Below are positions 1-64,000 of a DNA stretch of 64,000 nucleotides, in pieces. The stretch comes from Aurantimonas coralicida (GTDB lineage Bacteria; Pseudomonadota; Alphaproteobacteria; Rhizobiales; Rhizobiaceae). The position numbers were made by a program, and so were the translations under genes. How positions within the stretch are numbered: position 1 is the first letter of the stretch; every line of letters begins with the position of its first letter. The notes below the pieces were generated by a model, which had not been told where the DNA came from, did not search any database, and worked only from the letters and a program-made list of their open reading frames with translations. The stretch lies in NCBI GenBank assembly GCA_011050685.1, contig DRFF01000067.1, positions 1 through 64,000 on the forward strand. The letters are read 5' to 3'.

Positions 1-68
1 TCGCCGTCGAGAAGGCGGGCGACAAAACGCAGACGTTCCTCCATCACCGAACTCTCTTTCCACGGCAT
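1..68 (-). mobile_element. IS481-type transposase, N-terminal end only (cut by window edge)
   Basis: Reading leftward from the ATG at 68, the frame is open to the window edge and encodes 22 residues starting MPWKESSVMEERLRFVARLL. This matches the N-terminus of IS481-family (DDE, integrase-core) transposases found throughout the Alphaproteobacteria. Only the start of the helix-turn-helix region is inside the window; the DDE domain lies to the left. The repeats just upstream (96-138) look like the IS end. Whether the rest of the element is intact cannot be seen. The family call comes from recognising the leader, not from a search. Confidence 0.75.
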
Positions 69-95
69 CAACACCTCCGGCAAAAAGCCAAAAGT

Positions 96-138
96 GTTAC
101 CCATGTGTCCGGTACAAAACGTCACCTATGTCTCAGGT
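96..138. repeat. paired direct repeats at the IS481 end
   Basis: Two 18-bp units, GTTACCCATGTGTCCGGT (96-113) and GTCACCTATGTCTCAGGT (121-138), start 25 bp apart just outside the transposase start. Tandem related sites of this type near the ends of IS481-like elements are usual and may be transposase-binding sites. The exact terminal base and target duplication cannot be fixed because only one end is visible. Confidence 0.55.
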
Positions 139-355
139 CGGGCACTTCAGCCAATGATCAAGCCGGTATTCTGAACGAATACGGCCTCGCCGCGCGCTGC
201 CGACACGTCGGCGCAGGCGCCGATCAAGATGATGCGCGGTGCGCGACTGTGATTTCCGTGTCGCTGCGATCCATGCGCAGCCGAAGATCGACGGCCGCGC
301 ATGGATTGCTCGCGAGGGTGTCCATGGGACCATTCGGTAGACGCGTGGAAACCGG

Positions 356-463
356 CTACTTCTTCGGTTTGGGCGGCGTCGCGATATTTCCTTTCTGGCT
401 GGGCTGGGAGGCGTTCGGCTTCGGCGCCTGCTCCTTCTTCGACTTTCCCTTGCTTTCCTTCAT
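356..463 (-). CDS. tiny lysine-rich hypothetical protein (35 aa)
   Basis: An ATG at 463 is preceded by GGGGAAAAGG at ribosome-binding distance and opens a 35-residue frame, MKESKGKSKKEQAPKP... ending PPKPKK. The product would be very basic and disordered (Lys, Pro, Gln, Ser) with no membrane segment. No function is recognised. The good ribosome-binding site and the strong compositional bias support it, but homologues would be needed. It is the only candidate gene between the IS end and puuB; the rest of 139-650 shows nothing convincing. Confidence 0.4.
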   Translation of the reverse strand: MKESKGKSKKEQAPKPNASQPSQKGNIATPPKPKK

Positions 464-650
464 CGACCTTTTCCCCGCTGATTGAAGCGAGCCCTCATCG
501 GCTCGGCAGCCTCCACAGTGTAGCAGAAACAGACTTCCGCCACGCGGTCATTTGTCGATGAAGGACATGCGCTCGCAGCGGAGACGATCCGGTCCCGGAT
601 CGGGCAACGAACCTGCCGCCTTGGCACGAATCGTCAAGCCGTCGGGGGCG

Positions 651-1934
651 TCAGATCCGGTCCCGCAGGGAAAACCAGGTCATCGCCAGGAACAGCAGGG
701 GCGCGCGGACATGCCGGCCGCCCGGAAACGCCGGAATCCGTAGCGCCTCGAATTCGGCGAGCCGGTCCTGCTTGCCCGTCACCCGCTCGGCATAGAGCCG
801 GCCGGCGAAATTCGCCAGCATCACGCCATGGCCGGAAAAGCCGCCGATGGTGGTGATGCCCGGCTCGAGGGTCCGGACATAGGGCAGCCGTTGCATCGTG
901 ATGCCGACGGCGCCGCCCCAGGCATGGGTAAGTCGGACATCGGCAAACTGCGGATAGACTTCGGCGATCTGCTTGACGATGTGCCGCGCGATATCGCCGG
1001 TCGCCGAGGTGTAGGCTTCGCGCCCTCCGAACAGCAGCCGGCCGTCGCGGCTCTTGCGGAAATAGCGCACGACGAAGCGTGAATCGTTGCAGGCCTCGCC
1101 GCCCGGCAGAATGGCGTCGGGGTCGGCGAGCGGTTCGGTGGCTCCGATGAACGAGCCGATCGGCATCACATGGGCGTCGATCGCGCGATACAGCCCCGTG
1201 CCATAGGCGTTGGTCGCGATCAGCGCCCGCTCGGCGGTCACTGTGCCGGCGGCCGTCGTCGCGACGATCTTGCCGCCGCGGCGTTCCAGTCGCTCGACCT
1301 TGGTGCCCTCGAACAGCAGCGCTCCGGCTTCGGCGGCGACGCTGGCGCTGCCGACGACCAGCTTCATCGGGTTGATGTGGCCGGTGCCGGTGTCGCGGAT
1401 GCCGCCGAAATAGCGGGTCGAGCCCAGCCGCTCGGCGGTCTCCCCGGCGTCCATGTAGCGCATATGCGGGTAGTCGTAGCGGGTCGCCAGATCGTCGACT
1501 TCGGCGCGATAATCGTCGAGATAGCGGTGCTTGTGGACGACAGACAACTGGCCGGGGCGATAGTCCACGTCGATGCCGTTGGCCGCGACGAAATCGATGA
1601 GATGCACCTTTGCCGCTTCGGCCAGGTCGAACAGGGCCTTCGACCGTTCGAAACCGTAGGTCGCCTCGATCTCCGACGGCGCCAGCCGCTGGCCGGTGCC
1701 CATCTGGCCGCCATTGCGGCCGGAGGCACCGTCGCCGAAGCGATGCGCCTCGAGGACGGCGACGCGAACGCCGCTCCGCGCCAGATGAACGGCTGCCGAC
1801 AAGCCGGTGAAGCCGCCGCCGACGACCACGACGTCCACAGCGAGGCTTTCGCTCAAGCTCGGATAGGCCGGGCGCTCGACGCTGTCCTCGTACCAGGAGC
1901 GGCCCGGCGCGATTGGAGACTGATAGGGGGTCAC
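651..1934 (-). CDS. puuB: FAD-dependent oxidoreductase, gamma-glutamylputrescine oxidase (PuuB-like)
   Basis: The 427-residue protein has an N-terminal dinucleotide-binding motif (VVVGGGFTGLSAAVHLA, about residues 35-51), an ASGRNGGQ segment and the fold pattern of the DAO family. PuuB oxidatively deaminates gamma-glutamyl-putrescine to the gamma-glutamyl aminobutyraldehyde. The length matches E. coli PuuB (426 aa). The start is GTG at 1934, two bases after the stop of the upstream synthetase gene, so the two are almost certainly co-transcribed and translationally coupled. The substrate is inferred from the neighbour; other DAO amine oxidases look similar. Confidence 0.85.
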   Translation of the reverse strand: MTPYQSPIAPGRSWYEDSVERPAYPSLSESLAVDVVVVGGGFTGLSAAVHLARSGVRVAVLEAHRFGDGASGRNGGQMGTGQRLAPSEIEATYGFERSKALFDLAEAAKVHLIDFVAANGIDVDYRPGQLSVVHKHRYLDDYRAEVDDLATRYDYPHMRYMDAGETAERLGSTRYFGGIRDTGTGHINPMKLVVGSASVAAEAGALLFEGTKVERLERRGGKIVATTAAGTVTAERALIATNAYGTGLYRAIDAHVMPIGSFIGATEPLADPDAILPGGEACNDSRFVVRYFRKSRDGRLLFGGREAYTSATGDIARHIVKQIAEVYPQFADVRLTHAWGGAVGITMQRLPYVRTLEPGITTIGGFSGHGVMLANFAGRLYAERVTGKQDRLAEFEALRIPAFPGGRHVRAPLLFLAMTWFSLRDRI

Positions 1935-1936
1935 GG

Positions 1937-3484
1937 TCAGACCTGCAAAAGAAGGAACTCGCGCTCCCAGGGGCTGATGACCTGCATGAAGGTCTCGTGC
2001 TCGCCGCGTTTGATGCCGGCATAGGTGCCGACGAATTCGCGGCTGAACACCTCGTGGAAGGCTTCCTCCGCCTCGAAGGCGGCGACGGCTTCGAGCAGGC
2101 CGCGCGGCAGCGAGATGCCGCCGCCCTCGTTCACCGTGCGGTCCGTCGGCTCGTCGGGCCGAAGGCCTTTGACCATGCCGAGATAGCCGCAGGCGAGCGA
2201 GGCCGCGATGGCGAGATAGGGATTGGCGTCGGAGGAGGGCAGCCGGTTCTCGACCCGCCGCCCGGCTGGGTCGGAGGTCGGGACACGAAACGCCGTGGTG
2301 CGGTTGTCGTAGCCCCAGGCATTGTTGGTCGGCGCGCTCATGCCGTAGGTCAGGCGGCGGTAGGAATTGACGTAGGGTGCCATCATGATCAGCGTCGACG
2401 GCACGAAACGCTGCATGCCGCCGATGAAGGAAAAGAACAGCTCCGAGGCCGAGCCGTCCGCGTTCGAGAACACGTTGCGGCCGCTCGTACGGTCGATCAC
2501 CGACTGGTGGATATGCATGGCCGAGCCCGGCTGACCCTGGATCGGCTTGGCCATGAAGGTGGCGTAGATGTCCTGGCCGAGCGCCGCCTCGCGGATGGTG
2601 CGCTTGAACATGAACACCTGATCGGCAAGTTCCAGCGGATCGCCGTGGCGCAGATTGATCTCGAGCTGGGCGGCGCCCTCCTCGTGGATCAGCGTGTCGA
2701 TCTCCAGCCCCTGCGCGTCAGAGAAATCGTAAATGTCGTCGATGAGCTCGTCGAATTCGTTGACGCCGGCGATGGAGTAGGACTGCCCGCTCTGGATCTG
2801 GCGGCCGGAGCGGCCGATCGGCGGCACCAGCGGATAGTCGGGGTCGACATTCTTGGAAACTAGGTAGAACTCGATTTCGGGTGCTACCACCGGCTTCCAG
2901 CCGAGCGCTTCGTACAGCGCCATCACCCGTTTCAGCACGTTGCGGGGCGTATAGGGGACGGCCGCGCCGCTCTGGTCGACGAGATCGCAGATGACCTGCG
3001 CGGTCGGGTCGCTCTCCCAGGGAACCAGCGACAGCGTCGACAGATCCGGCACCAGCTTCAGATCGCCGTCATTGGGCGAATAGCGGAACTCGCCACTCTC
3101 TTCCGGATATTCGCCGGAGATCGTGTGCATGAACAAAGCCGAGGGCAGGGCGAGCGAGGTGTTGGCGACGAATTTCTTCGCCGGCATCATCTTGCCGCGG
3201 GCAACCCCGGCGAGGTCGGGCGTGATGCATTCCAGGTCGTCGATGCCGCGGGCGCGCAGCCAGTCGCCGGCCTCAGACATCGACGCAACTCCGCGCTTGC
3301 TCTGCAGAAAGGCGGGGTGGTCGTCGGCCGACAGCTGCAGCGAACCGAGGTCGCGCTTGACCTCCATCTTCGGGCCGCGAATCGGACTGGCCTCGTTGCC
3401 GCCCGATTTGGCTTTCGTCTTGTGGCGATCGATGCGCGCGGGAACGCCGCTACGCGGTGGTTTTGTGCTGGAAGTGTCGGCCAT
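1937..3484 (-). CDS. puuA: glutamine-synthetase family protein, gamma-glutamylputrescine synthetase (PuuA-like)
   Basis: The protein carries the glutamine synthetase beta-grasp and catalytic domains, including MHIHQS, EIEFYL, EEGAAQLEIN and an NRTTAFRVP segment. PuuA-type enzymes ligate glutamate to putrescine using ATP. The ATG at 3484 is chosen because AAGGA lies four bases before it; this gives 515 residues. The first 75 or so residues (MADTSSTKPPRSG onward) are a basic low-complexity extension, with the conserved domain beginning near MSEAGDWL. The next gene, an oxidoreductase of the PuuB type, starts two bases downstream. PotFGHI at 9.4-13.5 kb could supply the polyamine. Confidence 0.85.
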   Translation of the reverse strand: MADTSSTKPPRSGVPARIDRHKTKAKSGGNEASPIRGPKMEVKRDLGSLQLSADDHPAFLQSKRGVASMSEAGDWLRARGIDDLECITPDLAGVARGKMMPAKKFVANTSLALPSALFMHTISGEYPEESGEFRYSPNDGDLKLVPDLSTLSLVPWESDPTAQVICDLVDQSGAAVPYTPRNVLKRVMALYEALGWKPVVAPEIEFYLVSKNVDPDYPLVPPIGRSGRQIQSGQSYSIAGVNEFDELIDDIYDFSDAQGLEIDTLIHEEGAAQLEINLRHGDPLELADQVFMFKRTIREAALGQDIYATFMAKPIQGQPGSAMHIHQSVIDRTSGRNVFSNADGSASELFFSFIGGMQRFVPSTLIMMAPYVNSYRRLTYGMSAPTNNAWGYDNRTTAFRVPTSDPAGRRVENRLPSSDANPYLAIAASLACGYLGMVKGLRPDEPTDRTVNEGGGISLPRGLLEAVAAFEAEEAFHEVFSREFVGTYAGIKRGEHETFMQVISPWEREFLLLQV

Positions 3485-3579
3485 GCAGTCCTTCGGCGCC
3501 ATGCGGCTGGGACGTTCAGCATAGCCTTGCGGCGCAGGCGGGGGAAGGGACGGCGAGCGGACGATCGCCCGATGCAGGG

Positions 3580-3601
3580 CGGGCACCCGCGAGGGTGCCC
3601 G
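3580..3601. terminator. 9-bp hairpin after the aceA-linked operon
   Basis: CGGGCACCC and GGGTGCCCG pair perfectly around a GCGA loop. The hairpin lies just past the stop of the small gene ending at 3624 (minus strand), and also just upstream of puuA. No U-tract follows, so it is a weak terminator candidate or an RNA-stabilising 3' hairpin. Confidence 0.5.
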
Positions 3602-3623
3602 TCCTATCGCGCTTGCAGAAAGC

Positions 3624-3884
3624 TCACCCTTCCGTCTTGACGACCACCGGGATCAGCAGGTCGCCCCAATTGCCGTTGCCGGAATGGTGGCGGGCGGAGC
3701 GGACCAGCTCGACCGACACGCCGGATTCGACCGCTTTCATCACCGACTGATTGAGCCGGTGCAAATCATTGGCCAGCATCCGGATCGCGGTCTGCTGGGC
3801 ATCGTCCATGGCCGACGACTGCTCCTCGGCGCGTTCCTTGACGCGGGTGCGCGGGCGTTCCTGGTCGTTTGCGACTGCGCTCAT
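3624..3884 (-). CDS. conserved hypothetical protein downstream of isocitrate lyase (86 aa)
   Basis: An 86-residue soluble protein, with a charged N-terminus (MSAVANDQERPRTRVKERAE) followed by a helical core and a short hydrophobic tail (GDLLIPVVVKTEG). The ATG at 3884 has GGAGAAG upstream. It is the same strand as aceA and starts 114 bases after its stop. I recall small proteins of this kind beside aceA in other Rhizobiales but know no function. An aceA-linked role is inference from position only. Confidence 0.75.
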   Translation of the reverse strand: MSAVANDQERPRTRVKERAEEQSSAMDDAQQTAIRMLANDLHRLNQSVMKAVESGVSVELVRSARHHSGNGNWGDLLIPVVVKTEG

Positions 3885-3998
3885 CGTTCTTCTCCAAGGT
3901 TTGGCTGGTCGCCGGTCCGGCGGGCCAGCCTTCGATGATCCAAGCTTCTGGGTGGGGCGGGCCGGATGCCGTCGACGGCGATGCGGCCCGTCTGGCGT

Positions 3999-5303
<1,305 letters not shown>

Positions 5304-5466
5304 TGCGAGGGTCCTCTTTGCTCGATCGCTGCCGGGTGAGATCTTTGACATAATCTTGACAGCATCTGATGATTGAGATCGCACCGCAGCAAAGCCTTGT
5401 CTACAAGCATCTGAACGGGATCAATGCAATTCGGGTCGTCTTGTCGCAGCTTTCACAATACGCACT

Positions 5467-5490
5467 TGTAAATATGTAAATATTGTAATA
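5467..5490. promoter_or_regulatory. tandem 8-bp repeats in the aceA/regulator intergenic region
   Basis: TGTAAATA occurs twice back to back (5467-5482), followed by the related TTGTAATA (5483-5490), inside an AT-rich island in otherwise GC-rich DNA. It is about 165 bp upstream of aceA and 435 bp upstream of the divergent XRE regulator. Tandem sites of this kind fit binding by that regulator. The RamB/ScfR-type role is family knowledge; these particular bases as operator are inference. Confidence 0.45.
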
Positions 5491-5693
5491 TTGCTATGGG
5501 GTGGGCTCGGTGCCTCCAGTGCGGCCCGGATATCTGTGTCCGCCGCGCAACGGGGCTTCGAAATTGCGCGCCTCCTGCCCCTAAGCTCTTCGACCGCCAC
5601 ATAAATTCGCCACGGATTCCATGAATCTCAATCTTTTCCTGCGATCCTCCAACTCTGTCACGAGACACGGTCGATCGACCGGTGGAGCGGAAA

Positions 5694-5837
5694 ATGAATA
5701 CGGTTTCTGTGTTGGTGCGTTACGTCCATGTGGTTCGCGGCCTGCTGCGGCCGAGCTATCACCCCGAGCGCTATTACATGCGCGGTCCCGGCCCGGCCTG
5801 CCTCAAGCGTACAGGCGGTCTGCGGACCGGCGCCTGA
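5694..5837 (+). CDS. small basic hypothetical ORF (47 aa)
   Basis: An ATG at 5694 with GGTGGAGCGG at ribosome-binding distance opens MNTVSVLVRYVHVVRGLLRP... to a stop at 5835-5837. The product is basic (many Arg) with a short hydrophobic N-terminus. It sits between the aceA control region and the regulator, so it may be a leader ORF of the regulator transcript or chance. No family is recognised. Confidence 0.3.
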   Translation: MNTVSVLVRYVHVVRGLLRPSYHPERYYMRGPGPACLKRTGGLRTGA

Positions 5838-5925
5838 GCCACGCTGCGCTTCAGCATCGGCGAGGGAGCGAATCCTGTAGGGCCGACGGCGCCGGTGCCG
5901 CGCCGGCTGTCAACGGCCGCCGCTG

Positions 5926-7347
5926 ATGGCCGAGAACAAGATCTTCGCCGGGCCGCGCATCCGGCGCATTCGCAACGGGCTCGGCCTGACCCAGACGGCG
6001 ATGGCCGAAGGGCTCGGCATTTCGCCGTCCTATCTCAACCTCATCGAACGCAACCAGCGGCCGCTGACGGTGCAGCTCATCCTGCGCCTATCGGGATCCT
6101 ACGACATCGACCTGAGCGATCTTCAGAGCGGTGAATCGCGGGGTTCGGTCAACGAATTGAAGGTGGTCTTCTCCGATCCGCTTCTGGCGGGGGAATTGCC
6201 GGGCGAACAGGAGCTTCTGGAGATCGCCGACGCGGCTCCGAACGCCGCCGCCGGCATCGTCAAGCTGCATCGGGCCTATCGCGAGCAGCAGGGACGGCTG
6301 ACCGATCTGTCCGAGCTTTTGGCGCGTGAGGGCCGCGAGACGCGGCTGTCCGGCACGCGGCTACCGATCGACGAGGTGCGCGAGGTCTTCGAAACCAGGC
6401 CGAACTATTTGGCGGCGATCGAGACCGCGGCGGAAGGCTTCCATCAGGCTCTCGCCCCCGGTGACGATCTGATGGCCGCGTTGAAAGCGTGGATGCGCAA
6501 GGAGCACGATGTCGCCGTGCGCGTCCTGCCGGTGCAGACCATGCCGAACTGGCGCCGCCGCTTCGATCGCCATTCTCGCCGGCTGTTCCTCTCCGAGCGG
6601 CTGGCGCCGGCCGACCGCATTCGCGAGACCGCCCTGGAGGCCTGTCAGCTCGCATTCGGCGACGTCATCGCCGCCGAGACCGAGGCCTTCGGCTTTTCCA
6701 GCGACGAGGCCCGGCGGCTCGGCCGTTTCGAGCTTTTGCGCTATGCCGCGCATGCGCTGATGATGCCCTATGGCGCCTTTCAGTCCGCGGCCGAGCGCGC
6801 GGCCTACGACATCGACGTCCTGCGCGGGCGCTTCCAGGTCTCGTTCGAGCAGGTGGCGAACCGGCTGACCATGTTGCAGCGGCAGGGCGCGCCGGGGGTG
6901 CCCTTCTTCATGCTGGAGGTCGACAATGCCGGCAATCGCTTCCGCCGCGCCGGCGCGCGGGGCTTTCCGGTCCAGCGTTTCGGCGGCGGCTGTCCCAAGC
7001 TACCGATCCACGCCGCGTTCGCCCAGCCGGGGCAGATTTTGGTCGAGACCGCCGAAATGCCAGACGGGGCGGAGTTTTTGCTGTTCGCGCGAACCCTGGA
7101 GGGCCTGCAGGCGGGTTTCGAGGAACGCCCCCGGCGGACCGCGATCCTGATCGGCTGCGACATCGGCTTCAAGGACGAGACGGTCTATGGCCGCCATCTC
7201 GGCTCGAAATCCGTGGCGACGAAGATCGGGCCGGCGTGCCGGCTGTGCGAGCGGCAAGGCTGTCTTGCGCGCGCCGAGCCCCCCCTGACCCGGCCGCTCG
7301 GCCTCGACGAGATGGTCACCGGGCTCAGCGCGTTTGATTTCCAGTAG
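5926..7347 (+). CDS. XRE-family short-chain fatty-acyl regulator (RamB/ScfR type)
   Basis: The 473-residue protein starts with an XRE helix-turn-helix (RIRRIRNGLGLTQTAMAE through SPSYLNLIERNQRPL, residues 9-46). A central region resembles the IrrE/ImmA peptidase-like domain, and the C-terminal DUF2083-type region carries clustered cysteines (FGGGCPKLP and CRLCERQGC). Regulators of this family control acetate and propionate genes such as aceA. It lies divergent from aceA, so regulation of aceA is the natural reading. Whether it activates or represses, and which acyl-CoA it senses, is not visible. Confidence 0.88.
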   Translation: MAENKIFAGPRIRRIRNGLGLTQTAMAEGLGISPSYLNLIERNQRPLTVQLILRLSGSYDIDLSDLQSGESRGSVNELKVVFSDPLLAGELPGEQELLEIADAAPNAAAGIVKLHRAYREQQGRLTDLSELLAREGRETRLSGTRLPIDEVREVFETRPNYLAAIETAAEGFHQALAPGDDLMAALKAWMRKEHDVAVRVLPVQTMPNWRRRFDRHSRRLFLSERLAPADRIRETALEACQLAFGDVIAAETEAFGFSSDEARRLGRFELLRYAAHALMMPYGAFQSAAERAAYDIDVLRGRFQVSFEQVANRLTMLQRQGAPGVPFFMLEVDNAGNRFRRAGARGFPVQRFGGGCPKLPIHAAFAQPGQILVETAEMPDGAEFLLFARTLEGLQAGFEERPRRTAILIGCDIGFKDETVYGRHLGSKSVATKIGPACRLCERQGCLARAEPPLTRPLGLDEMVTGLSAFDFQ

Positions 7348-7466
7348 CACGTGCCCAAATTCTTGCGAGCCACGTCGGGCGGTCACACGATCGTCACATG
7401 GCTTGTCGAAGTCGGCCGCCGGAACCAGAAACGCGGCCCTGGCCGACGAATGCAAAGCAGGAACCG

Positions 7467-8261
7467 ATGGACAAGAGCGTCAGCCAGCAGAACCAGAAGA
7501 CCGAAGGGCTCGAGGACACGATGGGAGGGGATGGGTTCGTCGCCCGATCGGTCCAGCGCCTCGTCGACGGTGCGGAAAAGCTCAACCTCAAGCATTCGGC
7601 GGTCGGCAACCCGCCGGTGTTTCCCACCGACGATTTTCCCTGGGCCAGGGAGGTCGAGGCGGAGTGGCGGCTGATCCGCGCCGAACTCGACAAGATCCTG
7701 GTGCGTAAGGGCGAGCTTCCCGCCTTTCACGAAATTTCCTCGGAAGTCCGTTCGATCTCGTCGGACCAGAACTGGAAGACGTTCTTCCTGTGCGGGTACG
7801 GCATCAAGTCGGAGGAGGCGATCCGGCAATGTCCGGAGACCTGGCGCATCCTTCAAAAGATCCCGGGTCTCAAATCGGCGATGTTCTCGATCTTCGAGCC
7901 CGGCAAGCACTTGCCGCCGCATCGCGGTCCCTACAACGGCGTGCTGCGCTTCCATCTGGGGCTGATCGTGCCGGACGCGCCGGACAAGGTCGGTATCCGT
8001 ATCGACGATCAGACCCGCCACTGGCGCGAGGGCGAGGCGCTGATCTTCGACGACGCCTATGAGCACGAGGCCTGGAACCACTCTGACGAGGTGCGGGTGG
8101 TGTTGTTCGTCGATTTCGAGAAGCCGACGAAGTTCCCGGCCAATCTCACCAACAAGGCGGTGTTGAACATGGCGGTGTTCACGCCCTTCATCCGCGAGGG
8201 CTACAAGGCGCACAAGGCCTGGGAAAAGCTGTTCTACGGCGAGGGCCAGAAACACCGGTGA
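7467..8261 (+). CDS. aspartyl/asparaginyl beta-hydroxylase domain protein (LpxO-like)
   Basis: The Asp_Arg_Hydrox fold is shown by HLPPHRGPYNGVLRFHLGL (about residues 148-166) and YEHEAWN (about 199-204), which supply the two iron-binding histidines of this 2-oxoglutarate dioxygenase family. Bacterial members of this length include LpxO, which hydroxylates a lipid A acyl chain. The ATG at 7467 follows AGGAACCG; an in-frame upstream TTG or ATG is possible. No membrane anchor is evident at the N-terminus, so the lipid A role is tentative. Confidence 0.8.
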   Translation: MDKSVSQQNQKTEGLEDTMGGDGFVARSVQRLVDGAEKLNLKHSAVGNPPVFPTDDFPWAREVEAEWRLIRAELDKILVRKGELPAFHEISSEVRSISSDQNWKTFFLCGYGIKSEEAIRQCPETWRILQKIPGLKSAMFSIFEPGKHLPPHRGPYNGVLRFHLGLIVPDAPDKVGIRIDDQTRHWREGEALIFDDAYEHEAWNHSDEVRVVLFVDFEKPTKFPANLTNKAVLNMAVFTPFIREGYKAHKAWEKLFYGEGQKHR

Positions 8262-8338
8262 GGGCGAGCAGATATCGAGGCCTTCCATCCGGTCCATTGA
8301 CGATGTGAGAACGGTTTTAGGGAAGGTCTCGGAACGCA

Positions 8339-8563
8339 ATGACCGAGGGTGATCGGGAGCGTCTCAAGCTCACCGCGAATTTCCTGAATATTCTGGCCGC
8401 CGGCACTGTCATCACGGGCGGGGTTGCTCCGCTCGTTGCTGCCATCTTCCAGACATCCGTCGTCAGTTTGGCGGGAGGATCACTGGGCTCGCTCATTTGC
8501 CTGGCCGTAGGTTATCTCCTACATACAGCGGGACGATCGCTCTTGAGGAGGCTCGACCGATGA
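8339..8563 (+). CDS. small two-helix membrane protein (74 aa)
   Basis: MTEGDRERLKLTANFLN leads into two hydrophobic helices (about residues 18-38 and 45-62) and a basic tail RSLLRRLDR. No enzyme motif is present. Its stop overlaps the start of the next tiny gene as ATGA, and AGGAG lies near its 3' end, so the two form one translational unit. I recognise no named family. Helical hairpins of this size include holins, transport accessory subunits and membrane toxins, but nothing here decides among them. Confidence 0.7.
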   Translation: MTEGDRERLKLTANFLNILAAGTVITGGVAPLVAAIFQTSVVSLAGGSLGSLICLAVGYLLHTAGRSLLRRLDR

Positions 8564-8655
8564 CGAATTTCGAGCTTTTCGCATATTTCGGCGCGCCAGC
8601 CCTCATGTTGGGCTCCGCCCTGGTACTTGCTTGGTACGCCAAGCATCACGCGTGA
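8560..8655 (+). CDS. single-helix membrane micropeptide (31 aa)
   Basis: The frame MTNFELFAYFGAPALMLGSA ... WYAKHHA starts at the ATG at 8560, overlapping the preceding stop (ATGA), with GAGGAGG upstream at suitable spacing. It is one transmembrane helix with a short basic tail. The strong ribosome-binding site and start-stop overlap make it more than a chance frame. Its partner is the 74-residue two-helix protein; together they look like a small membrane complex of unknown role. Confidence 0.65.
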   Translation: MTNFELFAYFGAPALMLGSALVLAWYAKHHA

Positions 8656-8731
8656 GGCGCCGGCTGTCGTTGCGCCACGCCTCGCGCGCACTGTTCGTCA
8701 CCAGTTTGCGCGTTTCCGTTGCCATGCTCGG

Positions 8732-9232
8732 ATGAAGCTCATCTGGCGGCCCATGCTCACGGGCGATCTCGCCGGTGTCGTTGCGTTGGCCGAGCGCGTC
8801 CATCCCGATCTGCCGGAGGACGCGGCTGTGTTTCATGACCGCCTGCGGCTTTACCCGCGCGGATGCCTGGTTCTCGCCGACGGCGCGCACGGTCCGATTG
8901 CCGGCTACGTGGTCGCGCACCCCTGGCGGGACGGTCCGCCGCCGAAGCTCGCCACCGTTCTCGGCGTCTTGCCCGAGCCGGGCGCCTGCTTCTATATCCA
9001 TGATGTCGTCGTCGCGCCGGAAGCCCGCAAAACCGGCCATTCGCGCGTTGTCGTGGAACAGCTTCTCGAACTTTCCTCCTCCTATCGCTGCGCGAGCTTG
9101 GTGTCGGTCTACGGCACCGTACCGTTCTGGTCGCGTTTCGGCTTTCGGGATGCCAGCGAGACGCTGCCACCCGGCGCCCTCCGCGCCTATGGGGCGGATG
9201 CGCGGTTCATGATGCGACCGAGGCGACAATAG
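8732..9232 (+). CDS. GNAT-family N-acetyltransferase
   Basis: A 166-residue GNAT protein with the fold order beta-alpha, a central CFYIHDVVVAPEARKTGHSRVVVEQLLE segment covering motif A, and a C-terminal FWSRFGFRD motif. The pyrophosphate-binding loop is KTGHSR rather than the canonical RxxGxG/A, still usual for the family. The ATG at 8732 (MKLIWRPML) is chosen because the conserved fold begins there; the open frame extends upstream into poorly conserved sequence. The acyl acceptor is unknown. Confidence 0.82.
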   Translation: MKLIWRPMLTGDLAGVVALAERVHPDLPEDAAVFHDRLRLYPRGCLVLADGAHGPIAGYVVAHPWRDGPPPKLATVLGVLPEPGACFYIHDVVVAPEARKTGHSRVVVEQLLELSSSYRCASLVSVYGTVPFWSRFGFRDASETLPPGALRAYGADARFMMRPRRQ

Positions 9233-9373
9233 CCGCCCCGCAATTCTTCCGCCGCTCCCGATCCAAGCCACTAGGAATCGGCTCGCCGATGTTCTTAACT
9301 CTCGATCAGGATGCGAACCGGGTCCTGCCGACGGCATGACCGGTCTTTCAATTCGGATAGGGAGTCGGACCAG

Positions 9374-10477
9374 ATGAGACGAACCATCGCAGTGATCGGA
9401 GCGACCGTGCTTGCCATGGGCGCCGCCGGAAGCGGCGCGGCCTCCGCACAGGAGGAAAAGGTCGTCAACGTCTACAATTGGTCGGACTATATCGACGACT
9501 CGATCCTCGAGGAGTTCACCAAGGAGACGGGGATCAAGGTCGTTTACGACGTCTATGATTCCAACGACATTCTCGACACCAAACTGTTCGCAGGCGGCAG
9601 CGGCTATGATGTCGTGGTGCCATCGACCGAGTTTCTGGTGCGCCAGATCGAGGCGGGGCTGATGCAGCCGCTCGACAAGTCGAAGCTGAACAATCTCGGC
9701 AATATGTGGGATGTCATTTCCGAACGGGTTGCCGAATATGACAAGGTCAACGATTATTCAGTTAATTACATGTGGGGAACCACGGGAATTGGATATAACC
9801 AAAAAATGGTTGACGAGCGCCTTCCGAACGCGCCGACCGACTCTTGGGACCTCATCTTCGACCCGCAATATGCCGAGAAGCTTGCCGATTGCGGCATCAT
9901 GATGCTGGACGGGGCGACCGAAGTGATCCCGGCTGCCCTGAATTATCTCGGCCTCGATCCGGATTCGACAAAGCCCGAGGATATTCAGGCTGCCGAGGAC
10001 GCGCTGCTCAAGGTTCGGCCCTATGTGCGCAAATTCCATTCCTCGGAATATATCAACGCCTTGGCTAACGGCGATATTTGCGTGGCCTACGGTTATTCCG
10101 GCGACATCTTCCAGGCGCGGGACCGGGCGGCGGAAGCCGGGCAGGGGGTCGAAATCAAGTATTCGATCCCGAAGGAGGGCGCCCGCATGTGGTTCGACCA
10201 ACTGGCGATCCCGGCCGACGCGCCGCATCCCGTCAACGCCCACATCTTCATCAACTATCTGATGCGGCCCGAAGTGATCGCCAAGGCGACGAATTACGTC
10301 GTCTACGCCAATGGCAACAAGGCCAGTCAGGAGTTCGTCGATCCGGCAATTCTGAACGACAAGGCCGTCTATCCCGACGACGCCACCCTGGCCAAGCTCT
10401 ATACAAAGGAGGCCTACGACGCGGGGACCCAGCGTCTGGTCAATCGCGCGTTCACGACGGTCACCACCGGTCAGTGA
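9374..10477 (+). CDS. potF: polyamine ABC transporter substrate-binding protein
   Basis: A 367-residue periplasmic binding protein with a Sec signal peptide (MRRTIAVIGATVLAMGAAGSGAASA) and the PotD/PotF hallmark VVNVYNWSDYIDDSILEEF directly after it. The length matches E. coli PotF (370 aa, putrescine). It heads an operon with an ATPase and two permeases in the order F-G-H-I. The nearby puuAB genes support putrescine as a ligand. A short AT-rich, unusual-codon patch (about 9750-9825) covers the conserved NYMWGTTGIGYN segment. Confidence 0.93.
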   Translation: MRRTIAVIGATVLAMGAAGSGAASAQEEKVVNVYNWSDYIDDSILEEFTKETGIKVVYDVYDSNDILDTKLFAGGSGYDVVVPSTEFLVRQIEAGLMQPLDKSKLNNLGNMWDVISERVAEYDKVNDYSVNYMWGTTGIGYNQKMVDERLPNAPTDSWDLIFDPQYAEKLADCGIMMLDGATEVIPAALNYLGLDPDSTKPEDIQAAEDALLKVRPYVRKFHSSEYINALANGDICVAYGYSGDIFQARDRAAEAGQGVEIKYSIPKEGARMWFDQLAIPADAPHPVNAHIFINYLMRPEVIAKATNYVVYANGNKASQEFVDPAILNDKAVYPDDATLAKLYTKEAYDAGTQRLVNRAFTTVTTGQ

Positions 10478-10535
10478 CAATGGCCGCTCCCGGCGCTCGC
10501 CGCCGGGGGCACATGAGGCTTTGGTTCGGACGGTG

Positions 10536-11690
10536 ATGGCGAGCGCGCAAAAATCCCTCGGCAATATTCGCCGCAGCTTCGAGCCCTGGAACGAGCCGTC
10601 CGCAACGCCGCTGATCGCGTTCGACGGCGTCACCAAGCGGTTCGGTGAATTCAAGGCGGTCGACGATCTCTCGCTGACGATCTACCAGCGCGAATTCCAC
10701 GCGCTGCTCGGGCCGTCGGGCTGCGGCAAGTCGACGCTCCTGCGGATCATGGCGGGCTTCGAGGAACCGAGCCAGGGCGATGTCCGCCTCGACGGCCAGA
10801 GCCTCATCGGCATGCCGCCGCACCGCCGGCCGGTGAACATGATGTTCCAGAGCTACGCGCTGTTCCCGCATATGGACGTTGCCGCCAATATTGCCTTCGG
10901 CCTGAAGCAGGACGGTATGGCGAAATCCGAGCGCGACGACCGCGTCGCCGAAATGCTGAAGCTGGTGAAGCTCGACGGCTTCGCGGGCCGCAAGCCGCAG
11001 CAGCTTTCGGGTGGCCAGCAGCAGCGGGTGGCGCTGGCCCGCTCGCTGGCCAAGCGGCCGAAGGTGCTCCTGCTCGACGAGCCGCTCGGCGCGCTCGACA
11101 AGAAGCTGCGCGAGGAGACCCAGTTCGAGCTGATGGACCTTCAGCAGGAAATGCATCTGACCTTCCTGATCGTCACCCACGACCAGGAGGAGGCGATGAC
11201 CATGGCCGACCGCATTTCGGTCATGCGCGAGGGCAAGGTCGTGCAGGTCGCAACGCCCGAGATCATCTACGAGGCGCCTGCGACACGCTACGTCGCCGAT
11301 TTCATCGGCAGCGTGAACATCCTGGAAGGCGAGGTCGAGCATAGCCGCAACGGCGTGACCCGCATCGCGGCGAAGACCGGCGCGACGATCGAAGCCGAAA
11401 GCAGCCTCGACGTGACACCCGGCGAGACGGTCTTCTTCGCGATCCGGCCGGAAAAGCTGCGCCTGTCCCGTCACGCGCCGGTGGACGAACAGGTGAACGC
11501 CCTTCGCGGCGAGGTCTGGGACATCGCCTATCTCGGCGACATGACTCTGTTCAACGTCAAGCTGGCAAGCGGCGACATCGTCCGCACCGCGACGCTCAAC
11601 GCGGCGCGCGGCTCGGACGAGCCGATCGGCTATGACGAGGAGGTGTGGCTCACCTTTCCGGCCGACGCCGGCATAGTGCTGGGAAACTAG
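10536..11690 (+). CDS. potG: polyamine ABC transporter ATP-binding protein
   Basis: Walker A GPSGCGKST, signature LSGGQQQR, Walker B VLLLDEP and the H-loop VTHDQEEAM are all present, followed by a TOBE domain in the C-terminal third (about residues 280-384). The ATG at 10536 is the likely start; an in-frame TTG at 10521 is possible. The next gene begins on the base after its stop codon. PotG energises import by the PotH-PotI permease. Confidence 0.95.
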   Translation: MASAQKSLGNIRRSFEPWNEPSATPLIAFDGVTKRFGEFKAVDDLSLTIYQREFHALLGPSGCGKSTLLRIMAGFEEPSQGDVRLDGQSLIGMPPHRRPVNMMFQSYALFPHMDVAANIAFGLKQDGMAKSERDDRVAEMLKLVKLDGFAGRKPQQLSGGQQQRVALARSLAKRPKVLLLDEPLGALDKKLREETQFELMDLQQEMHLTFLIVTHDQEEAMTMADRISVMREGKVVQVATPEIIYEAPATRYVADFIGSVNILEGEVEHSRNGVTRIAAKTGATIEAESSLDVTPGETVFFAIRPEKLRLSRHAPVDEQVNALRGEVWDIAYLGDMTLFNVKLASGDIVRTATLNAARGSDEPIGYDEEVWLTFPADAGIVLGN

Positions 11691-12632
11691 ATGATGTCGG
11701 TCGAGGCGGCATCCGCGACGAAGCCGTTTCCGACGAGGACCGGTCGGCTCTACCGCAAGCTGGTCATCGGCCTCCCGTTTCTCTGGCTGCTGGTCTTCTT
11801 CCTGGCGCCGTTCTTCATCGTATTCAAGATTTCGCTGTCGCAGATCGCGCTGGCGCAGCCGCCCTATCTGCCGGCCTTTCCACTGGAAAGCTTGCCCGAA
11901 TTCTGGAGCAACCTGAAACAGTTCTCGCTGGACAATTACCGGTGGTTGGCCGGCGACCCGCTCTACATCAATTCCTATCTGTCCAGCCTGAGGATCGCCG
12001 CCATCGCGACCGCCGTCACGTTGCTGGTCGGCTATCCGCTCGCATACGGCATGGCGAAAGCGCCGCGGGGCCTCAGGCCGATCCTGGTGCTGTTGACGAT
12101 CCTGCCGTTCTGGACGAGCTTCCTGATCCGGGTCTACGCCTGGATCGGCATCCTGAAGACCGACGGGTTGCTCAACCAGTTCCTCATGTGGCTCGGCGTG
12201 ATTTCCTCGCCGCTGGTCATCATGAACACCAATCTCGCCGTCTATATTGGCATCGTCTATTCCTACCTGCCGTTCATGGTGCTGCCGATCTATGCCTCGC
12301 TGGAGCGCATGGACCATCGCCTGGTCGAGGCGGCCAACGATCTCGGCTGTCCGCCGGTCAAGGCGTTCTGGACGATCACCTTCCCGCTGTCGCGACCGGG
12401 CGTCATCGCCGGCATCATGCTGGTGTTCATTCCGGCCGTCGGCGAGTTCGTCATCCCGGACCTTCTCGGCGGCTCGCGCACGCTGATGATCGGCAAGACC
12501 TTGTGGAACGAGTTCTTCTCCAACCGCGACTGGCCGGTCTCTTCGGCGGTGGCGATCCTTCTCTTGCTCGCCCTGGTGCTGCCGATCGTCTGGTTTCAGC
12601 GGGCGCAGGCAAAAGCCACCGGGAACGCCTGA
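11691..12632 (+). CDS. potH: polyamine ABC transporter permease
   Basis: A 313-residue inner-membrane permease with six predicted helices and the EAA loop (EAANDLGCPPVKAFWTITFP, about residues 211-230) that docks on the ATPase. It starts directly after the potG stop and overlaps potI by one base (TGATG), so translation is coupled. The pair PotH-PotI is diagnostic of PotFGHI-type importers. Confidence 0.94.
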   Translation: MMSVEAASATKPFPTRTGRLYRKLVIGLPFLWLLVFFLAPFFIVFKISLSQIALAQPPYLPAFPLESLPEFWSNLKQFSLDNYRWLAGDPLYINSYLSSLRIAAIATAVTLLVGYPLAYGMAKAPRGLRPILVLLTILPFWTSFLIRVYAWIGILKTDGLLNQFLMWLGVISSPLVIMNTNLAVYIGIVYSYLPFMVLPIYASLERMDHRLVEAANDLGCPPVKAFWTITFPLSRPGVIAGIMLVFIPAVGEFVIPDLLGGSRTLMIGKTLWNEFFSNRDWPVSSAVAILLLLALVLPIVWFQRAQAKATGNA

Positions 12633-13450
12633 TGTCGAAGAGCTGGAGCCCGTTCAATATCGTTTCGGTCGTTCTCGGCTTCGCGTTTCTCTATCTGCCG
12701 ATCGTCCTCTTGATCATCTACTCCTTCAACGCCTCGCGTCTGGTGACGGTCTGGGCCGGATTCTCGACGGTCTGGTACCGGGAGCTATGGAACGATCAGG
12801 CGCTCCTCGACGCCGCCTGGGTCACCATTCGGGTGGCGCTCCTGTCGGCGAGCCTGGCGACGATCCTCGGCACCCTCGCGGCGACGGCGCTGGTGCGGTT
12901 CTTCGATTTTCGCGGCCGGCTGCTGTTCACCGGCATGGTCTATGCGCCGCTGGTGATGCCGGAAGTGATCACCGGCCTGTCGCTGCTGCTGTTGTTCGTG
13001 GCGCTCGATTTCGACCGGGGCTTTTGGACCGTGACGATCGCCCATGTCACTTTCTCCATGTGCTTCGTCGCCGTGGTCGTTCAGTCGCGGCTGGTGACCT
13101 TCGACAGGAGCCTGGAGGAAGCGGCGCAGGATCTGGGTTGCCCGCCCTGGAAGGCTTTCTTCCTGATCACCCTGCCGGTGATCTGGCCTGCCGTCGCCGC
13201 CGGCTGGATGCTCGCCTTCACGCTGTCGCTGGACGATCTGGTCATCGCCAGCTTCACTTCTGGCCCTGGCGCCACGACCCTGCCGATGAAGATCTACAGC
13301 CAGGTCCGTCTCGGCGTCACGCCGAAAATCAACGCCGTCAGCACGCTTCTCGTCGCGGTCGTGGCGGTGGGCGTCATCGCCGCGGCGCTGGTTACCAAAC
13401 GCCGTGAAGTGCGCAGACGCCGGGACGAACGGTTGGCGGCAGGTGGGTAG
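12632..13450 (+). CDS. potI: polyamine ABC transporter permease
   Basis: A 272-residue permease with six predicted helices and the EAA loop EEAAQDLGCPPWKAFFLITL. It begins at the ATG overlapping the potH stop by one base. It ends with a basic cytoplasmic tail (RREVRRRRDERL). A 6-bp nested hairpin follows at once and probably closes the potFGHI transcript. Confidence 0.94.
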   Translation: MSKSWSPFNIVSVVLGFAFLYLPIVLLIIYSFNASRLVTVWAGFSTVWYRELWNDQALLDAAWVTIRVALLSASLATILGTLAATALVRFFDFRGRLLFTGMVYAPLVMPEVITGLSLLLLFVALDFDRGFWTVTIAHVTFSMCFVAVVVQSRLVTFDRSLEEAAQDLGCPPWKAFFLITLPVIWPAVAAGWMLAFTLSLDDLVIASFTSGPGATTLPMKIYSQVRLGVTPKINAVSTLLVAVVAVGVIAAALVTKRREVRRRRDERLAAGG

Positions 13451-13488
13451 AGAGCCGTACGTCCCTTTGGACGAACAAAGGAGGCTCT
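13451..13488 (+). terminator. nested hairpin after potI
   Basis: AGAGCC and GGCTCT form an outer stem, and CGTCC/GGACG with a CTTT loop forms an inner stem, starting on the base after the potI stop. There is no U-tract, so termination may need Rho. Confidence 0.5.
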
Positions 13489-13503
13489 ACCATTCTGATT
13501 GAA

Positions 13504-13550
13504 CATCGGAATGATCCAAGAACCGGATTCCAATTTTTGATCCGATGCTC
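13504..13550. repeat. 47-bp intergenic palindromic repeat, copy 1
   Basis: This element matches 18740-18786 in inverted orientation at 43 of 47 positions by direct comparison. Its ends CATCGGA and TCCGATG are inverted repeats, so it can fold. It sits between convergent genes (potI and a secreted unknown). Short palindromic families of this type are frequent in Rhizobiales intergenic DNA. Confidence 0.8.
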
Positions 13551-13559
13551 TGAGACGGG

Positions 13560-14708
13560 TCAGTCGGCGCAGTCGCAGGCTTTCGCATGGGCCGCCTCGA
13601 TCGCGTCAAGGGTCGCTTCGATCGCCGCTAGCATCGGGTCGCCGCCGGCCGGGCGGTGGGCGAGATAGTCGAGCGCCTCGATCTCGGCGAAGGCCGGGAG
13701 GAGCACGCGCCGGACCAGCGGGTCGCCGATCGCGGCCTGCTTGCCGACGACCAGGGACTTCAACGCGGCCAGCCTAACCAATACCGGGCGCGTCCCGGTT
13801 TCCAGGGCACGGCGCGTTTCGCCGACCGAGCCCGTTACCGCCACCTCGCCTTTCGGCGGAGTTGCGAACCCGCCGGCTCGCGCGGCGGCGACGAGGCCGT
13901 CGAGCGCGGCGAGCCGGTTGCGGTCGCTCGCCAGCGGCGTCACCTCGGCCATCGCGAGCGGTGGCAGATCGGGATCGATCACCGGCCCGTAAACCCGCTT
14001 CCTGGTCGAATGCGCGGCCGGGGTGAGGAACGCGGTCATACGCCCGGCGTCCTTGGAGGGGCGAAGCCCGGCGAAAAGGTCGCTGCCTCTTTCCGGCGGC
14101 GCGAAACGTGGCGCCGGCACCGGCTGCATCGCGGCGAAAGCCTGGCGAATCGCGCGCCGGACCACCTCGCGCTGAACCGTGAGGTGCTCGGCGGGTTCCG
14201 CCGGCGCGGAGGCGATGCGGTCGGCGAAGCTCCGCACCGTGGCGAGATAATCGGGCACGCCGCCGCACAGATACGGGGATTCGTCCTGGGTGAGATATTC
14301 GCCGAGTTCGGTCACGATCCGGTCGGCGATCCAGCGCTTGTCGGCACTGGCGAGCCAGGCGGCGCGGCCACGGGCACGTGCCTGGGCGGTAGCCTGCCGC
14401 AGCGCCGCCATCTCATCTGAGTCGCGGGGCTGGGAAGGCGGCGCGAAAATCAGCGATCCGGGCAGGCTGTCGTCGCCCTTGAAAGCGATCGTGCGGGCCG
14501 TCTTGATCTTCGGGTATTCGGATTGTCCGATGGCGATGAGCGATGCGTGATAGCGGCCGACGCATGCGCTCGGATCGGCGCTCGCCTCGGCCGTTGGCGG
14601 TGCGGCGAATGCCGTCCCGCTCACCATTATCATCAACGCTCCGGCGAGCATCGGCGCGATCCGGCGGCGCGCGCGGTAGAGGGCGTCGGCGAGGGATTTG
14701 CCAGACAT
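13560..14708 (-). CDS. secreted hypothetical protein (382 aa)
   Basis: No family is recognised. The ATG at 14708 gives a basic N-terminus (MSGKSLADALYRARRR), a hydrophobic stretch and a signal-peptidase-like AFAAP site near residue 35, so export to the periplasm is likely. The mature part is rich in Ala, Arg and Pro, with scattered cysteines (DPSACVGRYH, YLCGG and CDC at the end) that could form disulfides. Its start is 93 bases from the stop of the AsmA-family gene on the same strand, so the two may be co-transcribed and act in the envelope. Confidence 0.75.
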   Translation of the reverse strand: MSGKSLADALYRARRRIAPMLAGALMIMVSGTAFAAPPTAEASADPSACVGRYHASLIAIGQSEYPKIKTARTIAFKGDDSLPGSLIFAPPSQPRDSDEMAALRQATAQARARGRAAWLASADKRWIADRIVTELGEYLTQDESPYLCGGVPDYLATVRSFADRIASAPAEPAEHLTVQREVVRRAIRQAFAAMQPVPAPRFAPPERGSDLFAGLRPSKDAGRMTAFLTPAAHSTRKRVYGPVIDPDLPPLAMAEVTPLASDRNRLAALDGLVAAARAGGFATPPKGEVAVTGSVGETRRALETGTRPVLVRLAALKSLVVGKQAAIGDPLVRRVLLPAFAEIEALDYLAHRPAGGDPMLAAIEATLDAIEAAHAKACDCAD

Positions 14709-14801
14709 GCGACGTTTTCGATCCGATTGTCGGACGCCGGCCACAAGCTCGCTCGATCTTCCGGTCATCACGTTCGATACGTGTCAGAGCGGATCGTCAG
14801 C

Positions 14802-16625
14802 CTATTGCGTCGTCACGTCCGGGTTGGGCCATTTGCCCCCGATGGTGAACGCAATCGGTTTCGATGTGGTGAACGCGGCTTGGGAGGAGGCGGTCTTGGC
14901 CGCCTGGGAATCGTACCGCCCGCGGATGGCGACGTTGCCATCAATGACCGACAGGTCTCCGGAGGCCGCGAGGACGCCGTTGCTGCTTTCGATCGTCAGG
15001 CCATTCAAACGGACGTTGGCGCCGGCCGTAGCGATTTTTGCCTCAAGCGCCGTGTAGGGAACCGTGGTCCCGGTCAGACCGTCGGCGAGTGGCCGCGTCC
15101 CGGATGAGGTGAAAACCTTTGGAGAAAAACCGCGGATCGTCCCGTCGCGTGACACGAATTCGGCGTCGATACGGGCGCCACCAATAATGGATGCCCAGTC
15201 GCGGAAAGGGGCCGTCACGTCGGCGGAAAGGCTGGAGCGCCCGGTCATGGCGAGCGTTTCGACCTTCAGGGCCTTCAGCAAGCTGGCGGTATCGACCCCG
15301 GTGGCGGAAAGATGACCTGTCGCTGAGGGCGTCGCCGGATTGGCGTCGAAGACGAGGTTAGCCTGGCTGCGGCCGCCGAAGACGGCTGCGTCGCCGATAT
15401 CGAGTTCGGCCCGGCCCTCGCCCAGCCTGACGATCGCCGCGACATCGGTCAGCGGCACAGGACCCACCTTCGCCTGCGCTGCCGACAGCCGGATGTCGAG
15501 CTTCACCGCCCTGGCGAATTCAATGTCGATCGGCCGTTTGAGATCGAAGGGATCGTTTGGCAGCGGCAGGACGGCACGGGCAAACGGGCTGAAGTCAAGG
15601 CTCGCAAAAGCCAGCGTGCCGCCGACGACCGGCGTCGCCGGGGCGAAACTCGCCTCCAGCGCGCCATGCCCCTGGCTGCCGGCAATCGATATGTCGGCCT
15701 GCTGCAGATTGGCCTGGAGGCCGGCGAGCAGCAATTCGCCGTTCAGCGAAAACGGCCCGATATCCGGTATTCGCAAGTCGGGGTCGGCAAACCACCCGAT
15801 TCCGCTGCGCAGCGAAGCCGCCGTCAGCTTGATCCTGCCGTTGATCGTGGCGTTGCTGTCGAGGCTTGCGGTTCCGTCGAAGTTCGCGGTCAAGGGCGGC
15901 GAGGACAGGTTGATGTCGACGTTGCTTGATCCGCCGGCCATGAGCGCGTCCGGGGCGCCGATATCGATATCCACATCGGCTGTCTGCCCGTTCCACAGGA
16001 ACGAACCGGACAGGCGTAGCGCGGCCCCGGCGGACGCGCGAGCCACGATCAGGTCGATATCGCTGACGTCTCCGCCGGGCATCCGCGGATGGGGGCGGAC
16101 GATCCCGTCGCGGATCTCGATGCGTCGCAATCCCTCGATCCGACCGAGGAGCATCTTGGCGAGTTGCCGCGGCTTGGGGTCGCTTTGTGACCGCGCCGCG
16201 TCAGCATTCGGCCGGTCTGCCACCAATTTGATGCCGGGCCGGATCAGCACCAGACGCGAGATGTTCGCCGTCCCGGTCAACGCACTCATGGGGTCGAGCT
16301 CGGCGACGATCTGGCCGATGGTGAGCGAACCCGCGCTTCCGATGCGCACGCGGTCCAGAACAACCCGGGTTCTGGGAAGCAGCGAGAACGCAATGTCACC
16401 CTCGATGGTGACGGGTTCGCCGGTCATGCGTTCCAGCCGGTCAACGACGGCTTGCCGCGCTACGTCTGAACCCAGTGCAAGGCCGGGAAGCGTGGTCGCA
16501 AGCGCGATCAGGACAAGCAGGACCGCGATCGCGGCCGCAATACGCGAAAGGCGCTTGAACCGTGGTCTTTCGCCCGAGGGTTCGGGGCGCGATTCGAGCC
16601 GGTCCCGGGGAGAAATGCGCGTCAC
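14802..16625 (-). CDS. AsmA-family envelope protein (607 aa)
   Basis: A single N-terminal transmembrane helix (AAAIAVLLVLIALATTLPGL, about residues 30-49) anchors a long beta-rich periplasmic region with the repeated AsmA pattern (IEGDIAFSLLPRTRVVLDRVRIG near residues 94-116, and a C-terminal GNVAIRGRYDS). AsmA-like proteins belong to the bridge-like lipid transfer group and affect outer-membrane lipid make-up. The start is GTG at 16625, supported by AAGGA seven bases before it; no ATG fits. It is divergent from the acetoacetyl-CoA synthetase gene. Confidence 0.85.
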   Translation of the reverse strand: MTRISPRDRLESRPEPSGERPRFKRLSRIAAAIAVLLVLIALATTLPGLALGSDVARQAVVDRLERMTGEPVTIEGDIAFSLLPRTRVVLDRVRIGSAGSLTIGQIVAELDPMSALTGTANISRLVLIRPGIKLVADRPNADAARSQSDPKPRQLAKMLLGRIEGLRRIEIRDGIVRPHPRMPGGDVSDIDLIVARASAGAALRLSGSFLWNGQTADVDIDIGAPDALMAGGSSNVDINLSSPPLTANFDGTASLDSNATINGRIKLTAASLRSGIGWFADPDLRIPDIGPFSLNGELLLAGLQANLQQADISIAGSQGHGALEASFAPATPVVGGTLAFASLDFSPFARAVLPLPNDPFDLKRPIDIEFARAVKLDIRLSAAQAKVGPVPLTDVAAIVRLGEGRAELDIGDAAVFGGRSQANLVFDANPATPSATGHLSATGVDTASLLKALKVETLAMTGRSSLSADVTAPFRDWASIIGGARIDAEFVSRDGTIRGFSPKVFTSSGTRPLADGLTGTTVPYTALEAKIATAGANVRLNGLTIESSNGVLAASGDLSVIDGNVAIRGRYDSQAAKTASSQAAFTTSKPIAFTIGGKWPNPDVTTQ

Positions 16626-16787
16626 GAAGCTTCCTTCTTCAATTCTGTCCGTTCTAGACCCCGGCGCGGCGCAAAGCCAAGGCCGCCCCGGTCGCGGTCC
16701 ATCGGGCCAATGATCGACGCCGCGCTGATCGTTGCCATCGAGGAAGCGCTATGGCACCAGCATGGGCGGTCATGAAGAGGATAGACG

Positions 16788-18739
<1,952 letters not shown>

Positions 18740-18740
<1 letters not shown>

Positions 18741-18786
18741 AGCATCGGATCAAAAAGTGGAATCCGATTTTTGGATCATTCCGGTG
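18740..18786. repeat. 47-bp intergenic palindromic repeat, copy 2
   Basis: The reverse complement of this segment matches 13504-13550 at 43 of 47 positions. It begins on the last base of the acetoacetyl-CoA synthetase stop codon. The arms AGCATCGGATC and GATCATTCCGGTG are imperfect inverted repeats. The location right after a gene suggests a 3'-end hairpin as well as a dispersed repeat. Confidence 0.8.
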
Positions 18787-18882
18787 CACAATCAAAGTGC
18801 CAGAGCGTCCCTTGTGCCTCTCAATGGAAGCCCGGCGCTCTAAGCGGCGGCTTCCCGCCAATCGCCGATCGGAACACATAAG

Positions 18883-20292
18883 ATGATGGACAGTCTCCGC
18901 GGCGAGCCGCCTTCTCCGGCATTGGGGCAGGGCCACGGCATATCCTTCGCCGAAGCCACACGGGTCTGGACGCGCATCGCCGCGCTCTCCTTCGGCGGCC
19001 CCGCGGGGCAGATCGCCGTGATGCACCGCATTCTGGTCGAGGAGAAGCGGTGGATCGGCGAGAACCGGTTCCTGCACGCGCTGAACTATTGCATGCTTCT
19101 GCCAGGTCCCGAGGCGCAGCAGCTGGCCACCTATGTCGGCTGGCTGCTGCACGGAACCAAAGGCGGCCTCGTCGCCGGCACGCTGTTCGTGCTGCCCGGC
19201 CTCGTCAGCATCATGGCGTTGAGCTGGGTCTACGCGGCCTTCGGCAATGTCGGTATCGTCGGCGCGCTGTTCTTCGGGCTGAAGGCGGCCGTGCTGGCGA
19301 TCGTCATCGAGGCAGTGGTCAGGATCGGCAGGCGGGCGCTGAAGAATCGGTGGATGCTCGGTATCGCCATGGCGGCCTTCGTCGCGATTTTTCACTTCGA
19401 CGTACCGTTCCCGCTGATCATTCTGGCGGCCGGGGCGATCGGCTTTGCCGGCGGTTGCGCCGGGCATCGCGCCTTCCTCGTCGGCGGCGGACACGGGACG
19501 TCTAAGGGAGCACCGCTTGCCGATGCGGACTCGGCGCTGGGCGAGACGATTCCGCTTCACGCCCGGCCGAGCCTGGCCTGGGCGATCCGCGTTTCCGGCG
19601 TGCTCCTGGCGCTCTGGCTCGCGCCGGTCGCCTTGCTCTTTTTCACCCTCGGCGCCGGCAACGTCTTCACCGACATCGCCCTGTTCTTCTCGCAGATGGC
19701 GGTCGTGACCTTCGGCGGCGCCTATGCGGTTCTTGCCTATGTCGCCCAGCAGGCCGTCGACGGTTACGGCTGGCTGGCGCCCGGCGAAATGCTCGACGGA
19801 TTGGGCCTCGCGGAGACGACGCCGGGGCCGCTGATCATGGTGACGCAGTTTGTTGGTTTCCTCGGCGCCTTTCGCGACCCCGGAGGGCTGAATCCGTTCG
19901 TCGCGGGAACGTTGGGCGGCCTTCTGACCACTTGGGTCACCTTCGTTCCCTGCTTCCTGTGGATATTCCTCGGCGCGCCGTTCATCGAAAAGCTGCGGAG
20001 CAACCGGGCGCTCTCGGCGGCGCTGGCCGCCGTCACCGCGGCCGTCGTCGGGGTGATCCTCAACCTCGCCGTATGGTTCGGCCTGCATGTCCTGTTCGGC
20101 AAGGTGCGCGAGATATCCCTACTAGGCGGGACGATCGATCTGCCGGTGTGGAGCAGCGTGAATGGCCCGGCCCTTGTCCTTTCGCTGGCCGCCGCCATCG
20201 CCGTCCTTGGCTTTCGGATCGGGATGATCAAGGTGCTCGCCGCCTCCTCCGTCGCTGGCGTCGCGTGGTATCTTCTGTTTGGCCTTGGCTAA
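18883..20292 (+). CDS. chrA: chromate transporter, two-domain ChrA family
   Basis: The 469-residue protein has two homologous chromate-transport domains (about residues 25-195 and 235-465). The first carries SFGGPAGQIAVMHR and LLPGPEAQQLATYVG, the second FGGAYAVLAYVAQ and ETTPGPLIMVTQFVG, which are the paired family signatures. ChrA expels chromate using proton motive force. The gene stands alone, without a chrB regulator, so it may serve sulfate-like anion efflux rather than true chromate resistance. Confidence 0.92.
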   Translation: MMDSLRGEPPSPALGQGHGISFAEATRVWTRIAALSFGGPAGQIAVMHRILVEEKRWIGENRFLHALNYCMLLPGPEAQQLATYVGWLLHGTKGGLVAGTLFVLPGLVSIMALSWVYAAFGNVGIVGALFFGLKAAVLAIVIEAVVRIGRRALKNRWMLGIAMAAFVAIFHFDVPFPLIILAAGAIGFAGGCAGHRAFLVGGGHGTSKGAPLADADSALGETIPLHARPSLAWAIRVSGVLLALWLAPVALLFFTLGAGNVFTDIALFFSQMAVVTFGGAYAVLAYVAQQAVDGYGWLAPGEMLDGLGLAETTPGPLIMVTQFVGFLGAFRDPGGLNPFVAGTLGGLLTTWVTFVPCFLWIFLGAPFIEKLRSNRALSAALAAVTAAVVGVILNLAVWFGLHVLFGKVREISLLGGTIDLPVWSSVNGPALVLSLAAAIAVLGFRIGMIKVLAASSVAGVAWYLLFGLG

Positions 20293-20333
20293 TACCAACC
20301 TGCGGTGTTCGACGCCGCCGATCGGCCGCGCCC

Positions 20334-22025
20334 TCACGCCCGCTCGGTCTCCTTGAGGATCGAGCGGGTCAAGAGCACCACCGGCACGATCCCGACCATG
20401 ACGATCATCAGCGCCGCCAGGGCGCCGTCCTCGAAGGCCGCGCGCGAGGTCTGCGCGTAGACAAAGGTCGCCAGCGTCTCGAAGTCGAAGGGGCGCAGGA
20501 GGATCGTCGCCGACAGTTCCTTGGTCGCATCGACGAAGACCAGGAGGAACGCGGTCAGCAGCGCTGGCTGCATCAGCGGCAGCAGGATTTGCCGGAGCGT
20601 CCCGCCGGGGCCGCGTCCGAGCGTGCGCGCGGCCATGTCGAGATGTGGCGACAGCTTGGAAAAGCCGCTCTCGATAGCGCCGTGGCCCATCGCCATGAAC
20701 CGCACGAAGCAGGCATAGACGATGGCAAAGCCCGAGCCCGACAGCAGCAGCCCGGTCGAGATGCCGAACCAGTCGCGCATCACGGCATCGACGGCGTTGT
20801 CGAAGGCAGCGAGCGGGATCAGGATGCCGATGGCGAGCACGGTGCCCGGCACCGCGTAGCCGAGGGCGGCGATCCGCACCAGCGCCGCCAGCCGCCGGCT
20901 GCCGGTCAGGCGGATGCCGTAGGCCATCGCGAAACCCGCGCCGACCGTCGCCAGACCCGCCGCCGTGGCGATCACGACGGTATGTTCGAGCGCGCGCCAG
21001 AGCTGCGGATCGGCCAGTTGATCGAGCCGTCGCAAGGCGAAGCCGCCGAGGACCAGAATCGGGATGCCGAAGCCGACCGCGATGGGGACGGCGCAGGCGA
21101 GGGCGGCAAGCGCGCCGCGCCAGCCGCGCAATGGCTCATGGCCTTCCTGCGGACGGTCGCCGCGATGGATGGTGAAGCGCTGCTGGCGCCGGGCGAAGCG
21201 CTCTACCAGGACGAGGAAGACGATGACGGCGAGCATGAACAGCGCGATCTGCGTCGCGCCATAGAGATCGCCGCGGTTGAGCCAGGTCGAATAAACCGCG
21301 AAGGTCAGCGTGCGGACGCCGAGAAACTCCACCGCGCCGATGTCGTTGACCGCTTCCATCAGCGCCAGCGCGACGCCGATCGCGATCGCCGGCCGCGCCA
21401 TCGGCAGCAGGATCTTGACGAACACGGCGGCCCGCGAGGCGCTGAGGGTGCGCGCCACGTCGCCGGCCTTGCGGCCCTGCATGACGAACACCAGCCGCAC
21501 GGTCAGAAAGATGTAAGGGTAGAGCACCGAGGACAGGATCAGGATCGCGCCGCCGAGCGAGCGGATCTCTGGGAACCAGTATTCCCGCGAGCTTTGAAAG
21601 CCGAAGATGTCGCGGATCGCGGTCTGCACCGGGCCGGCGAAATGCAGAAACTCGACGACACTGTAGGCGGCGATATAGGTCGGCACCGCCAACGGAAGCA
21701 CCAGCGCCCAGGCGAACATCCGCCTTCCGGGAAACTGGAAGCTGGCGACGAGCCAGGCCGTCACCACGCCGATCGAGCCGGCGACGAGGGCGATTCCCAG
21801 CATCAGGAGCAGCGTTATCCGGCTAGCCTCGGGCAAGATCGTCTCGGCCAGATGCCGCCAGTTGGTCGATGTTCCCGACAGCGCGATGACCGCCAGCGCG
21901 ACCAGCGGCAGGATCACCGTCAGCGCCACCGCCGTCGCGCCGACGAGGTAACCTCGGTCGCGCCCGCGCTTGAGACGCAGGCGGTTCCGGACGATCGGCT
22001 TTAAAAGTGGCGCGGCGTTTGACAT
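20334..22025 (-). CDS. fbpB: ferric iron ABC transporter permease (FbpB/AfuB type)
   Basis: A 563-residue permease with two fused binding-protein-dependent transport domains (roughly 12 helices), the arrangement typical of FbpB/SfuB. EAA-like loops are seen near ALMEAVNDIGAVEFLG and in the second half (MAARTLGRGPGGTLRQILLP). It follows the iron-binding protein gene by 181 bases that hold a strong hairpin. No ATPase gene (fbpC) follows: the next gene downstream, chrA, is convergent, so the ATPase must be encoded elsewhere. Confidence 0.9.
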   Translation of the reverse strand: MSNAAPLLKPIVRNRLRLKRGRDRGYLVGATAVALTVILPLVALAVIALSGTSTNWRHLAETILPEASRITLLLMLGIALVAGSIGVVTAWLVASFQFPGRRMFAWALVLPLAVPTYIAAYSVVEFLHFAGPVQTAIRDIFGFQSSREYWFPEIRSLGGAILILSSVLYPYIFLTVRLVFVMQGRKAGDVARTLSASRAAVFVKILLPMARPAIAIGVALALMEAVNDIGAVEFLGVRTLTFAVYSTWLNRGDLYGATQIALFMLAVIVFLVLVERFARRQQRFTIHRGDRPQEGHEPLRGWRGALAALACAVPIAVGFGIPILVLGGFALRRLDQLADPQLWRALEHTVVIATAAGLATVGAGFAMAYGIRLTGSRRLAALVRIAALGYAVPGTVLAIGILIPLAAFDNAVDAVMRDWFGISTGLLLSGSGFAIVYACFVRFMAMGHGAIESGFSKLSPHLDMAARTLGRGPGGTLRQILLPLMQPALLTAFLLVFVDATKELSATILLRPFDFETLATFVYAQTSRAAFEDGALAALMIVMVGIVPVVLLTRSILKETERA

Positions 22026-22142
22026 GCGGCGGGAAGGTCAATCCTGCGATGAACGATCGAAACGCGATCGGCCCGGCAAAACCGGAATCGATCGCGACTG
22101 GCCACAGGGCTTAGCAGGCCGCCGCCGGCGATGAAACGGCTC

Positions 22143-22173
22143 GGCGCCCGGAGCGGAAATCCGCCCGGGCGCC
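22143..22173 (-). terminator. strong hairpin between fbpA and fbpB
   Basis: GGCGCCCGG pairs with CCGGGCGCC and an inner GCGGA with TCCGC around an AA loop, a 14-bp stem with one bulged base. Read on the minus strand it lies 34 bases past the fbpA stop. Such hairpins between binding protein and permease genes commonly cause partial termination, giving more binding protein than permease. Confidence 0.65.
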
Positions 22174-22206
22174 GGGTGCTCGTTGTGACCCGTTTCGGCT
22201 TCGCGT

Positions 22207-23262
22207 TTAGCTCTGCGGTCCGTTGTCGAAGCCGACCTCGTCGACGATCTCGGATGCCTTGGCCCGGAATTTGGCGATCTCGGCGAGCGACATGTCGTCC
22301 GGCTTCATGTCGCCGAAGGAATTGACCAGATCGGAGGTCGCGATGCCCGGCTTGACTGGATATTCGTAGTTGAGCTCGGCATAGATCTGCTGCGCCTCGT
22401 CGCCCGACAGGAATTCCATCAGTTTCAGGGCGTTGTCCTTGTTCGGTGCGTTCTTGGCCAGCGCGATACCGGAAATATTCACATGGGTCAGGCCGTTGTC
22501 GAAGGTCGGCATGATCACCTTAATGGCGTTGGCCCAGTCCTTCTGCTCCGGCTCCTTGTCGTTGGTCATCATCTTGCCGACGTAATAGGTGTTGCCGAGC
22601 GCGATGTCGCATTCGCCGGCAAAGATCGCCTTGGCCTGGTCGCGGTCGCCGCCCTCCGGGCGGCGGGCCAGGTTGTCACGCAGGCCCGCGGCCCATTCGC
22701 GCGCCGCGTCCTCGCCGTAATGGGCGACATAGGCGGCGATCAGCGCGACATTGTAGGGGTGCTGGCCCGAGCGCACGCACAGCCGTCCCTTCCACTTCGG
22801 ATCGGCGAGGTCCTTGTAGGTGATCTGGTCCACGTCGACCCGCTCCTTCGAGGCATAGACGACCCGGCCGCGGGCGGTGAGCCCGAACCATTCGTTCCCG
22901 GCGTCGCGGAATTCGGCCGGAATATTCTCAGCCAGCGCCGCGTCGTCCACCGGCTGCACCACTCCGGCCTGCTTGGCGGCGTCGAGCCGGCCGATGTCGA
23001 CGGTCATGATGAGATCGGCCGGGGAATTGGCCCCCTCGGCGGCGATGCGCTCTTCCAGACCCTTGTCGAGAAAGATTGTCGCCGTCGTCAGGCCCGTCTC
23101 CTCGGTGAAGGCGTCGAGCAGCGGCTGGATCAGCTCCGGCTGGCGCGCGGTATAGATGTTGACGTCCGCAGCGTTGGCGGTCGCCGCGGCGAAGGACACG
23201 GCAATGAAGCCGGCGGACAGGGTCAGGGCGCGCGCGAGCCGCGGCAAACAACGCTTCGTCAT
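22207..23262 (-). CDS. fbpA: ferric iron ABC transporter substrate-binding protein (FbpA/AfuA type)
   Basis: A 351-residue periplasmic ferric-binding protein with a signal peptide (MTKRCLPRLARALTLSAGFIAVSF... TANA). The mature N-terminus ADVNIYTARQPELIQPLLDAF and the NTYYVGKMM tyrosine pair are typical of the Fbp group. The ATG at 23262 is supported by GAGGAGAG just upstream; the TTG before it is less likely. It delivers Fe3+ to the permease encoded next. Two Irr-like boxes lie about 200 bases upstream. Confidence 0.92.
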   Translation of the reverse strand: MTKRCLPRLARALTLSAGFIAVSFAAATANAADVNIYTARQPELIQPLLDAFTEETGLTTATIFLDKGLEERIAAEGANSPADLIMTVDIGRLDAAKQAGVVQPVDDAALAENIPAEFRDAGNEWFGLTARGRVVYASKERVDVDQITYKDLADPKWKGRLCVRSGQHPYNVALIAAYVAHYGEDAAREWAAGLRDNLARRPEGGDRDQAKAIFAGECDIALGNTYYVGKMMTNDKEPEQKDWANAIKVIMPTFDNGLTHVNISGIALAKNAPNKDNALKLMEFLSGDEAQQIYAELNYEYPVKPGIATSDLVNSFGDMKPDDMSLAEIAKFRAKASEIVDEVGFDNGPQS

Positions 23263-23458
23263 CAAAACTCTCCTCGATCCGCGGAGGCGATCGCCTCACG
23301 CGGCTTGGGCTGGTCGGAACGGGCAGATCCTATCGAAGCGACCGAACCCGCCCGTGTGCGGTGAAAGAGCCGCCTGGGGATGCGACCCGGCGCACTCATG
23401 CCGCATGGGCTTGGTCAATACAAGAGGTTTGGGTAAAAATAATGAATAAAATCAATGG

Positions 23459-23491
23459 TTTAGAAGTATTCTAATGTTGAATCATTCTAAA
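23459..23491 (-). promoter_or_regulatory. candidate Irr (ICE) boxes upstream of fbpA
   Basis: TTTAGAAGTATTCTAAT (23459-23475) matches the rhizobial Irr iron control element TTTAGAA-N3-TTCTAAA at 13 of 14 fixed positions. A second, weaker copy follows directly (TGTTGAA-TCA-TTCTAAA, 23475-23491). They lie in an AT-rich island between fbpA and the end of the kinase gene. Irr senses haem and iron status in Hyphomicrobiales, so iron control of fbpA is the simple reading. Confidence 0.7.
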
Positions 23492-23512
23492 GCGGGAGGG
23501 TCGTGAAGCGGC

Positions 23513-27487
<3,975 letters not shown>

Positions 27488-27534
27488 GTTTAACGGTTAA
27501 TGGCTTCGCAATTGCGAAAAAGATTCGCCCATTA

Positions 27535-27565
27535 TGTTGCACTGCACAAATTCAATTGCTATATA
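27535..27565 (+). promoter_or_regulatory. phasin promoter with overlapping TGCA dyad (PhaR-like)
   Basis: TTGCAC (27537-27542) and TATATA (27560-27565) are spaced by 17 bases, a good sigma-70-type promoter. The TTGCACTGCACAA dyad overlaps the -35 box. TGC-rich dyads of this sort bind PhaR, the polyhydroxybutyrate-responsive repressor, upstream of phasin genes in Alphaproteobacteria. The promoter is read directly; PhaR binding is inference. Confidence 0.55.
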
Positions 27566-27620
27566 AATGAGCAGTCGCCGGCACTCTTTCGGGCGACCCC
27601 CAACAACAGGAGACAGTCAC

Positions 27621-28085
27621 ATGGCCGACTCGAAAACCAACCAGGATCCGTTCGCGATGCCGAACACCCAGTCGATGATGGGCATGGACCCGTCGCAGAT
27701 GTCCGAAACCTTCCGCGCCATGACGCAGAAGTCGATGGAGCAGTCCAAGGAAGCCTACAGCCGCATGAAGTCCGCCGCGGACGAAGCGACCAAGGCGCTG
27801 GAATCGACGATGGAGAACGCCCATCAGGGTTCGCTCCAGCTGTCGAAAAAGGCCATCGACGCCCTGCGCAGCAATGCCGAGACGGGCTTCCAGCATCTCG
27901 ACAAGATGATGTCGGCCAAGTCGTTCGCCGAGGTCATCGAGATGCAGACCGCATACGTCCGCAAGCAGATCGAACTGGCCACGGATCAGAGCAAGGACAT
28001 GCAGGCGCTGACCCAGTCGGTCGCGCAGGACATGATGAAGCCTGGTCGCGACGCCTTCCAGAAGGCGCAGAAGAACGCCAAGTAA
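27621..28085 (+). CDS. phasin family protein
   Basis: A 154-residue helical protein with the phasin pattern: Met/Gln-rich start (MADSKTNQDPFAMPNTQSM), then a long amphipathic region (SKEAYSRMKSAADEATKALE ... SKKAIDALRSNAETGFQHLD). Phasins coat polyhydroxyalkanoate granules and limit their size. The ATG at 27621 follows AGGAGA. It has its own promoter (27535-27565) and a clear terminator (28148-28175), so it is a single-gene unit. Confidence 0.9.
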   Translation: MADSKTNQDPFAMPNTQSMMGMDPSQMSETFRAMTQKSMEQSKEAYSRMKSAADEATKALESTMENAHQGSLQLSKKAIDALRSNAETGFQHLDKMMSAKSFAEVIEMQTAYVRKQIELATDQSKDMQALTQSVAQDMMKPGRDAFQKAQKNAK

Positions 28086-28147
28086 TCAGGACGTCGAAAT
28101 GCTGGCGGGACGCCTGTCGCCCCGCCGCCGCCATGCGCACGAGGAAG

Positions 28148-28175
28148 ACCCGGCCTGTCTCGGCAGCCGGGTTTT
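28148..28175 (+). terminator. Rho-independent terminator after the phasin gene
   Basis: ACCCGGC and GCCGGGT form a 7-bp stem around an 11-base loop and are followed at once by TTTT. It lies 63 bases past the phasin stop. Confidence 0.8.
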
Positions 28176-28257
28176 GCCGTGATCGATCGACGATCCGGGC
28201 TTGCGTAGGACGGCGAAAGATTTTATCTGCACCTTGGCGCGGACGAGAGTCCGCCGT

Positions 28258-28334
28258 GCGGTTGTAGCTCAGTTGGTTAGAGCGTCGGATTGTGGCTCCG
28301 GAGGTCGGTGGTTCGAGACCACCCAACCGTACCA
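28258..28334 (+). tRNA. tRNA-His (anticodon GTG), CCA encoded, no G-1
   Basis: The cloverleaf folds fully: acceptor GCGGTTG/CAACCGT, D arm GCTC/GAGC, anticodon stem TCGGA/TCCGG with loop TTGTGGC (anticodon GTG), and T arm GGTGG/CCACC with TTCGAGA loop. The 3' CCA is encoded at 28332-28334. The base before position 1 is T, not G, and the discriminator is A73 (28331), the known alphaproteobacterial exception to the universal G-1:C73 of tRNA-His. The first pair is a G-U wobble. Confidence 0.97.
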
Positions 28335-28594
28335 TTTCTTCTTATTAGAATCGAAGTTTGCGGAACCGACAGCCCTGTCGTTGCTGCGTTTTATGTCGCG
28401 CTCTTTGCGATCCGGTTCCCCTCGTTTTTAAGTCTTTCGAGAGGCACTGCGGCTCCACCCGCCATGGCCCTGGCGAGAGGTGGCCAAAGCTTGCGCGCGC
28501 TCGCTGCAAGGGGTATTTTAGATAATTGGCAATTCAGTTGCCCACGTTTCGTTCCTGTTCCCGTTAGTCGTTTCTCGACCATTGGAGCGAAACC

Positions 28595-28909
28595 ATGAAC
28601 TCTCATGCCAACCTCGACATCTCGCGCCGCCGTGATCTCGTTATCGACGCCAATGAGGCCGTTGTGAACGGCAAAGGCGCCGAGGACCGTATCGACAATC
28701 GCGAGGGCTTCGGGCGGAGTCTCTCCGTCGCGGACGCATTGAAAATTGGGGTGGAAATTGAGCAAGACTTCTGCGATGAGGCTTGGCCGCTGGTCGTGCG
28801 CGCGTTCGCGCGGTTCGGCCTGAATCCACCAAGTCGGGCCATAAACGAATGCTGCCGCGACCTGTGCAAGCGCTTACCTGTGGGACTATTCGCTGGTAGG
28901 CCGCGCTGA
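28595..28909 (+). CDS. hypothetical protein (104 aa)
   Basis: The ATG at 28595 follows TTGGAGCGAAACC, a fair ribosome-binding site. The product, MNSHANLDISRRRDLVIDAN... ending GLFAGRPR, is soluble and mixed in charge, with a Cys-pair region (NECCRDLCKRLP). No family is recognised. A competing open frame on the other strand (28391-28765) looks less protein-like. The 260 bases between tRNA-His and this frame show no other gene. Confidence 0.4.
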   Translation: MNSHANLDISRRRDLVIDANEAVVNGKGAEDRIDNREGFGRSLSVADALKIGVEIEQDFCDEAWPLVVRAFARFGLNPPSRAINECCRDLCKRLPVGLFAGRPR

Positions 28910-28965
28910 GACTCTGGCCCCGAGCTGAGAGAGCCAAGGCAATCTTCGGATGAGGTCCACGGTCT

Positions 28966-30588
28966 TCAAAATAGCGAGCCCTGGCCCTCCGTCGGCTTTT
29001 TCGCCGCCGGGCGGCGGCGCGGGCTTGGCTTGTCCTGGACCATCGCGCCGCCGGTCGCGGCCGCGGGGCCAGTGCCCAATTCGCCGTCTCCGGTCGCGAC
29101 GGCCGAGCGCCGCTCGTTTCCAGCAAATTGCACCTTGAAGACCATGCCCGGCGTCAGGCCGGCGGCGCGGATGATCGGCTGGTCGTCGTCGCCGCGAATG
29201 ATGGCATAGCCGCGTTCCAGCACGCGCAGCGGATTGAGACTGTCCGCCATGCGCCATGCCGCCGCGATCCGTTGCCGGCGCGCTTCCGTCGCCTGTGCCT
29301 GCGCCGCCGACAGCCGCTCGCCGAGCGTGGCCAGTCGCAGCCGCGCGGCTTCGCTGCGGGCCTTGATCTGATGCGGCTGCAGCCCCGCCGCCGTCCGCTC
29401 GAAACGCTGCCGCAGATCATGAAGCTTTATCTCCAGGGCATGGGCGGCACGGGCCTCGTGATGGCGCAGATCCGCCCGCTTGTCCCGGACCAGACTGTCG
29501 AGGCGCGACGGCGACAGCCGGCTCGCGATGTCCCCATAATGCCGGCGCTTTTCCGAAATCGCCACGCGCAGGCATTGGCCGAGCGCGGTGGTGGCCTCGT
29601 CGAGCCGGCGCCGGGGCAGCGCCAGCAGCATATCGGGCGAGGGCAGGGCGCGGGCCGTGGCGGCGACGGACTTGCGCTCCTGATCGAGCCGCCGCGAGAT
29701 CGTGCCGGCCTGCCGGGCGTGCAGACCGGCGAGGTTGGCCAGCAGTTCGGCCCGCACCGGCACGGCTATTTCGGCGGCGCCTGTCGGCGTCGGCGCGCGC
29801 CGGTCGGCGGCATGGTCGATCAGCGTCCAGTCGGTCTCGTGCCCCACCGCCGAGATCAGCGGGATCGTCGAGCTGGCGGCCGCGCGCACCACCGCCTCGT
29901 CGTTGAAGCCCCACAGGTCTTCCAGACTGCCGCCGCCACGCGCGACGATGATCAGGTCCGGCCGGGGGATCGCGCCGTCCGGCTCCAGCGCGTTGAAGCC
30001 GTCGATGCCGCGCGCGACCTCGTCTCCCGACGTCTCGCCCTGAACCCGTACCGGCCAGACGATCAGCCGAACCGGAAACCGGTCGGCGATGCGGTGATGG
30101 ATGTCGCGGATGACCGCGCCGGTCGGCGAGGTGACGATGCCGATGACGCGCGGCAGATAGGGCAGGCGCTGTTTGCGGTCGGGCGAAAACAGCCCTTCGG
30201 CCTCGAGCTTGCGCTTGCGCTCGTTCAAGAGCGCCATCAGCGCCCCGGCGCCGGCCGGCTCGATGGTCTCGATGACGATCTGGTATTTCGAGGAACCGGG
30301 ATAGGTGGTGAGCTTGCCGGTGGCGATCACCTCCAGCCCTTCCTCGGGCTTGAAGGCGAGCTTGGCGAAGGCGGTCCGCCAGATGACGGCGTCGATGCGC
30401 GCCCGGTCGTCCTTGAGGCTGAAATAGGCGTGGCCGGAGGAATGTGGACCGCGATAGCCGGAGACCTCGCCGCGCACCCGGACATGGCCGAACGTATCCT
30501 CGACGGTCCGCTTCAGCGCGCCGGAAATTTCCGAGACGCTGTATTCGGCGACGTTGGAGACGGCGGGGGATTCGTCGAGACGGCTCAT
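28966..30588 (-). CDS. xseA: exodeoxyribonuclease VII large subunit
   Basis: The N-terminal OB-fold ([40 protein letters not shown]) and the catalytic domain with [27 protein letters not shown] are diagnostic. The enzyme trims single-stranded DNA ends together with XseB, which is not nearby. The central region is a long Arg/Ala-rich coiled coil. The C-terminus is extended past the usual end and rich in Pro/Lys ([11 protein letters not shown]). The start is ATG 30588 (MSRLDESP); ATG 30600 in frame is possible. Confidence 0.94.
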
Positions 30589-30731
30589 CGCCGCAATCAT
30601 GGTGAGCCGCGCCCACGGGTCAAGGCGAAACCCGGCGATGCCAAGCGATGCTGATCAATCGGATGCGTTTTGACGGCGCGCCTTTCGAGTGCAAGTTGGA
30701 GGTGGGCACCGGACCATCCAGGAGGATGTTC

Positions 30732-31499
30732 ATGCGGAAATTCGTGGAAACGCTTGGTTTCACGTTGCTGGCCTTGATGCTGCTGGCTGCGCCGGCGGCC
30801 GCGCAGGGCATGATGAGCGGGCTCGACCTGACCTCGCCGCGCATGACCGAAGCGGAGATGAGCCGGGCCGAGGTCGAGGCACTGCTGAGCCAGGCGACGC
30901 CCGACAAGCCCGCCGATCTCAACCGCAAGGCGCTGAACGGCCTCGATCTCTCGGGGCTGAATTTCGACGGCGCCGACATGACCAGCGCCTATCTCAACGG
31001 CACGGATTTGTCCGACGCCAGTCTCGTTGGCGCCAAGCTCGATCAAGCCTGGGGGCTGAAGGCCGTCTTCACCAACGCGAATCTATCCGGGGCCAATCTG
31101 TTTCAGGCGCAGATGATCGATGCCCAATTCGACGGCGCCGATCTGTCCGGCGCGCGACTTGCCAGCGATTTCACACGCGCCTCGATGGTCGGCGCGAACA
31201 TGAGCGGCGCGGATTTTTCCGCCGACATGCGCAATCAGTCGATGGGCATGATGCGCGGCGTCCTGAACTCGGCCGATCTGACCGGCGCGGATTTTTCCGG
31301 CGCCAACCTGTCGCGCGCGGCCGGCGAGTTCGCCAATTTCACCGATGCCAATTTCGAAGGCGCCGACATGCGGCGCATCGAGGCGGCGGGTGCCAGATTC
31401 GACGGCGCCAATCTCGACGGTGCGGATTTCGCCGACGCCGACCTGCAATCCGCCAAGCTCGACAAGGCCAAGGGCACGGCGAAGAATTTGGAACGATAG
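30732..31499 (+). CDS. exported pentapeptide-repeat protein
   Basis: A perfect AGGAGG (30720-30725) sits six bases before the ATG at 30732, which fixes the start at MRKFVETLGFTLLALMLLAA, a signal peptide ending at AAAQ. The 255-residue product then runs through about twenty A(D/N)LXX pentapeptides (LDLSGLNFDGADMTSAYLNG, ADFSGANLSR and so on), which fold into a right-handed quadrilateral beta helix. A methionine-rich interruption (MSGADFSADMRNQSMGMMRG) breaks the repeats in the middle. Function is unknown; an export signal is unusual for gyrase-protecting members. Confidence 0.88.
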   Translation: MRKFVETLGFTLLALMLLAAPAAAQGMMSGLDLTSPRMTEAEMSRAEVEALLSQATPDKPADLNRKALNGLDLSGLNFDGADMTSAYLNGTDLSDASLVGAKLDQAWGLKAVFTNANLSGANLFQAQMIDAQFDGADLSGARLASDFTRASMVGANMSGADFSADMRNQSMGMMRGVLNSADLTGADFSGANLSRAAGEFANFTDANFEGADMRRIEAAGARFDGANLDGADFADADLQSAKLDKAKGTAKNLER

Positions 31500-31507
31500 G
31501 GGGATCA

Positions 31508-31600
31508 GTGCCGGGCAACCAACGCGTCGGCGCACCGACGGATGCGCGGGGCATTGCCGAACTCCTGCGGCCGCTCAATGACGAGGAAGGCGTCCCCTGA
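31508..31600 (+). CDS. possible 30-residue ORF after the pentapeptide gene
   Basis: A GTG at 31508, with GGGGGAT just before it, opens MPGNQRVGAPTDARGIAELL... ending NDEEGVP at 31600. It begins eight bases after the preceding stop. The spacing is suggestive but the peptide matches nothing I know, so this is weak. Confidence 0.2.
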   Translation: MPGNQRVGAPTDARGIAELLRPLNDEEGVP

Positions 31601-31660
31601 GGAAACGGGAGGGCACAGTGGCGCTCGGCATCAGGTGACATGCGTGAGCCCGCGAGGGGC

Positions 31661-31936
31661 TTATGGTTTCGCCGACGGCGATCCCTGAGATTTCTCCCGA
31701 TAGGCCGAAAAACCCTCGCTTCGATACAGGGCTTCGATTTCGTCCTTGGAGAAAGAATTTTCGTCCGTGTCGATCGATACGCCGTAGCGCTCGGCCTGAT
31801 CCTCTTCGACCACGAAACATATGCCCTCGGCGAGCGTCTCGAAACGCCGGTGGGCCACGCCACCCTTCGGCACCACGCGACGCGCGGATCTCGCCCAGAA
31901 AAGATCTGCCGGCAGATCGAAATTGATGATCGGCAT
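31661..31936 (-). CDS. conserved hypothetical protein (91 aa)
   Basis: The ATG at 31936 gives MPIINFDLPADLFWARSARR, followed by RRFETLAEGICFVVEED and DENSFSKDEIEALYRSEGF. The middle and C-terminal parts resemble a common small rhizobial protein type (a helix-rich RRF-x-TAAEAIRFAVEE pattern with an acidic DEIxxLY end). No function is known. A longer in-frame start at 31963 is less likely because the conserved region begins later. Confidence 0.75.
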   Translation of the reverse strand: MPIINFDLPADLFWARSARRVVPKGGVAHRRFETLAEGICFVVEEDQAERYGVSIDTDENSFSKDEIEALYRSEGFSAYREKSQGSPSAKP

Positions 31937-32078
31937 GCTCGGTTTCCCCTTTCGCCGCGGCATTCGGCGGCCTGACGAAATATCGCCGTATCCAAAGCCT
32001 CCGGGCGCTTGCGCTTGCAGGCCCGCCGCGAAGACTCAATCCTCGCGGCGGGCCTGCGGTTTTATTCTGCTCGAATGA

Positions 32079-32291
32079 TCAGGCGATCGTCTTCAGATTT
32101 TCGGCCGACATCTTGCCGCTCTTTTGATCGGACATGAGCTCGAAGCTGACCTTCTGGCCCTCGTCCAATCCGTTGAGACCGGAGCGCTCGACCGCGCTGA
32201 TATGAACGAATGCATCGGCGCCGCCGTCATCTGGCGCGATGAAGCCAAAGCCCTTTTGAGCGTTGAACCATTTCACTGTTCCCGTAGCCAT
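32079..32291 (-). CDS. cold-shock protein (CspA family)
   Basis: The 70-residue single OB-fold protein has both RNA-binding motifs, KGFGFI (residues 13-18) and DAFVHI (residues 26-31). It binds single-stranded nucleic acid and acts as an RNA chaperone. AAAGG precedes the ATG at 32291. Alphaproteobacteria carry several paralogues, so the name cannot be made more exact. Confidence 0.96.
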
Positions 32292-32499
32292 GGGAAAACC
32301 TTTCTAGAATGAAGTCTGAAACTCGCAACGCTAAACGCTACGGTATTTTGTGGTCGATGGCGAATACTAAAGATTGCGAGAAAAAATCCTGAAAACCCTA
32401 GCGCGCATAAATTATTGCCAACTCGGAATATATGGGATCAACACGCTCGTATTGCAAGCCGGGGGAATTTACTTGCTGGGCGGTCACAATTCGGAACTT

Positions 32500-33006
32500 T
32501 CAGGCGGTATCGATCGCGCCGGAACGGGCGGCGTTCCTGTGCCGCAATCTCTTGGTAAATGTCTCTTGCGCTCGCCCGTGCGCGTCGGCCAGAAGCGGGA
32601 TGCATTGCATCCATGTCTTTTCGGACGGGGACAATACAGCGATCCATGACATCCATCCGTAGATGGGATGCGGCATCAAGACATCGCGCTTGGTAAAGTC
32701 CCAAGGACCGTCGATTACGCCGCCCTTGTCAGGACGCGGCGGAGGCGGGCCGAAGAGGCTCTGATAGGTCTTTTTTGAAACTCCGATATTAAGCCGCCAA
32801 ACCTCGGTTCGATCAAGATCGGAGGCGCGATCATTCTCGCCGTTCCGATCCTTGATCGTAGCGAAATAGGTGCCCCGTGAGAACCGAGAACCAGGATTGT
32901 AAAAGTACGCCATCTCGCCCCAGGCAGCTCTCGGAACGACGCCACCGAGTTCAGAAATTAGATGCTCATGGACAGCATCACTCTCGATCCATTTGGGTTG
33001 CGACAA
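32500..33006 (-). CDS. DUF6194 family protein
   Basis: The 168-residue protein has the family landmarks: AWGEMAYFYNPG, SRGTYFATIKDRNGENDRAS, LDRTEVWRLNIGVSKKTYQSLFGPPP and LMPHPIYGWMSWIAVLSPSE. The function of the family is unknown. No ATG is available; the TTG at 33006 is the best start and has no good ribosome-binding site. It begins 107 bases past the stop of the LysR gene on the same strand. A 33-residue frame (32978-33079) overlaps its 5' end and may mean the start region is disturbed. Confidence 0.75.
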   Translation of the reverse strand: MSQPKWIESDAVHEHLISELGGVVPRAAWGEMAYFYNPGSRFSRGTYFATIKDRNGENDRASDLDRTEVWRLNIGVSKKTYQSLFGPPPPRPDKGGVIDGPWDFTKRDVLMPHPIYGWMSWIAVLSPSEKTWMQCIPLLADAHGRAQETFTKRLRHRNAARSGAIDTA

Positions 33007-33112
33007 TTTTCAGGTAATCCTCAATGGTCTTGCCCGGCTCGGGCGTGAAGGTCGTCCCGGTGGAAGCACAAGCCTCCATCCGGTCGATGCGGTCGCATGG
33101 ATTGCCGACGGT

Positions 33113-34075
33113 CTACTCCGCCGCGACCATTGCCCCGCGCACCCGCTGCGCGCGCGGCGTCCGGGTCTCCGGCAGATGCGTCGGCGCGGCCTGCGTCGCC
33201 GGCGGCAGGTTCGCCAAACTGTCGCGGATATGCTCGACCAGCGCGCTGACCACCGGTCCGTCGGCGTTGCGCGATCTGAGCACGCCGATCTCGGTATCTT
33301 GCAGCACCGGAAAATCGTCGAACTCGCCGAGCACCCGCATGCCGGGCCGCAGCGCGCATTCCGGTAGGACGCTGACGGCCAGCCCGGACAGCACCGCCGA
33401 GGTGACGATCTGCGCCGACCACGAGGTGAACAGCACCTTGTAGCGCCGCCCGATGCGGTCGAGTGCTTTGCAGCCTTCGGTCCGCCAGACGCAATCCGGC
33501 CGACCGAGCGCCAGCGGCAGCACCGCTTCATTGTAGACGTCGTGCGAGGCCGACGTGACGAAATGCAACGGTTCGCGCCGTACCACTTCGCTGAGTGTCG
33601 CGCCGGGAAAGCAGTCGGAAACCAACGCGACGTCGAGCCGACCCTTGTCGATGTGCTCGGCCAGGTTGGACGAAGGCTCGCAGGCGATCTGAAGTTCGAC
33701 CAGCGGATTGGAGCGCGAGAAGCGGGCGAGGATTTCCGGCAAGAAGCGTTCGGCATAGTCGTCCGGTAGGCCGATCCGCACATGGCCCTGCATCGCCTCC
33801 TCGTCGAAGGCCGACAAGGTCTCCTGGCTGAGTGCCAACATGCGCCGCGCATAGGCCAGGAGCCGCGAGCCGTCGTCGGTGATCCGGATTGTCCGCCCCG
33901 TGCGCTCGAACAGCGTTGCGCCGAGCCGATCCTCCAGTCGCCGCATCTGCATGGACACCGCGGATTGGGTCTTGAAGACGTCCTCCGCCGCGCGGGTGAA
34001 GCTGCCGGCATCGACGATGGCGACGAAGGTCCGCAGATGATCGAGATCGAGGGGTGTGTTCATCAGATTGTCCAT
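33113..34075 (-). CDS. LysR-family transcriptional regulator (VtlR/LsrB-like)
   Basis: The N-terminal helix-turn-helix is clear (LDHLRTFVAIVDAGSFTRAA, KTQSAVSMQMRRLED, LFERTGRTIRITDDG, about residues 8-65), followed by a LysR effector domain of normal size. The ATG at 34075 or the one at 34063 is the start. The gene is divergent from a DUF1127 gene. In Brucella and Agrobacterium, the LysR regulator VtlR (LsrB in Sinorhizobium) controls AbcR-type sRNAs and, in Brucella, small DUF1127 genes, and it lies next to them. The context makes this its likely counterpart. Confidence 0.88.
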   Translation of the reverse strand: MDNLMNTPLDLDHLRTFVAIVDAGSFTRAAEDVFKTQSAVSMQMRRLEDRLGATLFERTGRTIRITDDGSRLLAYARRMLALSQETLSAFDEEAMQGHVRIGLPDDYAERFLPEILARFSRSNPLVELQIACEPSSNLAEHIDKGRLDVALVSDCFPGATLSEVVRREPLHFVTSASHDVYNEAVLPLALGRPDCVWRTEGCKALDRIGRRYKVLFTSWSAQIVTSAVLSGLAVSVLPECALRPGMRVLGEFDDFPVLQDTEIGVLRSRNADGPVVSALVEHIRDSLANLPPATQAAPTHLPETRTPRAQRVRGAMVAAE

Positions 34076-34099
34076 CAACGAAAGCGATGCGAGACATTA

Positions 34100-34117
34100 C
34101 CAACATTCGTTGGAATG
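34100..34117. promoter_or_regulatory. overlapping dyads in the LysR/DUF1127 intergenic region
   Basis: CCAAC-ATTC-GTTGG (34100-34113) and CATTC-GTTG-GAATG (34104-34117) are two overlapping perfect inverted repeats 25 bases upstream of the LysR start. LysR regulators usually bind interrupted dyads in the divergent promoter region, so this is the best operator candidate. Confidence 0.55.
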
Positions 34118-34145
34118 ATCAATTCGGATCGCATAGCTTTCATCG

Positions 34146-34216
34146 TGTCAGGAACCACTCGGGAGCGTTTCGGCACTGTCGCAAACGGCGTCGCGTCGGC
34201 GCTCCCGCTTTTTTTT
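34146..34216 (+). ncRNA. candidate small RNA or attenuated leader upstream of DUF1127
   Basis: A strong intrinsic terminator, CGGGAGCG (34160-34167) paired with CGCTCCCG (34200-34207) and followed by C and eight T (34209-34216), ends 32 bases before the DUF1127 start codon. A possible promoter is TTGGAA (34110) with TAGCTT (34134), giving an RNA of about 70 bases. It may be a stand-alone sRNA of the AbcR kind or a premature-termination leader. The terminator is directly visible; the 5' end is inference. Confidence 0.5.
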
Positions 34217-34248
34217 CTGAAACCGATGGCTATGAAAGGACAACAGCC

Positions 34249-34521
34249 ATGACGATCATCAGCAAGCCCCGGCTCGGCACGCCGCTCGCCCATCCCCTCC
34301 AGGCGATCCGTCTTTCGCTCGTAGCGGCCCGTGCGATGGTCAAAACCATGGCCAATCGCCGCCATGCGCGCGCCATGACCGAGTTGCCCGATTATATGCT
34401 GAAAGACATCGGCATTCGCCGCGGCGACATCGATGACGCCCTGCGCGGCGATTGGCGCCAGGACCCGACCTATCGGTTGGCGCTCACCGCGGCGCGCCGT
34501 CGCAACTCCCGCTGCTACTGA
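34249..34521 (+). CDS. DUF1127 small protein (90 aa)
   Basis: The C-terminal half carries the DUF1127 signature (ELPDYMLKDIGIRRGDIDDAL, about residues 44-64) within a basic Arg-rich protein. DUF1127 proteins are often RNA-binding, and in Rhodobacter one (CcaF1) affects RNA turnover. AAAGGA precedes the ATG at 34249. An intrinsic terminator immediately upstream implies read-through or processing for expression. The residues before the domain (MTIISKPRLGTPLAHPLQAI) are longer than in the 50-residue members. Confidence 0.88.
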   Translation: MTIISKPRLGTPLAHPLQAIRLSLVAARAMVKTMANRRHARAMTELPDYMLKDIGIRRGDIDDALRGDWRQDPTYRLALTAARRRNSRCY

Positions 34522-34565
34522 CGACCGAAGCGGCCTCAACCTCGCGTTCCCATCGTGATATCGGA

Positions 34566-34601
34566 GCGAACGACCGAAGGTCCCGACCTTCGGTCGTTCG
34601 C
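34566..34601. terminator. perfect 17-bp inverted repeat between convergent genes
   Basis: GCGAACGACCGAAGGTC and its exact reverse complement flank a CC centre. It lies between the DUF1127 stop (34521) and the CNNM/CorC stop (34626), which face each other, so it probably serves both as a bidirectional terminator. No U-tract is seen on either side. Confidence 0.65.
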
Positions 34602-34625
34602 GTTGTGGCGGATAAAATCCCGACG

Positions 34626-35966
34626 TCAGCCGTCGTATCGCGCGTCACGCGGAGCAACGCTTCCCGGTCCCGCAGCGGGTTCCGCCGGCGCCTCCGTGAC
34701 GAGCAGCTTGTCGATCCGCTGGCCGTCCATATCCATGATTTCAAAGTCCCAGCGTTGCCAACGGAAGCGTTCGCCGACACCGGGAATATGTCCCAGATGA
34801 TTGAGGATGAAACCGGCGGCGGTCTCGTAATCTCGCTCGGAGGGAAAGAGTAGGCCGGGCACGGCGTTTCCAACAGCGTCGATCGGCATCGCCGCGTCGA
34901 TCAGCCAGGAGCCGTCGTCGCGCGCGATCACGCGCGGATCGTCGTCATCGCCTTCCGGCAAGGCTCCGGCGATGCCTTGCAGAATGTCTGTCGGTGTCGC
35001 AACGCCCTCGAAGGAGCCGTATTCGTCGAGCACGATCGCGATATGAATCGCGGCGGTGCGAAACCGCTCCAGCAGTTTGAGGATCGGCATCGTCTCATGG
35101 ACGTAGAGCGGCTCGCGCATCGCCTCGGCTAGGTCGATCGTGCCAGTGCGGCGCTGTTGTTCGAGCAGATCCTTGGTCTGGACGATGCCAACGACCGTGT
35201 CGGTGTCGGTGTCGATGACCGGATAGCGCGAATGGCCGGACTTCAGGATCTTGTCGAAAAGTGTGTCGGCGTCGTCCCGCCGGTCGAGCCATGTCGTGTC
35301 CGGACGCGGCACCATGATCGAGCGAACGGTGCGATCGGCGATCCGGATGACGCCTTCCAGCATCTCCCGTTCCTTCGGCTTGAACACGCCGGTCTGTGTC
35401 CCCTCGGCGATCATCGCCCGGACGTCTTCTTCAGTGACGCCGTCGCCGTCCTCGCGATCGCCACCCAGCAGCAGGATCACCGCGTTGGTCGAGACCCGCA
35501 GCAACCAGACCAGTGGTGCCCCGGCCTTTGCGATCAGCGCCATCACCGGCGCGACCTTGACGGCGATCGCCTCGGCACGGCTCAGCGCGAAGCGCTTGGG
35601 CGCCAGCTCGCCGACAATTAGCGACAGATAGGTGATGACGACGACGACAAGGACGAAGGCGACGGTGCCCGCATAGGGGCCGACCACCGGCCAGTCCCGT
35701 ATCATTTCGGCCAACGGCGCGGCGAAAACCGATCCGCCGTAAGCGCCGGCGAAGATGCCGACGAGGGTGATGCCGATCTGGACGGTCGACAGGAATCCCG
35801 TCGGGTCCTCCATCAGACGGATGGCGCTGGCCGCGCCGCGTCGCCCTTCCTTCCGCATTTGTTCCAGACGCGATTTGCGCGCCGAGACGATGGCGATCTC
35901 CGACATGGCGAAGAAGCCGTTGAGGACGATGAGTAGGAGGATGATCAGGAATTTGGTGAGGAGCAA
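34626..35966 (-). CDS. CNNM/CorC-type membrane protein with CBS pair (hemolysin family)
   Basis: An N-terminal DUF21/CNNM domain with four hydrophobic segments (LLTKFLIILLLIVLNGFFAM onward, residues 1-180), a CBS pair (about 205-320, including MVPRPDTTWL and VIDTDTDTVVGIV) and the C-terminal CorC_HlyC domain make the standard architecture. The family is linked to Mg2+/Co2+ handling; the hemolysin name is historical. The start is TTG at 35966 because the first helix must be included and no ATG fits; AAGG lies upstream. Confidence 0.9.
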   Translation of the reverse strand: MLLTKFLIILLLIVLNGFFAMSEIAIVSARKSRLEQMRKEGRRGAASAIRLMEDPTGFLSTVQIGITLVGIFAGAYGGSVFAAPLAEMIRDWPVVGPYAGTVAFVLVVVVITYLSLIVGELAPKRFALSRAEAIAVKVAPVMALIAKAGAPLVWLLRVSTNAVILLLGGDREDGDGVTEEDVRAMIAEGTQTGVFKPKEREMLEGVIRIADRTVRSIMVPRPDTTWLDRRDDADTLFDKILKSGHSRYPVIDTDTDTVVGIVQTKDLLEQQRRTGTIDLAEAMREPLYVHETMPILKLLERFRTAAIHIAIVLDEYGSFEGVATPTDILQGIAGALPEGDDDDPRVIARDDGSWLIDAAMPIDAVGNAVPGLLFPSERDYETAAGFILNHLGHIPGVGERFRWQRWDFEIMDMDGQRIDKLLVTEAPAEPAAGPGSVAPRDARYDG

Positions 35967-36146
35967 AAGGCGACCTTGAGGTGGATGCGGGACCGGCGCT
36001 TGAAGATGGAGGCGCGACGACCCGAAGCAAGCGGCAAGGCATTCAGCCGCCGCTCGGCGCGAGGCGCGGCTCGCAAACGGGCATGGCGCCCGTCCCCCGT
36101 TGCCGCATCACGATACTGGCGCTCGTCCCGGCCCGAGCGCGGACGA

Positions 36147-37091
36147 TCAGTGGTCCTTGTCGTTTCCGAGCCCACCCTGGAAGCGCTGGAACAGCTCGGT
36201 CATCTGGCGGGCGTAGTCGTCCTGCATTTTCTGGCCGGCGCGGGCCAGATCGTCGAAGGTACTGGCGGCGGTGGCTTCGGGCTCCGGAGCGGGCGCCTGA
36301 CTTTCGGGTTCGTCCGTCGCGGCACCGTCGCCAGATTGCAGCCCGCGCGCGAAGCCTTCCATCATAGCCTCGAAGGGCTGGAAGGGGATGAAATCTGACG
36401 CTGGCGGGGCGTCGTCGCTTGTGCGCCGGCTTGCCGAAGGCGGGCGCTCGGTTGCCTCGGCGACCGGCGGCATGAAGGGCAGCTTGCCATTCAGCGCATC
36501 GGCGAAAAGACCGGCGAGATAATCCGATCCGGCCGCGCCCGGGAAGCTCGGCTGCCGGCGCTGCGGACTGTCGGATGGGCGCCCCATGGCTTCCATCGCA
36601 TTGGCGCCGCGCCGCATCATTTCCGCGATCGCCCCGGGATAATTGCCGTCGGCCAGCCCCGTGGGCTGATTTCGCGCGACATTGGCGAGCATCATCTTGA
36701 CCATGGTCTGCATGGTCATGATCGAGAGGTTGCGCATCAGCTTCTCGACCGTGTCCGGCGCGATTCCACTGGCGAGCGAGACCTTCCGCGCCACCGCGTT
36801 GGAAATGTCGCGCGAGCCGAACAGCGCGTTGGCCAGATCCTTCGCAGCCGGGCTCCTGGCGGTTTCCGGTCCCGGCATGGTGGTGCCGTCCATGAACGGC
36901 AGGAACCGGTGCGAGAGCTCCGTCCAGGCGGCGGGATCCAACATCGCGCGTTGCAGCGCCAGGGTGAAGGCCGGGGCCAGCGCCTCGGTCGTCTCTCGCA
37001 TCTCCCGATGGCTGAGCTTGAAAGCATCCGCCAGACGATCGGCGCCAATGCCGGAATCGCCCACAGTCAGCCAGTCGAAGAAATCGGTCAT
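36147..37091 (-). CDS. DUF937-like hypothetical protein (314 aa)
   Basis: The N-terminal 90 residues (ADRLADAFKLSHREMRETTEALAPAFTLALQRAM) have the helical pattern of DUF937/YidB-like proteins. A proline-rich linker follows (about 180-270), and the C-terminus (FDDLARAGQKMQDDYARQMTELFQRFQGG) looks like the amphipathic end of polyhydroxyalkanoate-associated proteins. The ATG at 37091 is preceded by GAGGT. The function is unknown and the domain call is moderate. It stands alone between the CNNM gene and gshA. Confidence 0.7.
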   Translation of the reverse strand: MTDFFDWLTVGDSGIGADRLADAFKLSHREMRETTEALAPAFTLALQRAMLDPAAWTELSHRFLPFMDGTTMPGPETARSPAAKDLANALFGSRDISNAVARKVSLASGIAPDTVEKLMRNLSIMTMQTMVKMMLANVARNQPTGLADGNYPGAIAEMMRRGANAMEAMGRPSDSPQRRQPSFPGAAGSDYLAGLFADALNGKLPFMPPVAEATERPPSASRRTSDDAPPASDFIPFQPFEAMMEGFARGLQSGDGAATDEPESQAPAPEPEATAASTFDDLARAGQKMQDDYARQMTELFQRFQGGLGNDKDH

Positions 37092-37240
37092 TGTGACCTC
37101 GATCGCAGCGTGCCCGTCCACATCCGGGCACACCATGCGCTCCCTGTCAAAGCGGGGCAACCGGTTCTTCTCCCATCAGCGGCAAAACGTCGCGCGAACT
37201 GGACCCGGGGGCGTCTCGTGCGACCGCGGCGGCCGATGGC

Positions 37241-38614
37241 TCAGTAGCTGAGGTGCTTGAAGACACGTTCCATCGAACGGTCCCATTGCTCTTCGTAAAG
37301 TCGGACCAGTTCTTCCCCCGACGTCGTGCCGCGGGCGGCCACTTCCTCGAGCGGCGCGAGAAAATGGCTCTCGTCGTTGCCTTCCTCGTTCAGGCAGCGC
37401 CGGGCGACGAGGCCCTGACGCGACAGTTTCAGCGTCTCGCGGGCGAGATCGAGTACGGTGCCATCCCGGAACGGCGTACGGAAGCCGCTCCTTGGGACCT
37501 CGGCGCGCATGGCCGAGACCTCTTCGAAGCTCCAGTCGCGCGTCAGTGCCTCGACCGCGCCGAGCGTTGCTTCGTCATAGAGCAGGCCGACCCAATAGGC
37601 GGGCAGGGCGCAGATCCGCCGCCACGGGCCGCCGTCGGCGCCGCGCATCTCGATGAAGCGCTTCAGGCGCACGTCCGGAAACAGCGTCGACAGATGGTTG
37701 ACCCAGTCGCCCATCTGCGGCTCGGGGTCGCTGACCCGGCCCTTAAGGGCGCCATCCATGAATTGCCGGAAGGTGACGTCGGTCGCGTCGGTGTAGCGGC
37801 CATCGCGGGTGACGAAATACATCGGCACGTCGAGCGCCCACTCCGCATAGTCCCGGTAGGTGAAATCGTCCTTGAAGACGAAGGGCAGGAGGCCGGAGCG
37901 CTGGTTGTCGACGTCGGACCACACCTCCGAGCGCCAGGAACACAGGCCGTTTGGCTTGCCCTCGGTGAAGGGCGAATGGGCGAACAGCGCGGAGGCGACC
38001 GGTTGCAGCCGCATGCCGATCTGCATCTTGCGGCGCATGTCGGCTTCCGACGCGAAGTCGAGATTGACCTGGATGGTCGCCGTGCGGAACATCATGTCGA
38101 GGCCGCGCGTGCCGACCTTGGGCATGTAGCGGCGCATGATCTCGTAGCGCGATTTCGGCATGATCGGGGTCGCCTCGATCGTCCATGTCGGGGAGGAACC
38201 GATGCCGAGAAAGCCGATGCCGAGATCCTTGGCGACCGCGCGGACTTGGGCCAGGTGCCCGTTGGATTCCTGACAGGTCGCGTGGATGGTCTCCAGTGGC
38301 GCGCCGGAGAGTTCGAACTGGCCACCCGGCTCCAGCGAGATGGCGCCCTGACCATCGCTGCCGTAGAGACCGATGATCCGGCCGTCGTCGACGATCGCTT
38401 CCCAGCCGGACAGCGCCTGCATCTTTTCCAGAAGCTTGCCAATGCCGCGCTCGCCCCCGTAAGGCACGGGCGAAAGGTCGTCGAGATAGTAGCCGAACTT
38501 CTCGTGCTCGGTGCCGATTCGGAAGAGCGAGGCCGGCTTCTCGCCGCCTTTGAGATACGCGGTCAAGTCCTCGACCGAGTTGACCGGCGTCAGATCGGTC
38601 GTGTCGCGCGCCAT
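37241..38614 (-). CDS. gshA: glutamate-cysteine ligase, plant/alphaproteobacterial (GCS2) type
   Basis: The enzyme makes gamma-glutamylcysteine, the first step of glutathione synthesis. Family signatures include FRIGTEHEKFGY (about residues 31-42), ISLEPGGQFELSGAP (about 92-106) and RFIEMRGADGGPWRRICALPA. The length (457 aa) is right for the plant-like group found in Rhizobiales. GAGGG precedes the ATG at 38614. It follows rsmE by 131 bases, a gene order common in this class. Confidence 0.95.
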   Translation of the reverse strand: MARDTTDLTPVNSVEDLTAYLKGGEKPASLFRIGTEHEKFGYYLDDLSPVPYGGERGIGKLLEKMQALSGWEAIVDDGRIIGLYGSDGQGAISLEPGGQFELSGAPLETIHATCQESNGHLAQVRAVAKDLGIGFLGIGSSPTWTIEATPIMPKSRYEIMRRYMPKVGTRGLDMMFRTATIQVNLDFASEADMRRKMQIGMRLQPVASALFAHSPFTEGKPNGLCSWRSEVWSDVDNQRSGLLPFVFKDDFTYRDYAEWALDVPMYFVTRDGRYTDATDVTFRQFMDGALKGRVSDPEPQMGDWVNHLSTLFPDVRLKRFIEMRGADGGPWRRICALPAYWVGLLYDEATLGAVEALTRDWSFEEVSAMRAEVPRSGFRTPFRDGTVLDLARETLKLSRQGLVARRCLNEEGNDESHFLAPLEEVAARGTTSGEELVRLYEEQWDRSMERVFKHLSY

Positions 38615-38745
38615 GCAGGAGCCCTCTAAAATCTTCGCCTGGAGTCGCCCGCACGGACGGGTTCATCGTTCAGGTGGGGACGTGCCCAGTTTTTCGCCCG
38701 ATCGCAACATAATTCGGGTTGACGGTGCGGCCATTACTGAACGTC

Positions 38746-39492
38746 TCAGCCGCCGCGCCAGTCGCCGATGCTCGCTTGCAGCACGGCCAGAGCGGCGACC
38801 GCCGCCGTGTCGGCGCGCAGGATTCGCGGCCCGAGCGAGATCGCGGTGACGAATTCGGCGGTCTGGAGCGTCGCGCGTTCCTCCGCCGAAAAGCCGCCCT
38901 CGGGGCCGATGAGCAGCGCCAGCGACCCCTGTGGCAGCGCCCGCAGCGTCTCGATCGGGCTCTCGGCGTCCTCGCGCTCGTCGCAGAAGACCAGATGCCG
39001 GGAGCGGTCCCAACTGGCGATCATGTCGGAGAACTTCACAGGCTCGTGGCATTCGGGGATCGACAGGATGCCGCATTGTTCCGCCGCCTCGACGGCATTC
39101 GCCCGCATCCGCTCGATATTGAGCCGCGAGGCCTGCACATGCTGCGTCATTACCGGCCGCAAGACGCCGGCGCCCATTTCGACGGCCTTTTGCACCATGT
39201 AGTCGAGGCGGGCGTGTTTCAGCGGCGCGAACAGATAATGCAGATCCGCCGGCGGCGTCTGGTCGCGCGCTCGTTGGCGCGGCAAAAGATCGAGCTTCTT
39301 CTTGGCTGGCTTGGTGAGATCACAGCGCCATTCGCCGTCGCGCCCGTTGAAGGCAAGCACCGTGTCGCCCTCGCCGAGACGCATGACGTTCAGGAGATAG
39401 TTTGCCTGCACCGGCGTAGCGGGCACGGCCCGCCCTTCCGACAGATCGTTCTCGACGAACAGCCGCGGGCTCCGGAAATCATGACTCGGCAT
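38746..39492 (-). CDS. rsmE: 16S rRNA (uracil-1498-N3)-methyltransferase
   Basis: The SPOUT fold is shown by LALLIGPEGGFSAEE and the knot region ISLGPRILRADTAAVAALAVLQ near the C-terminus. An N-terminal PUA-like domain starts at RLFVENDLSEG. The enzyme methylates U1498 in the 30S decoding region. The ATG at 39492 gives 248 residues, the usual size. It lies 17 bases after the LysE gene and upstream of gshA. Confidence 0.95.
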   Translation of the reverse strand: MPSHDFRSPRLFVENDLSEGRAVPATPVQANYLLNVMRLGEGDTVLAFNGRDGEWRCDLTKPAKKKLDLLPRQRARDQTPPADLHYLFAPLKHARLDYMVQKAVEMGAGVLRPVMTQHVQASRLNIERMRANAVEAAEQCGILSIPECHEPVKFSDMIASWDRSRHLVFCDEREDAESPIETLRALPQGSLALLIGPEGGFSAEERATLQTAEFVTAISLGPRILRADTAAVAALAVLQASIGDWRGG

Positions 39493-39509
39493 CTGCGGAC
39501 GGACCTTTC

Positions 39510-40142
39510 TCAAGCCGGCCGGCGCGCGAAGGCGGAGAGCACACCCGCGCCGATCAGACAAGCGGCGCCGGTGCGCGTCGCGGCCTTGAGGACGCGCGGC
39601 CGCCGGATGAAGCCGCGGGCCGTCGTTGCCAGCAGCGCGTAGAGATACGCGTTCACGATTCCAAGCAGCACGAAAACGCCGACGAAGAGCGTCGCCTGTT
39701 CCGCGTAAGGCTTCGCCTGGTCGATGAACTGCGGCACGAAGGCGACGAAGAACACGATACCCTTGGGGTTGAACAGGGTGACCAGGAAGGCGTCGCGAAA
39801 GACGATGCGCCGGCGCGTCTCGACGATAGTCGCCGCTTCGGCGGTAAAGCTCACCGGGAAGCGCCACATCCTGATGCCGATAGTGATCAGATAGGCCGCG
39901 CCCAGCCATTTCAGCGCAGCGAAGGCGCCGGCCGAGGTGGCGAGCAGCGCCCCGACGCCGGCCAGCGACAGGCTGGCCGCGATCAGGTCGCCGAGGCCGA
40001 CGCCGGCGACGCTGGCGAGCGCCGTGCGCCGGCCATGGGCGAGCGCCTGGCCGACGACCATGACGATGGTCGGGCCGGGAATGACCACGAGGATCGCCGA
40101 GGCCAGGACGAAGGCGGCGAGGATGGCGGGATCGACGGGCAT
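39510..40142 (-). CDS. LysE-family amino-acid/threonine exporter
   Basis: A 210-residue protein with six predicted helices and the RhtB/LysE signatures IPGPTIVMVVGQALAHGRR (residues 20-38) and VTLFNPKGIVFFVAFVPQF. The ATG at 40142 follows GGAG. The substrate cannot be told from sequence. It probably shares a transcript with rsmE-gshA, given the 17-base gap. Confidence 0.9.
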   Translation of the reverse strand: MPVDPAILAAFVLASAILVVIPGPTIVMVVGQALAHGRRTALASVAGVGLGDLIAASLSLAGVGALLATSAGAFAALKWLGAAYLITIGIRMWRFPVSFTAEAATIVETRRRIVFRDAFLVTLFNPKGIVFFVAFVPQFIDQAKPYAEQATLFVGVFVLLGIVNAYLYALLATTARGFIRRPRVLKAATRTGAACLIGAGVLSAFARRPA

Positions 40143-40360
40143 GGCCAGAGGCTCCAGGGAATGGATTTCCGCGCCACAAATCCTGCTTTCGGTGGTTTTG
40201 TCCAGAGGTGGACTCAGCCGCCGCGGCGGTTGTGAGGCTCGGCGGGGCCGAGAAACATCCCTGTGCGATGCGGGCAGGCGCCTCGCTCGTTCTATGGCGG
40301 CAAGCTTGTTTCGTGATACATTTCCCGCCGAGATCGACGATCCGGGGAGACATCGAGACG

Positions 40361-40942
40361 ATGAGCCAGGCGGCAGCGCGGCACTGGTCGGTGGAGGAGT
40401 TTCTCGCCTGGCAGTTGGACCGGCCGGGGCGTTTCGAACTCGTCGGCGGTTTTCCGGTTGAACTGATGGCTGGGGCAAGCGCCCGACACGACAACATTGT
40501 CCTCAATATTCTGGCCGAGCTCCGCCAGAGATTGCGGGGCAATCCATGTAAGCCATTCACTGCGGACTTCTGCATTGAGACGCTGCCCGGCCAGGTCCGG
40601 CGTCCGGATGCCGGCGTGGATTGCAACCAGACTGATCCGGATGCACTTATCGCGAACGAACCAGTGCTCGTGATCGAAGTGTTTTCGCCGACGACGCGGG
40701 ATTTCGACACGGCTGGCAAGCTCGCCGAATACAAGGCTGTCGCCTCGCTCCGCACGATCCTCTATGTCGAGCCGAACCGGCCGGAGGTGTTCGTTTTCGA
40801 GCGAAACGACGGCGGCGAATGGATCGAGAGCCGTCTCTCCGGAATGGAGACGGCCGCTTTGGTCCCGGTGCTCGGCATCGAACTGCCGCTGGCGGAGATT
40901 TTCGACGGCGTCGAATTTCCGACCGGGCCTTATCTCGCCTGA
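40361..40942 (+). CDS. Uma2 family (PD-(D/E)XK-like) protein, copy 1
   Basis: The Uma2/DUF820 restriction-endonuclease-like fold is shown by RFELVGGFPVELM, RHDNIVLNILAELRQRL, VRRPDAGVDC and VLVIEVFSPTTRDFDTAGKLAEYKAV. It has 193 residues from the ATG at 40361. The family is abundant in cyanobacteria and scattered elsewhere, with no firm function; many copies look mobile or solitary. A second copy sits in the glc operon at 47063. It is convergent with the lut operon. Confidence 0.88.
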   Translation: MSQAAARHWSVEEFLAWQLDRPGRFELVGGFPVELMAGASARHDNIVLNILAELRQRLRGNPCKPFTADFCIETLPGQVRRPDAGVDCNQTDPDALIANEPVLVIEVFSPTTRDFDTAGKLAEYKAVASLRTILYVEPNRPEVFVFERNDGGEWIESRLSGMETAALVPVLGIELPLAEIFDGVEFPTGPYLA

Positions 40943-40990
40943 GAAAATGTCGGCCGGAATCGCTTCGTTTGATCGCCGGCCGCTGTTCCG

Positions 40991-41665
40991 TCACCCCACC
41001 ACCACGATGTGCAGCGCCCGCGGACCATGCGCGCCGAGCAGCAGCGTCTGCTCGATGTCGCCGGAGCGCGACGGGCCGGTGACGAAGTTCAGCGAGCGCG
41101 GCATCTCGCCCTTGCCGTAGCGCTGCCTGATCGCCGGAAAGGTCGCCTCCATGTCGCCGGCGATGTCCTCGGCCTTGACGACGACGATGTGGTTTTCGGG
41201 CAGAAAGTTGAGGCTGGTCGGGTTGTCCGTGCCGGAGACGAGCACCAGCGTGCCGGTCTCGGCGATGCCGCTTTCGGCATGGGAGAGAGCGTTGAGGTCG
41301 TTGCCGTCCGACGCGCCGCGTCGCAGGGTCAGCGCGGTGGCGCCGAAATCGGCGCCGGTGAGGCGCGGGTCCTCTGCCAGGCGCAGATCGGCGGGAAAAT
41401 TGTTGTCGCGCAGCCAGCGCGAGACTTCGGCGGGCAGATCGCCATAGCTGGCGATCTGCGCCGTCGTGGCGTCAGCCTTCTCGGCCATCTTGACGAACAG
41501 CGCGACCTGATCGGCGTGCGGCAACTGCCCGCGCTGCGGCACGATGCCCTTCGGCGCGCCGGCCAGCCGCGCCTCGACGATGCGTTGGCGCTCGGGGTCG
41601 CCGGGCCGGGCGCCGTTGGACCGGCGGATGCGGCCGAGCACTGCGTCGCGTGTCGAGCCGCTCAT
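40991..41665 (-). CDS. lutC: LUD-domain protein, L-lactate utilisation subunit C
   Basis: A 224-residue LUD (DUF162) protein with ESGIAETGTLVLVSGTDNP and FVTGPSRSGDIEQTLLLGAHGPR. In Bacillus, LutABC oxidises L-lactate to pyruvate through an iron-sulfur complex. The ATG at 41665 overlaps the lutB stop as ATGA, showing coupling. It is the last gene of the operon. Confidence 0.92.
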   Translation of the reverse strand: MSGSTRDAVLGRIRRSNGARPGDPERQRIVEARLAGAPKGIVPQRGQLPHADQVALFVKMAEKADATTAQIASYGDLPAEVSRWLRDNNFPADLRLAEDPRLTGADFGATALTLRRGASDGNDLNALSHAESGIAETGTLVLVSGTDNPTSLNFLPENHIVVVKAEDIAGDMEATFPAIRQRYGKGEMPRSLNFVTGPSRSGDIEQTLLLGAHGPRALHIVVVG

Positions 41666-43095
41666 CGGTTGGCCTCCGTTCCGCCCGTTCGTTGCGCGTA
41701 TTCCTGCATGAAGGTGCGGCCCTCCGGAGCGGGAAGGTCGCGCCATTTGGTCCAGCCGCCGGCCAGCGGCAGCGACGTAAAGCGGCGCTTTTTTCCGCCG
41801 AGAACTTTCAGCATCGGCATCGCGACGGAGACGGCGGCGCGGTAGAGCTTCGGCCGCCGCGCCAAAAACGCCCAGGCGCCAAGGCCGGCGCGCTGGGTGG
41901 TCGGCTGCAGATGGCTTTCGAATTCCTTCTCGCGCCAATGCCGCATCATCTTCGGCAGCGGAATCCGCATCGGGCAGACGCTTTCGCAGCGGCCGCAGAA
42001 AGTGGATGCGTTCGGCAGATGCCCGGCCTTATCGACGCCGATCAGCGACGGGGTGAGCACGGCGCCCATCGGCCCGGGATAGACCCAGCCATAGGAATGG
42101 CCGCCGACGGCGTGGTAGACCGGGCAGTGGTTCATGCAGGCGCCGCAGCGGATGCAGCGCAGCATCTCCTCGAACTCGGTGCCGAGCATGTTGGAACGGC
42201 CGTTGTCGAGCAGGATGACGTGGTATTCCTCCGGCCCGTCGGGGTCTTCGGCCCGCTTCGGTCCGGTCGACAGGGTGGTGTAGACGCTCATGTCCTGGCC
42301 GGTGGCCGAACGGGCGAGAACCCGCAGAATCTGGGCGGTGTCCTCCAGCGTCGGCACCAGCTTCTCGATCGAGGCCAGCACGACGTGGCATTTGCCCAGA
42401 AGCTGGGTGAGGTCGCCATTGCCCTCGTTGGTGACGATCACCGACGAGCCGGTCTCGGCGATCAGGAAGTTCGCGCCGGTGACGCCGATGTCGGCCTCGC
42501 CGTATTTCTGGCGCAGGATCTGCCGGGCTTCGCCGAGCAGCGTCTCCGGCGCGGTCAGGTCGCGTTTCGGGTCGAGATCGACATGGACGCGGCGAAAATC
42601 CGCCTCGACCTGGTCGCGGTTGACGTGAACCGCGGGCGCGATGATGTGGCTCGGATGCTCGCCGCGAAGCTGGATGATGTATTCGCCGAGGTCGGTCTCG
42701 ACCGGAGTGATGCCATTGGCTTCGAGAAACTCGTTCAGGCCGATCTCCTCGGAGATCATCGTCTTGCCCTTGGTGACGGTCTTCGCCTTCCGCCGCTTGG
42801 CGATGTCGAGGAAGATCCGCCGGGCGTGCTCGGAATCCTCGGCGAAATGCACAATGCCGCCGGATGCCTCGACCTTCGCCACATAGGCCTCGATGTACAG
42901 ATCGAGGTGCTTCAGCGTGTGATTCTTGATCTCGCGCGCTTTGTCGCGCAGCGCGTCAAACTCGGGAAGAGCGTCGACGGCCTTTTGTCGCTTGGCAATG
43001 AAGCCGCGCTCGACATTGCCGAGGGCGCGCTGCAGCTCGACATCGGCGAGCGCCTTGACGGAATTGGCCTTGAAGGTCTGGGAGGTGATCTGCAT
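41662..43095 (-). CDS. lutB: iron-sulfur cluster protein, L-lactate utilisation subunit B
   Basis: The 477-residue protein joins an N-terminal LUD domain (about residues 60-300) to two 4Fe-4S ferredoxin motifs, CIRCGACMNHCPVYH and CGRCESVCPMRIPLPK, with a conserved C-terminal tail. It carries the electron-transfer clusters of the lactate dehydrogenase complex. The start is ATG at 43095, three bases past the small ORF stop. Confidence 0.94.
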   Translation of the reverse strand: MQITSQTFKANSVKALADVELQRALGNVERGFIAKRQKAVDALPEFDALRDKAREIKNHTLKHLDLYIEAYVAKVEASGGIVHFAEDSEHARRIFLDIAKRRKAKTVTKGKTMISEEIGLNEFLEANGITPVETDLGEYIIQLRGEHPSHIIAPAVHVNRDQVEADFRRVHVDLDPKRDLTAPETLLGEARQILRQKYGEADIGVTGANFLIAETGSSVIVTNEGNGDLTQLLGKCHVVLASIEKLVPTLEDTAQILRVLARSATGQDMSVYTTLSTGPKRAEDPDGPEEYHVILLDNGRSNMLGTEFEEMLRCIRCGACMNHCPVYHAVGGHSYGWVYPGPMGAVLTPSLIGVDKAGHLPNASTFCGRCESVCPMRIPLPKMMRHWREKEFESHLQPTTQRAGLGAWAFLARRPKLYRAAVSVAMPMLKVLGGKKRRFTSLPLAGGWTKWRDLPAPEGRTFMQEYAQRTGGTEANR

Positions 43096-43098
43096 CGG

Positions 43099-43206
43099 TT
43101 ACTCGGACATCCAGTCGTGATCGCGCGATTGCTCGATCGTATAGGGGCATTCGGCGGGACATTTGGAAAGGGGCAGGCGGGCTTCGCCGTTGACGATCCG
43201 TGTCAC
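43099..43206 (-). CDS. 35-residue cysteine-containing ORF between lutA and lutB
   Basis: The frame begins at a GTG overlapping the lutA stop (GTGA) and ends TAA three bases before lutB. It encodes TRIVNGEARLPLSKCPAECP after the start, then YTIEQSRDHDWMSE. Exact fit to the 107-base gap, start-stop overlap and a CPAEC motif argue for a real coupled peptide. No family is known. It could be an assembly or electron-transfer accessory, or just a leader. Confidence 0.5.
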   Translation of the reverse strand: MTRIVNGEARLPLSKCPAECPYTIEQSRDHDWMSE

Positions 43207-44003
43207 AGCTTGCCGCCGATCGGCGGCGTGTCGGTCATGCCGGCCAGTACCTCGGCCACATGGCGCACTTCCACGGCGATGCCTTCGCGCTTCAGTTTGC
43301 CGTCCATGTTCATCAGGCAGCCGAGATCGCCGGCCAGCAGCATGTCGGCGCCGCTGGCGGCGACATGCTTGGCCTTCTTGGTGACGATGGCGTTGGAGAT
43401 GTCGGGGTATTTCACGCAGAAGGTCCCGCCGAAGCCGCAGCAGACCTCGGCTTCCTTCAGTTCGGTCAGTTGGAGCCCCTCGATCGATTCGAGCAGCTTT
43501 CGCGGCTGCGCCTTGACGCCGAGTTCGCGTAGGCCCGAACAGGAATCGTGATAGGTCGCCGTGCCCTGGACCTTGGCTTCGACGGCGGTGACGCCGCGGA
43601 CGTCGGCGAGGAAGCTGACGAGCTCGTGGACCTTGTCGGAAAACGCCGCCGCCCGCGCTTCCCATTTCGCATCGCCGGCGAAGAGTTCGGGATAGTGCTT
43701 CTTCAGCATCGCCGAACAGGAGCCGGACGGCGCGACGACATAGTCGAAGCCCTCGAACGTCGCGATCACCTGCTCGGCGATCGCGCGCGTATCGGCCCGG
43801 TCGCCGGAATTATAAGCGGGCTGGCCGCAGCAAGTCTGCGCCGTCGGTACGCTCACCCGGCAGCCGGAATCCTCGATCAGCTTGATCGCCGCGAAGCCGA
43901 CGCTCGGCCGGAACAAATCGACCAGGCAGGTGACGAAGAGCGCGACCTCGGGCGTGGTGGACCGCTCTTCGTTGCGATTGGTTGTATGGTCGATGTCGGC
44001 CAT
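43203..44003 (-). CDS. lutA: L-lactate utilisation subunit A (cysteine-rich Fe-S oxidoreductase)
   Basis: A 266-residue protein with two CCG domains: VPTAQTCCGQPAYNSGD plus APSGSCSAMLK, and EAEVCCGFGGTFCVKYPDIS plus GDLGCLMNMDG. These bind the non-cubane clusters of heterodisulfide-reductase-like proteins. GGGAGAGGGC precedes the ATG at 44003. It heads lutA-(small ORF)-lutB-lutC and is divergent from DUF3422. Confidence 0.93.
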   Translation of the reverse strand: MADIDHTTNRNEERSTTPEVALFVTCLVDLFRPSVGFAAIKLIEDSGCRVSVPTAQTCCGQPAYNSGDRADTRAIAEQVIATFEGFDYVVAPSGSCSAMLKKHYPELFAGDAKWEARAAAFSDKVHELVSFLADVRGVTAVEAKVQGTATYHDSCSGLRELGVKAQPRKLLESIEGLQLTELKEAEVCCGFGGTFCVKYPDISNAIVTKKAKHVAASGADMLLAGDLGCLMNMDGKLKREGIAVEVRHVAEVLAGMTDTPPIGGKL

Positions 44004-44182
44004 GCCCTCTCCCAGATGATTTTCCGCGGCGTATGAGCCGCCTGCCAAGCTCCCGGCGCCTCGACGCCCATTCCGCTCCTTTTGGGCTCGTTTCGTCTGC
44101 GCTGCAATATCTTCCCGCGCTCGGCGGCTTCCGTTCATCTCTCGTTTCGGCTAGCACGCTCGCGACACGAAAGGCGCAAGGG

Positions 44183-45484
44183 ATGATGGCTAATACGACA
44201 TTCAAGCAAAGCGCCTTCGAGACGTTCGAGCCTGATCCGCGCCGCGCGGCGGTACTCGGCGAACTGCACGCGCGCCCGTTCCCGCTGATCGCGACACCCG
44301 GCGCGCTGATCGTTCTGGCTTTCATGATGGAAGATCAAGGCGAACGCGACATCGCGATCCTCTCCGAAATGTCGACGCGCCGAGGCGTCGCGCCGCCCGC
44401 CTCCGGTGCCCGAACCCACTCCTTCGACTTCGGCAAGGGCCGGCTGCGTTGGGAGCGTCACACCGAGTTTTCGACCTATTCCTGGGAAGGGCCGCCGCCC
44501 GCGCGCTTCGGCGACCCGTTCGAGGGGCATCCTTTCGGCGCCGAGTTTCGCGCGCCCGGTCCCTTCATCGCCGGCGTCCGCCTGGAAATCCGGCCCCATG
44601 ACGAGGCCGGCGAGGCCTCGCTGCCCGGCTTCGACAAGGCGAGCTTTTGCTATTCCATCATGGATGGCGGGCTGGCCCATGCCGCGACCGACTTTCGTCA
44701 GGACGGCGATGGACTGACCCGCATCCTGGTGCTCGACGACGGCCTGCCGCCCGCACGCGCCGGGGCGCTCGCCATGCGGCTGGTCGAAATCGAAATCTAC
44801 CGCACTTTAGCGCTGCTCGGCCTGCCGCTGGCGCAATCCATCGGCCCGGTGGTCACGCAGCTGGAGGCGCGGCTCGCCGGCATTACCGAGGAGATGCGGG
44901 AGGGCGGCGAGGACAGCCGCTCGCTGCTTCAGGAAATCACTCTCGCCGCGGCCGAGGTCGAAGCGTCTTCAGCCTCGGTTCTCTACCGATTCGGGGCGAG
45001 CCGGGCCTATGACGAAATCGTCCGCGAAAGGCTCAACGCCCTGGTGGAACAGCCGATCCCGGGTCAGGAAAGCTGGTCGGCGTTTCTCAAACGACGCATG
45101 GCGCCGGCGATGCGCACCTGCCGGTCCATCGAGGAGCGCCAGGCTACGCTGTCGAAAAAGCTGGCGCGGGCGGCGAACCTCTTGCGCACCCGCATCGACG
45201 TAGAGCTGGAGCACCAGAATCGCGATCTTCTGCGCTCGATGGACAACCGCGCGCAGCTGCAGCTGCGCCTGCAACAGACGGTCGAGGGCCTGTCGGTCGC
45301 GGCGATCGGCTATTACGTGGTCGGCCTCTTCGCCTATGTCGCCAAAGGTCTGGAATACGAAGGATTTCCGATCGCCCAGCCCGTGTTGATCGCTGCCTTC
45401 GTGCCGGTCGCGCTACTCGGTGTCTGGCTGGTCGTGCGCCGCATCCGCAAGCGGCATATGAACCGTTCCGCCGCCGATCATTGA
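44183..45484 (+). CDS. DUF3422 family membrane-anchored protein
   Basis: The family start RRAAVLGELHARPFPLI (about residues 20-36) is clear, and HARPF is the hallmark. The 433-residue protein ends with two transmembrane helices (AAIGYYVVGLFAYVAKGLEY and PVLIAAFVPVALLGVWLVV) and a basic tail. A coiled coil precedes the helices. The role is unknown. ATG 44183 or 44186 is the start. It shares the divergent region with the lut operon. Confidence 0.88.
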   Translation: MMANTTFKQSAFETFEPDPRRAAVLGELHARPFPLIATPGALIVLAFMMEDQGERDIAILSEMSTRRGVAPPASGARTHSFDFGKGRLRWERHTEFSTYSWEGPPPARFGDPFEGHPFGAEFRAPGPFIAGVRLEIRPHDEAGEASLPGFDKASFCYSIMDGGLAHAATDFRQDGDGLTRILVLDDGLPPARAGALAMRLVEIEIYRTLALLGLPLAQSIGPVVTQLEARLAGITEEMREGGEDSRSLLQEITLAAAEVEASSASVLYRFGASRAYDEIVRERLNALVEQPIPGQESWSAFLKRRMAPAMRTCRSIEERQATLSKKLARAANLLRTRIDVELEHQNRDLLRSMDNRAQLQLRLQQTVEGLSVAAIGYYVVGLFAYVAKGLEYEGFPIAQPVLIAAFVPVALLGVWLVVRRIRKRHMNRSAADH

Positions 45485-45566
45485 GGACGAGGGACAGGAG
45501 GCCGCCGCGGTGGACGAAGCGCCGCCGCGGGCTTACCTTCGGACTGCAGTTTAGGGAGTTCCGTCC

Positions 45567-47060
45567 ATGTCGGTCATGATGCCGAAGCCGAGCCAGGCGA
45601 TCCTCGATCGCCGCGCCGCGATCGTTACGTCGCTCAGGGCGATCGTGCCCGGCGAAGGCGTCGTCGATGCAGCGAACGAGATGCGCGTCTTCGAAAGCGA
45701 CGGCTTGACCGCCTATCGCCAGATGCCGCTGGTCGTGGTGCTGCCGGAGACGGTCGAGCAGGTCGCCAGGGTTCTGAAATATTGTCACGCCGAGGATATC
45801 CCGGTGGTGCCGCGGGGCTCCGGCACGTCGCTCTCCGGCGGCGCGCTGCCGCTCGAGGACGGCGTCCTGCTGGTCCTGTCGAAGTTCAACCGAATCCTCG
45901 AGATCGACTACGATAACCGTTGCGCGGTGGTGCAGCCGGGCGTGACCAATCTCGGCATCACCAAGGCCGTGGAGGGCCAGGGCTTCTATTACGCGCCCGA
46001 TCCGTCCTCGCAGATCGCCTGTTCGATCGGTGGCAATGTTGCGGAGAACTCCGGCGGCGTCCACTGCCTCAAATACGGGCTGACGGCCAACAACGTGATC
46101 GGGGTGGAGTTGGTCACCATCGAGGGCGAGGTGATGCGTCTCGGCGGCAAGCATCTCGACGCTGAAGGCTACGATCTGCTCGGCCTGATGACCGGTTCGG
46201 AAGGCCTGCTCGGCGTCGTCACCGAGGTGACCGTGCGCATCCTGCAAAGCCCTGAGACGGCGCGGGCCGTGCTGCTGGGCTTCCCGACATCCGAACAGGC
46301 CGGCGAATGCGTTGCCGCGATCATCGCCAAGGGCATCATCCCCGGCGGCATGGAGATGATGGACCGCCTCGCCATCAATGCGGCGGAAGACTTCGTTCAT
46401 GCCGGCTACCCGCGCGATGTCGAGGCGCTCTTGATCGTCGAGCTCGACGGTCCCGCCGCCGAGGTCGACCATCTGCTTGTCGAGGTCGAGGCGATCGCCA
46501 AGGCCAATGGTGCGGTCACCGCCAAGGTCTCGCAGTCGGAAGAAGAACGCACGGCCTTCTGGGCCGGGCGCAAGGCGGCCTTCCCGGCGGTCGGGCGCAT
46601 TTCACCGGATTATTACTGCATGGACGGCACCATCCCCCGCAAGCAGCTGCCGAGGGTGCTCGCCGGCATGAAGGCGCTGTCGGAAAAATACGATCTGCGT
46701 GTCGCCAACGTCTTCCACGCCGGCGACGGTAACCTCCACCCGCTGATCCTCTACGATGCCAATAAGGAGGGCGAACTGCACCGGGCCGAGGAATTCGGCA
46801 ACGACATCTTGCGGCTCTGCGTGGAAGTCGGCGGGGTGCTCACCGGCGAGCATGGCGTCGGCGTCGAAAAGCGCGACCTGATGCCGGAGATGTTCTCCGA
46901 AGACGATCTGAAGCACCAGCAGCGGGTCAAATGCGCCTTCGACGACAAGCATCTGCTCAATCCGGGCAAGATGTTCCCCGTTCTTCACCGCTGCGCCGAA
47001 CTCGGCCGCATGCATGTCCACAAGGGGCAGGTCGCGTTTCCCGACCTGCCGCGGTTCTGA
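45567..47060 (+). CDS. glcD: glycolate oxidase subunit, FAD-linked
   Basis: GlcD oxidises glycolate to glyoxylate with FAD. The FAD_binding_4 motif VVPRGSGTSLSGGALPL and the C-terminal HAGDGNLHPLILY and GEHGVGVEKRDLMPEMF are typical. The length is 497 residues. GGGAG precedes the ATG at 45567. It is the first gene of a run that continues uma2-glcE-glcF without gaps. Glyoxylate would enter central metabolism by the same routes as the product of AceA. Confidence 0.95.
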   Translation: MSVMMPKPSQAILDRRAAIVTSLRAIVPGEGVVDAANEMRVFESDGLTAYRQMPLVVVLPETVEQVARVLKYCHAEDIPVVPRGSGTSLSGGALPLEDGVLLVLSKFNRILEIDYDNRCAVVQPGVTNLGITKAVEGQGFYYAPDPSSQIACSIGGNVAENSGGVHCLKYGLTANNVIGVELVTIEGEVMRLGGKHLDAEGYDLLGLMTGSEGLLGVVTEVTVRILQSPETARAVLLGFPTSEQAGECVAAIIAKGIIPGGMEMMDRLAINAAEDFVHAGYPRDVEALLIVELDGPAAEVDHLLVEVEAIAKANGAVTAKVSQSEEERTAFWAGRKAAFPAVGRISPDYYCMDGTIPRKQLPRVLAGMKALSEKYDLRVANVFHAGDGNLHPLILYDANKEGELHRAEEFGNDILRLCVEVGGVLTGEHGVGVEKRDLMPEMFSEDDLKHQQRVKCAFDDKHLLNPGKMFPVLHRCAELGRMHVHKGQVAFPDLPRF

Positions 47061-47062
47061 TC

Positions 47063-47653
47063 ATGAGCGCGATCGAAATGCTGCCGTCGATGAGGGACGC
47101 CCCGCCGATGGACGAGGCTCGCTTTCTTAAATTCTTGGAAGCGCGCTCGGATGACGAACGATGGGAGTTGATCGATGGGGAGCCGATTCAGATGATGCAT
47201 CCGCCAAGCCTCAAGCATCAACGGATTGGATCGAATCTGGAACGGCTTCTCAACGACGCGCTCGATGAGTCGAGACCGGATCTCGACGCCATGCGGGAAA
47301 TCGGCCTAGCGGTTCCGGCCCATCCAGGCTTCCGTCCTCAGGTCGATGTCGCTATCGTTGATCGCATTCCAACCGGTGTGTATTTCGCTGAAAGGTTTTA
47401 CTTGGCCGGTGAGGTTCTGTCGGACACCAACACGCGCGACTACATCAGCACCAAGCGCCTGCGCTATGCCGATCCCCCCGACTGCCTGCATATTCTGATC
47501 CTTTCCCAGACCGACATGGCCGTCGAGGTCTGGTCGCGAACGAACGACTGGCAGGGGCGCGTCTTCCGCTCGCCCGAGGATCGCATCGAATTGCCCGAAT
47601 TCGGCTTTGCCTGCACCGTCCGCGACCTCTACGCACGGACGGATTTGGCATGA
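47063..47653 (+). CDS. Uma2 family protein inserted in the glc operon, copy 2
   Basis: A 196-residue Uma2 protein with WELIDGEPIQMMHPPSLKHQ, LAVPAHPGFRPQVDVAIVD and AGEVLSDTNTRDYISTKRLRYA. It starts two bases after the glcD stop and its own stop overlaps the glcE start (ATGA), so it is coupled at both ends and not a loose insertion. GlcD and GlcE are normally adjacent, so this is an acquired cargo gene in the operon. The nuclease fold suggests DNA-related activity but nothing links it to glycolate. Confidence 0.9.
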   Translation: MSAIEMLPSMRDAPPMDEARFLKFLEARSDDERWELIDGEPIQMMHPPSLKHQRIGSNLERLLNDALDESRPDLDAMREIGLAVPAHPGFRPQVDVAIVDRIPTGVYFAERFYLAGEVLSDTNTRDYISTKRLRYADPPDCLHILILSQTDMAVEVWSRTNDWQGRVFRSPEDRIELPEFGFACTVRDLYARTDLA

Positions 47654-48891
47654 CCGTTACGCCATCCCCAAAGGCGATCGACCTCGCTCAAACCACGCTT
47701 CGCCCCGAAACGCCCGGCGATCTCCGCGACCTCGTCGCCGCGGCGGTGTCGGCCGAAGCGCCGCTCGTTGTCGAGGGCACTGGCTCCAAGCGCGGCCTTG
47801 GCCGTCCCGTGCAGGCGGCGCGCACGCTGTCGCTGGCCGGGATGACCGGCGTCACCTTGTACGAGCCCGAGGAACTGGTGCTGTCGGCCAGGGCCGGCAC
47901 CCCGATCGCCGAGATCGAGCGTCTGCTCGACGACAACAACCAGCGTCTCGAATTCGAGCCGATGGATTACGGCCCGCTGCACGGGCTGGAGCCGGGGCAG
48001 GGGACGATCGGCGGCGTCATCGCCTGCAATCTCGCCGGTCCACGCCGCCTGAAACAGGGGGCGGCGCGGGACCACGTGCTGGGCGTTCACGCGGTCTCCG
48101 GTCGCGCCGAAATGTTCAAGTCCGGCGGCCGGGTGGTCAAGAATGTCACCGGCTACGATCTGTCCAAGGGGCTGACCGGCTCCTATGGCACGCTCGCCGT
48201 GCTGACCGACGTGACGATCAAGGTGCTGCCGAAAACCGAGACCGAGACGACGCTGGTGCTGCGCGGTCTCGACGACGACGCGGCGGCCGGCGCGATGGCG
48301 GCGGCGATGGGCTCCTCCGCCGAGGCATCGGGCGCGGCGCATCTGCCGGCCTATGTGGCGGGGCGCGTCGCCGACGGTGCGCTCGGCAAGGACGCGGCTA
48401 CGCTGATCCGGCTCGAGGGCTTCGGCCCGTCGGTGAAGGCACGCGCCGCCTATCTCGGCGCGGCGCTCGCCAAGGTGGCACCGTTGGAGACGCTCGAGGC
48501 CGAGGCGTCCCGCGCGGTCTGGCGCGACGTCCGCGACGTGCGGCCCTTCGTCGACGGTACGACCAAGCCGGTCTGGCGCCTGTCGGTGATGCCGACGCGC
48601 GGCCATGAAATCGTCATGAGTCTGCGAATGCAGACCGGTATCGACGCCTATTACGACTGGCAGGGCGGGCTGGTCTGGATGCGCCTGGAGGGCGAGCCCG
48701 AAGCGGCGCTGGTGCGCGAGACAATCGCCCGCTTCGGCGGCGGCCACGCGACGCTGGTGCGGGCCTCCGACAGCGTCAGGACCGCGACTGAGGTGTTCCA
48801 GCCGCAGCCCGGTCCGCTTGCGGCGCTGTCACGCCGGCTGAAGGAGCAGTTCGACCCGATGGGCGTGCTCAATCCGGGCAAGATGGGATAA
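47650..48891 (+). CDS. glcE: glycolate oxidase subunit GlcE (FAD-binding)
   Basis: A 413-residue subunit with the FAD-linked fold: LVVEGTGSKRGLGRP and LEPGQGTIGGVIACNLAGPRRL, then GRVVKNVTGYDLSKGLTGSYG and a C-terminal LKEQFDPMGVLNPGKMG. It partners GlcD and GlcF in the membrane-associated glycolate dehydrogenase complex. Its start overlaps the Uma2 stop by four bases, and glcF begins two bases after its own stop. Confidence 0.94.
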   Translation: MTVTPSPKAIDLAQTTLRPETPGDLRDLVAAAVSAEAPLVVEGTGSKRGLGRPVQAARTLSLAGMTGVTLYEPEELVLSARAGTPIAEIERLLDDNNQRLEFEPMDYGPLHGLEPGQGTIGGVIACNLAGPRRLKQGAARDHVLGVHAVSGRAEMFKSGGRVVKNVTGYDLSKGLTGSYGTLAVLTDVTIKVLPKTETETTLVLRGLDDDAAAGAMAAAMGSSAEASGAAHLPAYVAGRVADGALGKDAATLIRLEGFGPSVKARAAYLGAALAKVAPLETLEAEASRAVWRDVRDVRPFVDGTTKPVWRLSVMPTRGHEIVMSLRMQTGIDAYYDWQGGLVWMRLEGEPEAALVRETIARFGGGHATLVRASDSVRTATEVFQPQPGPLAALSRRLKEQFDPMGVLNPGKMG

Positions 48892-48893
48892 CT

Positions 48894-50237
48894 ATGCAAA
48901 CCACCTTCACCCCCGCCCAGCTCGACAATCCCGACGTCGCGCATTCCGAACAGATCATTCGTAAATGCGTGCATTGCGGCTTCTGCACCGCGACCTGCCC
49001 GACCTATGTCACGCTCGGCAACGAGCTCGATAGCCCGCGCGGCCGCATCTACCTGATCAAGGAGATGTTGGAGCACGACCGGCCGGCGGACGCGAAGACC
49101 GTCACCCATATCGACCGGTGCCTCTCATGCCTCGCCTGCATGACGACCTGCCCGGCCGATGTGAACTACATGCACCTCGTCGATCATGCCCGCGTGCATA
49201 TCGCCAAGACCTATCGGCGACCGTTCATGGACCGGATGATCCGCCGCGTGCTGGCAATGACGCTGCCCTATCCGGCGCGCTTCCGCGCCAGCCTGACGAT
49301 GGCGCGGCTCGGCCGCCCGCTTGCGCCGGTCTTTGCCGCGATCAAGCCGCTAAAACCCTTCGCCGCGATGCTCAGGCTCGCGCCATCCAGCGTGCCGGCG
49401 AAAGCGGCGATCAACGATCCGGCCGTCCACACCGCCGAGGGACCCCGGCAAAAACGCGTCGCGCTTCTGACCGGCTGCGCTCAGTCGGTGCTCGACCCGA
49501 AGATCAACGAGGCGACGGTGCGGCTGCTCAACCGGCTCGGCGTCGAGGTCGTGGTGCCGAAGGGGGAGGGCTGCTGCGGCGCGCTCGTCCATCACATGGG
49601 CCAGGAGGACGAAGCGCTCGGCTTCGCCCGCCGCAATGTCGACGTCTGGACACGCACCGCCGAGGAAGGCGGGCTCGACGCGGTGCTGATCACGGCGTCC
49701 GGTTGCGGCACGACGATCAAGGATTACGGCCACATGCTCCGGCTCGACCCCGCCTATGCCGAAAAGGCCGCGAAGGTCTCGGCGCTGGCCAAGGACGTCA
49801 CCGAGTTTTTGTCGGACCTCGCATTGCCGCTGCCGGTGAACGCGACCGACCTCGTCGTCGCCTACCACTCGGCCTGCTCGATGCAGCATGGCCAGAAGAT
49901 CACCATGGCGCCGAAGGTGCTGCTCGCCCAAGCCGGCTTCACGGTTCGCGATGTCCCGGAAGGGCACCTGTGCTGTGGCTCGGCCGGCACGTACAACATC
50001 CTGCAGCCGGAGATCGCCGCCACGTTGCGCGACCGCAAGGTGAAGAACATCGAGAGTCTCGCACCGCAAGCGCTCGCGACCGGCAATATCGGTTGCATGA
50101 CGCAGATCGGCTCGGCGACGGCGATCCCGATCCTGCACACGGTCGAACTGCTGGACTGGGCGTTCGGCGGCGAGAAACCGGCCAGCCTTGCGGGCGTCGA
50201 GCCACGCGTCGAGCCCGCTCTGCAGGCCGCTGAATAA
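48894..50237 (+). CDS. glcF: glycolate oxidase iron-sulfur subunit
   Basis: The 447-residue protein has two 4Fe-4S motifs (CVHCGFCTATCPTYV and CLSCLACMTTCPADVNY, within the first 95 residues) followed by two CCG domains (GEGCCGALVHHMG and GHLCCGSAGTYNILQPE). It transfers electrons from GlcDE to quinone. A strong hairpin lies 24 bases past its stop and closes the operon. Confidence 0.95.
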   Translation: MQTTFTPAQLDNPDVAHSEQIIRKCVHCGFCTATCPTYVTLGNELDSPRGRIYLIKEMLEHDRPADAKTVTHIDRCLSCLACMTTCPADVNYMHLVDHARVHIAKTYRRPFMDRMIRRVLAMTLPYPARFRASLTMARLGRPLAPVFAAIKPLKPFAAMLRLAPSSVPAKAAINDPAVHTAEGPRQKRVALLTGCAQSVLDPKINEATVRLLNRLGVEVVVPKGEGCCGALVHHMGQEDEALGFARRNVDVWTRTAEEGGLDAVLITASGCGTTIKDYGHMLRLDPAYAEKAAKVSALAKDVTEFLSDLALPLPVNATDLVVAYHSACSMQHGQKITMAPKVLLAQAGFTVRDVPEGHLCCGSAGTYNILQPEIAATLRDRKVKNIESLAPQALATGNIGCMTQIGSATAIPILHTVELLDWAFGGEKPASLAGVEPRVEPALQAAE

Positions 50238-50260
50238 GAAACGTTGTCGCCGAACGCGAA

Positions 50261-50286
50261 ACGGCCCGCCATTGCCGGCGGGCCGT
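50261..50286. terminator. 10-bp hairpin between glcF and an L,D-transpeptidase
   Basis: ACGGCCCGCC and GGCGGGCCGT pair perfectly around ATTGCC, between the convergent glcF and transpeptidase genes. It can work in both directions. No U-tract is present. Confidence 0.65.
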
Positions 50287-50315
50287 GGTCAATAGGCCGC
50301 AATCGCGTCCGGCGT

Positions 50316-51038
50316 TCAGCCGCCGAACAGCACCGAGAGGACGTCGGTCTTGACCGCGCCGCGCTCGGCATAAACGCCCTTCGATCCCTCGCCGCGAGGG
50401 CCGATGACTACCACCTTCGAGCCGCTCGGCACCCGGCTGTAGAGGTGCTCGACGTCTTCGTTCATCATCCGGATGCAGCCCGACGACATGTTCTGGCCGA
50501 TGGTCCAGGGCTGGTTGGTGCCATGGATGCGGAACAGCGAATCGCGACCGCCGCGATAAAGATACAGAGCCCGCGCGCCGAGCGGGTTGCCGGGGCCGCC
50601 CTTCATGTAGGCAGGCAGGATGCGACCCTTCTTGCGCTCGCGCGCGATCATCGTGGCGGGGGGCGTCCAGCCCGGCCATTCCGCCTTGCGGCCCACGCTC
50701 ATGCGACCGGACCAGCCGAAGCCTTCCTTGCCGACGCCGACGCCGTAGCGGGTCGCCATGCCGTTGCCCTCGACGAAATACAGATACTTCTTGCTCGAAT
50801 CGACGATCACCGTGCCGGGCTTTTCCTTGGTGTCGATGCGCACTTGCGTCCGCTCGAACTTGGCCGCCGGGCGGCGCTGGGAAAGTCGCCGGCCCTGGGG
50901 CGTGGCAGCGCTTGCCGTCACCCAGGAGTTGGTGGCGTAATCGTAGCGCCGGGTTTCCTGTGCGCCGGCCTCGACGGTCAGCACCAGCGCCAAGGCCGCT
51001 CCCAGGCCGGCTGCCGCCCATTGCGTCCATTTGTTCAT
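50316..51038 (-). CDS. L,D-transpeptidase (YkuD family), copy 1
   Basis: A 240-residue exported enzyme with a signal peptide (MNKWTQWAAAGLGAALALVL... AGAQ) and the YkuD catalytic region IHGTNQPWTIGQNMSSGCIRMMNEDV, with the active cysteine in SSGCIRM. Such enzymes make 3-3 cross-links in peptidoglycan or tether proteins to it. Pairs like this are common in Rhizobiales, where L,D-cross-links support polar growth. It is 126 bases downstream of a paralogue on the same strand. Confidence 0.93.
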   Translation of the reverse strand: MNKWTQWAAAGLGAALALVLTVEAGAQETRRYDYATNSWVTASAATPQGRRLSQRRPAAKFERTQVRIDTKEKPGTVIVDSSKKYLYFVEGNGMATRYGVGVGKEGFGWSGRMSVGRKAEWPGWTPPATMIARERKKGRILPAYMKGGPGNPLGARALYLYRGGRDSLFRIHGTNQPWTIGQNMSSGCIRMMNEDVEHLYSRVPSGSKVVVIGPRGEGSKGVYAERGAVKTDVLSVLFGG

Positions 51039-51164
51039 TGCTTGCGTTTCCTGTTCCAGCGCGGATGCCGCGTCCCAAGCGGATCCTTGCCGCTACGTTA
51101 TGTTATTCGGTGCTGTTTCGGAAAGAGCGCTACACGGATCCGTGCCTGCGCGCCGGCCGTCCGG

Positions 51165-51983
51165 TCAGCGGACGATGACCTTGGTGCCGACCTTTACCTT
51201 GCTGTAGAGCTCCACCACGTCCTGGTTGCGCATGCGGATGCAGCCGGAGGAGACGGCCTTGCCGATCGTCCAGGGCTGGTTGGTGCCGTGGATGCGGTAA
51301 AGCGTCGAGCCGAGATAGAGCGCCCGCGCGCCGAGCGGATTGGCCTCGCCGCCTTCCATGCGCGCCGGCAGGATGCGGCCCTTCTTGCGCTCGCGGGTGA
51401 TCATTTCCTTCGGCGGCGTCCAACTCGGCCATTCGGCCCTGCGGCTGATCTTTTCGGTGCCGCGCCAGCTAAAGCCCTGCTTGCCGACCCCGACGCCGTA
51501 GCGGCGGGCGTTGCCGTTCTTGCCGACGTGATAGAGAAATTTCGATTTTGTATCGATGACGATCGTGCCGGGCGCCTCCTTGCCGCCATAGGCGACGTCC
51601 TGCGGCAAATACACGGGGTCGAGCGCGCGCTGCGGCGCCACGGGTCGACCTTGGGCGTGCGCCAGAACCACGCCCTGCGGAGCGGCGACCGCGCCCGGCG
51701 CGGCGTAGACGGTAGGTATCCGCACCGGCTGTTCGATCAGCACCGGCGTCGTCGCGAGCATCACACCGGAGCGGGCGACAGCCGGGCGCCGCACGGCGGC
51801 GCCGTAATAACCCGGCACGACGCCGCTGCCGGGTGTCAGCTGCAACACCCGTTCGGCGCTGAGATGCGGCGGTAGCGGCACGGCGGCCGGATTGTTATAG
51901 CTGTCATGGGCCAAGCTGGCCGACGGGGCCGCCAACGCCGCCACCAAGGCCGCGAGAATCAAGCAGGCTTTCGTTCGCTTCAT
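51165..51983 (-). CDS. L,D-transpeptidase (YkuD family), copy 2
   Basis: A 272-residue paralogue of the adjacent gene with a signal peptide (MKRTKACLILAALVAALAAP... SLAHD), a proline- and valine-rich linker and the catalytic IHGTNQPWTIGKAVSSGCIRMRNQDV. The two copies share PGTVIVD/PGTIVIDTKSKFLYHVG and ERKKGRILPA blocks, so they arose by tandem duplication. ATG 51983 gives the signal peptide; the longer frame upstream is not needed. Confidence 0.93.
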   Translation of the reverse strand: MKRTKACLILAALVAALAAPSASLAHDSYNNPAAVPLPPHLSAERVLQLTPGSGVVPGYYGAAVRRPAVARSGVMLATTPVLIEQPVRIPTVYAAPGAVAAPQGVVLAHAQGRPVAPQRALDPVYLPQDVAYGGKEAPGTIVIDTKSKFLYHVGKNGNARRYGVGVGKQGFSWRGTEKISRRAEWPSWTPPKEMITRERKKGRILPARMEGGEANPLGARALYLGSTLYRIHGTNQPWTIGKAVSSGCIRMRNQDVVELYSKVKVGTKVIVR

Positions 51984-52195
51984 GGGACTCGTTCCGTTGA
52001 TCGGTCGCGGGGCACGAGGCCCCTTAGTGCCCAGACTGGCCGGAAAGAACGAGAAAACCGTAAATTCACGGACGGATCGAATGCGGACGTTCAGCAAGAT
52101 CGCGGTAGGGTTAATGCTTCGTTATCGCCGCGGGTTGGCATGAGCGCACAAGAGCGTACTTGCCACCCACAATGAGGGCTGCGATGACGTGACCG

Positions 52196-52873
52196 ATGAG
52201 CGCTACCGTTTCGCAGCCGTCCGCCATCGACGCCACCGTTCCAGCCGGCCTGATCCGCGGCGAGGATGGCCTTTTGCGCTGCGCCTGGCACGGCGGCGAC
52301 GCCGCCTATCGTGCCTATCACGACCGCGAATGGGGCCGCCCCTCGGCCGACGACGACCGGCTTTACGAAAAGCTTTGCCTGGAAGGGTTTCAGGCGGGGC
52401 TCTCCTGGCTGACTATCCTCAGAAAGCGCGATGCCTTTCGCGAGGTCTTTCACGGCTTTTCCATCGACCCGGTCGCGGCAATGACCGAGACCGACGTCGA
52501 ACGCCTGGTTCTCGATGCCCGCATCATCCGGCATCGCGGCAAGATCGTCTCGGCGATCCACAACGCCCGCCGCGCGCGCGACATCCGTGTCGAACACGGC
52601 TCGCTCGCGGCCTTCCTATGGGCGCATGAACCCGGTTCCGACGAGCGGCCGGAGGTTCTGACTGGCGCCTGGCTTGCCGCCAACCCGGTAACGCCGGCCT
52701 CGACGCGTCTGTCCAAGGCTCTGAAGCAGGCCGGATTCAGCTTCGTCGGCCCAACCACGGTCTATGCCTTCATGCAGTCGATGGGCTTCGTCAACGACCA
52801 TGTTGAGGGCTGTTGCGTGCGCGTGGCCTGTGAGGCCGAGCGCGCGGCATTCGCGCGGCCGGTGCGAACGTAG
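52196..52873 (+). CDS. tag: DNA-3-methyladenine glycosylase I
   Basis: A 225-residue repair enzyme that removes 3-methyladenine. The Tag fold is shown by LLRCAWHGG, YHDREWGRP, LYEKLCLEGFQAGLSWLTIL (with the catalytic glutamate) and FVGPTTVYAFMQSMGFVNDH. The zinc-binding Cys and His of the family are seen at both ends (CAW, AYHD and DHVEGCC). It is convergent with the DUF2019 array that begins five bases on. Confidence 0.94.
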   Translation: MSATVSQPSAIDATVPAGLIRGEDGLLRCAWHGGDAAYRAYHDREWGRPSADDDRLYEKLCLEGFQAGLSWLTILRKRDAFREVFHGFSIDPVAAMTETDVERLVLDARIIRHRGKIVSAIHNARRARDIRVEHGSLAAFLWAHEPGSDERPEVLTGAWLAANPVTPASTRLSKALKQAGFSFVGPTTVYAFMQSMGFVNDHVEGCCVRVACEAERAAFARPVRT

Positions 52874-52878
52874 GATCG

Positions 52879-53250
52879 CTACTGCGGGATGAAGGTTCCG
52901 TCGTCCAAAGCGGCCAATCGCATGCCAGCCTCCAGCTCATAGGGTCCGACCTTCCAACTCGCGATCTCCTCGATCTTGCGCCGCGCCTCCGCCGGAAACA
53001 AGGCGAGCGTCGCGGTCGCCGCGTTCAGCTGCACCTGAATATTCGGATGGTTGAAATAGCGGCTGAGCTGGCGCCGCTGGTCGCCGGGGCGCGCCTTCAA
53101 TTCGTTCTCCACGGCAAATCGCCGCCGCACCAGTCGGTTGATGGTCGCTTGGGCGGATCGCAACTCCGCCTCGTCCTCCGCCACCCCCAATTCGGCAAAA
53201 TAGGCGACGAGATCGTCGACGCTCGCGGTCGTCAGATTGATCGGTCTCAC
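52879..53250 (-). CDS. DUF2019 family protein, array member 1
   Basis: A 123-residue helical (HEAT-like) protein with the DUF2019 landmarks: SVDDLVAYFAELGVAEDEAE, ENELKARPGDQRRQL, HPNIQVQLNAATATLA and the tail EAGMRLAALDDGTFIPQ. The start is GTG at 53250, which overlaps the stop of a small frame (GTGA). It is the distal gene of a tandem array on the minus strand. The function of DUF2019 is unknown; small HEAT-like proteins in tandem copies often turn out to be immunity proteins, which is inference here. Confidence 0.85.
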   Translation of the reverse strand: MRPINLTTASVDDLVAYFAELGVAEDEAELRSAQATINRLVRRRFAVENELKARPGDQRRQLSRYFNHPNIQVQLNAATATLALFPAEARRKIEEIASWKVGPYELEAGMRLAALDDGTFIPQ

Positions 53251-53318
53251 GGCTTGAGAATCCCTTCGTTCCAGAGCCTGGCGAGGCCGATCCACAAATC
53301 GCGTCTGTCAGCTCCCAT
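53247..53318 (-). pseudogene. possible DUF2019-like tail remnant (23 aa)
   Basis: An open frame from ATG 53318 encodes MGADRRDLWIGLARLWNEGI plus LKP and stops at 53247, overlapping the next GTG. The ending G(I/V)LKP recalls DUF2019 C-termini, which end in patterns like GxFxP. It sits between two intact DUF2019 genes and could be what is left of a third copy, or a coupling peptide. Confidence 0.35.
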
Positions 53319-53333
53319 TGCGCATTGCGAGCC

Positions 53334-53708
53334 TTACTCCGGAACGAACCGTCCATTATCGAGCATCTGAATCGCCATTCCCGCATCGAGAGCCTGGGGT
53401 CCGGACGCCCATGCCGCGACGGCTTCCAGCGTCTCGCGCGCCAGGAGCGGTGCCACGATGAGCGTCGCGTGGGCCGCGTTCAAACGGATTTGCGCGTTGG
53501 AATGTTCGAGCAGCGGAACCAGCGCCCGTCGCTGATCGCCTTCGCGGCGTTTCAGTTCTTTCTCATACGCGAGCTGGCGACGCGCCAGCCGATTGAACGT
53601 GCTGGCGTCGTCCGCTTCTATCGCCTTGTCCTGGGCGAGGCCGATCGCGATGTACTCTCGGACGATTTCTTCGACCGTGAGTTCGGTAAGTTGGGGTGCG
53701 GTCATCAT
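53334..53708 (-). CDS. DUF2019 family protein, array member 2
   Basis: A complete 124-residue member: LTVEEIVREYIAIGLAQDKA, EKELKRREGDQRRALVPLL, HSNAQIRLNAAHATLIVAP and the tail DAGMAIQMLDNGRFVPE. The ATG pair at 53708/53705 is preceded by AAGG in the end of the upstream copy. It is close in length to member 1 but clearly diverged from it, so the duplication is old. Confidence 0.88.
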   Translation of the reverse strand: MMTAPQLTELTVEEIVREYIAIGLAQDKAIEADDASTFNRLARRQLAYEKELKRREGDQRRALVPLLEHSNAQIRLNAAHATLIVAPLLARETLEAVAAWASGPQALDAGMAIQMLDNGRFVPE

Positions 53709-53744
53709 TTCAGAACCTTCGCATTTCGTAGCGTCGGCATCGCC

Positions 53745-53866
53745 TCACTCCGGCTTGTAGATACCCTGATCCCAGGCCCGGATCGACATTCCTGCGCCAC
53801 TCCGATTTCGGAGTAACGGGTGACCAGTTGTTCGATCGTCAGTTCGCCGCGTTTTGCTCGTGTCAT
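53745..53866 (-). pseudogene. DUF2019 copy with a large internal deletion
   Basis: It begins as a normal member at ATG 53866 (MTRAKRGELTIEQLVTRYSE, IGVAQE) and then jumps into a different frame that reads AGMSIRAWDQGIYKPE to a stop at 53745, the expected C-terminus. About 80 codons between are missing and the total of 122 bases is not a multiple of three. The junction lies in GTGGCGCAGGAATG, where short homology may have driven the deletion. Read straight through, the frame ends off-family at about 53705. Confidence 0.8.
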
Positions 53867-53870
53867 GGCT

Positions 53871-54254
53871 TCAGTGCTTCCGCTTGGCCGCATCTCTCCG
53901 CGCGCCGCGAAGCCACATGCCGGCGTCGGCTGCTTGTGGGAAACGTTGGGAGGCTCTGATTTCCTCTAACAACGCGGCGGCAGCTACGGGGGCGACTGAG
54001 CGGCATGCACGAGCGGCTTGTGGTCGCACCTGGATGTTTGGATGATCGAACAGCCCCATCAGCGCCCGTCTTTGATCGCCTGCGCGGCTCTCAAGTTCCG
54101 TCTCGATCGCCATCACGATGGGAAATGTCGCGTTGTAGCGGCGAGAATCCTCGACCTCGTTTGCATCGAACTGCCGCAGACACAAAGCGACGTAGGCTGC
54201 CAAAAGCTCATCAACTGCCATCCCGCCGAGATTCTTTTCTGACACTAGCGTCAC
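53871..54254 (-). CDS. DUF2019 family protein, array member 4 (altered C-terminus)
   Basis: A 127-residue member with MAVDELLAAYVALCLRQFDA, ETELESRAGDQRRALMGLF, HPNIQVRPQAARACRSVAP and FPQAADAGMWLRG. After that it ends RRDAAKRKH, unlike the family. A shifted frame over the same bases ends QAEALKP with a stop overlapping the next ATG (ATGA), so a late frameshift is likely. The start is GTG at 54254, overlapping an upstream stop. It is the promoter-proximal member. Confidence 0.8.
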   Translation of the reverse strand: MTLVSEKNLGGMAVDELLAAYVALCLRQFDANEVEDSRRYNATFPIVMAIETELESRAGDQRRALMGLFDHPNIQVRPQAARACRSVAPVAAAALLEEIRASQRFPQAADAGMWLRGARRDAAKRKH

Positions 54255-54358
54255 GGTTTCAGAACTCCTTGTTCAACAAGCGCCTCTAGGCCAGCTTCGT
54301 CAGAGCCATAGTGTCTGTTGCCACGGTGGATAGGAAGGCCGCGACACCAAACACGGTC
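54251..54358 (-). pseudogene. C-terminal remnant upstream of the DUF2019 array
   Basis: A frame open from the MITE-like element reads RGLPIHRGNRHYGSDEAGLE then ALVEQGVLKP and stops at 54251, overlapping the GTG of the first DUF2019 gene. The AGL-x-ALxxGxLKP ending fits a DUF2019 tail, but the residues before it do not match the family. It has no start codon and its 5' end runs into the repeat at 54359, so it may be a gene cut by that element. Confidence 0.4.
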
Positions 54359-54471
54359 GTCATTCCGGCCTTGAGCCGGGATCCATGCCAAGCCGCCCGA
54401 ACCGCCGATCCGTCACCGGAGAGGGTGGGACAAACATCGCGGCATGGGTCCCGGCTCAGGGCCGGGATGAC
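54359..54471. repeat. 113-bp palindromic MITE/REP-like element
   Basis: The left end GTCATTCCGGCCTTGAGCCG and the right end CGGCTCAGGGCCGGGATGAC are inverted repeats, with ATCCATGCC and GGCATGGGT just inside. Elements with these GTCATTCC/GGATGAC ends are spread through alphaproteobacterial genomes. There is no coding frame in it. It borders the DUF2019 array. Confidence 0.8.
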
Positions 54472-54821
54472 GAAGCTCAGAGGCCGGCGCCCTTATCGTC
54501 GACGGTGAAGGATGGGTGGGTGTTGGGCGACTTGTCCGCCATCGCGGCGGCGGTTGGCTCGGTGACACCCCTCACTTGCCTTTTCTGTGGTTTGCGCCTC
54601 GCTGCGCTCGGCCTAAGCCCGCGAAAAGGCTTTCTCTCCTACAAGGGGCGAGAAGGCGCCGATCTCGGCGACGTCCAGCCATCCGATGTCACGCAGCCAT
54701 GCCCGATGGCGCCCCACCCAAACCCGTCGCCTTGCCGAAATTTGCCGCACGGGTTACGGGAACGCCCGCAACTGTCGGCGCCCCGCGCGCCCATCGAACC
54801 CATCCGGATCGCTGCGTCATC
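54472..54821. other. 350-bp region upstream of hisS, no gene found
   Basis: Open frames here are chance extensions of the hisS frame. A short CTCTCCTACAAGGGGCGAGA palindrome near 54631 resembles a fragment of the repeats at 56.5 kb. The hisS promoter must lie here but no clear -35/-10 pair was seen. Confidence 0.5.
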
Positions 54822-56480
54822 ATGGCTGAAAAGAAGAAGAAACCGACGAGGGTCCAGGCGCGGGTGCCGCGCGGCTTTGTCGATCGGACCGCCGACGATC
54901 TGCGCGCCGAGGCCGACATGCTCGCCACCATCCGGCGGGTCTACGAGACCTACGGTTTCGAGCCGGTCGAGACGCCGCTATTCGAATACACCGACGCGCT
55001 GGGCAAGTTCCTGCCCGATGCCGACCGGCCGAATGCCGGCGTGTTCTCGCTGCAGGACGACGACGAGCAGTGGATGAGCCTTCGCTACGACCTCACCGCG
55101 CCGCTGGCCCGCCATGTCGCGGAGAATTACGAGACATTGCCGAAACCCTATCGCAGCTACCGGGCGGGACTTGTCTTCCGCAACGAAAAGCCGGGGCCGG
55201 GGCGGTTTCGCCAGTTCATGCAGTTCGACGCCGATATCGTCGGCGCGCCGAACGTCTCGGCCGATGCCGAAATGGCGATGATGATGGCCGACACGATGGA
55301 GGCGCTGGGGATTCCGCGCGGCCAGTACGTGATCCGGGTGAATAACCGCAAGGTGCTCGACGGCGTCCTGGAGGCGATCGGCCTCGGCGGCGAGGAGAAC
55401 GCCGGTCGCCGGCTGACGGTGCTCCGGGCGATCGACAAGCTGGACAAGTTCGGCGTCGAGGGCGTTCGGCTGTTGCTCGGCGAAGGGCGCTGGGATGGCG
55501 GCAAAGAGGGCGAGGGCGATTTCACGCCGGGGGCGGGGCTGCCTGCAGACTCGATTGAGACGATCGTACACATGTTCAACGTCAATCGCGCAGCGGAAAG
55601 TTACCTTCGCACGGTTGTCGCTGGCAGCGCTGATCCTGGCGTTTATGAAAATGTACGAAAGGTTCAACAGACTCGTGCAGATTCGATCATTGGCCTTCTT
55701 GCTGGTGATAGAGACATAGCGGAGGTTCCGGGCTTACCTGAGTTGAAAGATATCTGGGCGGCCTGCTGCGCCGCAGGATATGACGATGGACGGGTGATCA
55801 TCGACCCCTCGGTCGTCCGCGGCCTCGAATACTACACTGGCCCGGTGTTCGAGGCCGAGCTTTTGTTCGACGTCGTCAACGAGAAGGGCCAGACCGTCCA
55901 GTTCGGCTCGGTCGGCGGCGGCGGGCGCTATGACGGCCTCGTCTCGCGCTTCATGAGCCAGCCGGTGCCGGCGACCGGCTTTTCCATCGGTGTCTCGCGG
56001 TTGCAGACGGCGCTGAAGAATCTCGGCCGTCTCGACGTGTCGGAACGCCCCGGCCCGGTGGTGGTCACGGTCATGGACCGCGATCGCATGGCGGACTATC
56101 AGGCAATGGCGACGAAGCTGCGCGACGCGCTGAACGACGATCCGTCGAAGCCGCCGGTGCCGGTCGAGGTGTTCCAGGGCAACCCGAAGCAGTTCGGCAA
56201 GCAGCTGCAATATGCCGACCGCCGCAACGCCCCCGTGGTGATCATCCAGGGCGGCGACGAAAAGGCGGCCGGAAAGGTCCAGATCAAGGATCTGATCGAG
56301 GGCAAGCGCATCGCCGAAACCATCGAGCACAATGCCGAATGGCGCGAGGCCCGCGCCGGCCAGGAGATGGTGGACGAAGGTGAGATGATCGCGGCCGTCC
56401 GCCGCATTCTCGCCCGCCATGCCGAGGAACGCGGGGAACGTGACCCCAATGCCGTCGATCAGGGCAAGCGCGAACGATGA
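54822..56480 (+). CDS. hisS: histidyl-tRNA synthetase
   Basis: A class II synthetase of 552 residues with motif 2 ([20 protein letters not shown]), the histidine A motif [12 protein letters not shown], motif 3 region [13 protein letters not shown] and a C-terminal anticodon-binding domain. It charges the tRNA-His found at 28.3 kb, which lacks G-1. The ATG at 54822 ([11 protein letters not shown]) is the likely start. Bases about 55590-55770 use markedly more AT-ending codons than the rest of the gene, a possible recombination patch. It heads hisS-hisZ-hisG. Confidence 0.95.
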
Positions 56481-56528
56481 AACCGATGGGTCGGAAGCTC
56501 AACTCACCGCTGGCGGGTTCGCACCATT

Positions 56529-56668
56529 CCTCTCCCCCGTGGGGAGAGGGTGGCTGCGCGCAAGGCGAGCAGCCGGGTGAGGGGGCTTTGTCCGTCGTCG
56601 AGTTTGATGCCGCTAACGTACCCCTCATCCGGCTGCTTTGCAGCCACCTTCTCCCCATCGGGGAGAAG
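56529..56668. repeat. inverted pair of REP-like palindromes between hisS and hisZ
   Basis: Unit 1 (56529-56585) holds TCTCCCCCGTGGGGAGA, GGCTGC...GCAGCC and GGTGAGGGG. Unit 2 (56621-56668) is its inverted copy: CCCCTCATCC, GGCTGCTTTGCAGCC and TTCTCCCCATCGGGGAGAA. Together they form a large imperfect palindrome. This type of element is common in Rhizobiales intergenic DNA. Confidence 0.8.
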
Positions 56669-56736
56669 AACCGCGGCTTTTACGCCGCGGCCATTTCACC
56701 AAAGCGCTACGACGCAATGCTATCGGAATGCGTCCG

Positions 56737-57879
56737 ATGAGCGACACCGCGCCCGCTCCGTTCCAGACCGCGCTCGGCGCCCTGTTCGAGGCACGCGGGG
56801 CGCGCCGCGTCCATGCGCCGATCATCCAGCCGGCCGACCCCTATCTCGACACCGCCGGCGAGGCGCTGCGCCGCCGCATCTTCCTGACGCGCGGGGAGGC
56901 GGGCGAGCATCTGTGCCTGCGCCCCGATTTCACCATTCCGGTCTGCCTCGGCCATGTCGGCGCCGGCGAGGCGCTGCCGCGCCGCTATTCCTATCTCGGC
57001 CTCGTGTTTCGCCAGCGGCCGAGCGGGCCGGGCGAGTTCTTCCAGGCCGGTATCGAGGATCTCGGCGAGGCGAACCGCGCCACCGCCGACGCGCGGGCGC
57101 TGGCCGACGCGCTGGCGGGGCTTGCCGCCTGCGGCGTTGATCCGGCCGGCCTCGACATCGTGCTCGGCGATCAGGGCCTGTTCGAGGCGTTTCTCAAAGC
57201 GCTCGGCCTGCCCGACGGCTGGCAGCGAAGGCTGGTGCGCACCTTCGGCCATGACGGGCTCTTGGACGCGGCGCTGAAATCGCTGGCGACCGGCGGTGTC
57301 GGCACGCTGGACCGGCTCGATCCGGAGCTTGCCGATCTCGCCCGCCGCCGCGAGGAGGGCGCGCTGACCCGGACGATCCGCACGCGCATGGAGGAGGCGG
57401 GACTGCCGCCCCATGCCGGCCGCTCGCCCGGCGAGGTCGCGGTGCGGCTGATCGAAAAGCTCGCCGTCGCCGAGGCGCGGCTGGACGACGCGCCGCTCTC
57501 CCTCTTGCGCCAGTTCCTTGCCATCGACTGCCCGCTCGGCGAGGCCGGCGACAGGCTGCGCGGTCTAGCGGAATCGGCCGATCTCGATCTTGGCCGGGCG
57601 GCTGTGTTCTTCGAGACCCGCAATCTGGCGCTGCGCGCCGCCGGTGTCGATTTGTCGTCGGTGCGCTATCGCGCCGCCTTCGGCCGGCCGATCGACTATT
57701 ATACCGGCCTCGTCTTCGAGGCGCGGCTGAAGGGCTCGGACGAGCCGCTGGCCGGCGGCGGGCGCTACGACCGGCTGCTGACCATGCTGGGCGCCGCTGC
57801 GCCGATCCCGGCCGTCGGATTCGCGCTCTGGCTCGACCGCATCGGCGCCGCGACCGGCCAGGCGGGAGACAAGTCATGA
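56737..57879 (+). CDS. hisZ: ATP phosphoribosyltransferase regulatory subunit
   Basis: A catalytically inactive histidyl-tRNA synthetase relative (380 residues) that activates short-form HisG. It keeps class II blocks such as [47 protein letters not shown] and GGGRYDRL. It starts at ATG 56737 (MSDTAPAP), with ATG 56728 possible. It overlaps hisG by four bases. The histidine genes are split from the main pathway cluster, as is usual in this group. Confidence 0.93.
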
Positions 57880-58568
57880 CCGTATCGCTGGCGATCCCGT
57901 CCAAGGGGCGGCTCTACGAAAAAGCCGTGGCGGCGCTCGGCACGGCGGGCATCAGTGTCGCGCCGGCCGAGAACGCCCGCAGCTACCGCACCGTGGTCAG
58001 CGGCGCGCCGGGCCTCGAGGTGCTGCTGTTGTCGGCCTCGGAAATCGCGCGGGAGCTGCGCGACGGGGCGATCGACTTCGGCATCACCGGCGAGGATCTG
58101 GTTCGGGAGACGATCGCCGAGCCCGACAGCGCCGTCGAGATCGTCGCGCGGCTCGGCTTCGGCCATGCCGACGTCGTCGTGGCGGTGCCGGACGCCTGGG
58201 TCGATGTCGAGACGATGGAGGATCTGAGCGACGTCGCCGGCTCCTACCGCGCCCGGCATGGGCGGCGGCTGCGGATCGCCACCAAATACTGGCGGCTGAC
58301 ACAGAGCTTCTTCACCCGCCTGCACGGCATCCAGAGCTATCGGATCGTCGAGAGCCTGGGTGCTACCGAAGGTGCGCCGGCGGCAGGTTCGGCCGACATC
58401 ATCGTCGACATCACCTCGACCGGCTCGACGCTGACCGCCAATCATCTGAAGATCCTCACCGACGGGGTGATCCTGAAGTCGGAAGCCTGTCTGGTGCGCT
58501 CGAACAGGGTGGAACGGGATTCCGAGGACGCGGCGCTGGCGGCCGAACTGGTGGCGCGGTTCGGCTAG
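57876..58568 (+). CDS. hisG: ATP phosphoribosyltransferase, short form
   Basis: A 230-residue HisG_S enzyme catalysing the first step of histidine synthesis. [37 protein letters not shown] and the phosphate-binding [19 protein letters not shown] are typical. It lacks the C-terminal feedback domain of long HisG, which HisZ replaces. ATGA overlap with hisZ couples their synthesis. Confidence 0.96.
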
Positions 58569-58653
58569 ACCGCGCCCCGTTGCCTGAAACGTAAGCTCCG
58601 CGTGCCGTCCGGTCGGGGAAGACAGGCGCTTCGTTCGATGGAGGTCGAGCCTA

Positions 58654-58726
58654 GTGGATTTGAATTTGACATTTGATACCCACGTGCGGCGGACTCGAGA
58701 TCAAATGTCAAATTTGAAAAATCCAC
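58654..58726. repeat. 73-bp palindrome after hisG, copy A
   Basis: GTGGATT with TTTGAATTTGACATTTGAT on the left is mirrored by ATCAAATGTCAAATTTGAA and AATCCAC on the right. It shares the core GACATTTG with the next palindrome. The AT-rich make-up stands out from the surrounding genes. Confidence 0.8.
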
Positions 58727-58742
58727 GAGGGTTATAAAGTTA

Positions 58743-58819
58743 CTAGTGGTCCTTTGATTTCGACATTTGCTTGCGAGGGTGTTCCAAGCGGGATGCAAAT
58801 GTCGAAATCGGACCACTAG
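58743..58819. repeat. 77-bp palindrome after hisG, copy B
   Basis: CTAGTGGTCC and GATTTCGACATTTGC at the left are mirrored by GCAAATGTCGAAATC and GGACCACTAG at the right. It is a diverged relative of the palindrome 16 bases to its left. It ends 22 bases before the next gene start. Confidence 0.8.
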
Positions 58820-58841
58820 CGCCAGGAGAGGAGCCGACCGC

Positions 58842-60158
58842 TTGAATCTGCAACATTTGCTTCGCCGCCGCCGTGAGGATGGCCGGCCGGTTACGGTCGC
58901 GCTGATCGGCGCCGGCAAGTTCGGCTCGATGTTCCTGTCGCAGGTGCCGACAATTCCGGGCCTCGAGGTCGCGGTCATCGCCGACCTCGACACCGACAGG
59001 GCGCGTCAGACCTGCCGGAATGTCGGCTGGGACGAGGCGCGGATCGGCGAAACGCGGTTCGTCGATTCCGGCGTCGATGCCTGTTCGGCCGAGGGGGTCG
59101 AGGTGGTGATCGAAGCGACGGGGATGCCGGAGGCCGGCGTTACCCATGCGCTGGCATGTATCGCCGCGGGCAAGCATCTGGTCATGGTCAATGTCGAGAC
59201 GGACGTTCTCTGCGGTCCGCTTCTGGCCCGGCGCGCCCGCGAGGCCGGTGTGGTCTATTCGATGGCCTATGGCGACCAACCGGCGCTGGTCGCCGAGATG
59301 GTCGACTGGGGGCGCTCGGCCGGCTTCACCATCGCGGCGGCGGGCAAGGGTACGAAATATCTGCCAGCCTATCACCAGGTGACGCCCGACGACGTCTGGA
59401 CCCACTATGGTCTGTCGCCGGAGGAGGCGGCCGCGGCCGGCATGAACCCACAGATGTTCAACTCCTTTCTCGACGGCACCAAGTCGGCGATCGAGATGGC
59501 CGCCATCGCCAATGCCTGCGATCTGTCGGTGCCTGATGACGGGCTGACATTTCCGCCCTGCGGCGTCGACGATCTCGCTCATATCCTTCGCCCCCGGGAC
59601 GTCGGCGGGCAGCTCGACCGCGACGGCATGGTCGAGGTCGTCTCCTCGCTGGAGCGGGACGGCCGGCCCGTCTACCGGGATCTGCGCTGGGGTGTCTATG
59701 TCGTCCTGAAGGCGCCGAACGATTACGCCGCCGCCTGTTTCAAGCAATATGGGCTGCCGACCGACGCCACCGGCCGTTATGCCTCGATGTACAAGCCGTT
59801 TCATCTGATCGGGCTGGAACTATCGATCTCGGTGCTCAACGCGGCGCTGCGCGGCGAGGCGACGGGCGTTTCGGAAACCTGGCGCGGCGACGCGGTGGCG
59901 ATCGCCAAGCGAGACCTTCGCGCGGGCGAGGTTCTCGACGGGGAAGGCGGCTACACGGTCTATGGCAAGGCCATACCGGCGGCCCGGAGCTTCGCGAACG
60001 GCGCGCTGCCGATCGGCCTTGCCCATCGCGTGACGCTGACCCGGCCGGTCGACGCGGGCTCGCCGGTGACCTACGCCGACATCGCGGCGCCCACCGGCTC
60101 CAGGGCCTACGATCTGCGCCGCGAGATGGAGCAGGCATTCGTGCCGGAGAGTGCGTAA
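58842..60158 (+). CDS. NAD(P)-dependent homoserine dehydrogenase-like protein with SAF domain
   Basis: A 438-residue protein with a Rossmann motif VALIGAGKFGSMFLSQ (about residues 18-33), a middle part YGDQPALVAEMVDWG and AAGKGTKYLPAYHQ, and a C-terminal SAF-type domain (AIAKRDLRAGEVLDGEGGYT, LTRPVDAGSPVTYADI). The family is common in Rhizobiales sugar and sugar-acid loci, but the substrate is not known. The start is TTG at 58842, supported by AGGAGAGGAG upstream; the longer frame would run through a palindrome. Confidence 0.82.
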   Translation: MNLQHLLRRRREDGRPVTVALIGAGKFGSMFLSQVPTIPGLEVAVIADLDTDRARQTCRNVGWDEARIGETRFVDSGVDACSAEGVEVVIEATGMPEAGVTHALACIAAGKHLVMVNVETDVLCGPLLARRAREAGVVYSMAYGDQPALVAEMVDWGRSAGFTIAAAGKGTKYLPAYHQVTPDDVWTHYGLSPEEAAAAGMNPQMFNSFLDGTKSAIEMAAIANACDLSVPDDGLTFPPCGVDDLAHILRPRDVGGQLDRDGMVEVVSSLERDGRPVYRDLRWGVYVVLKAPNDYAAACFKQYGLPTDATGRYASMYKPFHLIGLELSISVLNAALRGEATGVSETWRGDAVAIAKRDLRAGEVLDGEGGYTVYGKAIPAARSFANGALPIGLAHRVTLTRPVDAGSPVTYADIAAPTGSRAYDLRREMEQAFVPESA

Positions 60159-60187
60159 GGCGGCCGGGTCACGCGGGGGAGGGGCTC

Positions 60188-60564
60188 TCAGGAGGCCGCT
60201 CCGATCCCGATGATAATGCGGTCCGGCTCGATGGGCCGATTGACCCAGATTCGGACTTGCTCGACACTGTGCCCGTTGTCAGTCTCAGCAGCGAGGGATG
60301 CTCGACCGTCGAGATACGTACACCACGATTGGGTGTTTTCAGGAAGCCGGTGAACGCTGGCGGCAGCTTCAGATCGAGTTCCGTCGATGGCGCCAGCGTC
60401 AACGTCGTCTTGCCGTCGACAAAGGCGAGACATCCGATCGAGATGCAGGATGGGGTCGACAGGATCAGGCGATCCGGGACGAATTCCGGTCCCGTTCCGT
60501 CATCCTCTATGTCCGACAGAAAGAAGAGGGAGTTTGGAGGAGCGAGTTGAATGGAATCCGTCAT
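60188..60564 (-). pseudogene. frameshifted hypothetical protein
   Basis: The N-terminal part starts at ATG 60564 (MTDSIQLAPPNSLFFLSD, with GAGGGAT upstream) and reads sensibly to EHPSLL. There the frame changes: the protein-like continuation AAETDNGHSVEQVRIWVNRP, IEPDRIIIGIGAAS lies in another frame and stops at 60188. Read without the shift it ends in a low-complexity SSGSERPPESPSPA at 60169. The break is near the CTGCTG at about 60290. I recall rhizobial hypotheticals ending in a similar (V)RIWxNxPxEPDxI(V/I)IGxG pattern. It may be a pseudogene or a sequencing error. Confidence 0.65.
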
Positions 60565-61309
60565 TATCGATCCCTCTTGTTATTTCTGAGCCACCCACCC
60601 TGTCGCGCGCTACAGGTCTTGCATTGTGGCGCTAATCGCTGTGGGCGGCCAACGGGATTCCAAGCTGTCGGGAGTTGATAAATGCATGCTTGATCTAAGC
60701 CGCACTGGAAAGCACAGAAATTTGCTATAGCCCCGCTGATTGCATAGGCATCCGCAGGCCGCACGTCGGAGGCACCCCCGACATCAAGCGCCTCAGCATA
60801 TACGCAGAGCGCAGCAACCTTCCGTTCCACATGGGGCAACGGTCGGTTCACCCGCTTGAGGAAACGACTTCTCGAAGAAGCTAGGCAACCATATCCACAC
60901 TTTGTCGCTCTATCTCCTTCATTGCAATGCCCGCCATGAGCACAGGTCGCTTGCATGTCCCCGGCGATGGCGCGTGGGTTAGCGACACATTGTGGGACAT
61001 GGAATTGGTAGTGGGATCGATCCACGTCCGCGCACCAGAGCCGGCAAAGCGCGGGCCTTAAAAGACGCGAATCAAGGCAGCCGAATAAACGACCGCTAAC
61101 CCTAGATCGAAAATTTGGTGGACGGATTCGAGCGATTCTGTTATCAAACGCACGAAAGCGTCGCGGTTTTGGAAGCCACGACGCTCTCGTTCTTACCCCT
61201 TTTGGAAGGGGGCAGGGAGTGTCCGCCTAACGGCGGTTACCCAGTATTCTCCGGGTGGGGTGCCAAACCACGCTTTCCTCCTTTCCTTGTGCCTGAGCGA
61301 GGCGGGGTT
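60565..61309. other. 745-bp region without a confident gene
   Basis: A 153-codon frame on the minus strand (60564-61025, GTG start) is cysteine-rich and unlike any family I know. Other frames are short. Third-base GC bias is weak here, so the stretch is probably non-coding or decayed, in keeping with the frameshifted gene next to it. Confidence 0.4.
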
Positions 61310-61927
61310 TCATTCAAAAGCGCTTGCTGGCGCATTTGAATGCGGCGAGGAGTTGTGATCCTCGTCGTTATCTGGGGAGCCTTCGGGCTCCCCATTCTCG
61401 TTTGAGGTCAAGCCGTTTCCGGCGGCCTCATGGTTCGATTTCGAGCGCGAACCAAAGCTGTATTTTTCAGCCGTCAGATCCGTTACCAAATATCGGGGTG
61501 TGGTATCGGTCAGGTCGAAAACCTGAACAATAAGGCCATGCTCGGCATGAGTTTCCACCTGCCTCCGCGCCTCTGCGGGCCGTATTTCACGATCTTCGAG
61601 CTTGGCAATGGTCTCGCCGAGCAATGGGATGTCGAAATGCCCACCGGCGGACTCCCAGATGTGGCGATAAACCTCAACCCACCGCCGAGATATCGCCCCA
61701 GGCTGGCGACCACCACCAGATGTTTTTTCCCTGCGGCCCGGCGTACCAGCCACGGTAGTTGTCGAAGGCTTGCGCCCGCCCCCGAAATAGCGGCGTGCTT
61801 CCTCCATACCTTCGAGGACGGCTTCCAACCTCTCAGCCTCACGAATTAGCTCGGCGGCTTGCGCCCGCTTTCGTGAAGCGCTGCTCTTCTTCTCAGCGAT
61901 GACGGAATCAAAGTCGTCTAACATCAT
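61310..61927 (-). CDS. hypothetical protein with coiled coil (205 aa)
   Basis: No family is recognised. Residues 8-45 form a coiled coil (KKSSASRKRAQAAELIREAE), followed by a basic Gly/Arg/Thr linker (residues 50-80) and a folded part that looks like a winged helix (RRWVEVYRHIWESAGGHFD, EIRPAEARRQVETHAEHGLI, RYLVTDLTAEKYSFG). The tail is Asn/Ser/Asp-rich. ATG 61927 or 61924 is the start. The ribosome-binding site is weak. It may act on DNA. Confidence 0.65.
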   Translation of the reverse strand: MMLDDFDSVIAEKKSSASRKRAQAAELIREAERLEAVLEGMEEARRYFGGGRKPSTTTVAGTPGRREKTSGGGRQPGAISRRWVEVYRHIWESAGGHFDIPLLGETIAKLEDREIRPAEARRQVETHAEHGLIVQVFDLTDTTPRYLVTDLTAEKYSFGSRSKSNHEAAGNGLTSNENGEPEGSPDNDEDHNSSPHSNAPASAFE

Positions 61928-62098
61928 CTCTATAGAGCACGATTCTCGACGGTGAGCAATAGATCGATCCGTCTATCCACCACTCATTCCTGCGGTTGCG
62001 ATAATATGGGGGTTGGGTGTGTTGGTAAATGGAGCGGAATGGAAAAGGAGTTTCAAACTGGGAGCCTATCCCTGTTTGCGTTGCCTTGCTCCATGCGC

Positions 62099-62128
62099 GC
62101 AGTTCCCCGTCTGGTGACGGGGAACTGC
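62099..62128. terminator. 13-bp perfect hairpin downstream of the YeiH-type gene
   Basis: GCAGTTCCCCGTC and GACGGGGAACTGC pair exactly around TGGT, 76 bases past the stop of the gene that ends at 62204 (minus strand). No U-tract follows. No gene is seen in the rest of 61928-62203. Confidence 0.65.
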
Positions 62129-62203
62129 TAGGGGAGCGTGGTCGGCCGGCGATAAATTTGCTCTCGGAAAGACGGTGGCGACCGTTCAGCACAAGGCGTC
62201 CGC

Positions 62204-63250
62204 TCAGCCGAGATACTTGATGCCGATGAGGATGAAGGCGGCGAGGAAGACGGTCTCGGCGACGACGAGGAGGACGGCCTGGCGGCCGACGGAAAGGATG
62301 CTCTTCAGCGCGGTCTTCATGCCGACGGCGGCGATGCCGAACAAGAGCGCCCAGCCGGAGACGTCGGCGGTGATGTCGGCGGCCTGCTTCGGGATCAGGC
62401 CGAAGGAGTTGAGCGCGGCCAGCGCCAGAAAGCCCAGCACGAAACCGGGAATCAGCGGCGGCCGCTTGCCGGCCTCGGCCTCGCTCTTGTGGGTGGCGCG
62501 GAACACCAGCGTGAACACCAGCACCACCGGCGCCAGCATGGTGACGCGGATCAGCTTGACCAAAGTGGCGGTCTCGCCGGCCGCGTCGGAAACCGAAAAG
62601 CCGGCGCCGACGACCTGGGCGACGTCGTGGATGGTGCCGCCGAGAAACACCCCGATGGCCTGGTCCTTCAGCCCGAAGATCGGGATCAGCAGCGGATAGA
62701 CGATCATCGCCACGGTGCTGAGCACGGTGACGCTGAGCACGGTGAAGATCAGGTTGCGCTCGGAGTACTGGTTCTTCGGCAGGACGGCGGCGATCGCCAT
62801 GGCCGCCGAGGCGCCGCAGATCGCCACCGAGCCGCCGGTCAGGAGCGCCAACCGCCAGCCGCGGCCGAGCAGCTTCGCCGCGGCGAAGCCGAACAGGATG
62901 GTGGCGACGACGCCGGCGACCAGCAGCGCGATCAGGCCGGGGCCGAGGCCGATCAACAAAGCGACGGAGATGCGCACGCCCAAGAGCGCGACGCCGACGC
63001 GCAGGATCGTCTTGGCGGTGAAGTTGATACCGGCCGCGCATTTGCCTTCCTCGGTGAGGAAGTTCAGGGCGATGCCCAGGAGCAGCGCCATCAGCATGGC
63101 CGGCGCGCCGTAATGCTCGGACAGGAATTTCGCCGCGACGGCGACCGTCGCCGCGACCAGCACCCCCGGCGCATAGTCCCGCAGTCGGTTCGCAAAGGTC
63201 GGCGCGGGCTTTTTGGCAGCCTCCGGCGCAGTCTCCTCGCTTGCGGTCAT
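62204..63250 (-). CDS. YeiH/YadS-type putative sulfate exporter family transporter
   Basis: A 348-residue membrane protein with about ten helices. Landmarks of the PF03601 family are LMALLLGIALNFLTEEGKCA, ILRVGVALLGVRISV, GGSVAICGASAAMAIAAVL and GVFLGGTIHDVAQVVGAGFS. The family is annotated as putative sulfate exporter; in sulfonate degraders members are linked to sulfite or sulfate efflux. The start is ATG 63250 (MTASEETAPEA). It lies 102 bases upstream of the start-distal end of the aldolase gene and may be in its operon. Confidence 0.88.
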   Translation of the reverse strand: MTASEETAPEAAKKPAPTFANRLRDYAPGVLVAATVAVAAKFLSEHYGAPAMLMALLLGIALNFLTEEGKCAAGINFTAKTILRVGVALLGVRISVALLIGLGPGLIALLVAGVVATILFGFAAAKLLGRGWRLALLTGGSVAICGASAAMAIAAVLPKNQYSERNLIFTVLSVTVLSTVAMIVYPLLIPIFGLKDQAIGVFLGGTIHDVAQVVGAGFSVSDAAGETATLVKLIRVTMLAPVVLVFTLVFRATHKSEAEAGKRPPLIPGFVLGFLALAALNSFGLIPKQAADITADVSGWALLFGIAAVGMKTALKSILSVGRQAVLLVVAETVFLAAFILIGIKYLG

Positions 63251-63352
63251 GGCTGCCTCTCCCCCTGCAACGCGACTCGGCTCCGCCCCCCGGCAAAGCC
63301 GACCGGACGTTACACAAACCGGCGGCGATAGGAACCCGTACGTCGCGGGTGT

Positions 63353-64000
63353 CTATTTCGGCGACGGGCCACGAAGCGACCGGATGACGGCGCGGGCGGC
63401 GTCGCGGACCGGCGCTTCGGTGTCTTTCAGGATCGCCAGACGGTCGAAGCGTTTGGGGTCGCGGTCGACGGCCTCGCGTAGCGCTTGACCGAAGGCCATG
63501 CGCAGTTCCGTGCCGATATTGAACTTGCAGATCTTCGATTCGCGCGCCAGCCGGCTGCGCGTGGCGACCGGAACGCCCGAGCCGCCGTGGATGACCAGCG
63601 GCAGGTTCGTGACGGCCTCGATGGCGCGCAGCGCGTCCAGGTCGATCTCGGCGGCCTTTTCCTGTTGCAGATGCACGTTGCCGATGGAAACCGCCATCGC
63701 GTCGACGCCGCTCTCGGCGGCGAAGCGGGCGGCCTCTTCGGGCGTGGTTCCGGCCGACGCCTCACCTTTGGAATAGCCGACGAAGCCGATCTCCCCCTCG
63801 ATCGAGACGCCGGCGGCGTGGGCGATCTCGGCGATGCGGGCGGTCTCGGCGATGTTCTCGTCGAGCGGCTTGCGCGAGCCGTCAAACATGACCGAGCTGA
63901 AGCCGCAGTCGATCGCCTCGCGGCACTCGTCTTCCGTATAGCCGTGGTCGAGATGGGCCACGACCGGAACGCTGGCGCCTTCGGCCAGCGTCCGGAACAT
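63353..64000 (-). CDS. class II fructose/tagatose-bisphosphate aldolase family, partial
   Basis: The C-terminal 215 residues of a class II aldolase: VPVVAHLDHGYTEDECREAI (zinc-binding His in LDHG), GFSSVMFDGSRKPLDENI, EGEIGFVGYSKGE, AVSIGNVHLQ, LPLVIHGGSGVPV and KFNIGTELRMAFGQAL. Roughly the first 65 residues lie beyond position 64000; the ATG at the edge is internal. The substrate could be fructose-, tagatose- or another ketose-bisphosphate. The neighbouring YeiH-type exporter raises the possibility of a sulfosugar or sulfonate locus, which is only inference. Confidence 0.85.
   Translation of the reverse strand: MFRTLAEGASVPVVAHLDHGYTEDECREAIDCGFSSVMFDGSRKPLDENIAETARIAEIAHAAGVSIEGEIGFVGYSKGEASAGTTPEEAARFAAESGVDAMAVSIGNVHLQQEKAAEIDLDALRAIEAVTNLPLVIHGGSGVPVATRSRLARESKICKFNIGTELRMAFGQALREAVDRDPKRFDRLAILKDTEAPVRDAARAVIRSLRGPSPK

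What the first reader, a model, noticed from the sequence alone, without database searches (positions are those of the whole stretch)
52879..54471. Decaying tandem array of DUF2019 genes bounded by a MITE-like element
Three full-length but diverged DUF2019 genes, one internally deleted copy and two tail-like remnants lie head to tail on one strand, joined by GTGA/ATGA overlaps. Repeated start-stop overlaps and tail pieces ending in GxLKP suggest repeated duplication and loss within one operon. Multi-copy small HEAT-like proteins are often immunity proteins facing polymorphic toxins. No toxin gene is in the window, so these may be orphan immunity genes or a family with its own role. The array direction and the element at 54.36 kb suggest the 5' end was truncated by insertion.
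Basis: partly seen in the sequence, partly recalled or inferred. Interest (0 to 1): 0.7.

Follow-up and report, generated by a model that had tools for sequence, protein, structure and literature searches.

The report
Orphan antidotes left by lost toxins
A row of small genes looks like antidotes whose partner toxin genes have been deleted down to their last few codons, and relatives of these toxin-antidote pairs sit inside the virus-like gene transfer clusters of other bacteria.

Summary
The array is real: three full-length DUF2019 genes (A, C, D; PF09450 E 1.2e-26 to 7.6e-28) and one broken copy (B), minus strand, 54254-52879. Three of the "tails" are not DUF2019 remnants. They are the last 8-15 codons of deleted toxin-like genes, which congeneric genomes still carry directly upstream of the orthologous DUF2019 genes. 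The toxin is a roughly 280-aa protein with an unnamed HHIVE...N...H domain, predicted beta-beta-alpha. A scan with the toxin alone gave 53 loci; 52 have DUF2019 24-48 bp downstream. The exception, L107, is a partial match 376 bp from a contig end. No toxin was found in the window genome. So this is an orphan "polyimmunity" array, and DUF2019 most likely the toxin's immunity family. The palindromic element at 54.36 kb is also in A. marianensis at the matching place; the 5' loss was a deletion beside it. Unexpectedly, 21 of 53 toxin loci have phage-type head genes nearby, and 16 of these fit a gene-transfer-agent "megatron" gene 7.7-16.4 kb downstream (6 seen directly on one contig). Toxicity, neutralisation and delivery are inferred, not tested.

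The parts
54251..54299 (-). stub A: last 15 codons plus stop of a deleted toxin gene (..EAGLEALVEQGVLKP*), GTGA overlap with copy A
   Evidence: window 54299-53790 is 92% identical to A. marianensis L027 8599-9108, where the toxin stop ends at 8647; stub 45 of 49 bases; tail score 24.4, 0 of 655 null sites as high
53871..54254 (-). copy A, DUF2019 immunity-like gene, 127 aa, GTG start; its own C-terminal end is altered
   Evidence: PF09450 E 1.7e-27; 91-92% aa identity to orthologues directly behind the toxin in A. marianensis and A. marina
53863..53892 (-). possible stub B (..GQAEALKP*), ATGA overlap with copy B; uncertain
   Evidence: overlap seen directly; the corresponding tail in L027 and L028 scores -27.2, inside the null: not supported as a toxin end
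53746..53866 (-). copy B, broken DUF2019: head of B joined out of frame to the tail of another copy
   Evidence: no Pfam match; head within the L027 8599-9108 alignment, tail = L027 10111-10164 at 96%
53705..53733 (-). stub C: last 8 codons plus stop of a second toxin gene (LRNAKVLK*), ATGA overlap with copy C
   Evidence: window 53733-53327 is 91% identical to A. marianensis L033 1901-2307, where an open 281-aa toxin frame stops at 1929; stub 29 of 29 bases; tail score 0.1, above all 655 null sites
53334..53708 (-). copy C, DUF2019 immunity-like gene, 124 aa
   Evidence: PF09450 E 1.2e-26; orthologue follows the open toxin frame in L033
53247..53292 (-). stub D: last 14 codons plus stop of a third toxin gene (IGLARLWNEGILKP*), GTGA overlap with copy D
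   Evidence: window 53292-52600 is 92% identical to A. marina L034 6968-7660, where the toxin stops at 7013; stub 39 of 46 bases; tail score 10.3, 0 of 655 null sites as high
52879..53250 (-). copy D, DUF2019 immunity-like gene, 123 aa, GTG start
   Evidence: PF09450 E 7.6e-28; AlphaFold2 pLDDT 96, six helices; PDB 2i9c at Foldseek E 1.8e-8, VIA Z 22.2, rmsd 1.6 over 121 residues
54357..54473 (.). palindromic repeat element (33-nt arms, 91% complementary); outer side of the deletion that removed the first toxin
   Evidence: inverted repeat; 16 matches in the own genome, several being two arms or two strands of one place; present at the matching place in A. marianensis, L027 7408-7557, 79%

Best explanation
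The array is an orphan (toxin-less) homogeneous polyimmunity locus. Ancestrally each DUF2019 gene was the second gene of a two-gene module: a roughly 280-aa antibacterial toxin (N-terminal FNPNQPRxPxGxxxGGxW-type motif, linker, C-terminal HHIVE...N...H domain read as a His-Me/HNH-like nuclease) whose stop codon overlaps the start of the immunity gene (ATGA/GTGA). Modules of several toxin types came together at the hisS/3-methyladenine-glycosylase locus, I infer by exchange between loci, and the toxins were then deleted. In the window genome only the last 8-15 toxin codons remain in front of A, C and D. I infer that these stubs survive because they carry the start region of the immunity gene. 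The HEAT-like DUF2019 proteins are inferred to bind and block the nuclease domain, so the cell should still resist the corresponding toxins from relatives. Shown: gene linkage, stubs, absence of a detectable toxin in the genome as held, open and conserved DUF2019 genes. Inferred: toxicity, nuclease activity, neutralisation, delivery.
For: Toxin scan of genome contigs: 53 loci; DUF2019 starts 24-48 bp after the toxin match in 52. DUF2019 side: 34 loci looked at, 64 domains with intact N-terminus, 30 with a toxin match (E up to 0.1, in some only the last part) directly upstream, 56 with a start-stop overlap; of the other 34, 11 have a stub scoring above the null maximum, 3 of them in the window. 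Of 16 distant class-level DUF2019 loci, 9 have the toxin directly upstream, as do 4 of 4 weak family-level loci. DNA mapping of the three stubs. Own genome: no toxin; 4 of 7 congeners ring in the same search. Toxin and cognate immunity distances correlate over 36 pairs, Mantel r 0.40, 0 of 2000 permutations as high. By my rules toxin broken with immunity intact in 15 loci, the reverse in 1, perhaps 2. dN/dS of A, C, D against orthologues 0.19-0.34; the neighbouring glycosylase 0.24. Toxin model: strand 68-72, strand 95-99, helix 100-111; the 13 entries with VIA Z 2.0-3.5 are nucleases or complexes with an HNH-type domain, some so classed from memory. The N-terminal motif also precedes PF18431 RNAse_A_bac domains.
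Against: No activity is tested. The toxin fold match is weak: best Foldseek E 0.52, most of the 32 Foldseek rows are unrelated proteins, VIA Z at most 3.5; no Pfam family fits above cut-off. dN/dS includes branches in which the toxin is present, so selection in the toxin-less lineage is not isolated. The Mantel correlation could partly reflect species relatedness. Stub B is not supported. Of 34 first-in-array DUF2019 genes, 3 (L031, L134, L141) have neither toxin nor stub; nor do L043, L046, L053/L055 and L129 have the toxin. L107 has a toxin-like match without DUF2019. The four seeds of the toxin scan were themselves chosen beside DUF2019, and relatives share ancestry, so counts are not independent events. 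The genome is held in 202 contigs (98.8% complete), so a toxin in a gap is not excluded.
Confidence: 0.87

Rival explanations
1. Tandem duplication and decay of a DUF2019 gene with an unrelated house-keeping role; the tails are DUF2019 C-termini.
For: DUF2019 C-termini (..GIYKPE..GRFVPE) look somewhat like the tails; across arrays 33 of 88 members are closest to a copy in the same array, so some duplication does occur elsewhere.
Against: The stubs map base for base onto toxin 3' ends. Window copies are 35-43% identical to each other and 88-95% to separate orthologues. C has its own complete end before stub D.
Confidence: 0.03
2. An intracellular toxin-antitoxin (addiction) pair: the toxin is never exported and DUF2019 is its antitoxin. 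(Shares the origin part of the best explanation.)
For: Two-gene overlapping operon; no signal peptide evident by eye; T6SS Hcp found in only 3 of 20 carrier genomes, and no delivery route shown.
Against: A shared N-terminal motif stands before different C-terminal domains, including a CdiA-CT RNase A domain, the layout of delivered polymorphic toxins; antidotes are kept after toxin loss, which addiction does not predict.
Confidence: 0.15
3. The HNH-like protein is a phage/GTA packaging nuclease that DUF2019 restrains in the producer cell; outside GTAs the pair is debris.
For: 16 of 53 toxin loci fit GTA-type clusters; HNH proteins assist packaging in some phages (recalled).
Against: Absent from the three Aurantimonas GTA clusters inspected; at varying places among the head genes; beside unrelated proteins with the same motif; 32 of 53 loci have no such head genes found within reach, though some contigs are short.
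Confidence: 0.1
4. Neutral debris: DUF2019 copies are lagging behind their toxins in decay and do nothing. (Shares the origin part of the best explanation.)
For: Copy B is broken; A's C-terminus is altered; in A. marianensis copy D is itself damaged.
Against: A, C and D stay open at up to 25% synonymous divergence with dN/dS 0.19-0.34; immunity is intact beside 15 broken toxins.
Confidence: 0.15

Closest known systems
Homogeneous polyimmunity loci (Zhang et al. 2012, PMC3482391; passages seen)
   Same: Tandem paralogues of one immunity family, same strand, short spacing, no intact toxin between them, content differs between relatives; its table also lists HEAT repeats as an immunity fold, paired there with Tox-REase-7
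   Different: No word beginning DUF20 occurs in the held text of that paper (first 300,000 of 357,715 characters); here the partner is an HHIVE toxin, and toxin 3' stubs record how the locus formed
Vibrio cholerae T6SS orphan immunity arrays (Kirchberger et al. 2017, PMC5361080; passages seen)
   Same: Modules replace one another, toxin lost, immunity kept; in-array copies derive from other strains rather than from duplication; a shifted effector 3' end is described
   Different: No T6SS Hcp in 17 of 20 carrier genomes searched, window genome included; different protein families; only 8-15 toxin codons left
Orphan cdiA-CT/cdiI modules (Poole et al. 2011, PMC3150448; passages seen)
   Same: Toxin fragment followed by immunity gene, in arrays
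   Different: There toxin-domain fragments are kept; here the toxin domain is deleted
PDB 2i9c, RPA1889 of Rhodopseudomonas palustris (released 2006)
   Same: Same family and fold as copy D: 45% identity, rmsd 1.6 over 121 residues
   Different: Titled as a protein without stated function; its gene neighbours were not reached here (one search failed)
RcGTA-type gene transfer agents
   Same: 16 toxin-DUF2019 loci fit clusters with phage-type head genes and a megatron gene; gene order laid out in 5 and families named in a sixth
   Different: The window array itself is not in a GTA cluster; the GTA cluster of the window genome (C57) has no such insert

Membership tests
DUF2019 (PF09450) | profile match over the curated cut-off | tested here: met
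   A, C and D 93-97 bits against 23.3; B no match
Homogeneous polyimmunity locus | tandem, same-strand paralogues of one immunity family without intact toxin between them | tested here: met
   no toxin found in the own genome
Homogeneous polyimmunity locus | copy number and content vary between relatives | tested here: met
   6, 4 and 3 profile-level copies in the arrays of A. marianensis, A. marina and the window genome; no DUF2019 in 3 of 7 congeners
Polymorphic toxin-immunity system | immunity gene directly downstream of the toxin | tested here: met
   52 of 53 loci
Polymorphic toxin-immunity system | shared N-terminal region with different C-terminal toxin domains | tested here: met
   same motif before PF18431 RNAse_A_bac in two proteins and before other, unnamed domains
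Polymorphic toxin-immunity system | toxicity neutralised by the cognate immunity protein | not testable with these tools
   needs expression assays
HNH / His-Me finger nuclease (toxin domain) | beta-beta-alpha core with HH...N...H | tested here: inconclusive
   predicted beta-beta-alpha; H71 and N94 invariant, H72 and H103 nearly so in 43 sequences; Foldseek best E 0.52, VIA Z 2.0-3.5
Pfam AHH and other named toxin HNH families | profile match over cut-off | tested here: not met
   no Pfam or NCBIfam match above cut-off for the four toxin sequences given
T6SS effector | T6SS in the genome (only Hcp, PF05638, was looked for) | tested here: not met
   Hcp in 3 of 20 carrier genomes; not in the window genome or the 4 congeners searched
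RcGTA-type gene transfer agent (toxin loci elsewhere) | portal, capsid, adaptor, distal tail, hub and megatron families in one cluster | tested here: met
   Bauldia litoralis: TIGR01537, TIGR01554, TIGR02215, TIGR02217, TIGR02218, NF048004 over cut-off; NF058675 tape 126.7 bits, under its 220 cut-off; same order in 5 more by tblastn
MITE | terminal inverted repeats in several copies | tested here: met
   33-nt arms; 16 matches in the own genome, six of 83 or more bases at 82-100% identity, others being arms or the other strand of these or shorter pieces; 40 of 58 candidates scored
MITE | target-site duplication and empty site | not tested
   no empty site compared; a REP-like palindromic repeat is equally possible

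The most novel reading that the evidence does not exclude
RcGTA-type gene transfer agents of Hyphomicrobiales carry interchangeable polymorphic toxin-immunity modules inside their head-gene operon, and the toxins (marked by the FNPNQPRxPxGxxxGGxW motif; once fused to the C-terminus of the GTA portal protein) ride with or are released with GTA particles into recipient cells. DUF2019 is the immunity family for one toxin class, and stand-alone DUF2019 arrays such as the one in the window are the recipients' protection against GTA-borne toxins, so that gene transfer becomes selective for kin.
Probability: 0.3. Interest if true: 0.92.

Novelty: new variant of a known kind. Interest (0 to 1): 0.74.

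Why it matters
It suggests a function for a domain of unknown function whose structure has been public since 2006 without a stated role (2i9c), and pairs it with a toxin family that has no Pfam or NCBIfam name. The stubs are direct fossils of how a toxin-less immunity array arises: the toxin goes, its last codons and the antidote stay. And the same modules inside gene transfer agent clusters, which I did not see described in four searches of an open-access library (listings, with passages of two papers), make a testable link between gene transfer agents and antibacterial warfare.

Tried and rejected
Tails as DUF2019 C-termini: rejected for A, C and D by DNA mapping. Element insertion as cause of truncation: rejected, as the element precedes a longer toxin gene in A. 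marianensis. A toxin stub before copy B: the score does not support it. T6SS delivery: Hcp absent in 17 of 20 genomes (no other secretion system was looked for). Plasmid carriage: one weak hit of 28% coverage. Isolated-phage carriage: no match in the phage collection for one toxin query. PDB sequence relatives of the toxin: none; Foldseek gave nothing under E 0.5, and absence from the structural lists excludes no family. The first stub score had a faulty null because short peptides scored zero; one search replaced it. In one search the base counts for stubs A and D were out of register; one search replaced them. The neighbourhood of RPA1889 was not reached. Literature: the single papers found for DUF2019 and for PF09450 give the family no immunity role in the passages seen.

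Rows dropped or rules behind counts: the toxin alignment and profile left out sequences with internal stops or cut ends (43 of 53 used); L059 repeats L058. The Mantel test used 36 pairs. The DUF2019 seed used 39 sequences. The structure alignment of DUF2019 took 91 of 127 candidates. In one search a toxin counts as broken if its frame has an internal stop, or is under 200 aa without the motif and not at a contig edge; L085, whose DUF2019 is split over two frames, was not scored for immunity. Toxin-side and DUF2019-side loci overlap in part (for example L028 = L056, L033 = L063, L034 = L066). The megatron search took 39 genomes, 35 of them reached through toxin loci out of 53. In one search, 3 of the 16 class-level loci (L040, L042, L048) have under 340 bp upstream.

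Papers: passages only of PMC3482391, PMC5361080, PMC3150448, PMC12844201, PMC12421959, PMC13236601; abstract, section list and passages of PMC11409702; abstract, section list and section 8 of PMC13392607; all others as search listings.
Full report
WHAT IS THERE. On the minus strand, between a histidyl-tRNA synthetase gene (start about 54822, plus strand; recognised by eye) and a 3-methyladenine glycosylase gene (52196-52873; PF03352), lie DUF2019 copies A, B (broken), C and D. A, C and D match PF09450 well above cut-off; B does not match. These three are the only PF09450 matches in the genome as held. Short reading frames ending in xLKP or VLK stop at a codon that overlaps the next start (ATGA or GTGA).

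WHAT THE TAILS ARE. Congeneric genomes keep the missing pieces. In both, a toxin-like gene ends ..GLDAL(V/F)EQGVLKP* directly before the orthologue of copy A; in A. marina it is open over 283 aa, in A. marianensis its N-terminal part is out of frame. A second toxin in A. marianensis, open over 281 aa, ends ..LRNAKVLK* before the orthologue of copy C, and one in A. marina ends ..KEGILKP* before the orthologue of copy D, its N-terminal part being out of frame. BLASTN homology of the window to these loci begins 49, 29 and 46 nt before the end of the toxin stop codons and runs on through the DUF2019 gene; over these bits 45 of 49, 29 of 29 and 39 of 46 bases agree. So the tails before A, C and D are toxin stubs. 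Against 655 start-stop overlap sites elsewhere in the window they score above all (24.4, 0.1, 10.3; maximum of the null -5.7). For B the test fails on the corresponding tails of the congeners (-27.2). About 1 kb between the palindromic element and stub A is missing relative to A. marianensis, which has the element in the same place.

THE PARTNER FAMILY. DUF2019 is not common: 9 of 60 relatives, 30 of 297 genomes of the family and 8 of 385 of the class have it (each tally counts the window genome). Scanning one genome for each of 84,980 species with an alignment of four toxin C-termini, all taken from beside DUF2019, gave 53 loci. A home-made DUF2019 profile found DUF2019 on the same strand 24-48 bp behind the toxin match in 52; in L107 the match is partial, the contig ends 376 bp further on and no DUF2019 was found. 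Coming from DUF2019, 30 of 64 domains have a toxin match directly upstream (E up to 0.1; the weakest, 9e-2, is a stub-length match), and of 34 first-in-array copies 26 have it, 5 have a stub and 3 (L031, L134, L141) neither (my count from the listing). Weak, distant DUF2019 matches from other families of the class also have it: 9 of 16 loci, three others having under 340 bp upstream and four (L043, L046, L053/L055 of one array) having none; 4 of 4 weak family-level loci have it, and of four further family-level loci L120, L126 and L128 have it and L129 does not. Toxin and cognate immunity divergence correlate (36 pairs, r 0.40, 0 of 2000 permutations), which species relatedness could partly cause. 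The toxin is broken while immunity is intact in 15 loci; the reverse is seen in one (L071), perhaps also in L085.

WHAT THE TOXIN LOOKS LIKE. No Pfam or NCBIfam family fits above cut-off. The consensus is GyDxHHIVE...N.VRIP...H.eI..WY...PR.yLrgk.W.eR..vGl.aL...gVLKP. AlphaFold2 gives mean pLDDT 87.7, block means of 95-98 from residue 51 on, with strand-strand-helix around HHIVE and the conserved N and H. Foldseek found nothing under E 0.5 and mostly unrelated proteins, though Cas9 and Cap5 recur; the 13 entries with VIA Z 2.0-3.5 are nucleases or complexes with HNH-type domains such as Cas9 HNH, Cap5 and Gme HNH, some so classed from memory. I read it as a divergent His-Me nuclease, at moderate confidence. 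In front lies a motif of the form FNPNQPRVPxGxxxGGxW, found by pattern in 33 of the 53 loci, three of them in a variant form (L076, L095, L098); the rest are cut, frameshifted or lack it. The same motif precedes other domains, including the CdiA-CT RNase A domain PF18431 in two proteins (E 5e-17 and 4e-16), so this looks like a polymorphic toxin class.

DUF2019 ITSELF. Copy D folds as six helices (pLDDT 96) and matches PDB 2i9c, RPA1889 of R. palustris, Z 22.2, rmsd 1.6 over 121 residues. dN/dS of A, C and D against congeneric orthologues is 0.19-0.34, like the glycosylase next door at 0.24; this includes branches where the toxin is present.

STATUS OF THE WINDOW GENOME. Neither the toxin nor the N-terminal motif was found in it (genome in 202 contigs, 98.8% complete), while 4 of 7 congeners have a toxin match. 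Among these toxins are open, frameshifted, interrupted or reduced to a tail, a graded series of loss.

THE GTA LINK. Twenty-six IMG/VR loci match the toxin, 23 with DUF2019 behind it; of the other three, two run into contig ends and one (L195) is a doubtful match. Ten proteins from four of these loci include PHROG matches to terminase, portal, head protease, major head protein and head-tail adaptor. Of the 53 genome loci, 21 have matches to such proteins within reach. For 16 of these 21 a GTA_megatron match lies 7.7-16.4 kb downstream, collinear, at coordinates that fit the same contig (against the ranges; distances); in 6 of the 16 I saw toxin and megatron on one contig. L064, L068 and L085 have none, L076 and L098 only partial matches. 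By the rules, of these 16 toxins 8 are open, 5 broken (L060, L090, L092, L096, L106) and 3 cut by contig ends, so the reading frame is not always kept. In Bauldia litoralis (L096, toxin broken) the families of a GTA cluster are named by NCBIfam. In five further genomes the order terminase (outside the fetched stretch in one)-portal-protease-capsid-adaptor-tape-distal tail-hub-megatron is complete with the toxin-DUF2019 pair between portal and capsid, whereas the clusters of the window genome and two congeners have no toxin or DUF2019 match. Other motif-bearing proteins sit in the same clusters, and in Hyphomicrobium zavarzinii the portal protein itself (PF04860, residues 70-398 of 656) continues into the motif and a further domain without a Pfam match, similar by eye to other motif-bearing proteins. 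This supports carriage in GTA operons; delivery by particles is not shown, and GTA against prophage was not settled by a tree. I saw no paper describing it in searches of an open-access library; papers outside that library were not seen.

VERDICT. The locus is an orphan polyimmunity array, a known kind of thing, for a toxin-immunity family that I found unnamed in Pfam and NCBIfam, with fossil stubs that show its making. The wider family's presence in gene transfer agent clusters is the part most likely to surprise a specialist.

Noticed in passing
L201-L205, L035/L197 and the 21 loci: Toxin-DUF2019 pairs among head genes of gene transfer agent type clusters; 16 of 21 fit a megatron gene 7.7-16.4 kb downstream
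   Followed up: partly
L106:692-2662: Portal protein of a GTA-type cluster in Hyphomicrobium zavarzinii continuing into the QPR..GGQW-like motif and a further domain, followed by a small ORF
   Followed up: partly
L203:7152-8024 and L204:8165-8743: Further motif-bearing proteins after the capsid gene of GTA-type clusters: a Cys-rich HNH-like one (by eye), and one with a sub-threshold AHH match
   Followed up: partly
L028:7309-8160; L033 toxin: GIGHNGGPPLEDP segment between the N-terminal motif and the toxin domain of the Aurantimonas toxins; recalled from memory as recurring in unrelated alphaproteobacterial proteins
   Followed up: no
G000:C57:122043-125912 (L198): The window genome has a GTA-type cluster of its own, on another contig than the array and without such an insert
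   Followed up: yes
G001:C2 (L029): Two toxin copies are frame-broken at the same place (profile position 98/99), suggesting duplication after inactivation or a frameshift site
   Followed up: no
L028 9729-10002 and L033 2341-2598 (oriented): DNA 80-88% similar to the window's glycosylase gene lies behind the arrays at a second locus (near a UvrD-like gene, by eye), suggesting that modules moved between loci with flanking DNA
   Followed up: no
window 50316-51038 and 51165-51983: Two adjacent L,D-transpeptidase (YkuD, PF03734) genes on the minus strand
   Followed up: no
PMC12421959: PF09450 is named there beside a lactonase; probably a slip for another Pfam number (from memory)
   Followed up: no
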